Source: Luidia sarsii (Eukaryota > Echinodermata > Asteroidea > Paxillosida > Luidiidae). Taken from it: a DNA stretch of 64,000 nucleotides. Location: contig OX465105.1 in the NCBI GenBank assembly GCA_949987565.1, forward strand, positions 24,861,632 to 24,925,631, written 5' to 3'. The notes below the pieces were generated by a model. That model made no database searches, was not told the origin of the DNA, and was given only the letters and a program-made list of their open reading frames with translations. The stretch's first letter is position 1. Each line of letters opens with the position of its first letter. Below, in pieces: positions 1-64,000 of this stretch. The translations under genes and the position numbers were made by a program.

Positions 1-125
1 ACATAACAAGCGGTGTACTCGGTGCTTTGCCCGATTTGCCTGCTGAAAAAAATATATATACGGGCAGCGCGGGCGGGATTCAAACTCGCGACTCCTGCTT
101 TTCTAGTGCAGACATCTTAACCACT
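1..125 (-). repeat. tRNA-derived SINE fragment, family 2
   Basis: Reverse complement carries a tRNA B-box-like segment (GAGTTTGAATCCCGCC) beside a 'gtgctttgc..tgctgaaaaaa' block. The same composite recurs at 22060-22245, 45975-46120 and 46815-46945. It lies in the CLUH intron just before the first exon visible here. Family membership is inferred from internal copies only. Confidence 0.6.
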
Positions 126-201
126 TTTTCCGTCTCTTGTTCGCGGCCATGATTCTGTAACTTCTGTACTCTCTCGGTCGTTGGGGGATTTCCTCACCCA
201 G

Positions 202-341
202 GTCACTTGAAGGAGGGCTACGAACTGATCAACGAAGCGCTGAATCTGTTCAACAACGTGTACGGTCCCATGCACCCCGAGATCGCCAGCTGCATGCGCA
301 ACCTGGCACGCCTCAACTACCTCATGGGGGAGCACGGCGAG
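202..341 (+). CDS. CLUH: CLUH exon a (TPR region)
   Basis: Acceptor tcacccag/GTCAC and donor GAG/gtaaga. Encodes [16 protein letters not shown] and following residues, matching the vertebrate CLUH segment KEGQELVSEALNLLNNVYG. Begins in phase, two bases into a codon; ends at a codon boundary. Confidence 0.93.
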
Positions 342-3300
342 GTAAGAGACGGGACCGAGGCGGGAGGCGGGAGGCGGGACCAGGTTTGGAGCAAAACGGT
401 TGGGCTTTCGGCCGTGGGGACACTGTGTCCAGAACTGCATATCTCCTGACACTCTGAACCTATGTAGAATGCAACCGTGTGTTAAAGGTGGTGTCAAAAA
501 TAAAAACAAATTAAAAAAATGAAAACAAAAATTATGCAGCTTCGCTCAAGATAAGGCTATAAAGCCACTTAAGATTAAGGGCTAAGGAAAGAAGGAGATA
601 GAGAGGGACTCAGGAAGGCTGGAGATAGGAATTGACATTCCTTTTAAAAAGGGCAAGATCGTAGGCTGGGGGAAAACATGAACCAGGAAGGGAATTCCAG
701 AGAGAGGCTGAACGTGGGAAGAAGCTGCTCCGATAAGTCTTTGACTCCATGATTGCCCTTTGCCCCTTTCCACTTCACCCCCCACCCCACCACCCCTCTC
801 TGGTCTGACGTCTTGATTTTATCGCGAAGTTTTCAAATCTGTCTGTGCGCTTGTCTCGTTCCCTTCCAGGCCCTGGAGATGCAGCAGAAGGCCGTCATGA
901 TGAGTGAGCGATGCAACGGTGTGGACCATCCCAACACCATCAGTGAATATGTACGTAGGAGTGGGCGCTTAACGGTGGCTCTGTGAATACTCATTGACTC
1001 GCTCTGGGTGACTGTAAGTGATAGCGCCGCCAGGGAAATGACGGCGGGACCACGCCACAGAGCATACGGCAAATATGAACGGACACAAACATCACTCCCC
1101 GAAAAACCCACAATCAAACTGGGGTTGTGATCCATACAGATACATTTTTATGGCATGCCAGACAGAGGAAGTTCTATCTTTACGAGGCTTTGTACACAGA
1201 GTTGGATTATACAGTACTTTTGTTTTCAATGGTATCAGAGTGAAATAGGGAAAACAAGGAAATCAGCTGATCCATGGAAAAGTAGGCATTGTAAACAAAA
1301 CCAAAAATTCCTACATATTCAAAACAGATTAAAATTAAATTGACTTAAATTGAAAAGAAAAGCTTCATCCGCTAACTGCTGTAGCCATGTCCGAATGCTC
1401 ATCGACGTTGCCTCCCGATGCGTTCCGTTTCAGATGCACCTGGCGCTCTACAGCTTTGCCAACGGGCAGGTGACCAGCGCCCTCAAGCTGATGTACAGGG
1501 CCAGGTATCTGACGCTGATCGTCTGCGGGGAGGACCACCCGGAGATGGCACACTTTGACGTAAGTCCGGCCGTTCGACTTGCCCCTGCCCCCTGCCCTCT
1601 GCCCCCTGCCCCCTGACCCCTGCCCCCTGACCCCTGCCCCCTGCCCCCTGCCTCTGCCCCCTGACCCCTGCCCTCTGCCCCCTGACCCCTGCCTCTGCCC
1701 CCTGCCTCTGCCCCCTGACCCCTGCCTCTGCCCCCTGACCCCTGACCCCTGCCCCCTGCCCCCTGCCCCCTGCCCCCTGCCCCCTGCCCCCAATACAATC
1801 CCAATACAATCTCTTCGCTCTTCCAGTGTGACTTTCTGTACTGCATATTATGTGCAGAGGGGAATCGTTAAAAGGATTTCTGAGACTTGGGAGGAGGGAG
1901 GTTTTTGGCTGCTCTGATGTTGTTGTGTTTTTTGGTTTTTTTTTTTTTTCAGAGCAATATTGGTCTGGTCCTACACGGCGTGGGAGAGTCGGACCTTGCC
2001 CTGAAGTTCCTGGAGAAGGCGAGAGAGATCACCCTCAAATATCACGGGACCAAGAGCCTGAAGACAGCTCTGAGGTCAGGATGATGTCTGTCTGTCTGTC
2101 TCTTTCTTTCTGTTTGTCTCCGTCTGTCTGTCTCTTTCTTTCTGTTTGTCTCTGTCTGTCTGTCTGTCCCCTAGTCTGTCTCTGTCTCTGCGTGCCTCTG
2201 TCTGTCTCTGTCTTTGTCTCTCTCTGTGTCGCTGTTTTGTGTCTCTGTCTATGTGTGTCTCGGTCACTTTCTCTGCCTTTCTCTGTCTGTCCCTGTCTCT
2301 GTCCCTGTCTCTGCCTCTGTCTCTGTCTCTGTCTCTGTCTGTCTCTCTCTGTCTCTGTCCCTGTCCTTGTCTCTGTCCCTATCCCTGTCTCTGTCTCTGT
2401 CCCTATCCCTGTCCCTGTCCCTGTGTCTGTGTCTGTCTGTCTGTCTCTGTCTCTGTCTCTGTCTCTGTCCCTGTCCCTGTCCCTATCCCTGTCTCTGTCT
2501 CTGTCTCTGTCTCTGTCCCTATCCCTGTCCCTGTCTCTGTGTCTGTCCCTGTCCCTGTCCCTGTCTCTGTCCCTGTCACTGTCACTGTCTCTGTCCCTGT
2601 CTCTGTCTGTCCCTGTCTCTGTCCCTGTCCTGTCCCTGTCCCTGTCTCTGTCTCTATCTCTGTCCCTGTCCCTGTCCTGTCCCTGTCCCTGTCTCTGTCT
2701 CTATCTCTGTCCCTATCTCTGTCCCTGTCCCTGTGTCTGTCCCTGTCCCTGTCCCTGTCTCTGTCCCTGTCCCTGTCCCTGTCCCTGTCTCTGTCCCTGT
2801 CACTGTCTCTGTCCCTGTCTCTGTCTGTCCCTGTCTCTGTCCCTGTCCTGTCCCTGTCCCTGTCTCTGTCTCTATCTCTGTCCCTGTCCCTGTCCTGTCC
2901 CTGTCCCTGTCTCTATCTCTGTCCCTGTCTCTGTCCCTGTCCCTGTCCCTGTCCCTGTGTCTGTCCCTGTCCCTGTCCCTGTCTCTGTCCCTGTCCCTGT
3001 CCCTGTCCCAGTCCCTCTCTGTCTCTGGTTATCTGTCTGCTGGCTGTCTCGACTCCCTGCCACAAGTTGGCGTGAAACACCATCAGCCATAGCCCTCAAA
3101 GTCGCCAACGTTATTTAGAAGCAAATCTTGGCAATGCCACCCGCTCTATCACCCACGAGTCACTCGCCCAAAATCCGATGGTCGGTGTGCCCTCAAAGGG
3201 CTGACCAAAGGAGACTGCAGCTCTGCCATGTCACACACAAAACAGAAAAGGGCCAGTGAATGGCTTGGATGTGACGGAAAGAGACGAACATCACTTAAGG

Positions 3301-4838
3301 CTGTGGTTGCCGTTGGATTGTCTAAGATAGGGAGTTTCTCGGGAAAGGTTTCGAGGCTAACGGTTGCATGGTTTCTCCCGCAGTCACCACCTGGTGGGCC
3401 GCGTCTACTCCTCACGCGGCGACTTCCGTACCGCCCTCAGGCATGAGAAGGAAGCCTACACCATCTACAGGGAACAGGTACGCTGAGCCTCTCTCGTGAG
3501 CAATCAGGGGGGGGGGGGGAATTGTTCAGACCGGACTGCGATGTAGACTTAAGCCGTGTCCGCACTGGACTTATTTTTTACCGAGCCCGTGGGTAACATT
3601 CCAATGGGTAAATCTTCCCAGCGTCCGCACTTGGACTTTTCGACTCGGGTAAACTAACCGAGACGATCGGTAAAACTAACCGACTCGTGTACATGTGTGT
3701 GTACTCTAGGTACACCAACACGTTGTTACCCTGCGCCCGCATGAGTCTTGCATACAGTAACGTAACGTGCGGGGCACAGGATGTGGTTTTTTACCGAGTC
3801 GTTTACCGAGACGTCGTGTCCGGATTGGACTTATCGACTCGGTTAAACTGACCTGGTCAATTTAACCGGGCAGAAGTTGGTTGGTTAAACTACCCACTGG
3901 AGTCGGGTAGGTTACCTGGGAGGAAAACTTCCTGGGCTGTCCGCACTGGACTTAAAATGGTCAATTTACCCATTTGCTCGGTTAGTTTACCCATTTTAAG
4001 TCCAGTGCGGACGCGGCTTTACAATCTAGTCGCTGTGAGGAGGAGGTTGAGCGTGTTTAACGAGTCTGGACTGTGACGCTGTTGTTCGGGTTGCGGCCAA
4101 CTGGAATTTGGCGCCGATCTCTTGACTGACGGGCGATAGGGACTCCTGATGGGCCAGCTGTGGTGCGGACTGGATGAAGTGGAGCTCAACTTGGACTGAA
4201 CATGGCTGCAGTCATTCTCTCGGCTAACATATTTGGAGAAAAAAAATAATGCCAAAGACATTTGGGTCTGGACCGGCATTTGAACCACAAGACCTCTGGT
4301 TTTGCGTCCCGGTCAGTTTTTCATGGATTTGTTTGACAGGATGACCGGGGAAATATGCACGCTCTAAGAAGTGGAGGAGTGCGGATTTCTATCTTAGCTT
4401 GAGCCTTCTCCAAGGCAAAAGGTTTAAAGTTAAAAGTTTGGTTTCTGAAATTCCCTTTTTTTTTTTTTCCTTTTTTTTTTCACCCTCCAGTTTGGCGAGC
4501 ATCACGAGAAGACGAAGGAGAGTTCGGAGTTCCTTCGCCAGCTGACCCAGCAAGCCGTCAACTTCCAGAAGACGGTAAGCGGCCGCGCTTCCGGCAAGAG
4601 GTGTCCTAAGGCAGGAGGCCTTTGTTGCCGTTGACTCGTGTCCACTTGTTTTGAGTCTTGTACGTCCTCGGTGAATTTCCACCAAACTCCTCGAAGCTTA
4701 CGGACCAGTCACAAGCCGATGAGCAATGCACAGCAACCATATGGCCTGTCACAACTCCATAGTAAGATGAGTTACAATGCGACGTAAGGCTTTGTGAAAT
4801 CCACCCACTGTCTTTCGTAAATCTTACAACAAAGTGTT

Positions 4839-4874
<36 letters not shown>

Positions 4875-5944
4875 GATTGACAAAAAATCCCATTGACATA
4901 ATGGAAATAGCTCGTGAGTTGTGCATCTCAGTAGGTGTTTGTGTTGTGTTCTGAAACTGGTTATATTCCGCGTGTGCTCTGCCGTTGAGTTACCGGCCCT
5001 TTTCAGAGCCACTCTCCGTCTCAAAGAGCGATGGTGTTGTGACATGGCGTCACCGCAAACCTCCGACTCGGGACAGTCTTTGAAATTGACTTCTTCCATT
5101 TGTAGATGATGGAGCTTCGGAAGGGAAACTCACGGGCAGCCATGCACCCCATCCCCTTCAGTGTGCCCTCCATGACCGGCATCCTAGACACGCTCAACAT
5201 GATCAACGGCGTCTTCTTCATACCCATCAGGTGAGGCCAAGGACGATTTCGTCACACTGATCGGACATTTACTCACAATCGCAAGACGATAAACGGTACA
5301 CAAAAACCACGCGACCTATTACAACACATAAGTCTTGTAAGTCTTGCTAGTTGAATGGACTTGCTCTGCACAGATCCATAGACAGCTATGACAATGGACA
5401 GACAGAATAGAGTGAGATATTCCCAATGGTAGCTGACAATCAATCGCAATCGTAAGACAGTGTGTCACAACTTCTGATCGGGTCATCCACCGTACGTTGA
5501 GTTACGAGGCATCGCAAGGCTGTGTGAAATCACACCCCTGCTAACGTAGGTTGATCATAACTTAGAAACTTCTTTACATGGCAGGTCTGTTAAAGCTTTG
5601 AAGTGTGTTTGTAAACAAATCACTGATGGAATAGATTAACCATCAGTGACTAGTTTGCAGTTGAATTCCAACGAACTGCAAACCTTTAATACTGTTCAGT
5701 TTCTGAAAAAAGGAAGTAATTTTCTTTCTTTTTTTGGACCCCCCCCCCCCTCAGTATAAAGTCCAAAGGGCTGCCCAGGGCCAACGCCACCACCTCCGCG
5801 GACAAGAAGCACATCCAGCAGCCTGACGGCGCCCAGTCTCCCCCCTCCAAGGGCAAAGTGGACTCTCCCAGCTCCAGCTCTGGCCCAGCGTCGCCCACAT
5901 CGGACGGGGGTGACTCCATCGACAAGGGGGAGGCACTGAGGTAA
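202..5944 (+). CDS. CLUH: Clustered mitochondria protein homolog (CLUH), C-terminal part, 8 exons
   Basis: CLUH is a cytosolic RNA-binding protein that binds mRNAs of nuclear-encoded mitochondrial proteins and keeps mitochondria distributed. Seen here: eight exons at 202-341, 870-950, 1434-1559, 1953-2074, 3384-3477, 4491-4574, 5106-5230 and 5755-5944, all with GT-AG borders and matching phases. Together they encode 319 residues and a TAA stop. The translation follows the vertebrate CLUH TPR region collinearly ([47 protein letters not shown]). The N-terminal CLU domains lie upstream of the window. The tail after FIPI is Ser/Pro-rich and not conserved, as in vertebrates. Its 3' end faces the 3' end of LIS1 across about 14 kb. 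The family call is secure; the first visible exon begins with the last two bases of a split codon. Confidence 0.95.
870..950 (+). CDS. CLUH: CLUH exon b
   Basis: Acceptor cttccag/GCCCTG and donor TAT/gtacgt; 27 codons ([22 protein letters not shown]), equivalent to the vertebrate ALSNQQKAVLMSER segment. Confidence 0.93.
1153..1350. repeat. ~200-bp dispersed repeat, copy 1
   Basis: Nearly identical to 45482-45680, with only scattered substitutions by eye (shared start cagacagaggaagttctatc). Lies in a CLUH intron here and in LIS1 intron 1 there. No TIRs or coding capacity recognised. Confidence 0.8.
1434..1559 (+). CDS. CLUH: CLUH exon c
   Basis: Acceptor cgtttcag/ATGCAC and donor GAC/gtaagt; 42 codons containing [17 protein letters not shown] and [11 protein letters not shown], collinear with vertebrate CLUH. 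Confidence 0.94.
1575..1795 (+). repeat. CCCCTGCC/CCCCTGA minisatellite in CLUH intron
   Basis: Uninterrupted variants of a 7-bp cytosine-rich unit (gccccct, gacccct) starting 16 bp after a splice donor. It creates long spurious open frames on both strands (GAGGRGQ-type on the minus strand). Confidence 0.95.
1953..2074 (+). CDS. CLUH: CLUH exon d
   Basis: Preceded by a long T tract ending in cag; donor CTGAG/gtcagg. Encodes [20 protein letters not shown] and the [11 protein letters not shown] segment. Ends two bases into the Ser codon completed by exon e. Confidence 0.93.
2078..3020 (+). repeat. CTGTCT/CTGTCC hexanucleotide satellite in CLUH intron
   Basis: About 940 bp of ctgtct, ctgtcc and ctatcc units with larger duplicated blocks (for example 2590-2690 against 2815-2910). 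It begins immediately at the exon d donor. All long frames through it are Leu/Ser/Cys/Pro artefacts. Confidence 0.96.
3384..3477 (+). CDS. CLUH: CLUH exon e
   Basis: Acceptor ctcccgcag/TCACCAC and donor CAG/gtacgc. Encodes (S)[18 protein letters not shown] and [12 protein letters not shown], matching vertebrate SHHLVARVYESKAEFRSAL. Confidence 0.94.
3552..4018. mobile_element. PIF/Harbinger-like MITE, copy A (467 bp)
   Basis: Inverted ends AGCCGTGTCCGCACTGGACT and its complement at the right edge, flanked by TTA at 3549-3551 and 4019-4021. A 3-bp TWA duplication is typical of PIF/Harbinger. No coding capacity. A second copy sits at 59574-60126 in METTL16, and part of a third at about 41870-42010. 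Confidence 0.8.
4491..4574 (+). CDS. CLUH: CLUH exon f
   Basis: Acceptor caccctccag/TTTGGC and donor ACG/gtaagc; 28 codons ([20 protein letters not shown]..), equivalent to vertebrate [20 protein letters not shown]. Confidence 0.94.
5106..5230 (+). CDS. CLUH: CLUH exon g
   Basis: Acceptor tttgtag/ATGATG and donor CAG/gtgagg. Encodes [20 protein letters not shown] and VFFIPI, aligning with the vertebrate LKFTAPSMASVLEQLNVING segment. Confidence 0.93.
5755..5944 (+). CDS. CLUH: CLUH terminal coding exon
   Basis: Follows a C/T tract ending in tcag. Completes the split Ser codon, then 62 residues rich in Ser, Pro and Lys, and a TAA at 5942-5944. No catalytic or structured motif; the vertebrate tail is likewise low-complexity. 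Confidence 0.88.
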
Positions 5945-6339
5945 CCTCAGCGTGCCGCAGACAAACCTCCCATATACAGAAGGAAAACAAAAAAAGAGGA
6001 GAAATTCTTTCTCCGCCATCGTCGGTATCAGACACGTAATAGTGATAATCTGAAGAGAAAAAAAAAATGATTGGATCCATCCTGTGGATGGTTCTGGTTA
6101 CGGCAACATCACTGCTTGCTATCTGTTGTCTGTAGGCATATAATTTGATGGGGGCCGCATGAACGTATTTCGACGGTTTGACGCAGTTCTGAAGGAGCAG
6201 TTTTCCTCACCTCTGTCTCACCTCGCAGTCGTGTGCCCTGCAGCGGCAGAGTCCAGCGAGTGTTTCAGTCTTTTCTGAAAGGCAAGTTGGCTGGGCACGG
6301 GAGGCTGCGCACTGGTCCTCGGCTACAGTGCCGATGTTG

Positions 6340-6630
6340 AGGACAGGGAACCGTTGAAGGTGGGAACCGGTCGACTCTGGGAACCAGTTTATGCAGGGAA
6401 CCGGTTGATGTCAGGGAACCTGCTGATGCAGGGGACCAGTTGATGAAGGGAATCTGCTGAAGCAGAGAGCTATAACCTGCAGGTGCAGGGAGCCAGTTGA
6501 TGCATGGGACCTGCTGATGCAGGGAACCAGTTGATCCTGGGAACCTACTAATGCTGAGAACCAGTTGATGCGGGCAACTGGTGGTGACTGGGAGCCAGCC
6601 AATACAGGGCACCGGTGGAGGCAGGCGGCC
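6340..6630. repeat. Imperfect minisatellite (GGGAACCAGTTGATGCA units)
   Basis: A dozen degenerate units of about 20-27 bp around gggaaccagttgatgcaggg, within the probable CLUH 3' UTR. Confidence 0.85.
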
Positions 6631-7584
6631 AGTGCACCCAAATAATCCTTCCCACCCCTACCACATCTACGTATATTCTATCCAGTAATGTTAGGATCGG
6701 TAAGTGTCTCCTACCTATCACAGACTAAGAAAATGGCCATGAAGTGGAATGTACATTTGTAAGTAAAGGAATTGAATGTTACCTGAAACAGACCAAATGC
6801 CAAAAAAGATAAAAACAAGAAAACTATAAAAAAAAAAATAATACAGAATAAAAACGAGTGGATCGGTTGAGATATTACTTCAAAATATCAATATCAACTT
6901 CCATTCCCCCAAAAAACAGTTATGGTGCTCCTTAGTTTTGCTATTAACCAACTTTAAAAACTTGTTGGTAGAATGAAATTATTATTAAAGTTGTTCGGAG
7001 ATGAATTGTATCAATTGAGATTGATAGAGGATTAAGTGACTATAAGAATTTGTTGTGAGCGTGGCGATGATTGTAGAGTTTTACGTTTTTGTGTTGTTTG
7101 ACCTGACCTTTGTCGGGTTGCACTTTTGAGGTTTGTGCCATTCCCGTCGCTATGACGACACCACTTTGTAGCAGTTGTCATGCCAACCACTCTCTGTCTT
7201 CCAAATGAGCGTAGTGCCCTTACCGTGGACGGAGAAAGCTGCCATAACCACCATCAGAAAATAAGAAAATGTATGTCATATCCTGGTTGTCATGGCAACT
7301 TTCTTTTGTTGAATGAAACCACGTTTCCTGTAGACAGTTTTTTGCAACGACCTTGTAATGTAATTTTAGAGTTGGAGAGAAGTACCGTATTTTGTTATTT
7401 CCGAAGATTTTCTAGTTTGAATTGAATCCCCGTTGTCGGACGTTGTTGCGGTTGCTTAGAGATCGGCTTATTTTTGTACTGGTTTGAAATTCCTGGCCAG
7501 CCGCTGGTCTGGGTTCAGCAGTTTCCTCTGGAAGCGGTTTGTGGGTCAAGGCGACTGGTTGTCACACTGCCAAAGGCGGATTGA

Positions 7585-7590
7585 AATAAA
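7585..7590 (+). terminator. Candidate CLUH polyadenylation signal AATAAA
   Basis: AATAAA 1.64 kb after the CLUH stop. Another candidate is AATAAA near 12646. Which is used cannot be told from sequence. Confidence 0.4.
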
Positions 7591-10500
7591 AGTTCTAAAA
7601 ACCCACGGTGTGTGGTAAAAACTGGGTCTTATAAGTCTTGATAGTTGAATGAACTTGCTCTGTGCAGATCCATAGATAACTATGACGATTGACAGACAGA
7701 ATAGTGTTCAGTATTCCCAATGGTGGCTTGGCAACCTCTTACAATCAATCGCAATCGCAAGACACTGTATCACAACTTCGGATTGGGTTATCCATCGTAA
7801 GTTGAGTTACGATGCATCATAAGGCTTTGTGAAATCCACCCCAGGTCTGGTTCCTGAGCTCGTCAGTGCATTTCGCTTGCGGTCAGTATTTAAAATGAGA
7901 GATGAATCACAATGCGGTGACAGACTAAAATACTAAGCTGGTTGCGGCAAACTCAAAATTCGATAGTCATGATCGTGGAGCAGGAGTATAAAAAAAATGT
8001 AGCCGCCCTTAGCAGAAATGAAAATGTAAAGCAATAATTGATTCTACTGTTGGTGTGTGTTCTGCTTGTGGCATTGGACTCATTTTGGTTCAAGGTTTTT
8101 TCAGGTTTTTCGCTTAGCGAGGACTTCGGTAGCAATACTTTGCCCAGCAGGCTTAGGAAATGTGCCACTGGCCCCCTACTGTAAGTTGGGACTCGGCGTG
8201 TAGGTGATAGTAATGTTTGAGTGGAGCTTTGTATGGGGAATCGACTTGTCAAGTATGAGAGGGCCCTGGGCCCGGAAGTTACACAGTAAAGAATAGCCCG
8301 GGCGTCGGTCTGCTTACGGAGACCTTCAATGAGTTAGAGGTCAACCTTGATCTACAATCATTACTTTTGAAGTTGACTGAGGGCATTTTTTTTTCAAGGA
8401 GTATGGAGAAGATCTATTGTATGCCACCTCTTAGAATTGATTGTAAAATTTGCAGGGAAAAAGTTTTTTAAAACAAATGAGGAAATTTAACCCCAAAAAA
8501 TAAAAACTTGAAAAAAAAAAAAAAAGAGGATGAATTCTGAGATTTGATTGTGACAGTCATGTACCAAGTAACTTTCTATTAGTTTTTATCCAATCCCAGT
8601 ATTTAGTTTTAACAATGCCATTCATTAATGAAAAATGAAAAAGTGGAAAAAAAATTGAGTGGACTTATTGAAAAACAATTATATGGGACGGTTACTTGGG
8701 CTCTGGTTTTTATTGGTGAGAGAGGCTTCACCCGTTGCTATTGGCAACAGTGAGTCTGCCTGCACTGAAGCATGGCTAGTGCATGGAATCCCATGGATAC
8801 GGCCCTAGCAACTGCCTCTGCCAAAGTATCCGTAGGGGAATGTCGACATCATCGTCCTGACTCACCCAGGATTTGTTATCGGGAAGAATTTTGTTGTTTT
8901 TAAGAATGTTTAACAATGCAATCTGTGTGAGAAATCATTTGTATCCCTAATTTATGTATAATTTAAGTGTCTTTTGTTTTAACAACGCGATATAAACAGA
9001 TTTTATTTTGTTGGAGTATTGATAGATTTTTTCCCCACTTTGAGTCTCTGATGTGATAAGCCATTTCTAATGGGGCAATTAAATATGCCTGCCACAAATG
9101 GACAGGGGTTGTATCTGAATACCTCGGCTGCGGCTTTGATTTACGCATGAGGCTATGGAGTATGGAAGCGGCTAGATAGTGGCTACGGGCCCATCCCATA
9201 GACCTGTGTGCTATGTCCAGCCGTAGCCAATCAGTGCTGACACAGCCGGCCTCTTGCCCATCAATTGGCTGAATCATGGTTTTGTTTTTTTCCAATTTTG
9301 TTTTTATGTTTTTTCCAGGTTTTTTTTTATTTTCTCCGATCGAGTCAGTCTTCGGCATCCGAAGTAATCCAGTTATGCCCACTTCCCACTGAGATCACCA
9401 GTCTATTATCAAATGGTGAATCTTAACCAGAAATATCTACGTAATTTGTCAAGATATATTAACAGTAACAGTAAGAGTCTCAAGGCATTGGTTTACTTGA
9501 ACCATGTCTGCTCACACACAAAACTCCTCTGCACTAATCCACATTCTTGATTATACTTTCAATCTAGCATATTAAGTAGCATTGAAAACAATACGTTTTA
9601 ATATTCGTTTCTCTTTCATTTCCGTGTCTCTGCACCAACTCTTTCAATCCTTTTCTTCGCATTTTTTTTATATTTTTCTTCCTATTTTTGCCGCTGGGGC
9701 AAGATGGGTTTGGGACCTTTTGCGCGATGAAACCTGGAACGAGATAGTCCAAAGATTCTTTGAACGAGAACCGGAAACTTTCCAGGCACATTTCTTGTTG
9801 GGAAAACAATAGAGAACATTTTGTATTCAGTCGGTGTCATTTGACAGTCTTGTTTCTCAGCCCCGATGTTTATTCTCGAGCTCAGGCCGAGTGGAACGAG
9901 TGGAAGGTCACTTCTAACCTTCCCACTTGGTACTTCCACCATGCAAACCTTCAACGTTTGCCTCAGGGTGGCTGCCAATAATATGAGGATTTGAATGTCT
10001 AACCTCATTAATGCAGTCCACGATGGTGTCAAAATTCTTCTGTTCAGTGTTGAGCAATGCCATCACTAGCGCTGCAACTCTTATCACCGACGGCAACCTG
10101 GTTTGCTCACCTTTTGTCTCGTCTGAAACACAGCGGTCGTTAATTTAACGTTTGGTGGGTTTTTTTTTAAAGAGCGCTCTAAGCATGCTGTGGCAGAATC
10201 GGTGCACAATGTATACAGTCTACTGCAGTATGTCTTTCAGAACATGATCAGTGTCTATCTGACACCCGGTCAATTTCATTGTGAGGTTTTTTAAAGGATT
10301 TGCAGTCACTTTGTGGCTTAGTGTGTGGACCGTGTCAGAGGTCATGTGGAGGGTTTTCAATATGAAGATGATGGTTGGTGGTGGTGGTTGTTTAGTGGGG
10401 GGGGGGGGTTGGAGTTGGAATAGGGGGCTCTAGCTGGCTGTAGTATTGCCGTAACTGTCGCAGGATTGCTTAGGATCAGGGGGAAAAAAGGGGGTTGGTA

Positions 10501-11107
10501 TCGAATTGATTGTGTAAAGAGTCGTAGGTCAGATATCACTTTGCTTGTCACGTGACATCGCAAAGCACCAGCAATGAGCAATGCAAACTCCTGGTTGTAG
10601 CGTCGTCATGCGTAAGGCCCCCTGAAAGAGGTCAGAACCATGGGCGCGACAACCATGCTATGACAGTAAATGTATTTCACCCATAAAGGATTTTTGAAAA
10701 TATGTGTAGCTCGTGTCAGTAGCTGACGTCAATGGCCAGTGGCTCTGTGCTGAAGTTGTACTAGCTCAGAACTTCCCAGTCATCCATTTATCCCCATAGC
10801 GACGGGCTGTTTCCATGGCAAATGCTAATGGCCCAGTGCACGTAGTACCCAGCTGAGCTCTGTGTCACTGTTTTTAACTGCTGTGTTTAGGAAAAAATTG
10901 TAGGAAGCATTCCACTGTGGACGCTGCTAGACTTGGAAGAGAATTTGACAAGCACTTGTTGATCCAGGTGGTTTTGTGAAGAGTTTGAAAGCACTTGGAT
11001 GTTCCCTTACCTTTAGACCTTGTCCTTTGTTTCGACGTGTCCTCATTATCATCTGGCTGTGTTTTAGCAGTCCAACTCTGCAATAAACTGCCATCCCAGT
11101 CCTGTAT

Positions 11108-11222
11108 AATTGTGGAGAGAGAGGGGGAGAGAGAGGGAGAGAGGGAGAGAGAGAGAGAAGCAGAGAGAAAGAGAGAGAGAGAGAGAGAGAGGCAGAAAGA
11201 GAGGCAGAGAGAGAGAGAGGGC
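11108..11222. repeat. GA-rich microsatellite
   Basis: Runs of gaga with interspersed gggaga and gcaga units in the CLUH-LIS1 intergenic region. Confidence 0.9.
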
Positions 11223-11544
11223 ATGCAGCCTGTTCATTATATAGCACAGTCATGTCAGTAAGAGAGTGTTGTTTCAGAGGCATTTTATTCATCAGATTTA
11301 TTGAAGTTTGGTTGGTTGTTGGGGGTTGGTGGTCCATGTTACCATGCTCTGTTGACAGAAAAGGGCCACTTTTCCCCCAGTCCCCCTCAAAAAAAGGAAA
11401 CATTTAAAAAAGTTGCAGTGACTAGCCATTGTGTGTAATGAAAATGAAATAACAGGGGAGACAGGCGGTACCTATTATGTATTATGAAACCAATGTAATA
11501 TTTGGGAGGGAAAAGTAATAAAAAAGAAAAGAATAAAACATCAA

Positions 11545-11653
11545 AATTTAGTGGGCCTGACGTTTCGATCCTAGCAGGACCTTTCTCAAAGGCAGAGTGA
11601 CTCTGCCTTTGAGAAAGGTCCTGCTAGGATCGAAACGTCAGGCCCACTAAATT
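11545..11653. repeat. Perfect palindrome, 54-bp arms, of the GAAACGTC motif
   Basis: The left arm 11545-11598 and right arm 11600-11653 are exact reverse complements around a single G. Each arm contains the recurring 3'-end block of the Penelope-like fragments (tcctgctaggatcgaaacg). The flank attatgagatttg..ggtaattttagtcag also recurs with other copies. Confidence 0.93.
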
Positions 11654-12774
11654 ATGAGATTTGAATCTTGGTAATTTTAGTCAGTATTAAAGCAGTTTGC
11701 AACCATTTTTGTATATCACCAAAAAAAAATAATATTAAAAACACTGCGCATAACCAGAAACAAAAACTCCCGTGATATGATTCCAGGCGAAGACCAATAA
11801 TGAGCGCACAACTGTAACTGATTGCGGATGCCTCTCCCTCTGTGTTTTTTTTTCTTTAAATGTTTACTGAAACTCTGTACATTATAGAACGATTACACAA
11901 CTTTGTGCGACTTCCTAAGATTTTGAAACCCTTTTATTAACTAAAGAAGAAATGCATTACCCTGCATCCCTATTTTGCGAATACTAAGAAACGTGTATTA
12001 AAAAGTCATTCTGAATTTCTTGACATTTGGCTGTAAGAGGGAACTGGTTTCAGGATTCTAACTTCTTCTTTTTTAAGATTCCCTTCTTTCTGGGGTTTTG
12101 TTTTTTTAAGAGGATCTTATCATTAAAAAGACATTTCCGGGTTTGAAAATTCTGATGACGAATAAAAATCAAACATCTCTTTTGGCCCACTCAGTTTCTG
12201 TGATGGAAAATATGCTTTTCCCAACTACATTCTTCCATTGCACTTTGGTTCTTGGGGAAAAAATGATATTCGTCTTGAATCAATACTTGTGAGCCACACT
12301 TGCAAATCTATTATCACTGCAGATGTATTTTTACTTTTCAAGGCTTCCTGTTTAAGTCAACCAATTCTTTTATCGATATCGGGGCAGGAGGTATGTGGGA
12401 AGGCTAACTTATTGTGTTAAACAAAATTGGGATATATTCACCTAGGGAAGTATAATGGTGAGTCGATTTAGTTTATTCACTGCAAATAAGATGTCAATAA
12501 TTGGACAGTTTTATTTGATTGCAGTTGTAATGAAGGATGATTTGGGGTTGTATTTGTTTTTAGGGTTTTTTTCCTTGTCTCCCGTTAGCCACATAGGAAT
12601 GAATGGTGTGTGATTCAATTGTTCATCTAATTATACGCATTTCAAATAAAGAATTGTATTGATTGAAATGAAATTGTTGTGCGGTCCGTGTGTTCTTGTT
12701 TCTTTATGGGGCTTCTAAGTTGGTGATAATCAAGAACTCCTTTCTTTTAATAAACAAATCTCAAAATTCAGGCG

Positions 12775-12845
12775 CCTGACGTTTCGATCCTAGCAGGACC
12801 TTTCTCAAAAGCAGAGAAAGGTCCTGCTAGGATCGATACGTCAGG
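12775..12845. repeat. Fold-back copy of the GAAACGTC motif
   Basis: Arms read cctgacgtttcgatcctag and the complement with one change (gatacgtc), around a short aaaagcaga loop. Followed by the same gagatttgcattttggtaat flank as the other copies. Confidence 0.9.
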
Positions 12846-13009
12846 CCCACGCAATTTTGAGATTTGCATTTTGGTAATTTTAGTCAGAAAGCAGTTTGCA
12901 TTATTTTGGTATATCACTTCTTTTAAACAATGTTGTAAAAGAGGAATGATTATTGGACTGGACAGAGACTTGAGACCACAGGCTTAACAAACTAGCACAC
13001 GATTAGAAC

Positions 13010-13290
13010 AAAAACAGTGGAAAGAGACATATTTAAGGATAATAAACCTAGAATTAACCCTTCAATATTATTGGCAGATAAATCACTCGGGATATGGAAA
13101 CAAACTCAAAATAAATAAATTTAACGTTAAAAATTAGAGGCATTCACAGAGGCACCCTGAATGAATTGAAACTGTACACAATGCATCAGACTCCCATCAT
13201 TTTCTTGTCGCATGCTCATATCAAATATCATTTGGAGAAAAAAAAAAGGTACTGGACAATTTTGGTTTTTGAGGTGGGGAGGGAGGGAGC
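13010..13290. repeat. ~260-bp dispersed repeat, copy 1
   Basis: Begins acaaaaacagtggaaagaga and ends in a gaggtggggagggag tract. A near-identical copy lies in the same orientation at 14857-15115, and the spacing of the two includes SINE pieces. Confidence 0.85.
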
Positions 13291-13639
13291 TAAAATTTAA
13301 CAAACTAGAACTCTTTACCTCCTGAGCTATCCAGCCCTTGCAATAGTTGCAACTGATTTTGCTGGGACTGTGTAACTATGAACTTCTCTAGATCTGCAAG
13401 GATCGCGCCAGATAAGATTTGAAGGTTTGCATGCTGGAAATGGGAGGTTTGCGGCAACACAAGAGATGAGCTCTGAAGAGGCAGTAGCTCAACGTTTTGA
13501 TAGTGTGTACTCTGCCCGTCGTCAGGAGACTGTTCACTCTACGGGCAGACGGAAATCGGTATAACGTGGGCTCTTACTGCTTTGCAGCTCGAACAAGGAA
13601 GGAAACTGATTTTTCTTTTCCAACAATCCCTGAAAAGGC

Positions 13640-13750
13640 AAAGACAACTTTGACAGGAACAGGATTTGAACCCTTACTGATTTCATTGACCAAGAGCTCT
13701 AACCACCTGAGCTATACCAACCCTTCGGTGGGGGCCTTCCTATAGTCCAC
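13640..13750 (-). repeat. tRNA-derived SINE, family 1, degenerate
   Basis: Minus strand has a box A-like tagctcaggtgg and a box B-like gggttcaaatcctg, followed by the family tail in which 'tttgact' is recognisable. Confidence 0.65.
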
Positions 13751-14629
13751 TTCCTTTCCTGGGGTGAAGGGGGGGATGCCAGTCCGAAGTCATTAACCAC
13801 AAAATGCCAAGGTGGAGGCCCAGCATAACTGAGGCCTGAATTATTTCTTGTCAGAAAGTTGTGTCTAGCATACGAAAAGTCTATTGCATAGCAACAATAC
13901 ATACCGTAACCTGGCAATAGACACAGCTTTTCCTATCAAACCCATCACAATCCACAGAAGAAATTAGGGGGGGGGGGAAACCACATAAGAAAACATAGAA
14001 ACTGTCCAAAAAATACACACAAACAACAACACAGTGATCTAGGTATTTTTGTATATATATTTTTTTTAATAAGCATCGAACATTCATAGCAGAGGAGTTT
14101 GCTTTTTACATGGTGAGTTCTAGACTTTCTGTTTACGCTCAAAAGTCAACCACAACTTGGATTCATATACATCTTAATTCTGGCAAAAAAGGTCATTATG
14201 AGGAGTGTCTGGTGAACGATTTTGCTTTCGGAGAATCTGTGGATTGATTTCAGACGGCGGTTGAGAAGCTGCTTCTGATACAAAGACTCGGACAGAGAGC
14301 AAACTCGAGATATAACTTTGAATTCTGACAGTTGCTCACCCGTTAAGTACCGGCATTTCCAAACTTCCATCGACTTAAATAATTATAGGTCTAATACCTC
14401 ATGCGCTAATACCCAAGATGAACGTCAACCCTAGGGGGCACGTTCTGGCGGTCACAACCAAAAATCTTATGCCACTGAGATTTTTCCTATTAATTTCACC
14501 TTGTTTTGCAGTGACTACGGTTGATGAAGAGCACAATTATTTTTCTCACAGCACGGAGCCAAAAAAAGGCGCCAAACCAATGCTTCGTTGTGACCACCAA
14601 AAAGGTACCCCTGCAATGCATATGCAAAG

Positions 14630-14765
14630 TGACTACCCACGATGCATCATTATACCCACAATGCATCTGTAAGGTAACTACCCATGATGCATCATTATAC
14701 CCACAATGCATCTGCAAGGTGACAACCCACAAAGCATCATTATACCCACAATGCATCTGCAAGGT
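14630..14765 (+). repeat. 45-bp tandem repeat, ~3 copies
   Basis: Units share cccacaatgcatctgcaagg and tacccacgatgcatcatta; the last copy ends at a poly-C run. Confidence 0.9.
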
Positions 14766-14856
14766 TAGGCCCCCCCCCCATAGAGATTAGATTGAGCTAA
14801 AAAAAATCACCACAAATCATAAGATCACTTTGAAACATACACACAATTACAACAAA

Positions 14857-15115
14857 AACAGTGGAAAGAAACATATTTAAGGATAATAAACCGAGAATTA
14901 ACCCTTCAATATTATTGGCAGATAAATCACTCAGGATATGGAAAAAAAACTCAACATCAAAATAAATAAACTTAACGTAAAAATTAAAGGCATTCACAGA
15001 GGCACCCTGAATGAATTGAAACTGTACACAATGCATCAGACTCCCATCATTTTCTTGTCACATGCTCATATCAATTTTGGTTTTTGAGGTGGGGAGGGAG
15101 GGAGGGAGGGAGGTA
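14857..15115. repeat. ~260-bp dispersed repeat, copy 2
   Basis: Matches 13010-13290 with few differences, ending in an expanded (ggga)n tract. No TIRs or coding capacity recognised. Confidence 0.85.
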
Positions 15116-18100
15116 AAATTTCATTCAGACTCTGGTTACTTTTCCCCCCATAACGGGTCAGTTCGACAAAACCATGAAAGAAGTTCCTGCCATTATTTTG
15201 TGTTCACCTTTTCTCAATTGAAGATAGATTTTGGGCATTAGGGCCAACCGTGTTGAGGACACGGGACCAAGGCTGTGCATATTCTGAGAGAAAAAACGAG
15301 AGAGAGACATGCGGAAAGTGGGCCGCTGTGAAAGTTTCTCTTCGCAAATGACTGCATGCCCAGGCGTGATTGGCTGTGAGTTGCTATGGCAACTGCCCAC
15401 ATATGCTCAGAGGGAGCAGAATGGACAAAATCTGAACCTAATTCGTTCAGCGTCTAAATTGGCCTTAATAGTCATGCTTTTTCCATTTTACACAACTAAT
15501 TTTTTTCTAGGAATTATTTTTTAACAAAATGTACATCTGTGGTGTGGCTGCGGTTTAAGTCTGCCAAAATATGCCAGAAAATAGTTGATAGGACCAACTT
15601 GTTACCCCCTTGGCAATTGCATGCGTACTGAAAGACCCTGCAAACTCAAACACAATCCAACCTCCATCTTCCCATGTTCGTTCTGTCAAAATCCCTGCAA
15701 CTAAGTTCCTAACAGTCTGTAAAGAGCCACAGGATTTCTTGGCTTTGAAAAAAAAAAGGGCTAGGGAAAAACAACAAGGTTTTAATCCGATACTGGTCTG
15801 ACATCGTTTGGAATCATATGATATAGTGACGCTCTTGCGACTACGTTTGTTTCACCAGAAGGCTAGCATTTGGTCATTTTTTTTCAGATACCACTGCACT
15901 TGCCAACTTAAAATGGTTGCTATGGATGCCGCCATCTTGGAAAAATATGGAAATATCTACCTACTTGTCTCAATTACACAGCACTACCAAATTCATGTGC
16001 CAATTCGCTCCCAACTAAAAAAAAAGCCTTTATAAAATGAAATAAAGGCTCGATTGCACACACATATTGGGTAAAACCATGGTCAAACTCACCATCGAGG
16101 GGAAGGCAAGATGTAGACTATTTCTGACGGGTGACTTTTTGAAGCTGGCAGGCTGATTTTCAGCCCAAACACTTAGAAACATTGTATTAAGCATACATAT
16201 AACACATCATATGCCCAGTTGCATAGTGCTTCTTACATGTATGTACACTGATACAAATTAGGGTCAAGTGTGCAATTCTGTAAACCGGTACTCACTTTTA
16301 CTTAGCTGGCGACCAGTGGTGAAAAATGGGATTTGGAAGTGGTTAATAAGCTAAAGCAGGGTACCATCTGCTACCATGTGGCTTTTGGTTGGTAACCTAC
16401 CACTTGTGTGTACAAGCACATTAGGTTTTCTTTCACATGTGCATGTGAGGCCACATTATTGTCATTTTTGTCAGCACTGTTTTTAGTAGCAGCACTTGGT
16501 CACCTATGCCTTTGCACAACCTATAGAGGGCGCTCTTCAAGCACCATTAGCAAAGCTTTTAAGAAGGGCGAGTAGTGTGGCAGGAATGGGGATTAGGTAT
16601 GGATTTTGTTTTCCTTCAGAAATGTAAGTAACGATAGGAGCATCACGCTCAGCCGTGTTCAGAGGTTGCCAATTTTTCTCTGAAGTTTTATAAAAGTTGT
16701 AGTAAGAGCGCCCTCACTTGGTGGAAGCAGGCCAGTGAAAGGGCTACATCTCCCAGACAGCACACCTAACGAGAAACATCAGGGAATTCAATTATTCTTT
16801 CTCTTTTGGAATATTAAGCTTCCATCCCATCATAACATTGGCTCTCGGACCTAATAAATAAGCCTTACATAGACGGACATAGTTTAGTGATGATTGAAAT
16901 TGTTTGCTTTTTAATAAGATTTTTTTTTTTTATTTCGCTACATGTAACACCAGCTGGTCACTATGAGCCTACAGATTCCATAACTTTGTCAATACACAAC
17001 ACTACCATTCTTATCTATAACTACCATAAATTTCTTAGGTTTCTGTACAGTTCTGCTCTGTTGTTTTCTTAATGTCCTCGTTAACAGCATACTTTTGTAT
17101 ATTTATACATGACGAACACATACTTGGCATACCAACCATGGCTGTGTTACAAGTATCATCATAATTATTATTTTACACAGAAACTTGACCAAGTTTCAAG
17201 CCTACATACATACACTAGCCACTGAAACACCCTCATTTTACAATTATTTTAAATAATTTTATCTTCGGTTTTTTTGAGTGTTTTTTTTTTTCAGAGAGAG
17301 GGGCGGACAACTTCATTTTCAGAGATTTCTTAAGAGCAATTAAGAATGGTCGTTTTGAAATTCTAGAATCCTGTCTTTCCAGTATGATTATCACAAATTT
17401 ATTTGAGAGCAGATCAGAGTGAAATTCCCTGCCTAAAGTAGCCGGTTTCTGCGATGAACGTTGCTCACTTGGTGGCTCTTGTTTCTGCATTTGTCGTATT
17501 TTCTTAATCACACACTTTCTGCAAAAAAATCTCTATCGGCTACGGCTACCGAAGAGCTTCGGCTGTTCGAAAAGCCAAACTGGTGACGCTGCGACCGAAA
17601 ATTTCAAAACAACAACTCTCTGCTGCCAACGGATGGCTGAGTTTGAAATTAAACAACAGAGAGGGAAAAAATAAACGCTACGGTGTCTGAAATGGATCAA
17701 AAAACACCCGTCCACTGTTTGTTCAGCATCCAACCAAAATGTACATGTTATCGTAGGTAATATTAGATAAATACGTCACTCGACCCTTCACATTTGCATA
17801 AATGCATCTTTAATAATAAAGAGTATATACTGGTAATGCTTCTCAGTGAGAGAGAGACAAACACGACACTCATGCGATGCTTAAGCTCTGACACCAGCAA
17901 GGACCGAGGAAAAACCTTTTAAGTGCATATATTCCATGAATGGAAAGAAATGGTGGTTGGAAAACAAAATAATAAATAAAATTAAAAAAGGGCTGGTCAC
18001 ATCCCAGGCTAATACGAAGTCACCTCGGATTGCTGGCTCGTCAAATATCAGACATTTCCTGTTAAGTCACATCAAGAAGTGCATATCTTTCCTCTTTTTT

Positions 18101-18139
18101 TCTTTTTTTTAATTACATCACTTTTTTGAAAAAATGGCA

Positions 18140-18290
18140 AAGTAAACTTTGACTGGATCCGAGACCCTGTCTTGCCTACTCACGCTTTTACCACTGGTAC
18201 GCAAAACATAAGGTCTCGAGTTCAATTCCCCCGATCCAGTCCATGTTTTCTTTGCCAATTGTTTTTCAAAAATTCTTTAAAAAGTTTCCT
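18140..18290 (+). repeat. tRNA-derived SINE, family 1
   Basis: Box B-like gagttcaattcccccgatcc followed by the family tail tttctttgccaatt. Box A is degenerate. Confidence 0.6.
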
Positions 18291-19750
18291 GTCAGTTTTG
18301 TGTCCTTTTACCGACTTGAATGACATCGGTGTTCAAATTTTTTGGGGGTTGAAATGTTCGACGCCGGAGCGATCATCCAGCTGTTCTTGATTTTGGCTAG
18401 ACTCAGCGGACGGTCACTGCTGACAGCTGAAGCAATGAAGCAGACATCGCTTCTCCATTCGATTTACTCTTCTTCTTTTTCCCACTTCTGAATTTACAAA
18501 TTCCGAGAGATCATCCAATTCTTGGTTTTGGGTTTGGATTTGTCGAGCGAGCAAAGCTGAAAGTTGGAGCATCGAAGGAGACATTATAGAATGTTCCGAT
18601 CAGACAAAGCCCTGTATAACTACACGTAGGACTACTTTGATGGTTTACTAGAAATAAAAACCAACCCCCCAAAAAAACCCCAGCGCCCGAATGGAAGAGT
18701 GCGCTTCTACAGAACAGTGGCGGCATTTTTCCCCCCAGACACGGTTAAGGTTCTATTAGGAGCACTCGTTCTTTAAAGCACGGCGGTTAGACACTGAGAT
18801 TAAAGGGTTCCACAAATAGCCAGCCATGCTTGCTGGACACACAATAGCAACATGCAGCAATAGCCTGGTGCACTTTTTGTAGACAGGGGGGGGGGAGGGG
18901 CACACACTGTCATCGCTTACAATTAGTAATTCAGTTAATTTTTACAGTACCTTAATTTTTTTTTTTTTCGGCGGCTGACAGGTTTTCCCATAACATCCAT
19001 CGCAATAATTGGACAATGCAATCCTCTGAACTATTTCCTTTTATTTTCTACTTACCGGTATTCATTTCGGGGGTTTTTTATGTTTGGGAGGTGGCTGTAT
19101 TTGCATTCGATCTGGCCAAGTACGGATGTCTGACCAATTAGGAAGTCTCAACTGTTCTTAGTGCACTACGTTGTTTTTTGTTGTTGTATGGTTCGGTACC
19201 TGCTTTGGTGGACTGCTTAACAGACCCAACTAACATGGGAATGTTCCACTCCAACCAAGAGGGGGAAGGGTGGGGAGGAGGGGCAGTTCCAGTACGAGAC
19301 TATTTATAACCCAAGCACCAATTCTTAATGCCTGCAATGCCAGGCCCATCAAACCCTCCTTCCTCCCCCCCCCAAAAAAAATTAAAAAATTCCTGGTTAG
19401 AATGGAACCTCCCAACACAGACGTGAGCCCAGTTCCATATCGCCGCTTATTAAGTGTGAAAATCTGCAGAAAAACTCTTCCTCATGTTAAGCAGGATTAC
19501 AAAGTGAAGTTTGGGTTGGCAAGGTGAACCTTAAAATCGTGACTTTTTGAGACAATTTGGGCGCTTATAGAGCAGCCCTACGAAAATGGCCCCAGAGACC
19601 TCTCTGCTGCGAAATAACCAGACAACACCATTCTGGAACGCCACTGCCATTTACAGCTGCAAGACACACATCCAACGAACCCCCCCCCCTTCTACACCCA
19701 AAAGTGCGCCCTCTATTGATTAGTTTAATACATTTGTTTTTTTTGTTTTT

Positions 19751-19756
19751 TTTATT
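19751..19756 (-). terminator. Candidate LIS1 polyadenylation signal
   Basis: TTTATT on the plus strand (AATAAA on the transcribed strand), 108 bp beyond the LIS1 stop codon. Confidence 0.45.
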
Positions 19757-19863
19757 CTCGATTGTTTTCTGCCACTGTTTAACCCGTTGCGACCTCGAGC
19801 CGAGGGTTGGACCAGTGGGTGGATTGAAGTGAGGGATGGATACAGCAACTGCTCCGGAGTTCA

Positions 19864-19937
19864 TTAGCGGCAATCCCACACCTTGATGGAGAGATCCACA
19901 CTCCCACTGATGACCACGGGTAAAGTTTTGTGGAAAT
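19864..19937 (-). CDS. PAFAH1B1: LIS1 last coding exon (WD40 blade 7)
   Basis: Acceptor ttcgtcag/ATTTCC. Encodes (D)[18 protein letters not shown] and VWDCR with TAA at 19864-19866, matching vertebrate [20 protein letters not shown]. Confidence 0.95.
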
Positions 19938-22900
19938 CTGACGAAGGAAAGCAAGAACGGCAACAGATTACTATCATGGTCAAACAAATCCGGGAAAACA
20001 ATTATGAAAAATAGAGGAAAATGAAAAATTATGTAAATTAGAGTAAAATGAGAAAAAACTGAGTGCAAACCCCTCCTCGCAGGACCTTTCTCAAGAAAGG
20101 TTCTGCTGGGATCAAAACATCAGGCTCGCCTGATACGCAACTACCAGAGTCGACTACTCTACCAACAGGATGCCTTCGAGAAAGATCCCGCTCGGATCGC
20201 AATGGGACCACCGTGCCAGGGGACCTCTCGAGGGGACGCTTTCTCGCCGAGAAAGGAAAGGAGGAGACGGAAGCAGGCGGGAGATTCCAGCACACTCACC
20301 GAGCGAGGTGACAAAGTGACTGTGAGCGTTGAGCGTCTTCAGACAGCGCCTGTTCTTGTAGTCCCAGACCCTGATGGTCTTGTCGTCTGACGCGCTCAGG
20401 ATGTACTTGCCTCCGGGATGGAAGAGGACGCCTCGCACCCAGTTATCGTGACCGGTCTGTCAAAAGAAGACAGCAATCAACTCAACAATGAGGGCGGGTT
20501 TTGGGTTTGTTTTTTTCGCTCTTCCCAATTTGCAGTGACCAACATAGACATATATAACGTATAGGCGGTCAACGTCTATTAGAAATGACGTCAGGATACT
20601 GTAATGCTACATTAGACCTGACTTTTGTCAAAGTATGGGCGGAAGTAAAGAGCACTGCCACCATACACATATATAACCTATAGACGGTCAACGTCTATTA
20701 GAAATGACGTCAGGATACTGTAATGCCACCAGGGACCCGACTATGGGCAGAGGTAAAGACATGTGTATTCATTTGTCCTGTTGCGCATTCAATGCCCTGG
20801 ATTCTATGACAACACGGCGATGCTCACGACGCAGTTCTTCTATATACCTGCATGGGCTGTGCTCTATACTTCTGCCCATACTGGTTTTTTTTTTAACCCA
20901 CCCGTAAAGGTAGTCCTTACACCAAGGCCTTTGAGAGAGGTCCTGCTCAGAGGAAAACCCCAGGTTTATAATTTGGAAGTGAATGTCAAAAGGCTCGCTT
21001 ATTTATTGGGCTCCGGATTTCGATTTGGAAGTGAATGTCAACAAAACTGAGCCAAGGTGTTTTGCCAGAGTTTTCAACCCCCCCCCCACTCCAAAAAAAA
21101 AAAGTTTGGTCTTATTCCTAGCCCCGGGAATCTTGCCATCCCCTTTCTCACCAGTGTCATGATGCAGTAGTCCGCACTGACGTCCCAGATTTTGATGCTC
21201 TTGTCTCGCGAGCCAGATACCAGGAAGGGGCCCGACCTCTGGTTCTTCTTTGTCTGCCGAGGGGGGGGGGGGGGGGGAGAGGAGGAAGAGGGAGGAAAAC
21301 GAACCACACCAAACGCACAGAGGTTAACAATGATATTCATAACAGGATTTGTAGAGCCCCCATTTCATCAAGATGTCGCTAAGTCGGTAAGCAGTGGAAG
21401 ATAATCAGAAGCACGGACGTATCAAAGTGGCTTACCTCTGCACCGATAGCTTCGTTGATGGTGGGATGGGCGCACTCTGGTGCCCAGCTGATGCATTCCA
21501 CCACATGGTCGTGCTCCCTCAGCTCCAGTTTGCACTCCTTGGTGGCAACCACCCAGACGCGTACAGTCTGCCAAACGAAAAAAAAGGCACGAACAGCCGG
21601 GCCCAAAACAAAAGTCTCTTGGTAAGTCTCTTTCCGTGATCTTTCACCTCTGCGACCCGCGTTTGAAAACTTACATTAAAAAAAACCGCGCGAGTGGAAG
21701 ACTTTGGGTCGGTGGTGATTTGGGAAGGGGAGTTGGGTTGGGAGGGGAGGGAAGGCCTGGCATTACCTGGTCATTGGAAGCACTTGCTAGCAGGGACCCA
21801 TCGTAGTTCACTTTGACCATGCGCACCCATTCTCGATGGCCCTCGAATGTCTTTGTACAGTAACTGTGACGAACAGACAGACAGACAGAGAGAAAGAGAA
21901 AAAAAATGAACAAAAAATCATCAGATCAATGCACATAAAGACATTCAAGAGTGAAAACTCATTTCCCAATCTTGGTACAATAAATCAGTATTGAAAGATT
22001 TCTCAGAGGAAGATCAGCGTAAGTTTCCATTACAGAAGCCACCCCTCCCTGCGTAAGGGATTCTAGTCTACTATTTCTAATGGCTCGTATTTCAAAGTCT
22101 TAACCACTTGACCACCGAGCCGATCAAAGTCATGTGGCGGATTCAAATATATATAGCGGCGGTTACGGCATTGCATCATAGATGAGACGGACTCGAAAGC
22201 AGGAGTCGCAGGTTCGAATCCCGCCCAAACTGCATGTTGATTTTTTTTGTTCAACAGGCAAATGGGCAAAGCTCTGTGTGCAGTGCTTATTACATCGAAT
22301 GGCCCAAGCCTTCATTGAATTACATCTTATCATATCTACAAAGGAACTCCACAGTTTGCAATTTGCCCACATTCACAGTTTGGGCTTGTTGTTGGCGGTA
22401 TATCGTATTTTCTTAGGGTGGGGCCCCTGGTAACGGCCCATGCGAGGAGGCAGGACATCGGCTGAGGGAAGGGGGGAGGCGGGGACGACTCACCCAGTGG
22501 CCACCTCCCACATTTTGATGGTCTTGTCCCGCGAGCCGGACAGGACGTAGTCACCGGTGGGCGTGAAGCAGACGGAGGAGATGTTGTGGTCGTGGCCGTG
22601 CATGGTCTTGACGCACTCAAACACGGTGAAGTCCCAGAGTTTGACTGTCATGTCAGCCGAGCACGATGCTGTCAAACCGCAGCAGGAAATGAAACAGAAT
22701 ACATAATAACAAAAAATCATGAATAACAGAAAGGAGGAATGAGAACTCGAATGCATCAGCCGACTAAAGGAGCTTGAACTAAAGCAAGGGAAGGCACAAT
22801 CCAAGTGCCGGGCATACCTAGTAGTTTTCCTGTGTGGTCGAAGCATATATCCTGTACAATGTCCGTGTGACCTTTCAAGGTTCGCTCGAAATCTCCCGCT

Positions 22901-25900
22901 TCGTAGTCCCAAACCTGAGCAGAAAAAAAAAAAAAAAAAACCGAAAGGGAAAAACAAATTGAAAAGCATTCAACAATCTCAAAGCAGTTACTGTATTCAG
23001 ACTGGCGCCCCCACCCCGGCAAAGACTAGTTGACTATTTGGGAGGCCACCATCTAAGGGCTGGATAGCTCAGATGGAAGAGAACTGGTACGCTAATCCAG
23101 AGGTCTCTGGTTCAAGTCCCAGTCCAGTCAAAGTTTTCTTTGCCAATTTTTCAAATATCTGATGATTGTCATTCATTAAATTGATTAATTCTTTCAATTG
23201 TCATTACTTTATTTTCCCAGATAATAAAAACAAACCAAAATCCATCCAGACTCACGTAAAAAGTCCATAAAAATGCTATTTATCACATTCGCATTTGACT
23301 TCAGCAATTGACAGCGACGACATCCGGTCTTAGCAGCCCACAAACAACTCTGTCTAGTCAAGCGGGACCCGACTAGCACACGCCCCGAGTCCTTGGCTCA
23401 GTCGCGCGTGACGGGAGACAGGAAACCAGACCCATTGTGGCAAACATCTCACTGGCGTCCACGCATGAATGAACCAAATAACCTCAGTGCATGCACAAAG
23501 AATGCTTGAAATCATCACGAGGAAAAACATTACAACAGTCGTGTGGAAAAAAAAGCCACGACAAAAAGATACATGTAAATCGATGGGCATTTTGTTTTTG
23601 TTTGTTTTTAGAAACACCAAATGCCCAAATCTAAAAAAAATACGGGGGGGGGGGGCAATATTTTGATTCTGTCTTTGTCTTAGCAGGAATATTCTGACAC
23701 TTGTCGGTTTACCTTTTTCAAGTGGCTTTATTTGTTGTTGCAATGACGTCTTATCCTCGTCTTCATGACCTCAAACATTGCATGTGCACGCACTGTGCAC
23801 AGTGGTTTAAGACCCAGACATTTTTCCCAGGTTTTTAGCCCGTATTTTTGGTCATGCTTTCTTCTGACATTGTTGGACATCTGATCAAAAGTGAAAAAAA
23901 TCCATTTTGATGCCTAAATCACTTTGAAATTGTCATGTTATCATCGAGACCCTTATTTTGTTAGTTAAAATCTTACTTCGGCTACAAAAAATGTTAGGTG
24001 TTGCAATGTCCCCCCCAAATTTTTTTCAATTCTAATAAACCATTTTTCTCATTTAGACATTGTTACTTTTTCACTTTATGTATAATTTAGTTTGCAGAGT
24101 ATCGCCAAAGATTTGTGAAATACGCGTAAATTTAATGAGTTTATGGCGAGTTTTAAGGGAAAATGGGAAAAAACAATACGTTGCGTATTTTCTCAATCGG
24201 CCACTAACGGCCAAGGTATTTTGTATATTTTTCCTTATAAAATGATAAAGCAACTACTTGGGAATGAAACTAAAATAGCGCAAAAATCCCGCAAAGTCAT
24301 CTTCGTTCTAAAAATCGGTCATTTTGCACCGACCTCACGACCAGAAAACGTGCTTCGCTGCGAGAAAAAGGGCGCCCTCTATTGACGAAATCCTTCCTTT
24401 CGTACATGTATAAACAACGTGCGTAGCACAAGACAGTCGCGAAGTGTATTCAAATTGCTGCATTGAAGACGTTAAACTTAAAGTTTCGAGAAAAGCAAAG
24501 TCCAGGTGAGTTTTAGATCAATAGATGTCATGCTGTACTGATAATAGCTTATGGATTAACTGCAGAATACTGCACTTTATATTATTTATATATTTATATA
24601 CATCCCACTGTCTGTGAAACGTGTACAGTCAGTCAAGTCATTGTCTATTGTGTGCGAGTACAGTCAGTCAAGCACAACATCGTGTGGGAGAGGCGAGTGG
24701 CGGGGTATTCTGCAGTAGTGCCGTAGCTTAATTCTTTCCAAGAGGAATAGCTTAACTCAATAATACAACTTATAATTATTTGCATGGTTCGAGACATGTA
24801 GCACTGTGGGACAAGATTGTTTGTTTTTTTCATATCGCAAGGGGGGGGGGATGCATTATTAGTTTAATAACAAATACCTATCCAAGAGTAAAGCACGGCC
24901 ATCTCAAACCTTTCTTTTCACTTTTTCATTTACTATTTAGCCACAATGGCCCAAGCTGAAAACAAAGGTCCGTCAAAGCGTGAAGTCTTTGAGAAGTATC
25001 TTAAAGGAAAGCGAGGGCACCCTGCTAATACCGGCTTCACGAATGTTGCCAGGGAAATCATAAGTGATTATAGCTTATCTGGGCCACAGTGTACCGAGGA
25101 GAAAATAACGCGTCGCATCAGAAAATTGGACATTGATGTGAAGAAAATGAAAAAATCACTAAAGCGACCGTCAGGAAAAGCCAAATTTGATGAGCTCCTG
25201 GAAGAACCGTTTGTTGTCGTTGAAGAATATTCTACCGGGCTACCAGACACATCTTCACTGACTGTGTTGGATGCACTTAATGTTTCATCTGTAACAGTTG
25301 GCTCACAAGTTGATATTGAAGAACTTGAAACGGAGTGTGAACACACGACAGTTCCTCTTGATGAATTAGGCAGACGTCAGCAGTTCCGTCGAACAAATGC
25401 TCTGCTGGAAGAACTGCGACAAGAGGCTGACGACAACGGTGTTTCTCCAACACAACTCTTGGGTTTTCTTCTTCACAAAGAAAACTATGTGAGAAATCGT
25501 AAAATTGCAGATGTTGGAATGAAATTGTTTAATAACACACCGGTTGTTAATGAGTTACCTGAAGACAAGGGACTTTACTTTCTATCAACATACAACCTGG
25601 GAAGAACCGCTTATACAAACATGAGGAGAGACCTGAAACAATATGTTACATTTCCTGCTCACTATAAATTAATGGGAAAAAAACGTGAAATAACACCGGA
25701 TCTGAATCGTTACAGCATGGGCGACTACGAAGGTGTAACAGCTTCCTTAAAACAATCGTGCAGTCTGCATATGCAACGATTCATTGAGGCTCATCAACCG
25801 ATAATTGAATCAGCAGGACACTACATAGTGAAATGTAAAGATGGCTTGGATGGCTCGGGTCGTCATGCCATTTATCACCAGACGGCTCAGACTCGGACAT

Positions 25901-28900
25901 ACAGCATGCTTCTCTACATGTGGATACCGCTTGAGATCTACAGAGAAGATGGGTCCTCTGCATCAAGCTCATCAATGGCGTCGGGTAGGCCTATTGATAT
26001 ATTCCAAAATCAGTCATGGATATTAAAAAGAGGTTAACTTTTAACGACCACGATTACTATTGATCATCACAGCGAAGTTATATATAGATTTTAGGTTTGT
26101 CATCCTAAATGTTTAATACAATTTGTAATTCTTTATATTTTTGTTTATTTGGGTCAATAGTTTGGAAAGAAGGAACACCAAACAGTCCTGAAGCTGCTAT
26201 CCCCCTGCTCCTTTTGAAAGGCAAGGAGGATAGAGAACTTCTAGAATCAATCATTCCGGGGATTGAGGAGGAAAAGGCAGCTTTGTCTAATGATGGTATC
26301 CATGTAGATGTCTGTGAGAAACGGGCCCATTTCAAATTTGACTTTAATCTTACTATGGTGGATGGGAAAATGATTAAACTGCTGACAGGGAGAGGAGGAG
26401 CCTTCTGTGTTCTTTGTCCTGCAAGTCGAGAAGAATGCCACAACTTGCAAAAAATTCATGAAGGATTTCCAATCGGGGAGGTTACCAACGAGAATCTCAG
26501 GAACCTCTTCCAAGACCTACAACAAGAAGGGCAAATCAAGACCAAACCTGGGGACTATAGTAAACGTCTAGGACTCACACAAAAGCCCATAACCACCAGT
26601 GACATCAAGGTTTTTCCAGTTTTACATGCCACTCTCAGAACAATGGACTGGATTCTGAAGACAATCTACCATCTGGCAGCTGGAGTTAGAACTAAGCTTG
26701 GGCGGTTCTCCCGGTTCCAAGTGGAACCGCGGTTCCAAAATGGGAACCGGAACCGTGGTTCCGCTTTTTTTTGGAACCGGGTACCCGCTTTGGACGGTTC
26801 CCGCTTCAGAGGAACCGGTTCCAAACTCTGTGGCCAGCGCGGCCCAGCGCACATTTAGCGAACACGCAGTCACGCAATGGCCTGGCCCCAACCATGGATA
26901 ACTTATGCAATGTTGGTTTGTACATGCACAGTGCAATGGGTGCATGACACATGTACATGTACAATTTACTTTGTATGCCTGTAAATTCACAACAATCGAA
27001 CGCAGGCTGCTACTGTGGTACTGCACGTGGCAGCAATAAGCAACGCATTGAATGACCCCATTCGATCGTGGATAATTCTGTACGCATACATTGTACTACA
27101 GCCTACACGCACTGTACTTGTGTTGCCGTGTGGTGCAAGTCTGAGTAGGGCTCCCAAGCATGTGTGATTTCATCAGTATCTCATCGGCTACCAATGCCCA
27201 ATCACGCGATTCTTTTACAGGCCACATGGTTGTGACGGGTTCACTTGGCTCCCTAGGCAGAGATATATTTATCTCGTCTTGTTACTTGTGTTCTTACATT
27301 GTTCTGCACGTACATACGGCCGGACTCGCGCGGCTCCAGCGTAGGACTCGGCTATTGCACGATTGCATTGGACTCGGACCCGGTTCCTTCGCGGGGGGGA
27401 GGTACCAGATTTGGAACCGGGTATTTGGCTCGGGAAGTGTCCCAGCTTTGGAACCGGGTATTTGGCTCGGGAAGTGTCCCAGCTTTGGAACCGGGTATTT
27501 GGCTCGGGAAGTGTCCCAGGTTTGGAACCGGGTATTTGGCTCGGGAAGTGTCCCAGCTTTGGAACCGGGTATTTGGCTCGGGAGGTGTCCCAGCTTTGGA
27601 ACCGGGTATTTGGCTCGGGAGGTGTCCCAGGAATGGAGTTTTGGTACGGCGTGGCGTGGGGTGGGGTTCGTGTATTGCTATGGCAGCGGATTCGGTACAG
27701 CGTTGTGTGGGGTGGGGTTCGTGTATGGCTATGGCAGCGGATTCGGTACGGCGTTGTGTGGGGTGGGGTTCGTGTATTGCATGGGAGCGGATTCGGTACA
27801 GCGTTGTGTGGGGTGGGGTTCGTGTATTGCATGGGAGCGGATTCGGTACGACGTTGTGTGGGGTGGGGTTCGTGTATTGCATGGGAGCGGACTCGGTACG
27901 GCGTGGGGTGGGTTGGGGTTCGTGTATTGCATGCATGGCAGCGGATTCGGTACAGCGTTGTGTGGGGTGGGTTCGTGTATTGCTATGGCAGAGGATTCGG
28001 TACGGCGCGCCGCGTTGTGTGGGGTGGGGTTCGTGTGTTGCATGGGAGCGGATTCGGTACAGCGTTGTGTGGGGTGGGGTTCGTGTATTGCACGGGATTC
28101 GGGACAGTGTTGGGTTCGAGTTTTGCGTGGGATTCGGGACCACGTGCATCTCGGGGTATTGCGTGGGATTCGGGACCACGTGCGTCTCGGGGTATTGTAT
28201 GGGATTCGGGACCACGTGCGTCTCGGGGTATTGCGTGGGATTCGGGACCACGTGCGTCTCGGGGTATTGCGTGGGATTCGGGACCACGTGCGTCTCGGGG
28301 TATTGCGTGGGATTCGGGACCACGTGCGTCTCGGGGTATTGTATGGGATTCGGGACGGCGTGGGGCTATGATGTTGCACGGGATTCGGGACGGCGTGGGG
28401 CTATGGTGTTGCACGGGATTCGGGACGGCGTGGGGCTATGGTGTTGCACGGGATTCTGGACCGCGTGGGGCTATGGTCTTGCACGGGATTCGGGACCGCG
28501 TGGGGCTCGGGATCGCGTACGTGGGGCCCCGGTGTTGCTCGGGATTCTGGACTGCGTGGGGCTCGGGTATTGCTCAGGATTCGGGACCGCGCGGGGCTCG
28601 GGTATTGCTCGGGATATGGGACAGTGTTGGGTCCGAGTTTTGCGTGGGATTTGGGACCGACACGGCTATTTGCGCTAGCTGTCGGCTCCAGCGATTGCTG
28701 GTGTTTGAATCGGGGACTGCAGGCGTTGGAATCGAGGACTCGGGAAGTAGCCACGTGGTACATTTTGTCTGTAGCGTACCTGCCGAAGTTATCCATGTTA
28801 CTGTACCTGGCCAACCATGCTGGCGCGCGTCCAATAAACAACCAAAAGGTAATGGCTTGACCCTTCCACTTTCTACGGGTGAATTTACTCAAAGGGTTTT

Positions 28901-31900
28901 ATTCCCTGTTCTTAATATGCCATGCAGAATTGCTTTTGAATAGAGGATCGTAAAATCTAAACATGTTTTCAAATCTAAATCTATATCAATCTACGGTTTA
29001 TTCATCGGTCTACAGAAATTATTTTTTCCATCGAAATGAAATCAAATCACCCCTTTTTTAAGAATGGGAAGACCCGAGTTTGGGTTTGGATGATTCCATT
29101 CGTTTAACGGTTTCGTTATTGAACCGCGTTGTATTTTCCGTTAAAAATATTGGGCAAATGAGCAGCCAAACAATTCAAGCAAATCTTTTAAACATGTCTC
29201 ATACATCCTATTGATACATGAATGACAATCAGACTGCCAAACCAGCATTCGGTATACTTTATCAATGCATTGAAGCAAAATTAAGTCGCCATAAAAGACG
29301 CGCATGTAGTTGAACCTTCCAAGCTCATGGCGGTGTCCGCGAAACCGCGCTCACTGAGGTCTTTTTGTTTTTTATTAAATCTTATGTTTTTCTTTGTTTT
29401 TTAGGAACCGGTTCTATCTCGGAACCGCGGTTCCTAACTGGAACCGGAACCGGTTCCCAAAATCCTGGAACCGCCCAAGCCTAGTTAGAACGTGGAGAGA
29501 AAACTTTCTAAATGAGGAAAAAATTAAAAAAGCCAAAGACAAAGTGAAATCCCACATCTATGGGAAGACTGGCATCAGAGTTGATGAGCCTGACCCAGTT
29601 GGTAAAGGAGGCACTTCTACAACCGGGCCCATATCCCGACGATTAATTCATGAAAGAACTAATCGGCAAGCTCTGATAGACTGTATTCCTGAGAAAGGGG
29701 ACGACCGCAAGCAGCTTGCACAAGTAATTCAGAATATGTCTGTCATCCTGCGTCTCGTATCATGCACGGAACAAATCAACCCCACGAAACTCGATGTGTT
29801 GTGCAAAGACACCAGCCGCGTTTTCCTGGATCAATTTCCAAACTTCAGATTTTCCTGTTCAGTGCACCAGGTTCTTGCTCACAGCGCAGAATTAATTGAT
29901 GCCAATAAGGGCCATGGGTTGGGAACCCTATCAGAGGAAGCACTGGAAAACAACAACAAGAACATTCGTCGCTACCGTGAGCAGCTCTCAAGAAAAACTA
30001 GTCAGGAGGACAATCTGGTTGATGTATTCCATCGTCTTTGGGTGAAGTCGGATCCCGTAGTACGTTCATTTCGACATACTGCAAAGTGCACATATTGTGA
30101 TGGCGATCACAACGTTCGCTCTTGCCCGAAGAGAAAAACGGATTTCACAATGACCACCGAAGATGAGTTGTATAACTCTTTCCTTCAGTAGGCCCAGAGG
30201 AGGTAAGTAGCAAAGCATTTAAAACTAAATATTTGAAATTTAATGGCATTTTTGTTTGAAAAGAACAATGATAGTCATACATGGACGAACCTCTATAGAT
30301 ACGCGACACACCGTTATTTTTCGAAAATAGGGAAATAAATTTACAAATCCATTCTAAATAGTTATATATATTTTCTAAAGTCATCAGGATTTTCAAAAAG
30401 CCACATGGCTGCATTTGGATTCGCAAAATGCTAAATGACCGTTCCCGAGTATCAACGCGAATTATTCGGCAGTAAAACTGCGGAAGGCGTGTCAATAGAG
30501 GGCGCTAGTCGTGTCATAGATTTTGAAAATACGCGCTCCGACTGGCAAGAGCCACGTAATTTGCACGTACGGACGAATTGTGAGCTATTTTGTGGTCGAC
30601 TGAACATATTCTAGCTTGTTTGTATTGGTATATTTCCGGTAAATACATGAACACTGGCAATGTCTGGGTCACATACAGTTTTAAACCACTGTGCTGTGGT
30701 TATAAGTCGCTGGTTCATTTTGGCGGCAGGGATCCTCATTTGCTCCCCCCCCCCACAAATCTACTCCGGGACAAAAAAGCAGCCACAGTCACGCTCACCC
30801 AGGGATGTAAGTGACTGACAAAGTCATTTCCTGAAAATCACTGAAGGCCAATAAATTGTGCGACTGCAGGTGAGCGCTTAAGCGACCGAGAGATGCGAAT
30901 GCGAGTGAGCGCTTACAAGACCGAGAGTTGAGACTGCGAGTAAGCGCTTACACGACCGAGAGATTCACGACAGGGGTGCAGACGCCCTTCAGTTCTTAGG
31001 GATTTAACCGATAAAAATGAGCAGTTTGAGATACCTGTTTGACAAAAATCCGGAAATTTCCGGAAGTGTGACCACCCTGCTCACCTTTATCGTAGCATCC
31101 TCAGAGGACGAGGCCATGATGCTGTAGACAGGGTGGAAGACGACCCTGGTGATGGTGGTCCGGTGGCCGGTCAGCGTGTAGCGCTCGGGCGGCCGGGGGA
31201 TCCACTCGGTGGGCGTACGCTTCTGGTTGGTGGGCCCGCCGCCCAGCGTGTACTCCTTCTCCGTCTCGTTCAGCTTGCACTCCAGGTCCATGACCTTCTT
31301 CTGTAGTCTGATGACTGACGTCCACTTCTTCTCCAGGAGGCCGTTGTATTTCCTCTCCACGTCGCCCGCCTGAGCCGAGAAAATAAGAGTGCGGCATGAA
31401 CACAGGGTAAAACAAACCAACTTTGCTGGAATATTGGACCGTTATAAGGGCCTGACATTTTGATCCTAGCAGGACCTTTCTCAATGGCAAGACAATTTGG
31501 GTGGGTTTTTTTTCTGACTCGGAGTGAATTACACTAATGCACCGTGAATCACCGCCAAAACAGAAATCTGTTGCAACTCTGTGAAATAATTCCCCCCCCC
31601 CCCCAAGATTTTTATGACCAGGACAAGCATCATCGTCAAACAAGAAATCCGGCGCAACTCTTCGATCAACTGTGTTCAACAACAAACAGTAAATGCAGGT
31701 CCCATCACGATAATCTGAAGAACAGGGCTTTTGAATGAAAAATGCCTTTTTTTTTTTTTTTTAGCTTGTCTTGCCAGAAGAGCTGAGAGCCACGGGTGTT
31801 GGGAAGATGGCCTTCCTGGCAATGAGTGCTGCTACAGTGCAGTCACCTACAGGGGACAGTGATCTCACCATGTCGGCTTCTTTCTTAAATTCCTGCAGCG

Positions 31901-32235
31901 CATTGTCGTAGCCGTTTGACTTCAGGTAGTCAGCGATGGCCTTATTCCTGTGATAAAAAAAAAAGAAAGTGGGAGGGAGGGAGAGAGTAAGAGAGAGAGA
32001 GAGAGTCAATCGATTTGTTCCAGAACTCAGAGTCCAATCAGAGGCGCACTCAACCAAGCGTAAGGGAAAATAAAACCTACAAAAACAAAACATAACGGCT
32101 AGGATGCCAACGGCAATGCTAATATCAAATTATAATGTCTGCTATTTGTTCCAGCAGAGAGATGGCCAAAGCTTTAACTATGAGGGTTTCCCTTCGATTC
32201 AATTTCATTTTTATTTCCGGTTATTCATAATTTCA

Positions 32236-32332
<97 letters not shown>

Positions 32333-35300
32333 TGGGGAGAGAGATGGAGGAAGACAGAGGGAGAGAGGGAGAGAGACAGTGAGACAGAAAGAGACAGGGA
32401 GATAAAGAGAGAGACAGAGAGAGAAAGATGGAGAGAGAAAAAAAAGATGGAGATAGAAAAAAAGATGGAGAGAGAGAAAGATGGAGAGAGAGAAAGAGAG
32501 AGAAAGACAGAGGAAGAGAGAAAGAAAGACAGAGCGAGCGAGCGAGAAAGAGCGAGAGTGAGAGAAAGGAGAGAGGGAGAGGGAGGGAGAGAGAGAAAGA
32601 TAGAGGGAGAGAGAAGGGGAGAGAGAGAGTGGGAGCGAGAGAGAGAAAGAGAGTGTGAGAGAGAGAGAGAGAGAGTGGGAGCGAGAGAGAGTGAGTGAGG
32701 GGGAGAGAGAGAGCAGCGAAAGGCGAGGGACCGAGTTAAAAAAAACTGCCTGGGGAAAGGAGGTTATTCCGGTTATTCTGGTTAAAAAGAGAAAGAGAGA
32801 GAAAGAGAGAGAAAGAGAGAGAAAGACAAAGGAAGAGAGAAAGAAAGACAGAGAGAGAGCGAGAAAGAGCGAGAGTGAGAGAAAGGAGAGAGGGAGAGGG
32901 AGGGAGAGAGAGAAAGATAGAGGGAGAGAGAAGGGGAGAGAGAGAGAGTGGGAGCGAGAGAGCGAGAGAGAGAGAGAGTGTGAGAGAGAGAGAGTGGGAG
33001 CGAGAGAGAGAGAGTGAGGGGGAGAGAGAGAGCAGCGAAAGGCGAGGGACCGAGTTAAAAAAACTGCCTGGGGAAAGGAGGCGCGGAGAACCAGGTGATT
33101 GCTTGGCGACTGCCTGCTCAAATCAATTGATAATGGGATTCAGGGAGCGGGCAGAGGCAAGCACTGGGCGCTGCTGCTCAACGCCCACCAGTGTGTAAGT
33201 ACATGTACATGTACAATGTACGTGTCCAGTACGCATGTCGTGCACTCAACACAGATTCACTGTCTGACAGTGCCGGCCGAGACATGCGTACATGCATGTA
33301 CGTACAAGTACCAGCTGTGTTAGATGTAACGTGAGGTGGACCACTTCATACCTTTTAGATGGCCTTCCATGTCCTGGCATGCCAGCACATTGCTTAGCAA
33401 AGCACAGTGTTCAAAAGACGTGGTTTTTTTTCTTCAAAAATTTACTTTTACATGTACATGCTGTTTACCCAAGACTTAGTTTTTGGCAAAGACATTTAGG
33501 CCACAAGATTAAATCGTCGGGTGCCTGGCAGAAGGGCATACAGTACATGTAAGTGCATTCAGACATCACATAAAAAGACACTTTATGTCCTTCTGCAGGG
33601 TAGCCTGGGAACCAAATCCATCTGGCAGGTTTTATGGCTTTTTACACAATCTATTTTTTATTCATCGTAACGTAAAATGTGAACAGGGAATGTGGATAGG
33701 ATTGAAGCGAGTACAAAATGGAAAATAATGAGTCATTAAGGAAAAAAAAACTTAGTGACCTTGGAACAAAGAGTGCCTTTTACAAATACCGCCCTCTAAC
33801 TCTAAGTCTAAAAATTGTTTTTAAAAATCATTTTTTTCTCATGAAATGGTTGAGGGATTAACCCGAAACGTGTTATTTGGTGTATACGTGTACGTTGAGT
33901 TGGACAAAGTAGAGAAGCGATATTTTTTACCTTTGCATTTGCAAATAGTACAGTATACCCTACATGTACAATGTACAATGTACATGTACCTTTAAGAATT
34001 CTAAACTACATGTACACTTCTGACTTTAAATTGTCTGGATCTGACAGTTGAAGGTGGCCAGATGGTGTTCTTAGGAGGCCAGTGGCCAGTGGCAGGCCGG
34101 CTTCTGTTTGAGTCACTCCCAGACATGCATCATTCTGATATGCTAAGGCACATCTGCTATGGCCGGCTGTGGGGGGGGGGGGCACTTCAGTGAACTGGCA
34201 TGGCCGGCCATGGGCCGCCTTGCACAGCATGTATGTGTGCATGAATACCTCCAGAGCGCATGCACTGTGCAGACTTGACGGAGAGAAAACATAGAAGCCT
34301 AGTGCACGTCCCTGAGCCTACTGCACATTACGTATGCTGACAAGCACCTCTGTATACCTCAGCATACACGTACAGTATGCACTTCTCCAGCAGACTATTA
34401 GCCAAGACAGTCTAAGTGAGCCGGGAGAGGGGAGGGGAGGAGGGGGGAAGACTATGACGTGTTGCGTCCAATAATCGACCATCGCATTACTTCGTCTTTG
34501 CTGGTGGCCTGCTGCCAAAATCAGTTGTTTGGGCTGACTGTGTGCCAAACATGGCTAGCCAACTCATACTGCGCACCATAAAGTGTATACTGGCAAATTG
34601 AATCAACCAACGCTGTACATCAGGAAAATTGATACTGATTTGTGATAGAAAACATACTGCGAGTGCGTGCACACATACATGTACACATGTACAGTACATG
34701 TGTGCATTAGTACTTGTAAATAATGTCCATAAGCACTTTGTCCACTGTCCTCCATCAATATTGTACATGTTTCCACTGTCCAGTACACGTGTAATACTCC
34801 AATGTATACATACGTGTATAATTGAGAATCACTATTATAATGTGTACAGTGTGTACACGTACATGTCGATGCATTTACACGACATGTACAGTACATGTAC
34901 ATGTGTACATGTACATTGTACTGTACATGTGTACACGTACATGTACATGAGTGTGTACAATGTACATGTACATGTACGTGTACATGTACATGTACACGTA
35001 CATGTACATTGTACACATGTACATGTTCATTACATGAGATTTACACATGTATTGTACCGGTACATATAATGGAGGTCCACACTCCACAGACAAGTGGGGA
35101 GCTTCAAATTTGCGATAAAAATCCACCAGACCATCAGCCTTGTAACACTAACAGCTCAGGACTTTCCAAACCCAACTTGTAATCCAATCCCGCTCGATCG
35201 TCCCAAGTAACTCAGGCATTTAACTCCTTCCCTACGACAGCCCGCTCAAAGTGCACTCGCAGCCAGCAAACCACCGGCTCAGGGCTCGTTGAAAACCTTG

Positions 35301-38300
35301 TGCAAATAGATACCATCAGATATCACAGATAAACTGCAATTACGCATTGAAATAGTTGAAATGAGGGGGCTTTCCAGAGAGACAGAGGCAATTTCTGCAA
35401 CAAGTCAGAGACAGAACGAGAGCATTTTTACAGATTTCATTCTATCGACCAAAATAATGACTGCCTTGTCTGCGGCCAAAGAGTCTGGCCTGAAGCCTGT
35501 GGTACAATTAATTTTAGACCCTACACACGCCGACCTACATTACTCTACATGCTCTTGACAGATGCCACTGATAGCCCCACTAATCTGAATACCTGAATTC
35601 TAAATGATTTTGCGCCGGCCAAAAGGGGTACCGGTAGATTTGTTTTCGCACACTTGCAAATGTACACAATACATTTACTGTACCCGTCCTTGTTACAGGT
35701 GTTTTAGTCGCGAACAAACCCCGATATTGGGTGGGCTGTGGGCATCATATTACAGAAATGTACTGGCATGCATTCTCCTGTCCATACACAGTACAGTATG
35801 TGCATGTACATGCACAGTGTACTGAACACACAATGCCAGCATCCATGACTACTGTACATGTAAATACTGCATTTCAAATGCTCTTGCCCAAACCACCACT
35901 CACTATATGCAAATTGCACACCACAGTCCACACTAGCTGGCATTTGGCAAGCACAGTTGGCTGGACCCTTTTGTGTCACTTTTAGTTCTAATTGACCAGT
36001 GGTTTTAGCTCCCTATGGGGCTATTGAAGAAACTGCAATGGACACATAACAGACTACAGTATTAAGCTAAAGCACACACATAACAATGTGCTGACATACA
36101 GTTGTACATCCTTTTGGTTTGAGAAAGGTTCTGTGACTAGAATCAAAATGTCAAGCTCTCTACAGTATGTAACATAATGTTATAATAAGTGCATATTATG
36201 TATACATGATGTTGTACTGACATTGTACATGTACATGTTCATTTTTGTACGTACACATTTTTATGTACCAGTACAAGTAAAATGTTAATAACTATCATTT
36301 CACGGAAGTCAGTGAGCAGTTTACAACAAATTAAGTTTACTCTATAACTGGAAAGTGAAAACATTATCAATATCATGCTGCCTCTAATATGCATACTTAA
36401 CAGCTGGACAGTGGCTTACAGTGAATATTATACAATGGTATCAGGAATAATTATATGAAGAGCTTATTTATAAATCTAAAAACAAATTCCTGAGTTTTTC
36501 CCCCCGAACTTTTCTATCCAGAGGCCAGCTATATTTTTGGAAATTCCCAGACAAAATTTACATGGGCATGCATGTCATTGGAAGCAGTTATTGATCAACT
36601 GACATCATGTCTACATGTACATGTCCACAGAAACCCACCATGCAAAGGTCAAAGGTGACTTTCCTGCCTACATCATGTATGTTCTGTTTCACACCTTCAT
36701 ATTGAAAGCAGTGAGTGAACCCTCCTCAGTTAACATGTACATGTACATGTACATGTACAGTACATGTACTGTACATTGTACACGTGCATAGTACAAGTAC
36801 AGTATATATGCATATATGTGTACATGTCCATGTACCGGTACATGTTGTACACGTACGTGTAAATGTACTGGATATCCAGTAAATGAAAATACGGTAAACT
36901 ACATGTACACAAAAAATATCAAAAATTAGGAGAGCCCGAAGTTTCGATCCTAGCAGGACCTTTCTCAAAGGCTAGGATCAAAACGTTGGGTCCTAATTTT
37001 TGATATTCTTTTGTAAGTTTACTGGGAACAAACATGTATTGTACAGCGTAGGACAGCGCTTGACTATTGTTTTGATTTATCAAGGAAGGAGGACGAAAAA
37101 AACTGATAACATTCCAGATTTATTTTGGAATCCATCCAAACGATTTCAGTCCAAGTGGGAGCTGCAAGCTGCTTCATTATCAAGATTATTTTACCATTTC
37201 TGTAAGATGCACAATACTGATATTAAGTACTTTGAGTACTTAAAATTTAGTGGGCCTGACGTTTCGATCCTAACAGGACCTTTCTCTGCCTTTGAGAAAG
37301 GTCCTGCTAGGATCGAAACGTCAGGCCCACTAAATTTTAAGATTTGCATTTTGGTAACTTTAGTCAGTAAGCAGTTTGCAACATTTTTGTATATATCATA
37401 TTACTTTGAGTACTGCACAAAAACACTGCAAGTTGCTTACGAGTAGGCCTGCTGCCTACCGGTACTTACTAAAAACCGACTTGAATGACCTGGGCATAGA
37501 ATCCCTTGGTCACCGTAGTAATGCTGTCCGTCTTAACCGTGAGAAAATGTGGATGAAGCGTCTTCGGACTATTCAACCACATGGTCTCAACATCCAGGAG
37601 GGTAATGACTAACACCATGCAGCTTTCTGATAATCCCTCTTTTTGTGTTCACTCCTCCACACTTCTCTCTTTGATCTTTCCCCCTCCTCTCACTAATCCC
37701 TACCCTACTCCTTGCCCTTCCCTTTGATCTCACGCTCCCAGCTTTCCTCTTTGTCCTTTGTTTCTCATCCGTGTCCTATTCACTCTTTTCCCCCTTCCTT
37801 CGTGTACATGTACTGGTATCTCTTTTGTCCTTGTCACTCTGGCTTTGAGAAAGGTCCTGCTAGGATCGAAACGTCAGGCCCACTAAATTTTGAGATTTGC
37901 ATTTTGGTAATTTTAGGAATACATGTATAGGCTACAACACACATGTAGCAGAACCTTTCAACTCTGGCTTCGAGACAGATTCAACATTCTTTAGACTAAT
38001 TTGTGATCTAGGCATTTGAAGCCAGACTAAGATCTTTTCAATGATGTACATTTTGTATCAATATTTTTTATTAAATGTTTTTGATTGTTTGATTACAAGT
38101 ACAAGGCCTATAAGTGATTTTTTTATTTGTGTAAGTCAGGGCCCTATGGAAGACCACCATTGTGTTATTAATGGGTCACCCTGGATAAATATTATAAATA
38201 AATACATGTAAATAGATAAATAAATGTACTCTAGCTATGTAACCATGTTAGTCTAGATACAAGAAGCATACAATGTACATGTACAGATGCTGGGTGGTAG

Positions 38301-41300
38301 CACTGTGCAAGACGACAAAGCGAACAAATCTTGAACGAGGCAGGAGCTTTCATACGTGTATACATGTACTATGATGTAGCTACATGTACATTTGTACAGC
38401 GACCAGTAATTCATCAGGTGCACTCAAATTCGGAGCATATGTTTGTCTCGCTGTTTGAGTGGGGTGACATTCTCATTTCAGGTCACTTTGTCCATTTCAG
38501 TTCAGTGACCGTCGGCGGTCGGCCCACCCTTGTTATTGCTCCCAGTGCATTCTGAACTGCCGGGCGCCAAGTGCTGTTGATAATGCAGCCAGGCAGGGGC
38601 CCACACTCGCACATTGTGCAGTATGCCACCGACGCACTAAACTCTGTGTGTAGTGGACTAGTATACATGTACAAATGTATGTGCGGGCACTGACAGGACA
38701 GACAATGCAAGCACATACATGACCAAGTACATTGTACATGTACATGTCAATGTAGACACACTGGTGAGCCAACACATTCAGATGCATGCATAAACAGACA
38801 GAGGAAATGCAGAACCCTAGTCTAGTACATGTACATGTAATGGCAGTACATGTAACGTACACGTACAGTAGTACATTACTCAAAACAGGAACAGAAGATA
38901 TCTGTACATGTACATGTACCTATATTATATACAATACATACATGCATGTACATCATCATGCATGCATTATTGTACACATTTTGTACAGCTCTCATCAATT
39001 TGGAGGGCCTGACGTTGTGAATTTTCTATTCTTTCTCAGAATCTGCCTAAGTTGACAAAGGTCCAGCTACGATCGTAACATCAAATCTATGAGATTTGCA
39101 TTTTGATCAATTTCGTCCGTGAGCAGTTTGCATGTTTTTTCTCTATTACATGAACCAGTCATAGACGCTGACGCCTACGTGTACCGGTATCTGAACCAGG
39201 CATAGTTCATACAAAACTTGTACCGGTATTTATTGTTAATTCATCATAATATATCACTAATAATATACATTGTACTCTTGCATGTACACACTGTACATGT
39301 ACAGTACTGTACATTGTATACATGTACAGTGTACATGTACGTGTAGTTTCAGTTTCTGTGAACATACATGTACACTGTATATTGATTATTGAACATGTGG
39401 ATCTAAGTTCTAACAAGTTGTATTTGTGTACATGATATGTACTGTATGTAAAGTACAGAATGTGTTGAATGTGTACAAAAGAATTTGAATTATTTTCTGA
39501 TCAAAATTTAATCATTGTATACGGGTACATTGTACATGTACAATACTGTATCGGTACAAGTACAAGTGTACAGGTACAGTGTACATGTACATGTACAGTA
39601 CATCTACATGTACTGTAGTAACAGTACGCATTTCTGATGCCTGTACAAGTACATACCGGTATATCTTTCTGCTCATGTGTTTGAGCACTTGAAAAAAATT
39701 TGTCACAAAACCATCTGATAATTTATGAATTAGCCTACGTTACATGTACGTGTAGTCGTGTACATGTACACATGTATGTTGTACACGTACACATGGTGTA
39801 CATGTACATGTACATGTACCGGTAGCTTACATGTACTGTACATACATCGAAAGAATTGGAATATTATCACTACTGAGGACATGGATATTAACATTTTGGA
39901 ATTAGACCTTCCATTAGAAAGGTCACAATATTTCTAGAAAATTTGACAGCTGGGAAATACAATAGGCCTACATGGAGATCTGCACCATCAGTACCAGCAC
40001 ATTTGAGTGCAATCATCAACGTATCTTAATCTTGTACTGGTAGTCTAGTACACATGTTAGCCGTCTACGTTTTGTCTTATCGATAGGAAGTCAAGGCTGT
40101 GTGATCAAAAATTCATCAAACACTGGCACTTAAGACCAGATATTTCCGTAAACATGTACAAGACATGTACAAGACATGTACATGTACAGTTGTACACACA
40201 TACATGTACCGGTACATGTACATGTACTTGCAAACATGTGTACATGTACATGTACCGCCGATGTGATTAGTGATATTACCTTACATGTAGATCAATATTG
40301 AAAACAAATCAAGGGAGTCATCCATGTACATGTACATGTGCGTGTTCTTGGAAGTAAGTGAGTTACGAACCGTTACATCACAATTTTATTTAAGGTAGCG
40401 TCGACTTACCGTCAAGGCCACTGCATAAATGTCAAAGCTGCCCAGGAAGAAATTAATTACAAAAACAGTCAATGGCTCTCGTTTTTGAGTCTGCGAATAA
40501 TCATCGTGCACAGGTTATTGGCAAACTTGTTCGATTTGGGCTCAGAAATTGAGCATTATCGGCTGCTAATTCTTGATCAAGGGCAAACACCGACAGACAA
40601 CAGCTGCAGTGGGGAAGGACAGAGGCAAACCCACACATGGGTGTACATGTACTTGTACTCCAATAGCTGTAGCCCTACACTTGATAAGGGAAACAACTTG
40701 AGGTTTACACTACAGGTACAGTATGTTGTACAGTAAGAGGAAGTGGAACCACTATTACTGTACACTGTACAGTACGTGTACATGTAAACTGGTCAGAAAA
40801 GCATCGTGTGAAATACGAGTATGAATGAGCACAATAATCACTTTTGGGAAATCTACCCAACTCTCAACATTGCCCCCTGAGTTTCCTGAAACATGGGAAT
40901 AAATAAAAGGGGGTCCAGTCCCCTAATTCATCTAAAATCCACACGCAATACAACACCATATCAAAAATTAGGAGGGCCTGACACTTTGATCCCAGCAGGA
41001 CCTTTCCCAAAGGCAGAATCAATACCAAACGTTCAGTCAAATTTTTTAGCATTTACACTGACACAAACAAATGACTATAATTATGAATTTATAATAACCC
41101 AACAATAATTTTTAGGGCCTTAAATAAATTACAATTCCGAGTATCAGTAGGAGCTTTCCCTAATTAGGCAGAATGCTAACCCAATTAACCATTTTGCCTT
41201 TGAGAAATGTGTGCAATGTATTTTACTAATTTACAATCCATTAACAGCAAAACAAGTCGCTTTTTTCTTCCAGAAATAATATTCAGGATAAATACATGCA

Positions 41301-44300
41301 GAATTGTCCATGCTGGAGTATACTGTAGCCTTCTTACTCAACTGCCAGAATCAGGGCTGGGTTTTTTTTCGCCCATAAATAAACACCAATAGAAGTAATC
41401 CGATTCCCAGCCATATTTTCATTGTGTTCCCCGTCTCCACGCGATAACTCGTCAAAGATATATCATGCACAATCCACTTCTGGGTCTGTATCCCTGCGGT
41501 ACATGTACACAGTGGTGGCCTACCGTACTGACAGACCTCTCAGACTGACAGAACCGTCCTGCCTGAATGCAATTCTGCAACTGGATGCAATAAGACAAGG
41601 ACCGCCGTGATGGACTTGCTGACGTCATTCGGGCAGCATTTTGCGAGTGATCAAGACGACTGAGACACAGTCACTTTTTGAGTTGAATTTGAAGCGACAA
41701 GGGCATAAAGCCCTGTCCGGCGTCCGCACTTTGACCCAGCCTATTTCAAGAAAAGTTGCGTAAGTCATGCAACGTACAAATGTTGCATACATCTTGCACC
41801 TCAATGGCACTTTTCTGCAGTATTTAGCAAGGCAGCAAAATGTTGCGTAGCAACATTTGAAGTTTCGTGCTGCTGGACTTTTTGGGGGGAAACTAAACCA
41901 AGCAAACGGAAGTTTTCCTCCCAGGTAACTTACATGTACCACTACCAGGCTCAAATGGGTAATTTAACCGACTGACTTTGGCCAGGTTAAATTGACCAGG
42001 TCAGTTTATCTGAATTTAGATAGTGAACTCTCCTCAAACAAGGTGCATTTATATTTGAACCTTTGTGTAGAATCTATACACGTACAGTTTGTACATGTAC
42101 AGTAGATGCACTCTGTAAAGTGCAGGTACTACTAGTCTACAGTACAATACCGTTTGAATATGTATACGTGTAATACATGTACGTAAAAGTACATGTACAC
42201 AAGAGTACTGTACCACTACATGTCGTGGTACCTCGGCATATGTGTACAAGTACATGAGCAAATATCACCGGCACATAATAATACCAGCTACTGATATAAT
42301 ACTGATATAATACAAGCTACTGTTCTTGTTTGAATGGGTTGCACGAGCGTCCACGTGAGCCCTCCACCCACAATGCTTCTGCCCCCGCCGACTGCACCTA
42401 GCAAAAAGGCCGTGCCATGCTTGCCTGCAGATTGACGCCGCCGAGTGTAATTAATCCTCCCCCCCCCATTCAAATCGTGCAGCGGTCTGCGGCATTGACG
42501 GATGTTAGCTGCATGTAGGACAAACGCATGCCGTAGCCATGACTCATTCCACGTTGTCACATGGCGGGGACAACATATGTTATGGATCAGGGATAAACAA
42601 AATCTACATAGGGGTACTCATGTATGCCCTACCATCATGCTTATGAATGCCCGAGTTTTCATTTTGACATCAGGATTACACACTGTACAAGTCTAGGCCT
42701 ACAGGCTTAAACCAAGAACTCAAATTTTGGATAAAAAATGTACAAGTTCATAGGGCTAATCTCTTAGAAATCAATTGGATGAGATTGTTTTTTTTCTTGG
42801 CCAATCCTCTAATCAAATGCTTCCTCATAATCCCAAACATCTCAATCATTAACATACATGTACATGTATTTGTATGGTGTGCACTTTAGGAATAATTTCT
42901 GCAATAGACATCATGCCCTCTACTTAAAATTCCTAAAATTGCACTTTGGCCATTTTAGTCAGTAAGCAGTTTGCAACATTTTGTACATTAGAGTAACTTA
43001 GTAGTTACTAGTTAGTATCTTTTTAGGGGCTACATTACACTCTGTATTTGGGAAAGGGATTTGCATGAATGTCTGTGCAGATACGCAATTCAAATAACAC
43101 ATGTGCTGTACGTTTGTACTGTACACGTACATACATGTAGACTACATACTCATGTGGTATTTCCATGTACACTGTACAGTGGGCATACTGTACACTGTAC
43201 AGTAGGAATACTATACATGTACTTATGCAACGGATCTTCCTCCATGGTTATGCAATGACACATTATGTAGTCTGCCTTATGGAAAGGACCATACTGTACG
43301 TACTATAAGATAAAAACATCAGACATGTCAGACCCTCTACATTTTTGTAGATTTTTTTAGTACTACACAGTACACAGTGTCACTGTTGTCTGGACTAAGA
43401 AATTAGAAAATATCCAGAAAAAGAGCAGATTCGGTCATAGGGAGAAGATGCCATTTTGGAAAAGGCAAACCAAGTATACATGTAACTAATTAACAAATAA
43501 ATAAATATGTGTATCAGTATGCACATGGACCATCACACGGACAACTTTACACTTCTGTCACTGTGAATTCTGTGGTCCAAACTCCTTTTCATTCAGTTTC
43601 CCAATCAAAGTCAGGACGAATGGTAGTCAACAGTATTACGATCCGCTCTGTCTCAAAACCTCTGTTAAGTCTGGGGAATAAAACAGCTTCTTTCCCATAG
43701 CAACAGAAAACATACTGTATGTGGCCTTCAGATACCTACCCCGGTGTCTATATCAACAACACAGATACTTCAAATATTTGTATTTGTCCAGGACATGGCA
43801 TCTTCTGCAGCGTTGCCGGTCGTTCGGTTCATTTTTCTTTTGTCCCCGAGAAAGCAATGAACAAGGGTCACTTCTGCGACCTTCCCAGTTGAAATGGAAG
43901 CGCATACTACGGGCGGCCATTCAAAGGTGTAGCCGTTCTGTCTCTTGTGTACACTAAAATATTCACACCAAATGGCCAGTGTCAACATACAATATGCATA
44001 CGTGGTGCTCCTTTGGGAGTCAGGTCACTCTACTCCATTTTTGGCATTACTTTACACCGTGCATATTGAAAACAGGTACTGTGTGTATTAAGGCTGTTGT
44101 CGTGAGAAAAAATTCTTGTCGACATGTCGCGAGAATTTTATGCCGACTGTCGACATTGTCGCGACAGAGACTCGATTTAGTCAAATATCTGTAGTCACAA
44201 TGTTGGAATGTTTTTAGGTAATACACGAATGGGCCATGTCAAACCGCCATAGTTGTGAACTTGTGAAATTAGTTTTCATGGATAATCTTAATTTCAATAC

Positions 44301-46993
44301 AATTTCATATTTTAATGGCTTTCGTATTTAAGATTATACACAACAAAATAATTTTTGTGCCGATATTGGGTGTTATCGTCGTAATTTCCTAAAAAAATCA
44401 TAAAAAAGCGATTGCTCATTGTTTATTCATGACGTCATCGGTCGGTGATGCGTGCGTTATCACTGCAAGAAATAATGAATATTTATGAATTCGCTGCACA
44501 GCGGCTGCAGTGGTTTTCCTATTGGCTATGTACACATGTACATGGAAGTTGGAGAACCAGATAGTTTCGATGAAAAGAAAAGACGTCACCGTCCGCACCT
44601 AGCTAAAGGTAGCCGCGTATTGGGCACCCAAAAACCAGCCGCGTATTGGGCCCAAAAACGGAGGAGGCCGCGTTTTCAGCCATACATTCAGACAAACCTA
44701 GAACGTATGCGGCAAAGGAGGCCTTTTTCCGATGTACATAATGTACTTCCGGTCCGTTTTTCAACGAAATAAAATCCGCGGCCGCCGGGATTTGGGGCCC
44801 AAACATGCGGCTACTTTCAGCTAGGTACCGACCGCGACGCACGTGCTATCTCATTTCTCGATCCTTCCCTCGGACGTCCACGATCTTTCCCGATCTCTGC
44901 ATTGCACTGTGGGACACAGCACGTGTATTAAATGCATGCGATGCAGCAACGTATACCAGCTACTGTACTGCTGTCGACTGGCCATAGAAACGTGCGCTAT
45001 GCATTATATACTGTACATCGTAATGGCAAAATGCGTTCGGTGAACGATTTTCTTTGGTCGCGTCGCGATCCCTTCAAACTTCCAACATCCAACATATTTA
45101 GTAACTATTATTTTGCGGCATGGATAAGCAAAAATGAAATGCTCAGCACACAATTTTAGGATCTTTTGTTCCCTTTTTTATTCCCTTCTTTTCAGAGATT
45201 GGCCATTATGACTAGAGGTAGGCTAATGTATTTTATTGTTTTTGTCGCGACAACCGAAAAACCTTGTCGACATGTCGGAATATTTTCTTTGTCGCGACAA
45301 TGTCGACAAAAGCCTTGTCGACAACAGCCTTAGTGTGTATTAACAATGAACATGCTCAATAGATGCATGTGGATGCATGTTTTATGGACCTACATATGTG
45401 TAGAGTAGACTACATGTAAATTGAGACATGTAACTGTTGTTCCTACTTACTGAAATGTACACTGTACAGTATGTTAGGAACACATGTCAGACAGAGGAAG
45501 TTCTATCTTTACCAGACTTTGTACACAGAGTTGGATTATACAGTACTTTTGTTTTCAATGGTATCAGAGTGAACTAGGGAAAACAAGGAAATCAGCTGAT
45601 CCATGGAAAAGTAGGCATTGTAAACAAAACCAACAATTCCTACATATTCAACCCAGATTAAAATCAAATTGACTTAAATTGATCCCCAGACTGCTAGCTG
45701 TAGCCAGGTTCACAACAAATTGGTTGCATGAAAGCGGGGGCATGATCCCTGAAGATATATGGCAGTTACCTAATGTTCAAAAATGCTTCTGACTGGTGCC
45801 CTCACCACGGCAAAGACTAGTTGACTACATGTATGTATTTGGGAAGGCCACCATCTAAGGGCTGTATAGTTCAGATGGTGCGACCGCTGGTGCACAAAAC
45901 CAGATGTTCGGGTTCATGTACTCGTCCAGTGAACAATTTTCTTTACCACATTTCAACAGGGGTTCATCCTACTTGACGTGTAAGTAATCACTATGCAGAC
46001 TGCTCAAGTAGGATTCGAACCTGCCATTCCTGCTTTCTAGTGCTAATGTCTTCAACTCTGGACCACTGAACTCGTTGAGGTGGTGTGGTGGATTCAAATC
46101 TGTATACATACTACAAGCCTACTTGGCTAGTAAATTGAGTTTTTTGCTAGCCCGTAGCAAGTTTGACTAGCCCTGTAAAATTAATATTGAATTTAAAACA
46201 AGGTCATCAGGTCAAGTAAAACAAATTATTAGTTTCTCATCCCCATCTTCATCATTTTCTGCCACCACACCGCTGTCTACTTTTTACTGGTCCACCGGGC
46301 TAGCAGAGTGAGCCATTTTACTAGCCCGCGGCTGTTTTTACTAGACAATAACCGCCGGGCTAGTGCTAAGGTCGAGCCCTGATACAGGTAGCAAGGAGTA
46401 CTGCGCACCATTATAGCGTATGGCCCACAACATTGGAAGTCTGATTGCAATGGTCTCAAGGTCTGACGTTGCGAGAGATCAAAGGGGCCCCTTCTCAAAA
46501 CCCTGGGTCAGGCTCTGGCTTAGGCTGTCTCCATTCTCCAAGGGATACAGGCTGTGGCTGCACAGTTAAAGCCGCTGTGGCTTCTTGGCAGCCCGATCCA
46601 AAGCCTCAGCTATCACGCCGATACTTCCAAATGGCTTTAGCCATGTAAGCGCAAAGCCAGAGCATTTTTCCATGGCTCAGAAAAAGGGCCCAAAAGTGTG
46701 CGTCTTAATTAAGGCTGTTGTCAACATGGGTTTTGTCAAATTTTGATGGTAAAGCAAGTTTCACGACAACAGCCTTAGTGTGTCACGTTCTTCCATCAGT
46801 CAATTGACTGATTCAATGAGGGTTTTCCCTACGCGACGCAATAAGCACTATGTTCAGTGCTTTGCAAAACTGCACTGCTGAAAAAAACACACAAAAACAG
46901 GCAGCTCGGGTGGGATTTGAACCCGCGACTCCGGCTCGATTGACTGAATGGCGATACTCACAGTTCCTCTCTCTGTCGCTGTGACAACACCAT
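19864..46993 (-). CDS. PAFAH1B1: Platelet-activating factor acetylhydrolase IB subunit LIS1, complete coding sequence, 10 coding exons
   Basis: LIS1 binds dynein and NudE-type partners and also the PAF-acetylhydrolase catalytic dimer. It controls dynein force, nuclear migration and mitotic spindle work in the cytosol. Seen here: exons (descending) 46962-46993, 31869-31947, 31085-31369, 22818-22914, 22494-22668, 21767-21863, 21436-21567, 21152-21253, 20300-20456 and 19864-19937. All have GT-AG borders and compatible phases, and sum to 1230 nt (409 residues plus stop; human 410). Order: LisH (residues 1-37), coiled coil (about 45-85), then seven WD40 repeats with the dipeptide contexts VWDY, LWDF, MWEV, VWVV, IWDV, VWDY and VWDC. 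The start is the 32-nt mini-exon encoding [10 protein letters not shown], identical to the family N-terminus. The linker after the LisH is about two residues shorter than in human. Introns 1 (15.0 kb) and 3 (8.2 kb) hold most of the mobile DNA in the window. Confidence 0.97.
20300..20456 (-). CDS. PAFAH1B1: LIS1 exon (WD40 blades 6-7)
   Basis: Acceptor tttgacag/ACCGGT and donor CTCG/gtgagt. Encodes [39 protein letters not shown] and VTSL. Confidence 0.95.
20559..20760 (+). repeat. Direct duplication of ~110 bp in a LIS1 intron
   Basis: Two copies share catatataac, ggtcaacgtctattagaaat and gacgtcaggatactgtaatg with few changes. Confidence 0.85.
21152..21253 (-). CDS. PAFAH1B1: LIS1 exon (WD40 blade 5)
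   Basis: Acceptor cctcggcag/ACAAAG, preceded by a poly-C tract, and donor CTG/gtgaga; 34 codons containing [20 protein letters not shown]. Confidence 0.95.
21436..21567 (-). CDS. PAFAH1B1: LIS1 exon (WD40 blade 4)
   Basis: Acceptor gtttggcag/ACTGTA and donor GAG/gtaagc; 44 codons with [20 protein letters not shown] and [10 protein letters not shown], nearly identical to vertebrate LIS1. Confidence 0.96.
21767..21863 (-). CDS. PAFAH1B1: LIS1 exon (WD40 blade 3-4)
   Basis: Acceptor tcgtcacag/TTACTG and donor CAG/gtaatg. Encodes (G)[18 protein letters not shown] and LLASASNDQ. Confidence 0.95.
22060..22245 (+). repeat. tRNA-derived SINE, family 2
   Basis: Contains a B-box-like gcaggttcgaatcccgccc, with a 'ttgaccaccgagccgatcaaag' region shared with copies near 46050. 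Lies in the LIS1 intron between 21863 and 22494. Confidence 0.65.
22494..22668 (-). CDS. PAFAH1B1: LIS1 exon (WD40 blades 2-3)
   Basis: Acceptor tttgacag/CATCGT and donor CTGG/gtgagt. Encodes [13 protein letters not shown], the [11 protein letters not shown] segment and [16 protein letters not shown]. Confidence 0.96.
22818..22914 (-). CDS. PAFAH1B1: LIS1 exon (WD40 blade 1-2)
   Basis: Acceptor tctgctcag/GTTTGG after a T tract, and donor CTAG/gtatgc. Encodes [20 protein letters not shown] and [12 protein letters not shown]. Confidence 0.96.
23001..23146 (+). repeat. tRNA-derived SINE, family 1 (best copy)
   Basis: Box A-like tagctcagatgg and box B ggttcaagtccc at tRNA-like spacing, preceded by the family head (ggcaaagactagttgacta) and followed by aaagttttctttgccaattt. 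Pol III-type internal promoter. It is not a functional tRNA: the body does not close into a cloverleaf with a matching acceptor stem. Confidence 0.8.
23798..23822 (+). repeat. Left terminal repeat of the RAG1-like transposon
   Basis: Heptamer CACAGTG, then GTTTAA, then directly the block GACCCAGACATT. The flanking target base run makes CACTGTG abut CACAGTG. Confidence 0.92.
24946..25984 (+). CDS. RAG1-like transposase exon 1
   Basis: ATG in context ccacaATGg, after an in-frame non-coding leader. It encodes residues 1-346: a basic N-terminal part, the region [20 protein letters not shown] that precedes a [11 protein letters not shown] motif, and the first catalytic Asp (D299). Intron of 176 bp to exon 2. 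Confidence 0.88.
24946..30191 (+). CDS. RAG1-like/Transib transposase, interrupted by a hAT-type insertion
   Basis: Cuts and joins the ends of its element as a DDE transposase related to the RAG1 catalytic core. Exon 1 is 24946-25984 (donor TCGG/gtaggc) and exon 2 starts at 26161 (acceptor gtcaatag/TTTGG). Exon 2 is split by the insertion after 26692 and resumes at 29492, ending with TAG at 30189-30191. Without the insertion the frame is open for 756 residues. RAG1-equivalent positions: D299 in VKCKDGLDG (RAG1 D600), D414 in MVDGKM (D708), E676 in [14 protein letters not shown] (E962), CVLC (C727/C730), and HQVLAH (H937/H942). The segment [12 protein letters not shown] aligns with RAG1 VFEEAKPNSELC. 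A C-terminal knuckle C723-X2-C-X3-H-X4-C735 follows. There is no RING or RAG1 N-terminal region. Antisense to LIS1. Whether it is Transib proper or a RAG1L lineage needs a phylogeny. Confidence 0.92.
26161..26692 (+). CDS. RAG1-like transposase exon 2, part before the insertion
   Basis: Encodes the second catalytic Asp (D414) and the CVLC zinc pair, then [20 protein letters not shown], which aligns with the RAG1 PSIDALHCDIGNAAEF segment. Ends in the target duplication GTTAGAAC. Confidence 0.9.
26693..29483. mobile_element. Non-autonomous hAT-type transposon nested in the transposase
   Basis: 2791 bp bounded by TAAGCTTGGGCGGTTC and the complement of TAGGCTTGGGCGGTTC (15 of 16 match). It is flanked by the 8-bp duplication GTTAGAAC at 26685-26692 and 29484-29491. 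Subterminal ggttcc/ggaacc clusters (26701-26830, 29402-29475) resemble hAT transposase-binding repeats. The interior is mostly GC-rich minisatellite; no transposase is seen. The 8-bp duplication and end sequence suit hAT, although other 8-bp superfamilies are not formally excluded. Confidence 0.9.
27395..28640 (+). repeat. Four abutting GC-rich minisatellite arrays inside the hAT element
   Basis: Array 1 (to ~27630): ~37-bp units with ggaaccgggtatttggctcg. Array 2 (to ~28090): ~50-bp units with cggtacagcgttgtgtgggg. Array 3 (to ~28350): ~36-bp units with gggaccacgtgcgtctcggg, each carrying an E-box CACGTG. Array 4: ~35-bp units with cgggacggcgtggggctatg. Long frames through them are repeat artefacts. 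Confidence 0.92.
29492..30191 (+). CDS. RAG1-like transposase exon 2, part after the insertion
   Basis: Resumes in the same frame with [10 protein letters not shown]. Contains the HQVLAH zinc pair, catalytic E676, [16 protein letters not shown] (RAG1 VLKHHWLYTSKYLQKF) and the terminal [13 protein letters not shown] knuckle. Stop TAG at 30189. Confidence 0.9.
30659..30693 (-). repeat. Right terminal repeat of the RAG1-like transposon
   Basis: Read on the minus strand: CACAGTG, GTTTAA, then ten extra bases AACTGTATGT, then GACCCAGACATT. Confidence 0.92.
30800..31079. mobile_element. MITE (CAGGGATG ends) at the LIS1 exon 4 splice donor
   Basis: About 280 bp with CAGGGATG at the left and CACCCTG at the right, flanked by GCTCACC at 30793-30799 and 31079-31085 (6-7 bp duplication). 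An inverted relative lies at 61482-61729; both share tgagcagtttgagatacctg and the 'gagcgctta..cgaccgagag' units. Superfamily uncertain. Confidence 0.8.
31085..31369 (-). CDS. PAFAH1B1: LIS1 exon (coiled coil and WD40 blade 1)
   Basis: Acceptor ctcggctcag/GCGGGC and donor AAAG/gtgagc; 95 codons, with [36 protein letters not shown] and SSSEDATIK. Confidence 0.97.
31869..31947 (-). CDS. PAFAH1B1: LIS1 exon (LisH motif)
   Basis: Acceptor ttatcacag/GAATAA and donor CATG/gtgaga (the exon ends with ATG). Encodes (L)[20 protein letters not shown] and KKEADM. Read-through beyond the donor is non-conserved. Confidence 0.95.
32238..33060 (+). repeat. GA/CT microsatellite with a duplicated ~300-bp block
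   Basis: Pure (ga)n of about 90 bp, then imperfect gagaga/gaaaga units. The block ending gcgaaaggcgagggaccgag occurs twice (about 32720-32760 and 33033-33080). On the LIS1 strand this is a long pyrimidine tract about 290 bp before the LisH exon. Confidence 0.95.
36903..37012. repeat. Fold-back copy of the GAAACGTC motif
   Basis: Inverted ends aaaaatatcaaaaattagga and the complement near 37005, with a degenerate motif (gatcaaaacgttggg). The left side has tttcgatcctagcaggacct. Confidence 0.85.
37248..37346. repeat. Near-perfect palindrome of the GAAACGTC motif
   Basis: Arms of about 45 bp around tttctctgcctttgagaaa, flanked on both sides by aaaattta/taaatttt. One arm has a single change (cctaaca). 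Followed by the common gatttgcattttggtaa flank. Confidence 0.9.
37470..37920 (+). mobile_element. Penelope-like retroelement 3' fragment
   Basis: Encodes the tail [20 protein letters not shown] followed by a stop at 37612. This resembles the typical end of the GIY-YIG endonuclease domain of Penelope-like elements (R..E..WI..L.T..P.GLN). A pyrimidine-rich 3' UTR then leads to the tcctgctaggatcgaaacg block and gcattttggtaattttag. 5' truncated, as is common for this class. Confidence 0.78.
44089..45332. mobile_element. hAT-like non-autonomous element (1244 bp) in LIS1 intron 1
   Basis: Ends TAAGGCTGTTGTCG and its complement, with an 8-bp duplication GTGTGTAT at 44081-44088 and 45333-45340. Subterminal tgtcgcgacaatgtcgaca palindromes at both sides. 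No transposase frame. A short relative with the same ends lies at about 46709-46788. Confidence 0.85.
45482..45680. repeat. ~200-bp dispersed repeat, copy 2
   Basis: Near-identical to 1153-1350; see that entry. Confidence 0.8.
45790..45960 (+). repeat. tRNA-derived SINE, family 1
   Basis: Family head (ggcaaagactagttgacta), then gggctgtatagttcagatgg, and the tttctttacc tail. Box B is degenerate (gttcgggttcatgtac). Confidence 0.7.
46815..46945 (-). repeat. tRNA-derived SINE, family 2, beside the LIS1 start exon
   Basis: Minus strand contains gagtcgcgggttcaaatccc and the ctgctgaaaaaa-type block seen at 1-125. It begins about 17 bp into the intron after the ATG exon donor. Confidence 0.65.
46962..46993 (-). 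CDS. PAFAH1B1: LIS1 start mini-exon
   Basis: 32 coding bases: ATG at 46993-46991 encoding [10 protein letters not shown] and two bases of Leu, then donor CT/gtgagt. The next exon begins with G AAT AAG, giving the family sequence E-L-N-K. The N-terminus is the same as vertebrate LIS1 ([11 protein letters not shown]) but for one Asp/Glu change. The upstream UTR acceptor cannot be fixed; a CAG repeat (47040-47090) lies just before. Confidence 0.95.
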
Positions 46994-47344
46994 GATGATG
47001 TCATGGAATGTGCTATCAGTCCGCTTCAGTAAATGCTGGCGGCGGCTTCTGCTGCTGCTGCTCCTGCTGCTGCTGCTGCTGCTGCTTCTGGCCTAGTATA
47101 TTCCCGGGGTGGCGTAGTTGGGGCAAGAGAAAAACGTCTGAGCCCAAGCTTATGAGGAGTTCTCTCGGCTCGGACGTGGCTAACGTGAGTTAGCGAGTAA
47201 CTATCACAGTTCATCGACCGGTGCGTTAGGCAAAGGAAGCGTCCATCAACTTATCATGATCACAAAACGTGGATACCTGGAGCAGAGGGGGAAAAAATCA
47301 TTTCGAGAATGAACAATATTTTTTGGTCAAATAAATTAGTGAGG

Positions 47345-47500
47345 AAAAGGCAAAGAAAACTTTGACTGGACAGGGGACCTGAATGCTGGGTTTTGCGTAC
47401 CAGCGCTCTTACCATCAGAGCAATCCAGCCCTTAGATGGTGGCCTTCCCAAATAGTCAACAAAGTCTATGCATCGATGGGGGTGCCAGCCAGAACTCAGA
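47345..47500 (-). repeat. tRNA-derived SINE, family 1
   Basis: Carries the family tail (ggcaaagaaaactttgactgg), a degenerate box B, and the tagatggtggccttcccaaa head. Confidence 0.75.
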
Positions 47501-48105
47501 GTCAGAAGCAATACTTACTTGTGATTATTTAGCCTGCAGACAAAATGCTCTCAGGCACAAGCTAAATGAAAAACCAGGTACGAACGAGACCATGCATATT
47601 TAATGGCTTATTATTCAATATTAAATTGCATACTGCGCACGTACATGTTCATGTACTTCTCCTTTGATATGCACACTGACACTGCATGGGTATTAATTAA
47701 TACCACAAATTGGTATGTGTGAAAATGTGGATGTATGAAAATGTGGATGTGTGAAAATGTCCACCATTGTTGTGTGTGTTATGGAAAACATAACACACAC
47801 AACATGTAACAACCCACAAATAAAAGACTGTACTGCACTTATAACAGGGTGTCAGCAGGCAGACTGTAAGTTGTAACTGAGAAGACTTTTGAAATGCAAC
47901 ACGGGGGAACAGAAGTGGCAGAAATTGTGCCTTGAAGCAGAAGCTTAGAAAATCGACACTGTCTGCCAAACAATTGGTCTTACCATTACAGTGTTTCCCC
48001 AAATCATGATTTTGTAATGCATGTGTCAACCGGAGATGCTCTTCACAAGGCTTCACTATTCCTGCGTACATGTACAATGTACACGCTACACATACTCATT
48101 ACAAA

Positions 48106-48280
48106 CGCAGTGGCTGTTGTTACGGCAGTCATCCGTGTGGTTCCCTGACTTCACACAGGATGTTTAGCTCTTGGAACCAGACTATCAGCTAATAGACTGG
48201 TTCAACCAGCCTGCAATGCTGACGAAATACAATCAAGTCAGGGAACCACACGGACGACTGCCGTAACAACAGCCACTGCG
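48106..48280. mobile_element. Mutator-type MITE, copy 1 (175 bp)
   Basis: Long inverted ends starting CGCAGTGGCTGTTGTTACGG, flanked by the 9-bp direct repeat CATTACAAA (48097-48105, 48281-48289). No coding capacity. Confidence 0.88.
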
Positions 48281-48471
48281 CATTACAAAAATCACGATTT
48301 TGGGGAAAACTTAGTTAGTGTAACTTGACTGTAAATGAATTTCTTCGGCAAGTAGCTGTGCTAGACAATGTCTATTTTCTACAGTACATAGATAGTACAG
48401 AACATGTAGGTGGTGTATTGTGAATTTACGAGGGTTTTTGTCCACCGTTTTAACGAGAGGGTATCAAAAAT

Positions 48472-48653
48472 CGCAGTGGCTATTGTCACGGCAGTCGTCC
48501 ATGTGGTTCCCTGACTTGATTGTATTTCGTCAGCATTGCAGGCAGGTTGAACCAGTCTATTAGCTGATAGTCTGATCCAAGAGCTAAACATCCTGACAAA
48601 TACTGTGAAGTCAGGAAACCACACGGACGACTGCCGTAACAACAGCCACTGCG
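48472..48653. mobile_element. Mutator-type MITE, copy 2 (182 bp)
   Basis: Same family, inverted relative to copy 1, flanked by the 9-bp repeat ATCAAAAAT (48463-48471, 48654-48662). Confidence 0.88.
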
Positions 48654-48884
48654 ATCAAAAATAGTCATATATCTTGCTGACCCGCCATGTATGAGTACAC
48701 CTTACTTTCTTAGATCAAACGACTTAGAGCTTGCATAACTTGTTATTTAGCAACGTTGACATTTAACTAAAATAAAGTAAAATGTCACGTGGACAAAGTC
48801 AAATTAGTCCAAGAGGAGTCTCAGGAATACCTTAATTGAGTAGTCGACATGGTCAACCAACCTCGCTACAAATACAGTCCTGGG

Positions 48885-49035
48885 GTGGATTTCACAAAGC
48901 CTTGCGATGCATCACAACTCAACTTACGATGGATAACCCATCGTTAGTCGTGGTACACCGTATGGTTTCTGTGGATCACTCATCGTCTTGCGATTGATCG
49001 TAAGTTACGATGGGTTTAGTGAAATCGACGGCTGG
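48885..49035. repeat. Inverted-repeat element (ACTTACGATGGATAACCCAT core)
   Basis: About 150 bp with outward ends gatttcacaaagcc / ggtttagtgaaatc. A close copy lies at 58827-58977, and weaker ones at about 4730-4803, 5380-5535, 7640-7850 and 56970-57140. MITE-like; target duplication not resolved. Confidence 0.75.
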
Positions 49036-49595
49036 TCACTATTGACAAGTATTGACAATTAACAGTCCAAAGGTATACTTTTCAGCATCAATGAAGTGAA
49101 ACAAAAATTCACAACAAATCAATAAAAACCGGTGAATAACATTTCAAAATTGTCGGGAAAAAAAGGTCAACTTTACATCGGATAATAAGTTATACATGCA
49201 ATCTGATAAGGACAGGGGACTGACACTTGTCTGTGTATTATTTGTTGACAGACTGAGAAGACGGAACTGAAAGGCTGAACGTTTTGTTTCATTTTGAGGC
49301 CCAAACCTAACAATGACCTGACCTGACCAAATCATAATTGACTTGAGACGGAGTTGATCAGACTTGAATATGATTCATGAAATAAATGACATGTAATCCC
49401 ACTTATAATTTATTCTTCAAATGCGGCGCAGACTAAAATAAACACACGCACTCTATCGTTCGAACAACGATACTCTACAACAAACGTCCATTAGCCTCTG
49501 ATAAATCCGGGTAAAAAACTAGGAAACGCTAGAATAAAAACATCGTAAAACATCTGTCAAGTTTTTTTCCCCCCCATAGCAAAAAGTGGTCGCCC

Positions 49596-49604
49596 AACAT
49601 GGCG
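49596..49604 (+). promoter_or_regulatory. YY1-like site (AACATGGCG)
   Basis: Core CATGGC motif 124 bp inside the LIS1 first intron, close to the probable LIS1 promoter. Motif match only. Confidence 0.35.
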
Positions 49605-49727
49605 ACTGTTGCACATATGAATCAAATTTTTTTTCACAGACCCCCGCACCAATATTCGGGCCGCCCGGGAGAATTCCACGAAGGCAGCGGGCACAACTCT
49701 GAGACAAACTGAAAAACGGAGACTCAC

Positions 49728-49900
49728 TCGTTCATATTCACCGATGAGAACTCGAGAATTGAGTCGGCAGAAAGAGTTCCGGACGCAGGAAAAATCAGGC
49801 GTTCCGATCCCCCGGCCCCTTCCAACACGTTGAATTTTTTTTTTCTTGGGTCAGGAGGCCCGTCTGCGCATGCGCTAATTTTCGATATGTGGAACGGATT
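49728..49900 (-). other. Probable LIS1 5' non-coding exon and promoter
   Basis: Minus strand has a strong donor (AACGA/gtgagtc) at 49727. It lies in a locally CpG-rich patch of about 400 bp, the only promoter-like region upstream of the LIS1 ATG exon. The family normally has a non-coding first exon. The 5' limit is a guess. Confidence 0.5.
49865..49875. promoter_or_regulatory. NRF1-like palindrome TGCGCATGCGC
   Basis: Matches the NRF1 consensus palindrome exactly and sits at the upstream edge of the candidate LIS1 first exon, as expected for a housekeeping CpG promoter. Confidence 0.55.
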
Positions 49901-52684
49901 TCCCATGATGCATCTGGAAACGAACGCGGAAGTTGGATTTTTTTGGGTGCGTACGGGGCGTGGCTATCGAAGCCACCGCGGGGCGGATAAGAAATCGTCC
50001 GTGACGGGGGCGTGGTCTCACTGAATAACTCCGCCCCCCCTTTCAGGGTGCGGTCAATTTTGAGGGAGTGCAGCTCATTTCTTCTCTCCTTATTCCTCCA
50101 TGGTCTGAGCATGGAGGAAATAGTCTGAGGCACATAAGTAATATCTTTTTAAAGACGTCGTTGTATTTATTTCCTGTCCTGGGCCAATCCTTCTCTTTCT
50201 GTGTTATTGTTTTGTTGTACCATGGTTGTACTGGTATTGTTTGTTGAATGCCGGATGAATAACATAATAATACATGTACATGTACTATTACTGCTACACG
50301 TAGTACTACTGATAATAATAACATCGAAGTTATAATAATTTCATTTGAATTGTTCATTAATACATATTTATACCGATTATTGAAATAGGTCTACAAACAC
50401 AAATCGGTTCACCAACCCTCATACATCCCATCCATCCATCCCACAGTCCATCCATCCATCCACCCATCCACCCATCTACCGATCCACCCCTACCCATCTA
50501 CACATCCTTGCATCTACCCTTCCACCCCTAGCTACCACCTCCATCGACCCCTCTACTAGGCCTCGTGACCCACCTACCATCCTCCATCTACCCACCCACC
50601 CATATACCCATCCACCCCTCAACTCCTCAACCCATCTATCTATTCACCCATCCACCCTTGCATCTACCCATCCACCCCTCTACCCATCCCCCATCCGCCC
50701 CTCTACCCACCTACCATCCTCCATCTACCCATCCACCCATCATCCACCCCTCTACCATCCCCCATTTACCCATCCACCCCTCAACCTTTCAACCCCTCAA
50801 CCATCTATCCATCCACCCATCCACCATTGCATCTACCCATCCACCACTCGATCTACCCACCTACTCATCCTCCGTCTACCCATCGACCCATCTACCATCC
50901 AAAATGACCCCTCTACCATCCCCCATTTACCCATCCACCCCTCAACCTTTCAACCCCTCAACCATCTATCCATCCACCCATCCACCATTGCATCTACCCA
51001 TCCACCACTCGATCTACCCACCTACTCATCCTCCGTCTACCCATCGACCCATCTACCATCCAAAATGACCCCTCTACCATCCCCCATTCACCCATCCACC
51101 CCTCAACCTTTCAACCCCTCAACTATCTATCCATCCACCCATCCACCATTGCATCTACCCATCCACCACTCGATCTACCCACCTACTCATCCTCCGTCTA
51201 CCCATCGACCCATCTACCATCCAAAATGACCCCTCTACCATCCCCCATTCACCCATCCACCCCTCAACCTTTCAACCCCTCAACCATCTATCCATCCACC
51301 CATCCACCATTGCATCTACACATCCACCACTCGATCTACCCACCTACTCATCCTCCGTCTACCCATCGACCCATCAACCATCCAAAATGACCCCTCTATC
51401 CATCCACCCATTTACCCATCCACCCCTCAACACCTCAACCCCTCAACACTTCAACCCCTCAACCCATCTATCCATCCACCTATCCCCCTAGCTACCACCC
51501 ACCCTCCCTCCTTGACTCTATACCCAGCTAACCATCCATCCATCCTTCCACCCACCGAAGCCAAGACAAACCTACTTGAAAAAAATGGTAAAAAAATATT
51601 ATTCAGGAAACATTATGACAAATTGCTATTCATCACGCCGCAGTGCGCCTTCTCGACCGTCAGAAATTAGACTGGTACCCAAAGCCCTGTCCAATTACTT
51701 CGCTACGGCTTCAAATTGTACGTAAGTCAATGGAAGCCATTGGGTGGCACCGGCTTGCAATTTACCAATAGATGTGTGTGCTATGCAAGGCCGTAGCCAA
51801 TGAGTTCCTACATAGCCTCATGTTGTTCCTGCACGCACGTGGGCTACATGCAGCATCATTGACTGACATTAGAAACGTCAATAGAACGTGTCAATTTCAT
51901 CCAGTTTGCTCTAATTTTACAACCTGCATTCTACTTCTGGCCTTTAATATTCGTCCGAGGCTCGACCAGTGAGTTTTATTCTTAATCATATCATGATCGT
52001 ATTGAGTTGCTCTATGGTTTGTCCAATGTTAATCGTAAACGGACCTGCTTTCTGGTGTACCCGAGTAACTTGCGTTCAGAAGGGGCAATTTGAAATACAT
52101 TATATTGAAAACTGTTTATGTAGGCCCTACCTTGAAATTTTCTGTTCAAATTACAGAAACAAAAATTGATTGGAATTTGTGCTTTCCTTTTTACTTTTTA
52201 ACAGTATTTTGTCTTACACTTTTTGACACAATTACAGAATAATTTAACTATTTTAATATTTTAACTTAAATTTAAGTACTTCTAGTTCTAAAATTTGTCG
52301 TAGATTAGAATAGAACTATTTATTAGATTAATAAGTTATACAGTTTTGATATTTTGACTTTGAGTGTTGCATAAGGGCTTCAGAAATAAACCTTTCAAGT
52401 TCAAATTAGACTCTCTGAAATCCTGGCCACTGGCAGTGGCACTGAGTGACTGCGTACTTGGACGAACTTCATGTTTTTTGTTTCCGTGAAAATAATCTCT
52501 AACTGTTAGACTTCCTTATGTTTGCATATTTGTTTATTTCGTACAAGGGCATCTCTATTCTCATAACTGTGTAAATGTCAACTCTTACTCTTACAATGTA
52601 GTTTATTAGCGAAAGGGGTCGGATAAGTAAGAATTGCCACTCCGATTCTGACCCATCCCAGGCACGATCCCAGTCGGCCGCGCC
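49901..52684. other. Head-to-head intergenic region between LIS1 and METTL16
   Basis: 2.8 kb between the two divergent starts. Contains a 1.15-kb CATC-type satellite (separate entry), an AT-rich stretch at 51600-52500 without recognisable genes, and a GC-rich METTL16 leader from about 52640. Confidence 0.75.
50400..51545 (+). repeat. CCATCCAC satellite with ~174-bp higher-order repeat
   Basis: Tetranucleotide-based cccatccacc units. From about 50740 to 51400 a higher-order block of roughly 174 bp repeats about four times, each marked by ccaaaatgacccctctacca and ccaccactcgatctacccac. Confidence 0.93.
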
Positions 52685-53015
52685 ATGGCGCTGAATCGCT
52701 ACATGCACCCGCGCAACCGCTACCGCGACAACCGGCCCGACTTTGCCGCCCTGGCCGGGCGTTGCCCGGACTTCGCCGGCCACCTGGCCCTGACCTCGAC
52801 GGGGCGGCTGTCGCTGGACTTTCGCGACCCGGCCGCCCTGCGCGCCCTGACCCGCGCCCTGCTGCGGGAGGACTTTGGGCTGGACGTGGAGCTCCCCCTG
52901 GACCGACTGATCCCCACCGTGCCGCTGCGACTCAACTACGTCCTCTGGGTCGAGGACCTCCTGTCGCCCAGCGGCGGTCCGAGCCGATGGACGGACGTCC
53001 ACGGTATCGACATCG
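52685..53015 (+). CDS. METTL16: METTL16 exon 1
   Basis: ATG in context gcgccATGg; donor CATCG/gtaaga. Contains LREDFGLDVELPLDRLIPTV and PLRLNYVLWVEDLL, close to human. Confidence 0.97.
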
Positions 53016-56000
53016 GTAAGATCCCCGATCCCAGATCCCCGGCCGGTCAAGGAGGAAGGGGGGGGGAGGTTTGGGGGTTGAAAATATCCCACCAGCCCTT
53101 TGGACCGAGTCTAGTGACTTGACTTTACCTGTCGGTCTAGATTGTGCTGAATTTTTATCATGACATTGATTAAGAAGCTTGCCATAGGGTAATATTAAAC
53201 AAAGATGTTGCAAACTGCTTACTGAGATACTGACGGTTGGATCCTAGCTGGGCCTTTCTCGGAGGCAGAATGCGGGAGAGAGGGGAGGGAGAGGGAGGGA
53301 GGGGAGAGAAGGGGAGAGGGAGAGAGAAAGAGAGTGGGAGGGAGAGAGAAAGAGGGAGGGAGGGAGAAGTAGAGAAGTGGAGAGAGAGAAGTGGAGAGAG
53401 AGGGGGAGAGAGAGGGAGGGAGAGGTGGGGCAGAAAGAGGGAGGGAGGGAGAGAGAGGGGGAGGGAGGGAGAGAGAAAGAGAGTGGGAGGGAGAGAGAAA
53501 GAGGGAGGGAGAGAGAAGTGGAGAAGTGGAGAGAGAGGGGTGGAGAGAGAGAGGGGGAGAGAGAGGGAGGGAGAGGTGGGGCAGAAAGAGGGAGGGAGGG
53601 AGAGAGAGGGGGAGGCAGGGAGAGAGAAAGAGAGTGGGAGGGAGAGAGAAAGAGGGAGGGAGGGAGAAGTAGAGAAGTGGAGAGAGAGGGGTGGAGAGAG
53701 AGAGAGAGGGGGAGAGAGAGGGAGGGAGAGGTGGGGCAGAAAGAGGGAGGGAGGGAGAGAGAGGGGTAGGGAGGGAGAGAGAAAGAGAGTGGGAGGGAGG
53801 GAGAAAGAGGGAGGGAGAGAGAAGTGGAGAGAGAGAGGGGGAGAGAGAAGTGGAGAGAGGGAGGGAGAGAGGTGGGCAGAAAGAGGGACGGAGGGAGAAA
53901 TATGGGGGGAGAGAGGGATGGATAGAGATTAGAGAGGGAGGGTGGAGGAAAAGGGAGGGAGAGAGAGAGGGAGGGGGAAAGAGAGGTCTGTGATCTGTGT
54001 GGTTACTGAAATTCATCCCGCTTTCAACCCATCGTTTGAAGACTCCCATGTTTGTTGGTTGGGGGGGGGGGGGGCTGCAGGTTGTGGAGCCTCCTGCATC
54101 TACCCTCTGCTAGGGGCCAAGCTGAACGGATGGAGCTTCACTGCCACCGAGGTGGATGCCTCGTCGGCCACCTATGCAAGCCTGAACGTGAAGCGCAACA
54201 ACTTACACGACAAGATCCAAGGTGAGTGTCTCGGGAGGACCTCGTCCTTCTCCTGTGTGTACTTCAAGTGATTTTGCCCGCCACTGTTGCCAACGCTCTT
54301 ACCATCTGCGCTTAGACTGCGGCCTTCACAAATATAGTCAACTAGTCTATGCCGGGGCCTCATTACCATTCCCTCAGCTTTCTGAATTAATGTAGTTTGT
54401 TTTGTACATGTATGATCATTAAAGTGGTATTTTACTGTAAGGTTAGTGTACCAGTTGTGCAAGTTGTGCTAGGTTATTGTAAGGGGCTAGTTGATTTGGT
54501 TGCTTTTTTTTTTTATTGTTGTTGATTTTTGTGTGATTGCTCGCAAGGCCAGGAAGAATTTCAATGTATTTGATATACATATGATAATAAATTGTTCTAT
54601 TCTATTCTATTCTATTCTATTCTATTCTCAGTCAGAAACATTCTACCGTTAATTGTTGTACATATTGGACAAATTGGGGAAGAAAACTTTGACTGGATCG
54701 GGACTTGAAATGGAGACCTCTGGTTTTGCAGGTACCAGCACTCTTACCATCTCAGCTATCTAGCCCTTTAGATGGTGGCTTTCCAAATAGCCAGCTAGTC
54801 TTTGCCAGGGTGGGGGCGCCTGTCAGAAGCAATTCAACCATTAATCGTTGTACATATTGGAAAAATTGGGAAAGAAAACTTTGACTGGATCGGGACTTGA
54901 AATGGAGACCTCTGGTTCTGCACGTACCAGCACTCTTACCATCTCAGCTATCTAGCCCTTTAGATGGTAGCCTTCCCAAATAGTCAACTAGTCTTTGCTG
55001 GGGTGGGGGCGCCAGTCAGAAGCAATTCAACCACTAACTGCCGTATATCTCCAGGTATCACACCCTCCCCCTGCTTTCATTCAGATGCAAACGACCAATG
55101 GTTACACACCTGGCTACAGCAGCTAAGGTATAACACAAAAGTGGATGCAGCTTTTTAAATTCGCAGTGGCTGTTGTTACGGCAGTCGTCCGTGTGGTTCC
55201 CTGACTTCACAGTATTTGTCAGGATGTTTAACTCTTGGAACCAGACTATCAGCTAATAGACTGGTTCAACCAGCCTGCAATGCTGACAAAATACAATCAA
55301 GTCAGGGAACCACATGGACGACTGCCATAACAACAGCCACTGCGTTTCAAATTGTACACATTATAATTATGTCCTTTTCACGACTCAGCTTTTTTGAAGC
55401 CGTGAAGAATAGTACTATAAGGCATAAGCCTGTTTTATTTCATTTCAATTCAGTTCAGTTCAATCCAAATCAATCCAATTCAACCTGAATCAATCCAAAC
55501 ACCAGAGCAGCTCAGGCATTCTAGCTCACTCAGCACCTAGTGAGTTGGGATATATTTTATGTACGAAATGATGCTACGGTGTTATTGTTTCTCTAAAAAA
55601 TTTAGTGGGCCTGACGTTTCGATCCTAGCAGGACCTTTCTCAAAGGCAGAGTGACAAGGACAAAACAGATACATGCACACGAAGGAAGGGGGGAGAGAGT
55701 GAATAGGACACGGATGAGAAACAAAGGACAAAGAGTGAAGCTGGTAGGGAGAGATCAAAGGGAAGGGCAAGGAGTAGGGTAGGGATTAGTGACAAGAGGG
55801 GGAAAGATCAAAGAGAAGGGCAAGGAGTAGGGTAGGGATTAGTGACAAGAGGGGGAAAGATCAAAGAGAGAGGTGTGAAGGACTGAACACAAAAGAAGGA
55901 TTATCAGAAAGCTGTATGGTGTTAGTCATTACCCTCCTGGATGTTGAGACCATGTGGTTGAATAGTCCGAAGACGCTTCATCCACATTTTCTCACGGCTA

Positions 56001-58034
56001 AGACTGTCCGTCTTACTACGGCGTTATCGTTTCAATAGAAATGAAGGGGTGTTATTCTTTCTCCCCTCTACTCCCCTCACCCTTCCCCCCGACTCAGTCC
56101 TAGAAGCTTCTCCTGACGACATGCTGTGCGGAGCCCTACGCCAAGCCCCCAGGCCCCTCTACCACTTTGCCATGTGCAACCCACCCTTCTTCGGCAACCT
56201 CCTGGAGGCACAGGGCATCATGGCCTCGCGCAGCCTGGACCGGCCCCAGCCCGGCTCGGTCAGCACGGCCGCCGAGTCGGAGATGGTCTGGGAGGAGGGC
56301 GGCGAGGTGGCCTTCGTCCGCCGGCTGATCGCCGACAGCCTCCGGCTGGGGCAGCGAGTCATGTGAGTCGTAGTTTTTTCAGCATGGTTCCCGCCTCAGC
56401 GGCCTCACGCATGTGGTTTTAATCCTGGCCGAATGGGAGGGAACCAGTCTACAAGATGCACGTGTTGTGATACAGCACTCTCGCTGTAGATTTCACAAGT
56501 GATCGTTTTCGTTTCGGACGCCATGATTCTAATGATCGCAGAATGTTAAAACAATGCTGCTTTATTGTTTTGGTCGTCAAAGATACCCAGGAAAACCTCA
56601 AGTAAAGGGGTTTTTTTAATCGATGTTGCTTGTTGCCGATTTTATAATCGATGTTGCTTGTTGCCGATTTTATTATCAATGTCGCTTGTTGCCGATTCCG
56701 ATTTTATTATCGATGTTGCCGATTTTATTATCGAGGTTTGCTGATATAATTATCGATGTAGAAACTGAACGCATGCCTGGCGCGGCCCTCCGATACTGCA
56801 ATAGTGACCAGCCCTCAAATACGCAATGTACTTCTGGGTTCTTAATTTCTTATGTTTTACATTGAATGGCGGGTATCCGGGTACCGACGATTTCAAAATT
56901 TGGGTATCCGGTTCCTCAAATACCCGATTTTGCCCAGCCTTAACTGGGAGGCAGCCCACCTCACTGCTTTGATGGGTCAATTTCTTGAAAACGTATCGTA
57001 ATGCATTCTCAAAGTCTTACCATGCATCGTAACTCCACTTCTGCCGGATCACCCGTCGTTGTAAGTTGTAAGACACTGCATGGTTTCTGTGTATCGCTTA
57101 CGATTGTTAGCATACCAATGGGTTTGGTGAAATCGTCTGCTGATTTGAAATTACTCAGTGAATTTCTGAATGATTTTTTTGGGGGGGGAATATGACCTGA
57201 CTGTATGCTTCTAGGATGTTATCATAAGGATTAGACTCCTAAGGTCATGTCCAGAATGGATTGAATTATTTTTTTAGGGAATATGACCTGACTGTATGCT
57301 TCTAGGATGTTATCATAAGGATTAGACTCCTAAGGTCATGTCCAGAATGGATTGAATGATTTTTTTAGGGAATATGACCTGACTATGCTTCTAGGATGTT
57401 ATCATAAGGATTAGACTCCTAAGGTCATGTCCAGAATGGATTGAATGATTTTTTTAGGGAATATGACCTGACTGTATGCTTCTAGGATGTTATCATAAGG
57501 ATTAGACTCCTAAGGTCATGTCCAGAATGGATTGAATGATTTTTTTAGGGAATATGACCTGACTGTATGCTTCTAGGATGTTATCATAAGGATTAGACTC
57601 CTAAGGTCATGTCCAGAATGGATTGAATGATTTTTTTTAGGGAATATGACCTGACTGTATGCTTCTAGGATGTTATCATAAGGATTAGACTCCTAAGGTC
57701 ATGTCCAGAATGGATGTTTTTATTTGGGGCTGCACTTTGGCGTACTAGTCAACTTCAAGTACGTCAAGTGAATTTGCCAAATGCCCTTGGCCAAGATCTA
57801 GAAAATTATCATTTTTTTTGGTTAAAGAACACAGCCTGACTCTACTTTTGTTACTTTCCTTTGTCCGTAGTTGGTACACGTCCATGATTGGGAAGAAATC
57901 AAGTCTAGCGCCCATCAAACAAGAGCTGGCCAAGCACAAGGTAGGCATCATAAAGTCGCACAACGACAGTTTTTTCCAAAACCATGTCGCACCTGTTCAT
58001 GTTGAGGTGCTGTAATAAAGGCATGTATGCTTGC

Positions 58035-58133
<99 letters not shown>

Positions 58134-58173
58134 AGCGATCGATCGATCGTTTGATCGATCGATCAATTAATCG

Positions 58174-58212
<39 letters not shown>

Positions 58213-61200
58213 GACATAGGCATTTGCCCGCGGTCTCCTCAAATTATCCACCGCTTGAATCACTGGCATCACTCCTACCACTGCCCGCCTTTCCAGTGCC
58301 GCTTCTTTACAGTTCGTTGGTATCACACTCTGACCATTCTCGGATGTTGTCCACCCAACACATCTTTGGTCTGGCCCACAGAACGACGACATCCCTCTGG
58401 CATCCCATCCACAACAGCAGCTGCCAGACTGCCTTGCTAAACCACTACGGCCCAACCAAGCTGCCTTGCACAAGAATGGACTCCACTGATGGCTTTGTCA
58501 TTGTGGGATGGGAATAGTTGAACTTCAGTTTCAGGCTCATCGTTCTTGGCTATTTTTTTCTGTTTCAGATCCAGAATGTGACGACGACCGAGTTCTGCCA
58601 GGGACGCACAATGCGCTGGGGCATCGGCTGGACATTCTACCAGGACATCGACTCCCCGGTAAGCAAATCGCAAGAGCGAGTCAAACCTGGAACAATCGGT
58701 CGCCTGTGTGGTTCTTTGTTATGCTACATATAGTTTTGTGGTTGGCTGAAGAAAAACATCTTTTGTTTAGAAACTTAGAGGGCCCACTGCATAGCAACAC
58801 CACCAGCACTCCGAATTTGGAAGTCCAGGGCTGGATTTCACAAAGCCCTACGATGCATCTTAATTCAACTTACGATGGATAACCCATCGTAAGTTGTGAT
58901 ACACCGTATGGTTTCTGTGCATGGCTCATTGTCTTGCGATTGATCGTAAGTTACGATGAGTTTGGTGAAATCGACATCTGGCTTGTTAAGTGGTTTAGAG
59001 CCAAGAGAATTGAACCAAACTTGGATTTGAACATCAGTGGAGCTGTCCAGCCCTCAAGAGGGCAGCCTTCGCTAATAGTCAACCGTCTTTGCTGCCACTG
59101 TGCTGCCAGTCAGAAGGATCATTTCATTGGTCTCACTCGGGGGCGAGTCTTTCCCAGTGGTGCTGCAGTTTCCCTAAAACACTGCCACTTCCTCTTCAAG
59201 AGGTACAATAGTTTTGTGTGTGCCCAGTCTAGGAATCTCACCGGTTCCTCTCGACCCATTTTCAACCCCTTCCCAGGTGTCCCCGTCGGCCAAGCGCTTC
59301 AAGCGGGGTAAAGAGCGCCCTCCGCTGGTCATTCGGGTCCCGACGAGAGCGCTGGAGGCGGTGCTCCGCGGGGCCAGCCCCGGGGGGAGTGGGGACCAGC
59401 CAAAGGTCAAGGCCATCGCCAAGGTCCTGGAAGGGCTGCTGAAGTCACTGGAGGTATGCTGAGACATGCATTTTTCAGTCCCGTGACTCGGACTCGAAAC
59501 CTGCTGGACCCGACTTGGATTCGACTCGTGCTTGTTTCTCTACACTCTAAGATAGACAGCGATCAATGGCTAAAGCCGTGTCCGCACTGGACTTGTTTTT
59601 TACCGAGCCCGTGGGTAACATTCCAATGGGTAAATCTTCACGGCGTCCGCACTTGGACTATTCGACTCGGGTAAACTAACCAAGACGATCGGTAAAACTA
59701 ACCAACTGGCGCAAACAAACGCATGAGGGCACTTTTGTGGTGACCTTTCACCGGATGTCTGTACACAATCTACTGGCCATGTGTACATAATTGTAGTCAC
59801 GTTGCTACCCCACGTCCGCACGAGTCTTCCACAGGGACGTACACGTCACGTGGTATCGAGGCAATGCGGGGCGCCGGCGTCAGACCGGATGTGTTTTTTT
59901 ACCGAGTCGTTTACCGAGACGTCGTGTCCGGATTGGACTTTTCGGCTCGGTTAAACTGACCTGGTCGATTTAACCGGGCAGAAGTTGGTCGGTTAAACTA
60001 CCCATTCCAGTCGGGTAAGTAACCTGGGAGGAAAACTTCCTGGGCTGTCCGCATTGGACTTAAAATGGTCAATTTACCCATTTGCTCGGTTAGTTTACCC
60101 ATTTTAAGTCCAGTGCGGACGTGGCTTTAGTGGAATTTACAGACGTTGTTGGCTCGTTGGGAATGATTTTGATCTAAGTTTACCTGACTAAATATTTGAT
60201 ATACTGGGCGAGTGGGCCCAACTCAACTTCCGGAAATGCATTTTTAGTACAGCATCATATTTAAAGGTGACTTCTGATATGCACTCGGCCCTCGTGACTC
60301 TAGACTCTACTGACCTATACAGTTTGTCTGGAGATACTCGGGTGCTATCTGCAAAAATGTGGAAAGGCCGTCTGCTGTGCCCACTGTCCGTATTTTTTCA
60401 ATCGGTTACTGAACACAGCAATTGATTACACATGGAGTGGGGCAAATCCTTGTCAAAGCTGTCTGCTGCTATTAAAAAAGAAAAAAAAAAAAAAAGACAA
60501 CTGTGGCACTACTGTTTCTCTCGCTCCTCTTGCCCGTAGATCAAGATCAAGCCCAAGCCGGGATCCAAGCAGAGTGCCAGGTACGACTTGGAGGCCGCCA
60601 GGAACACCTGGGCCAACCAGCGCCGCAAGAGACGCCAGTCGCTGAGACGCCGGCGAGAGACGGAGGAGGAGGAGGAGGAGGGCCCGGGCAGAGAAGCCAA
60701 GGAGGCCAGGCCGGACATGAGCTCTGCTCCCACGGACGCTGTCGGACATTCCCCGTCCGCCGGAGTGCGTCGGCCAACATCGGACACCAACGGGACGGAT
60801 TGCACGGTGACCGAGTCGGCCCGTTGTGCTGCCAAGGGGCTCGCTGCCCAGAAGGCGGCCGATGACAGCGTGCCCACAGCCGAGGAAGATGTTACGGCAC
60901 ATCGCGTAACGGCAGTCGTAGCTGAGGAAAATGCAGCACCTGCCGACCATAATCAGACTGTCAAGGGTACCCCGCGGACCACAGAGCGTGCCTGCACGGA
61001 CAGCGGTAGAAGAGAGCTGCCCTCATCCGACACAATCACATCGGACGATGACGCAAAGGAGCCACCGGAGACGGGCTTGGCGCGAGATATTGATCGGACG
61101 GAGAGATCGCGTCGAACAGACGGCGCTTCTTCGGACGAGGCCCGGCAGCCTCCGGAGGGCGGCAGAGGCGACGAGGGGCTCCTCTTCGAGTGTACGCTGA

Positions 61201-61337
61201 CGGTCAAGGGGAGCGAGGGCAGCGTCGCCGTGGAGCTGGGCTGGACGGGGGGACGGAGCCGCGAGGCTATGCATCAGGTGGGCCAGTACATCAAAAACCA
61301 ACTGAGCCAGATGGCGCCTAGTGTCGGTGACCCGTGA
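52685..61337 (+). CDS. METTL16: RNA N6-adenosine methyltransferase METTL16, complete, 7 exons
   Basis: METTL16 methylates adenosine in the UACAGAGAA context of U6 snRNA and MAT2A hairpins using S-adenosylmethionine. Exons 52685-53015, 54081-54221, 56098-56362, 57871-57940, 58569-58658, 59277-59453 and 60540-61337 join in frame to 623 residues (human 562). The N-terminus MALNRYMHPRNRYRDNRPDF matches human MALSKSMHARNRYKDKPPDF. Residues 1-300 are the Rossmann methyltransferase, with GIDIG (SAM site) and catalytic N185-PPF. TEFCQGRTMRW is conserved. After a basic KRFKRGK stretch, the vertebrate-conserved-region fold is split over exons 6-7 around a longer acidic Ser/Thr/Glu-rich linker, ending with LLFECTLTVKGSEGSVAVEL and YIKNQL. 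Divergent from LIS1. GC-rich codon use in exons 1, 3 and 7. Confidence 0.97.
53270..53990 (+). repeat. GA-rich satellite in METTL16 intron 1
   Basis: gggaga/gagaga units with a ~190-bp higher-order repeat marked by gtggggcagaaagagggagg (four occurrences). Long frames in it are Arg/Glu/Gly artefacts. Confidence 0.95.
54081..54221 (+). CDS. METTL16: METTL16 exon 2
   Basis: Acceptor after a G-rich tract, gctgcag/GTTGTG; donor CAAG/gtgagt. Encodes (G)CGASCIYPLLGAKLNGW and TEVDASSATYASLNVKRNNL. Confidence 0.96.
54594..54630 (+). repeat. TTCTA pentanucleotide microsatellite
   Basis: Six to seven ttcta units following a short AT-rich stretch. Confidence 0.9.
54660..55060 (-). repeat. Two tandem tRNA-derived SINE copies, family 1
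   Basis: Two near-identical units (about 54660-54840 and 54850-55060) both run from gaaaactttgactggatcgg through ctcagctatctagcccttta to the ggtgggggcgcc head. Same orientation, suggesting local duplication. Confidence 0.8.
55162..55344. mobile_element. Mutator-type MITE, copy 3 (183 bp)
   Basis: Same ends as the copies at 48.1 and 48.5 kb. Flanks TTTTAAATT / TTTCAAATT (8 of 9) indicate an aged 9-bp duplication. Confidence 0.85.
55602..56030 (-). mobile_element. Penelope-like retroelement 3' fragment in METTL16 intron 2
   Basis: Minus strand encodes [19 protein letters not shown] then a stop at 55922-55924, followed by ~300 bp of purine-rich (plus strand) 3' UTR and the GAAACGTC block at 55605-55640. 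Homologous to 37470-37920 along its length. Confidence 0.8.
56098..56362 (+). CDS. METTL16: METTL16 exon 3 (catalytic NPPF)
   Basis: Acceptor cccgactcag/TCCTAG; donor TCAT/gtgagt. Encodes FAMCNPPFFGNLLEAQG with catalytic N185, then RPQPGSVSTAAESEM and EEGGEVAFVRRLIADSLRL. Confidence 0.97.
56610..56760 (+). repeat. ~28-bp tandem repeat (TTGCCGATTTTATTATCGA)
   Basis: Five or six variable units in METTL16 intron 3. Confidence 0.88.
57182..57717 (+). repeat. ~91-bp tandem repeat, six copies, in METTL16 intron 3
   Basis: Nearly identical units starting gggaatatgacctgactgta and containing taaggattagactcctaagg. They end about 150 bp before exon 4. Confidence 0.95.
57871..57940 (+). CDS. METTL16: METTL16 exon 4
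   Basis: Acceptor ttgtccgtag/TTGGTA; donor CAAG/gtaggc. Encodes WYTSMIGKKSSLAPIKQELA, matching human WYSCMLGKKCSLAPLKEEL. Confidence 0.96.
58036..58210 (+). repeat. AATC tetranucleotide microsatellite
   Basis: About 25 perfect aatc units, then gatc-containing variants, then further aatc. Confidence 0.97.
58569..58658 (+). CDS. METTL16: METTL16 exon 5
   Basis: Acceptor tctgtttcag/ATCCAG; donor CCCCG/gtaagc. Encodes TTTEFCQGRTMRWGIGWTFY, the most conserved stretch of the family. Confidence 0.97.
58827..58977. repeat. Inverted-repeat element, second copy
   Basis: Close copy of 48885-49035 (gatggataacccatcgtaag core) in METTL16 intron 5. Confidence 0.78.
59277..59453 (+). CDS. METTL16: METTL16 exon 6
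   Basis: Acceptor cccttcccag/GTGTCC; donor GGAG/gtatgc. Encodes SAKRFKRGKERPPLVIRVP and the helix KAIAKVLEGLLKSLE, the start of the C-terminal VCR fold. Confidence 0.92.
59574..60126. mobile_element. PIF/Harbinger-like MITE, copy B (553 bp)
   Basis: Same ends as copy A (AGCCGTGTCCGCACTGGACT) with flanking TAA/TTA. Longer than copy A by an internal segment around 59705-59860. Confidence 0.8.
60540..61337 (+). CDS. METTL16: METTL16 exon 7
   Basis: Acceptor cttgcccgtag/ATCAAG after a poly-A/T-rich stretch. Encodes the basic NTWANQRRKRRQSLRRRRE helix, a ~150-residue acidic linker, the final VCR strand-helix (EAMHQVGQYIKNQLSQM) and TGA at 61335-61337. Confidence 0.95.
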   Translation: MKIKPKPGSKQSARYDLEAARNTWANQRRKRRQSLRRRRETEEEEEEGPGREAKEARPDMSSAPTDAVGHSPSAGVRRPTSDTNGTDCTVTESARCAAKGLAAQKAADDSVPTAEEDVTAHRVTAVVAEENAAPADHNQTVKGTPRTTERACTDSGRRELPSSDTITSDDDAKEPPETGLARDIDRTERSRRTDGASSDEARQPPEGGRGDEGLLFECTLTVKGSEGSVAVELGWTGGRSREAMHQVGQYIKNQLSQMAPSVGDP

Positions 61338-61395
61338 AGGCGTGGGTCATCAGCCAATCTTCAAAGTTTGTCTTCCTGCTGTATCATTGCAGCAT

Positions 61396-61401
61396 AATAA
61401 A
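61396..61401 (+). terminator. METTL16 polyadenylation signal AATAAA
   Basis: AATAAA 58 bp after the stop codon; the only canonical hexamer close by. Confidence 0.65.
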
Positions 61402-61481
61402 CATGCATCGAGTTGGCAGTACATTGTAACACAAATTAGGTAAGGGAATTCAGTCAAGGTGAATTAGTGTGCCAGAATGTT

Positions 61482-61729
61482 CAGGGATGTCAGATTTCTG
61501 GAAATTTCCGCATATCCGGAAATGGCATGATTAAAAACAAAATAAAAAAATTTCCCCCCTTGTCAAACAGGTATCTCAAACTGCTCATATTTATCTGTTA
61601 AAAAGGGCATCTGCTCCCCTGCCATGAATCTCTCGGTCGCATAAGCGCTCACTCGCAGTAGCACAAGCGCTCACTTATTGACCTCCAGTGATTATCAGGA
61701 AATGACTTTGTCGGACACTTACATCCCTG
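61482..61729. mobile_element. MITE with CAGGGATG ends, copy 2 (248 bp)
   Basis: Inverted relative of 30800-31079. Ends CAGGGATGTCAG and the complement of CAGGGATGTAAG. Flanked by GAATGTT on both sides (sharing the terminal G), again a 6-7 bp duplication. Confidence 0.85.
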
Positions 61730-62472
61730 AATGTTAAAGCAAGAAAATGATAAAAAAAATAAATCCAAATGACGCATTAAATATTTTTTCACTTTATTTT
61801 CATTGTCAATTGTCAGTATTATTTTAAGGAATCGAGCTTCCTGTACACATTAAATTGGATATAATCAACACAAAAGTGCATGTTTTGCTTCAAATGTGAC
61901 TAATATTTTGCCGGTTCTGTACTGGGAGTAGATATTTAAATACATCAAAAGCATGACACACAACCCCCTAACGGTCCGAGCAACCTGTCTTGAGACAGAA
62001 TGACATTCGTTAAGAAGACCCATATTTTCTAATGATTTTTTTTTTTAAATCAACTTATTTTTTGCTCGGATTGAATCTTCGACAAACAGCGTTTCATAGC
62101 CACAGCTACCTCTTGTATTCAGGTATTTGTTGCTTAAAAGGATTAAATGAAAACTCGTCCACAAAATTATGACTTTCCCTATACGAGGGTGCCCCTGTGG
62201 TCTGATACTTTAGAGATAAAGAGGTTTTCAAAACAGCTTCACCAAAAGAGGGCGCTTTTTGTAGACACCAGCATCCCACCTTGCGCCTATCAAGATGATG
62301 ACTCTGCAGGATAGTACAATGACCTCCTAAAGGTTCTGCTTACTTCCGACCTGCATGATTGAAACAAACCAAAGACATGAAACATTATTTGATGAACTTT
62401 TTATCAAAGCATGTTTTGTGCAGTGCTTACCAGAACAATAATATGATGCCCCCATGAAATTTCTTTTTCAAA

Positions 62473-62930
62473 AGGTCCTGCTGGGACTACAAGGTCCCGC
62501 TGGGACTACAAGGTCCCGCTAGGATCGAAAGGTCCCGCTAGGATCGAAAGGTCCCGCTAGGATCGAAAGGTCCCGCTAGGATCAAAATGTCCCGCTCGGA
62601 TCGGAAGGTCCCGCTAGGATCGGAAGGTCCCGCTAGGATCGATAGGTCCCGCTAGGATCGAAAGGTCCCGCAAGGATCAAAAGGTCCCGCTCGGATCAAA
62701 AGGTCCCGCTAGGATCGGAAGGTCCCGCTAGGATCGGAAGGTCCCGCTAGGATCGAAAGGTCTCGCTAGGATCGAAAGGTCCCGCTAGGATCGAAAGGTC
62801 CCGCTAGGATCAAAAGGTCCCGCTAGGATCGAAAGGTCCCGCTAGGATCGCAAGGTCCCGCTAGGATCGAAAGGTCCCGCTAGGATCGAAAGGTCCCGCT
62901 AAGATCCCGCTAGGATCGACACGCCAGGCC
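62473..62930 (+). repeat. 19-bp tandem array of the GGTCC..GGATC hairpin motif
   Basis: About 23 copies of AGGTCCCGCTAGGATCGAA with few substitutions. The last copy runs into gatcgacacgccaggccc, the usual continuation of the Penelope-linked motif. Not CRISPR: no spacers. Confidence 0.95.
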
Positions 62931-63005
62931 CTTCACTTGAATTCACTTGTAGAACTAGTCACCGCACCCTGTTCCCTCTCCTCAATTTCTCAACCCTTCC
63001 TCCCG

Positions 63006-63410
63006 TTACTCACCGCCTCCGCTTCGGTCGCCACGGTAGCCGCCGCCGCCACCGCGATAGCCGCCGCCGCCCCCGCGGTGGTAGCCGCCCCCGCCGCTGC
63101 CACGGTAGCCTCCACGGTAGCCGCCGCCGCCGCCCCGGTAGCCTCCCCTCTCGCCGCGGTAGCCCGAGCGGCCGCCGCCGCGGTAGTTGCCGCCCTTGTC
63201 GCCGCGGTCGCCCCGGTAGTTGCCGCCCTTGTCGCGGAACTGCTGCTGCTTGTTGAAGCCGCGCCCGTCGTTCTGCCGGTACTCCAGCAGCCGCTCGCCG
63301 TTCTCCACCAGGTTGTTGACCTTGTCGGCCAGCCGCAGCCCCAGGTTCTGCAGCTTGGTGGGCTCGCAGCGGTGCATGACCACCGTCTGGGCCGGCTCGT
63401 CCCAGGACGC
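63006..63410 (-). CDS. Unidentified RGG/glycine-rich protein, C-terminal exon
   Basis: Acceptor ccccggccag/GCGTCC at 63410 after a pyrimidine tract. Encodes ASWDEPAQTVVMHRCEPTK, a probable helix (LGLRLADKVNNLVENGERLL), a Gln/Asn/Lys linker, then about 70 residues of GGYRGG, GGNYRG and GGGGYHRG repeats, typical of arginine-methylated RNA-binding tails. The frame stops at TAA 63006-63008, but the stop overlaps a textbook donor (GGCG/gtgagtaa), so the exon could be internal. I do not recognise the family. Upstream exons lie beyond the window. Convergent with METTL16. Confidence 0.7.
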   Translation of the reverse strand, partial: ASWDEPAQTVVMHRCEPTKLQNLGLRLADKVNNLVENGERLLEYRQNDGRGFNKQQQFRDKGGNYRGDRGDKGGNYRGGGRSGYRGERGGYRGGGGGYRGGYRGSGGGGYHRGGGGGYRGGGGGYRGDRSGGGE

Positions 63411-63469
63411 CTGGCCGGGGAGAAATTGGGAAAAGGGCAAACAAAATGAAAAATTGTAGATAAGATTTG

Positions 63470-63755
63470 AAGGTTGTAGATAACATTTGCATGGTGGAAA
63501 ATACCAAGTAGGAAGTTTGCATGGTGGAAAATACCAAGTAGGAAGTTTGCATGGTGGAAAATACCAAGTAGGAAGTTTGCATGGTGGAAATACCGAATAG
63601 GAGGTTTGCATGGTGGAAATACCAAATAGGAGGTTTGCATGGTGAAAATACCAAATAGGAGGTTTGCATGGTGGAAATACCAAATAGGAGGTTTGCATGG
63701 TGGAAATACCAAATAGGAGGTTTGCATGGTGGAAATACCAAATAGGAGGTTTTGT
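63470..63755. repeat. ~30-34-bp tandem repeat in the RGG gene intron
   Basis: About nine units around gtttgcatggtggaaatacc, starting 60 bp upstream of the exon acceptor. Units fall into two length classes (aataccaagtaggaa and taccaaataggag). Confidence 0.95.
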
Positions 63756-63879
63756 GGCGACACCATGTTTATCATCTCTTCAGAGGAGTATGACTAGCTA
63801 AAACACAAAACACAACACTACAGAAGCATAGACATAAATAAAATCAAACAACTAATGCAGACAAAGGGAAGAAATTACT

Positions 63880-63990
63880 CTGGAACTTTTGGCTCTTACC
63901 ATCTGAGCTATCCAGCCCTTAGATGGTAGCCTTCCCTATTACTCAACTAGTCTTTGCCGGAAGCAATTCAACCATTCACTGCCACATGTC
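63880..63990 (-). repeat. tRNA-derived SINE, family 1, partial
   Basis: Contains accatctgagctatccagcc (box A complement) and the head tagccttccctattactcaa. Confidence 0.7.
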
Positions 63991-64000
63991 TGACAATTTA

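Follow-up and report, generated by a model that had tools for sequence, protein, structure and literature searches.

An intron of the LIS1 gene of the sea star Luidia sarsii holds what is best explained as a single-gene DNA transposon of the Transib superfamily, inserted by cut-and-paste, later disabled by a hAT-like insertion, and bearing unequal ends that were probably paired as one short and one long end (a probability of about 0.9 is given to this reading). The transposon spans 23798-30693 of the window, the 64,000-nucleotide stretch of contig OX465105.1 that was analysed, and measures 6896 bp, or 4097 bp once the nested insertion and one copy of its target duplication are subtracted. As a new echinoderm Transib it has both ends, the target duplication and the coding sequence readable at a single locus, and the copy is young-looking. 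Vertebrate RAG1, the cutter of antibody genes, arose from the Transib family.

Host locus and element ends

LIS1 exons were matched on the minus strand on both sides of the element, at 22917-22819 and 31363-31082, placing it antisense within an intron. LIS1 at this locus is 86% identical to Asterias LIS1, which points to an echinoderm and probably to a sea star. A lamprey host had been considered on the basis of repeats and base composition, and the LIS1 identities spoke against it. The 5-bp target site duplication CTGTG occurs at 23793-23797 and 30694-30698, the duplication length expected of a Transib. The terminal inverted repeat CACAGTGGTTTAA occupies 23798-23810 (plus strand) and, as an exact inverted match of all 13 bp, 30681-30693 (minus strand). 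Both termini open with CACAGTG in inverted orientation, as Transib termini do. PMC8289069 gives this heptamer as the RSS consensus. The original prediction had given both ends, the duplication, the consensus heptamer and the antisense position in a LIS1 intron, all of which agree with these observations, while its description of the element as structurally complete stands for the ends and fails for the gene, which is split by the hAT-like element.

Comparison of the two ends locates a second conserved block, GACCCAGACATT, inward of each terminus. At the 5' end it lies at 23811-23822 (plus strand) and abuts the 13-bp terminus, whereas at the 3' end it lies at 30659-30670 (minus strand), 10 bp deeper than its 5' counterpart, behind a spacer, AACTGTATGT, that occurs at this end only (30671-30680, minus strand). 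The bipartite ends are unequal, with gaps of 0 bp (5') and 10 bp (3') between the 13-bp and 12-bp elements, an asymmetry of about one DNA helical turn. The 12-mer common to both ends was equalled in none of 5000 shuffles. Asymmetric terminal repeats of this kind are found in Subgroup I Transibs.

The asymmetry between the two ends had been overlooked earlier. A likeness of the target site to the element's own end was also noticed post hoc, but 45 of 2000 shuffles matched its local score of 26, as did 116 of the window's 6386 tile-strands (the element's ends included), and no claim is attached to it.

Transposase gene and nested insertion

The transposase gene lies on the plus strand in three coding pieces free of stops and frameshifts. 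A putative GT...AG intron in the 5' untranslated region (24506-24940) is situated directly upstream of the ATG. Coding exon 1 (24946-25984) runs from this ATG through the N-terminal region and a KRGHP motif to D302, and is followed by a 176-bp phase-1 GT-AG intron (25985-26160). Relatives have their boundaries at the same point: the frames of P0002 and P0003 enter it from the 3' side and that of P0011 from the 5' side, and the gene-model protein P0010 is spliced across the same position, which is common to P0002, P0003 and P0010. Coding exon 2 (26161-26692) carries D414, the zinc ligands C429/C432 and a 70-aa loop before LH, and coding exon 3 (29492-30191) carries H649/H654, E676 and a C-terminal zinc knuckle before reaching the stop. 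The original prediction had described a full transposase frame. That frame is discontinuous, and the 756-residue read-through protein is obtained only by splicing out 25985-26160 and skipping 26693-29483.

Alignment to RAG1 equates D708 with D414, E962 with E676, C727/C730 with C429/C432 and H937/H942 with H649/H654, which bears out two of the catalytic residues named earlier. The first catalytic residue had been placed at D299, and this assignment was rejected: the counterpart of RAG1 D600 is D302, at a column that holds Asp in all six other tree rows with letters there (the remaining 4 of 10 are blank), and position 299 varies, being Glu in P0004, P0005, P0006 and RAG1, Trp in HzTransib and Asp in P0010, P0011 and BbRAG1L. 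A D708 counterpart within the LH motif was likewise discarded in favour of D414. The zinc-region loop of 70 aa compares with 31 aa in HzTransib, 65 in RAG1 and 61 in BbRAG1L. The C-terminal knuckle has the form Cx2Cx3Hx4C in 7 of 12 rows (the window's protein, P0002, P0003, P0004 and P0007-P0009), and the other five end without it; the form printed for RAG1L, Cx2Cx3GHx4C, occurred in none of the 12 rows examined.

After its second acidic residue (D414) and before its third (E676), the gene is interrupted by a nested element of 2791 bp at 26693-29483, which has ends TAAGCTTGGGCGGTTC and TAGGCTTGGGCGGTTC and a minisatellite core with periods of 35-50. It is flanked by copies of the 8-bp target site duplication GTTAGAAC at 26685-26692 and 29484-29491, and this duplication together with the short inverted ends TAxGCTTGGGCGGTTC conforms to the pattern of hAT elements. 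No Pfam transposase was detected in any of its 10 listed ORFs of at least 120 aa; a non-autonomous hAT element would carry none. The public protein P0002, a relative that differs at 1 of 409 coding residues, reads through the 26693-29483 junction without the insertion. It derives from a source contig of only 1839 bp and may represent either the same locus on another allele or a separate copy.

An intact autonomous transposon would have an uninterrupted transposase gene. Judged from its sequence, this copy can no longer encode its enzyme, because the hAT-like element that inserted later separated D414 from E676, and it is therefore non-autonomous. The ends remain intact, and an enzyme supplied from an uninterrupted copy, such as the one encoding P0002, could still mobilise them. 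The nested element might instead be spliced as an intron, so that the Transib copy still yields an intact transposase, a reading in keeping with a frame that stays in register once the insert is omitted along with one copy of its duplication. Many introns are also as long as the insert. This is nonetheless improbable, since the 8-bp duplication and the TAAGCTT/TAGGCTT ends are the signature of a DNA transposon rather than of an intron, the insert is absent from P0002, and the frame of exon 2 continues to a stop within it.

Placement among Transib and RAG1-like elements

The read-through protein matched the Pfam RAG1 family at 36.4 bits (cut-off 25, E 2.3e-9) and, among solved structures, HzTransib at E 6.9e-21 and RAG1 at 1.3e-8 to 1.5e-7, a significant similarity to RAG1/Transib. 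The HzTransib match covers residues 208-443 and 475-717, in agreement with a RAG1-core-like DDE transposase with C2/H2 zinc ligands, as Transibs encode. When the coding pieces were taken separately, two of the three retained RAG1 or HzTransib matches, weaker than those of the read-through protein, while exon 1 alone matched no solved relative and each single piece stayed under the Pfam cut-off.

The element should be read as a Transib rather than as RAG1L. A RAG1L (RAGL) transposon that has lost its RAG2L partner would accord with the RAG1-sized zinc-region loop, with coding exon 2, which on its own matched RAG1 in 15 of 16 rows (best E 0.0014) but gave no match to HzTransib, with the label “V(D)J recombination-activating pr...” that UniRef attaches to P0010 from Patiria, and with the RAGL transposons of the bat star described in PMC4411706. 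Such an origin is very unlikely given that HzTransib led RAG1 and RAG1L by at least 12 orders of magnitude with each of three queries: the read-through protein, P0004 and a six-relative profile. In an 11-row tree, with HzTransib as the sole outside Transib and a long-branch warning, an 8|3 split at 100/100 placed the element on the HzTransib side and outside the RAG1/RAG1L clade to which a RAGL transposase would belong. The original label of RAG1-like, Transib-type holds for its second half, and a RAG1L sense of the first half does not.

A RAGL transposon would also have a RAG2-like partner gene, and none appeared in the ORFs scanned, which is consistent with the single gene of a Transib and with the earlier statement that no such partner is present. 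RAG2-like Pfam domains were absent from the three coding pieces, from the insert's 10 listed ORFs of at least 120 aa and from 10 of 17 shorter ORFs in the non-coding ends, in a scan that very short exons would escape. That the sequence is a Transib-derived domesticated host gene is hardly credible: its coding pieces lack stops, but matching ends and a target duplication are intact, it sits in an intron of another gene, and its coding sequence is interrupted while a near-identical copy without the insertion exists.

Proposed transposition and known relatives

By analogy with HzTransib and RAG1, a transposase dimer would bind the unequal ends, nick at the heptamer, form hairpins on the flanking DNA and insert the released ends into a target site with a 5-bp stagger. 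The unequal bipartite ends would most likely lead the dimer to bring a short end together with a long one. It is conceivable, though rather doubtful, that a living sea-star Transib family pairs a short with a long end one helical turn apart, each with the RSS-consensus heptamer, as a RAG2-free natural 12/23-like rule set by the transposase alone. If true, this pairing would be a model for the rise of a 12/23-like rule before RAG2, and uninterrupted copies, if active, could be used to ask directly whether the pairing of unequal ends is older than RAG2.

The closest described group is Subgroup I of the Transibs (Tao et al. 2022, PMC9435367), characterised by asymmetric ends, a long zinc-region loop and the C-terminal zinc knuckle CTT1. 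The element shares with it a single RAG1-like transposase, asymmetric bipartite ends, the long loop and the 5-bp duplication, and has a C-terminal knuckle that may correspond to CTT1. It resembles Subgroup I by its unequal ends and long loop, is set beside it by description, and agrees with its published features while overturning nothing; the knuckle, Cx2Cx3Hx4C, differs from the Cx2Cx3GHx4C printed for RAG1L. HzTransib of Helicoverpa zea (PDB 6pqn and others) is the best solved relative and has the same catalytic and zinc residues, but its loop is shorter and its ends are symmetric according to PMC8289069. The original prediction had proposed the element as a valuable reference for the RAG transition. 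This value is weakened because asymmetric-ended Transibs (PMC9435367) and sea-star RAG1L/RAG2L transposons (PMC4411706) have already been published. The element, which combines a 10-bp end asymmetry with a RAG1-sized zinc-region loop without RAG2, is a useful but ordinary addition to the known Transib family.

Pattern searches for relatives gave 86 stretches in contigs of prokaryote genomes and 45 in viral contigs, none of them confirmed, and the 25-bp 5' end had no match in viral contigs; these counts are uninformative on rarity in animals. Across the matched part, P0002, P0003 and P0007-P0010, unannotated relatives from public contigs, were 62-100% identical to the element. The relatives other than P0002 reach only 62-74% and thus belong to other families or other species, P0010 being Patiria miniata LOC119742038. 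P0002 shares the intron position but lacks the nested insertion of the Luidia sarsii copy.

TransibSU/RAGL elements of sea stars and sea urchins, as described in PMC4411706, share the host group, 5-bp duplications, 13-bp ends and a RAG-like heptamer, but encode both RAG1L and RAG2L, in contrast to the one gene found here outside the RAG1/RAG1L branch. AanRAGL of Aureococcus (PMC9435367) likewise has bipartite ends with unequal spacing. Its 13-bp and 10-bp elements are spaced by 4 and 13 bp, compared with 0 and 10 bp here, and it differs further in carrying RAG2L and other element sequences.

Element layout and the interrupted transposase gene

The Transib-type transposon at 23798-30693 is bounded by an exact 13-bp terminal inverted repeat, CACAGTGGTTTAA, found at 23798-23810 on the plus strand and at 30681-30693 on the minus strand, with the sequence CTGTG on both flanks. 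Its transposase is encoded on the plus strand in three coding pieces, at 24946-25984, 26161-26692, and 29492-30191, respectively, all of which are internally without stop or frameshift. Between pieces 1 and 2 lies a GT-AG intron of 176 bp. This intron is supported on one side by P0002 and P0003, two of the eleven public relatives of the transposase (P0002-P0012), whose frames continue into it, and on the opposite side by P0011, whose frame does the same. The intron-side residues of P0002 are identical to those of the window, and the Patiria miniata gene model P0010 (LOC119742038) is joined across the intron position. A further putative GT-AG intron immediately 5' of the ATG (24506-24940, plus strand) is suggested by the sequence alone. 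Within the element, a perfect 15-nt inverted repeat, GCGCCCTCTATTGAC, occurs at 24372-24386 and 30491-30505, at distances of about 575 bp and 190 bp from the 5' and 3' ends, respectively, and is a possible candidate for a subterminal site.

Pieces 2 and 3 are separated by a nested insertion of 2791 bp (26693-29483), which is flanked by the 8-bp duplication GTTAGAAC and has the termini TAAGCTTGGGCGGTTC and, inverted, TAGGCTTGGGCGGTTC. A duplication of 8 bp combined with short inverted termini typifies the hAT superfamily, and we call the insertion hAT-like and probably non-autonomous. A Pfam transposase was absent from all ten of its listed ORFs of at least 120 aa. Minisatellites make up much of its core, with arrays of periods 37, 50, 36, and 35 at 27405-28659.

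P0002, a 427-residue protein from a public contig of 1839 bp, differs from the window at one of 409 coding residues (R371G), and it crosses the insertion point uninterrupted with the duplicated codons in single copy. It is independent evidence for the insertion: there are thus copies or alleles without the interruption, and the window copy is interrupted. Since its transposase gene is split, the window copy is non-autonomous.

Identity and classification of the transposase

The read-through protein of 756 residues, with the intron spliced out and the insertion skipped, matched Pfam RAG1 with 36.4 bits (E 2.3e-9, cut-off 25 bits). Pieces 2 and 3 alone scored 18.9 and 20.0, each below the cut-off, and piece 1 alone had no match to this family. 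Among solved structures, the read-through protein matched Helicoverpa zea Transib (HzTransib) best with an E of 6.9e-21, followed by RAG1 with 1.3e-8 to 1.5e-7 and amphioxus RAG1L (BbRAG1L) with 9.3e-8. A profile of six relatives gave 4.9e-35 for HzTransib, 2e-12 for RAG1L, and 1.3e-10 or weaker for RAG1. Piece 3 alone agreed (HzTransib, 3.1e-16). The reverse was found for piece 2 alone (26163-26690), which contains D414 and a long zinc-region loop: 15 of its 16 matches were RAG1 (best E 0.0014), one was unrelated, and HzTransib was not among them. Piece 1 alone did not match any solved structure.

Alignment to mouse RAG1 identified D302, D414, and E676 as the acidic triad, with C429, C432, H649, and H654 as the zinc ligands. 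The original prediction had named D299 as the first catalytic Asp, which is three residues off. At position 299, P0004-P0006 and RAG1 have Glu, HzTransib has Trp, and P0010, P0011, and BbRAG1L have Asp; the D302 position is Asp in all rows with letters there. The equivalent of RAG1 R848, the selection of which is among the steps of RAG1 domestication (Tao et al. 2022, PMC9435367), is Ser in the window, Thr in HzTransib, and Met in RAG1L.

An 11-row maximum-likelihood tree separated the window, six relatives, and HzTransib from RAG1 and RAG1L with a support of 100/100, subject to a program warning of possible artefacts from the long branches of HzTransib and BbRAG1L and to a P0010 row occupying just 41% of columns. 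The tree omits five of the eleven relatives, namely the near-copy P0002 as well as P0006, P0008, P0011, and P0012. On the Transib side, the branch that sets HzTransib apart from the remaining seven rows reached only 83/94. The relatives include P0010, which is 62% identical across the part that matched, five proteins with 63-74% identity, and P0005, labelled Em0020g587a, which we take to be from the freshwater sponge Ephydatia muelleri.

The loop from the second zinc Cys to the next LH/TH motif is 70 aa long in the window and in all three relatives measured (P0003, P0004, and P0005). It is shorter in HzTransib (31 aa), in BbRAG1L (61 aa), and in RAG1 of mouse and zebrafish (65 aa each). A C-terminal tail of the form Cx2Cx3Hx4C is present in 7 of the 12 rows examined, including the window, and the other five end without it; the printed RAG1L form, Cx2Cx3GHx4C, occurred in none of the 12. 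Subgroup I Transibs are marked by the alpha11-alpha12 region, the CTT1 tail, and asymmetric ends, whereas those of Subgroup II are without this region and tail and have both kinds of ends (Tao et al. 2022, PMC9435367). We therefore class the element as a Transib resembling Subgroup I rather than as a proven member. RAG2 was not detected by Pfam in the three coding pieces, the ten ORFs of the insertion, or 10 of the 17 short ORFs of the non-coding ends.

Unequal ends and proposed transposition

Beyond the shared terminal 13 bp, the two ends have a second block, GACCCAGACATT, in common, which begins at base 14 of the 5' end and base 24 of the 3' end, leaving ten extra bases at the latter. An exact 12-mer common to both ends was reached in 0 of 5000 shuffles. 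The ends are bipartite and unequal, differing by about one helical turn. A similar layout, with a difference of about one turn, occurs in the 12/23 recombination signals, at 11 bp, and in AanRAGL, where the spacings are 4/13 bp (PMC9435367). The element's layout is not that of a 12/23 signal, as its blocks lie nearer to the heptamer and the inner one is not an A-rich nonamer. Transibs with unequal ends have already been published: Yakovenko et al. (2021, PMC8355894) describe examples with 12/23 spacing in Drosophila and Anopheles, and all Subgroup I Transibs have asymmetric ends (Tao et al. 2022, PMC9435367). Among the papers listed on Transib in sea stars (PMC4411706) and on asymmetric TIRs in echinoderms, no title was on this element, which may still be on record elsewhere, for example in a repeat database such as Repbase.

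Transib cleavage proceeds by nicking and hairpinning without RAG2, and signal ends are inserted by RAG into 5-bp GC-rich targets, according to PMC11844651; 5-bp duplications are reported for both Transib and RAG in PMC7204232. The conserved residues and the CTGTG duplication suggest that the element would cut by nick and hairpin and insert with a 5-bp stagger, like HzTransib and RAG. The layout of the ends suggests that the short and the long end would be paired with each other.

Host locus and surroundings

LIS1 exons lie on both sides of the element on the minus strand. The LIS1-like gene spans 19867-31946 and perhaps extends to 46993, where the first exon is a weak match (E 0.9). Among the best 120 of 1477 matches to a query of ten joined translated LIS1 stretches, Asterias rubens was best with 86%, and the named rows that came next were sea urchins and a sea cucumber with 76-78%, with other rows of 76-77% in between. 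These identities point to an echinoderm host, probably a sea star other than Asterias rubens. The empty site (23791-23797 joined to 30699 on) reads CACTGTGGTTATAAGTC, similar to the element's own end CACAGTGGTTTAAGACC. An equal score was reached by 45 of 2000 shuffles, so this likeness is at most suggestive of an insertion into an old Transib end. Just beyond the 3' end of the element, a 35-bp unit occurs in three tandem copies (30859-30964). METTL16-like exons follow on the plus strand at 52685-60659, the last being a weak match. The LIS1-like and METTL16-like genes are neighbours in the window, as LIS1 and METTL16 are in human.
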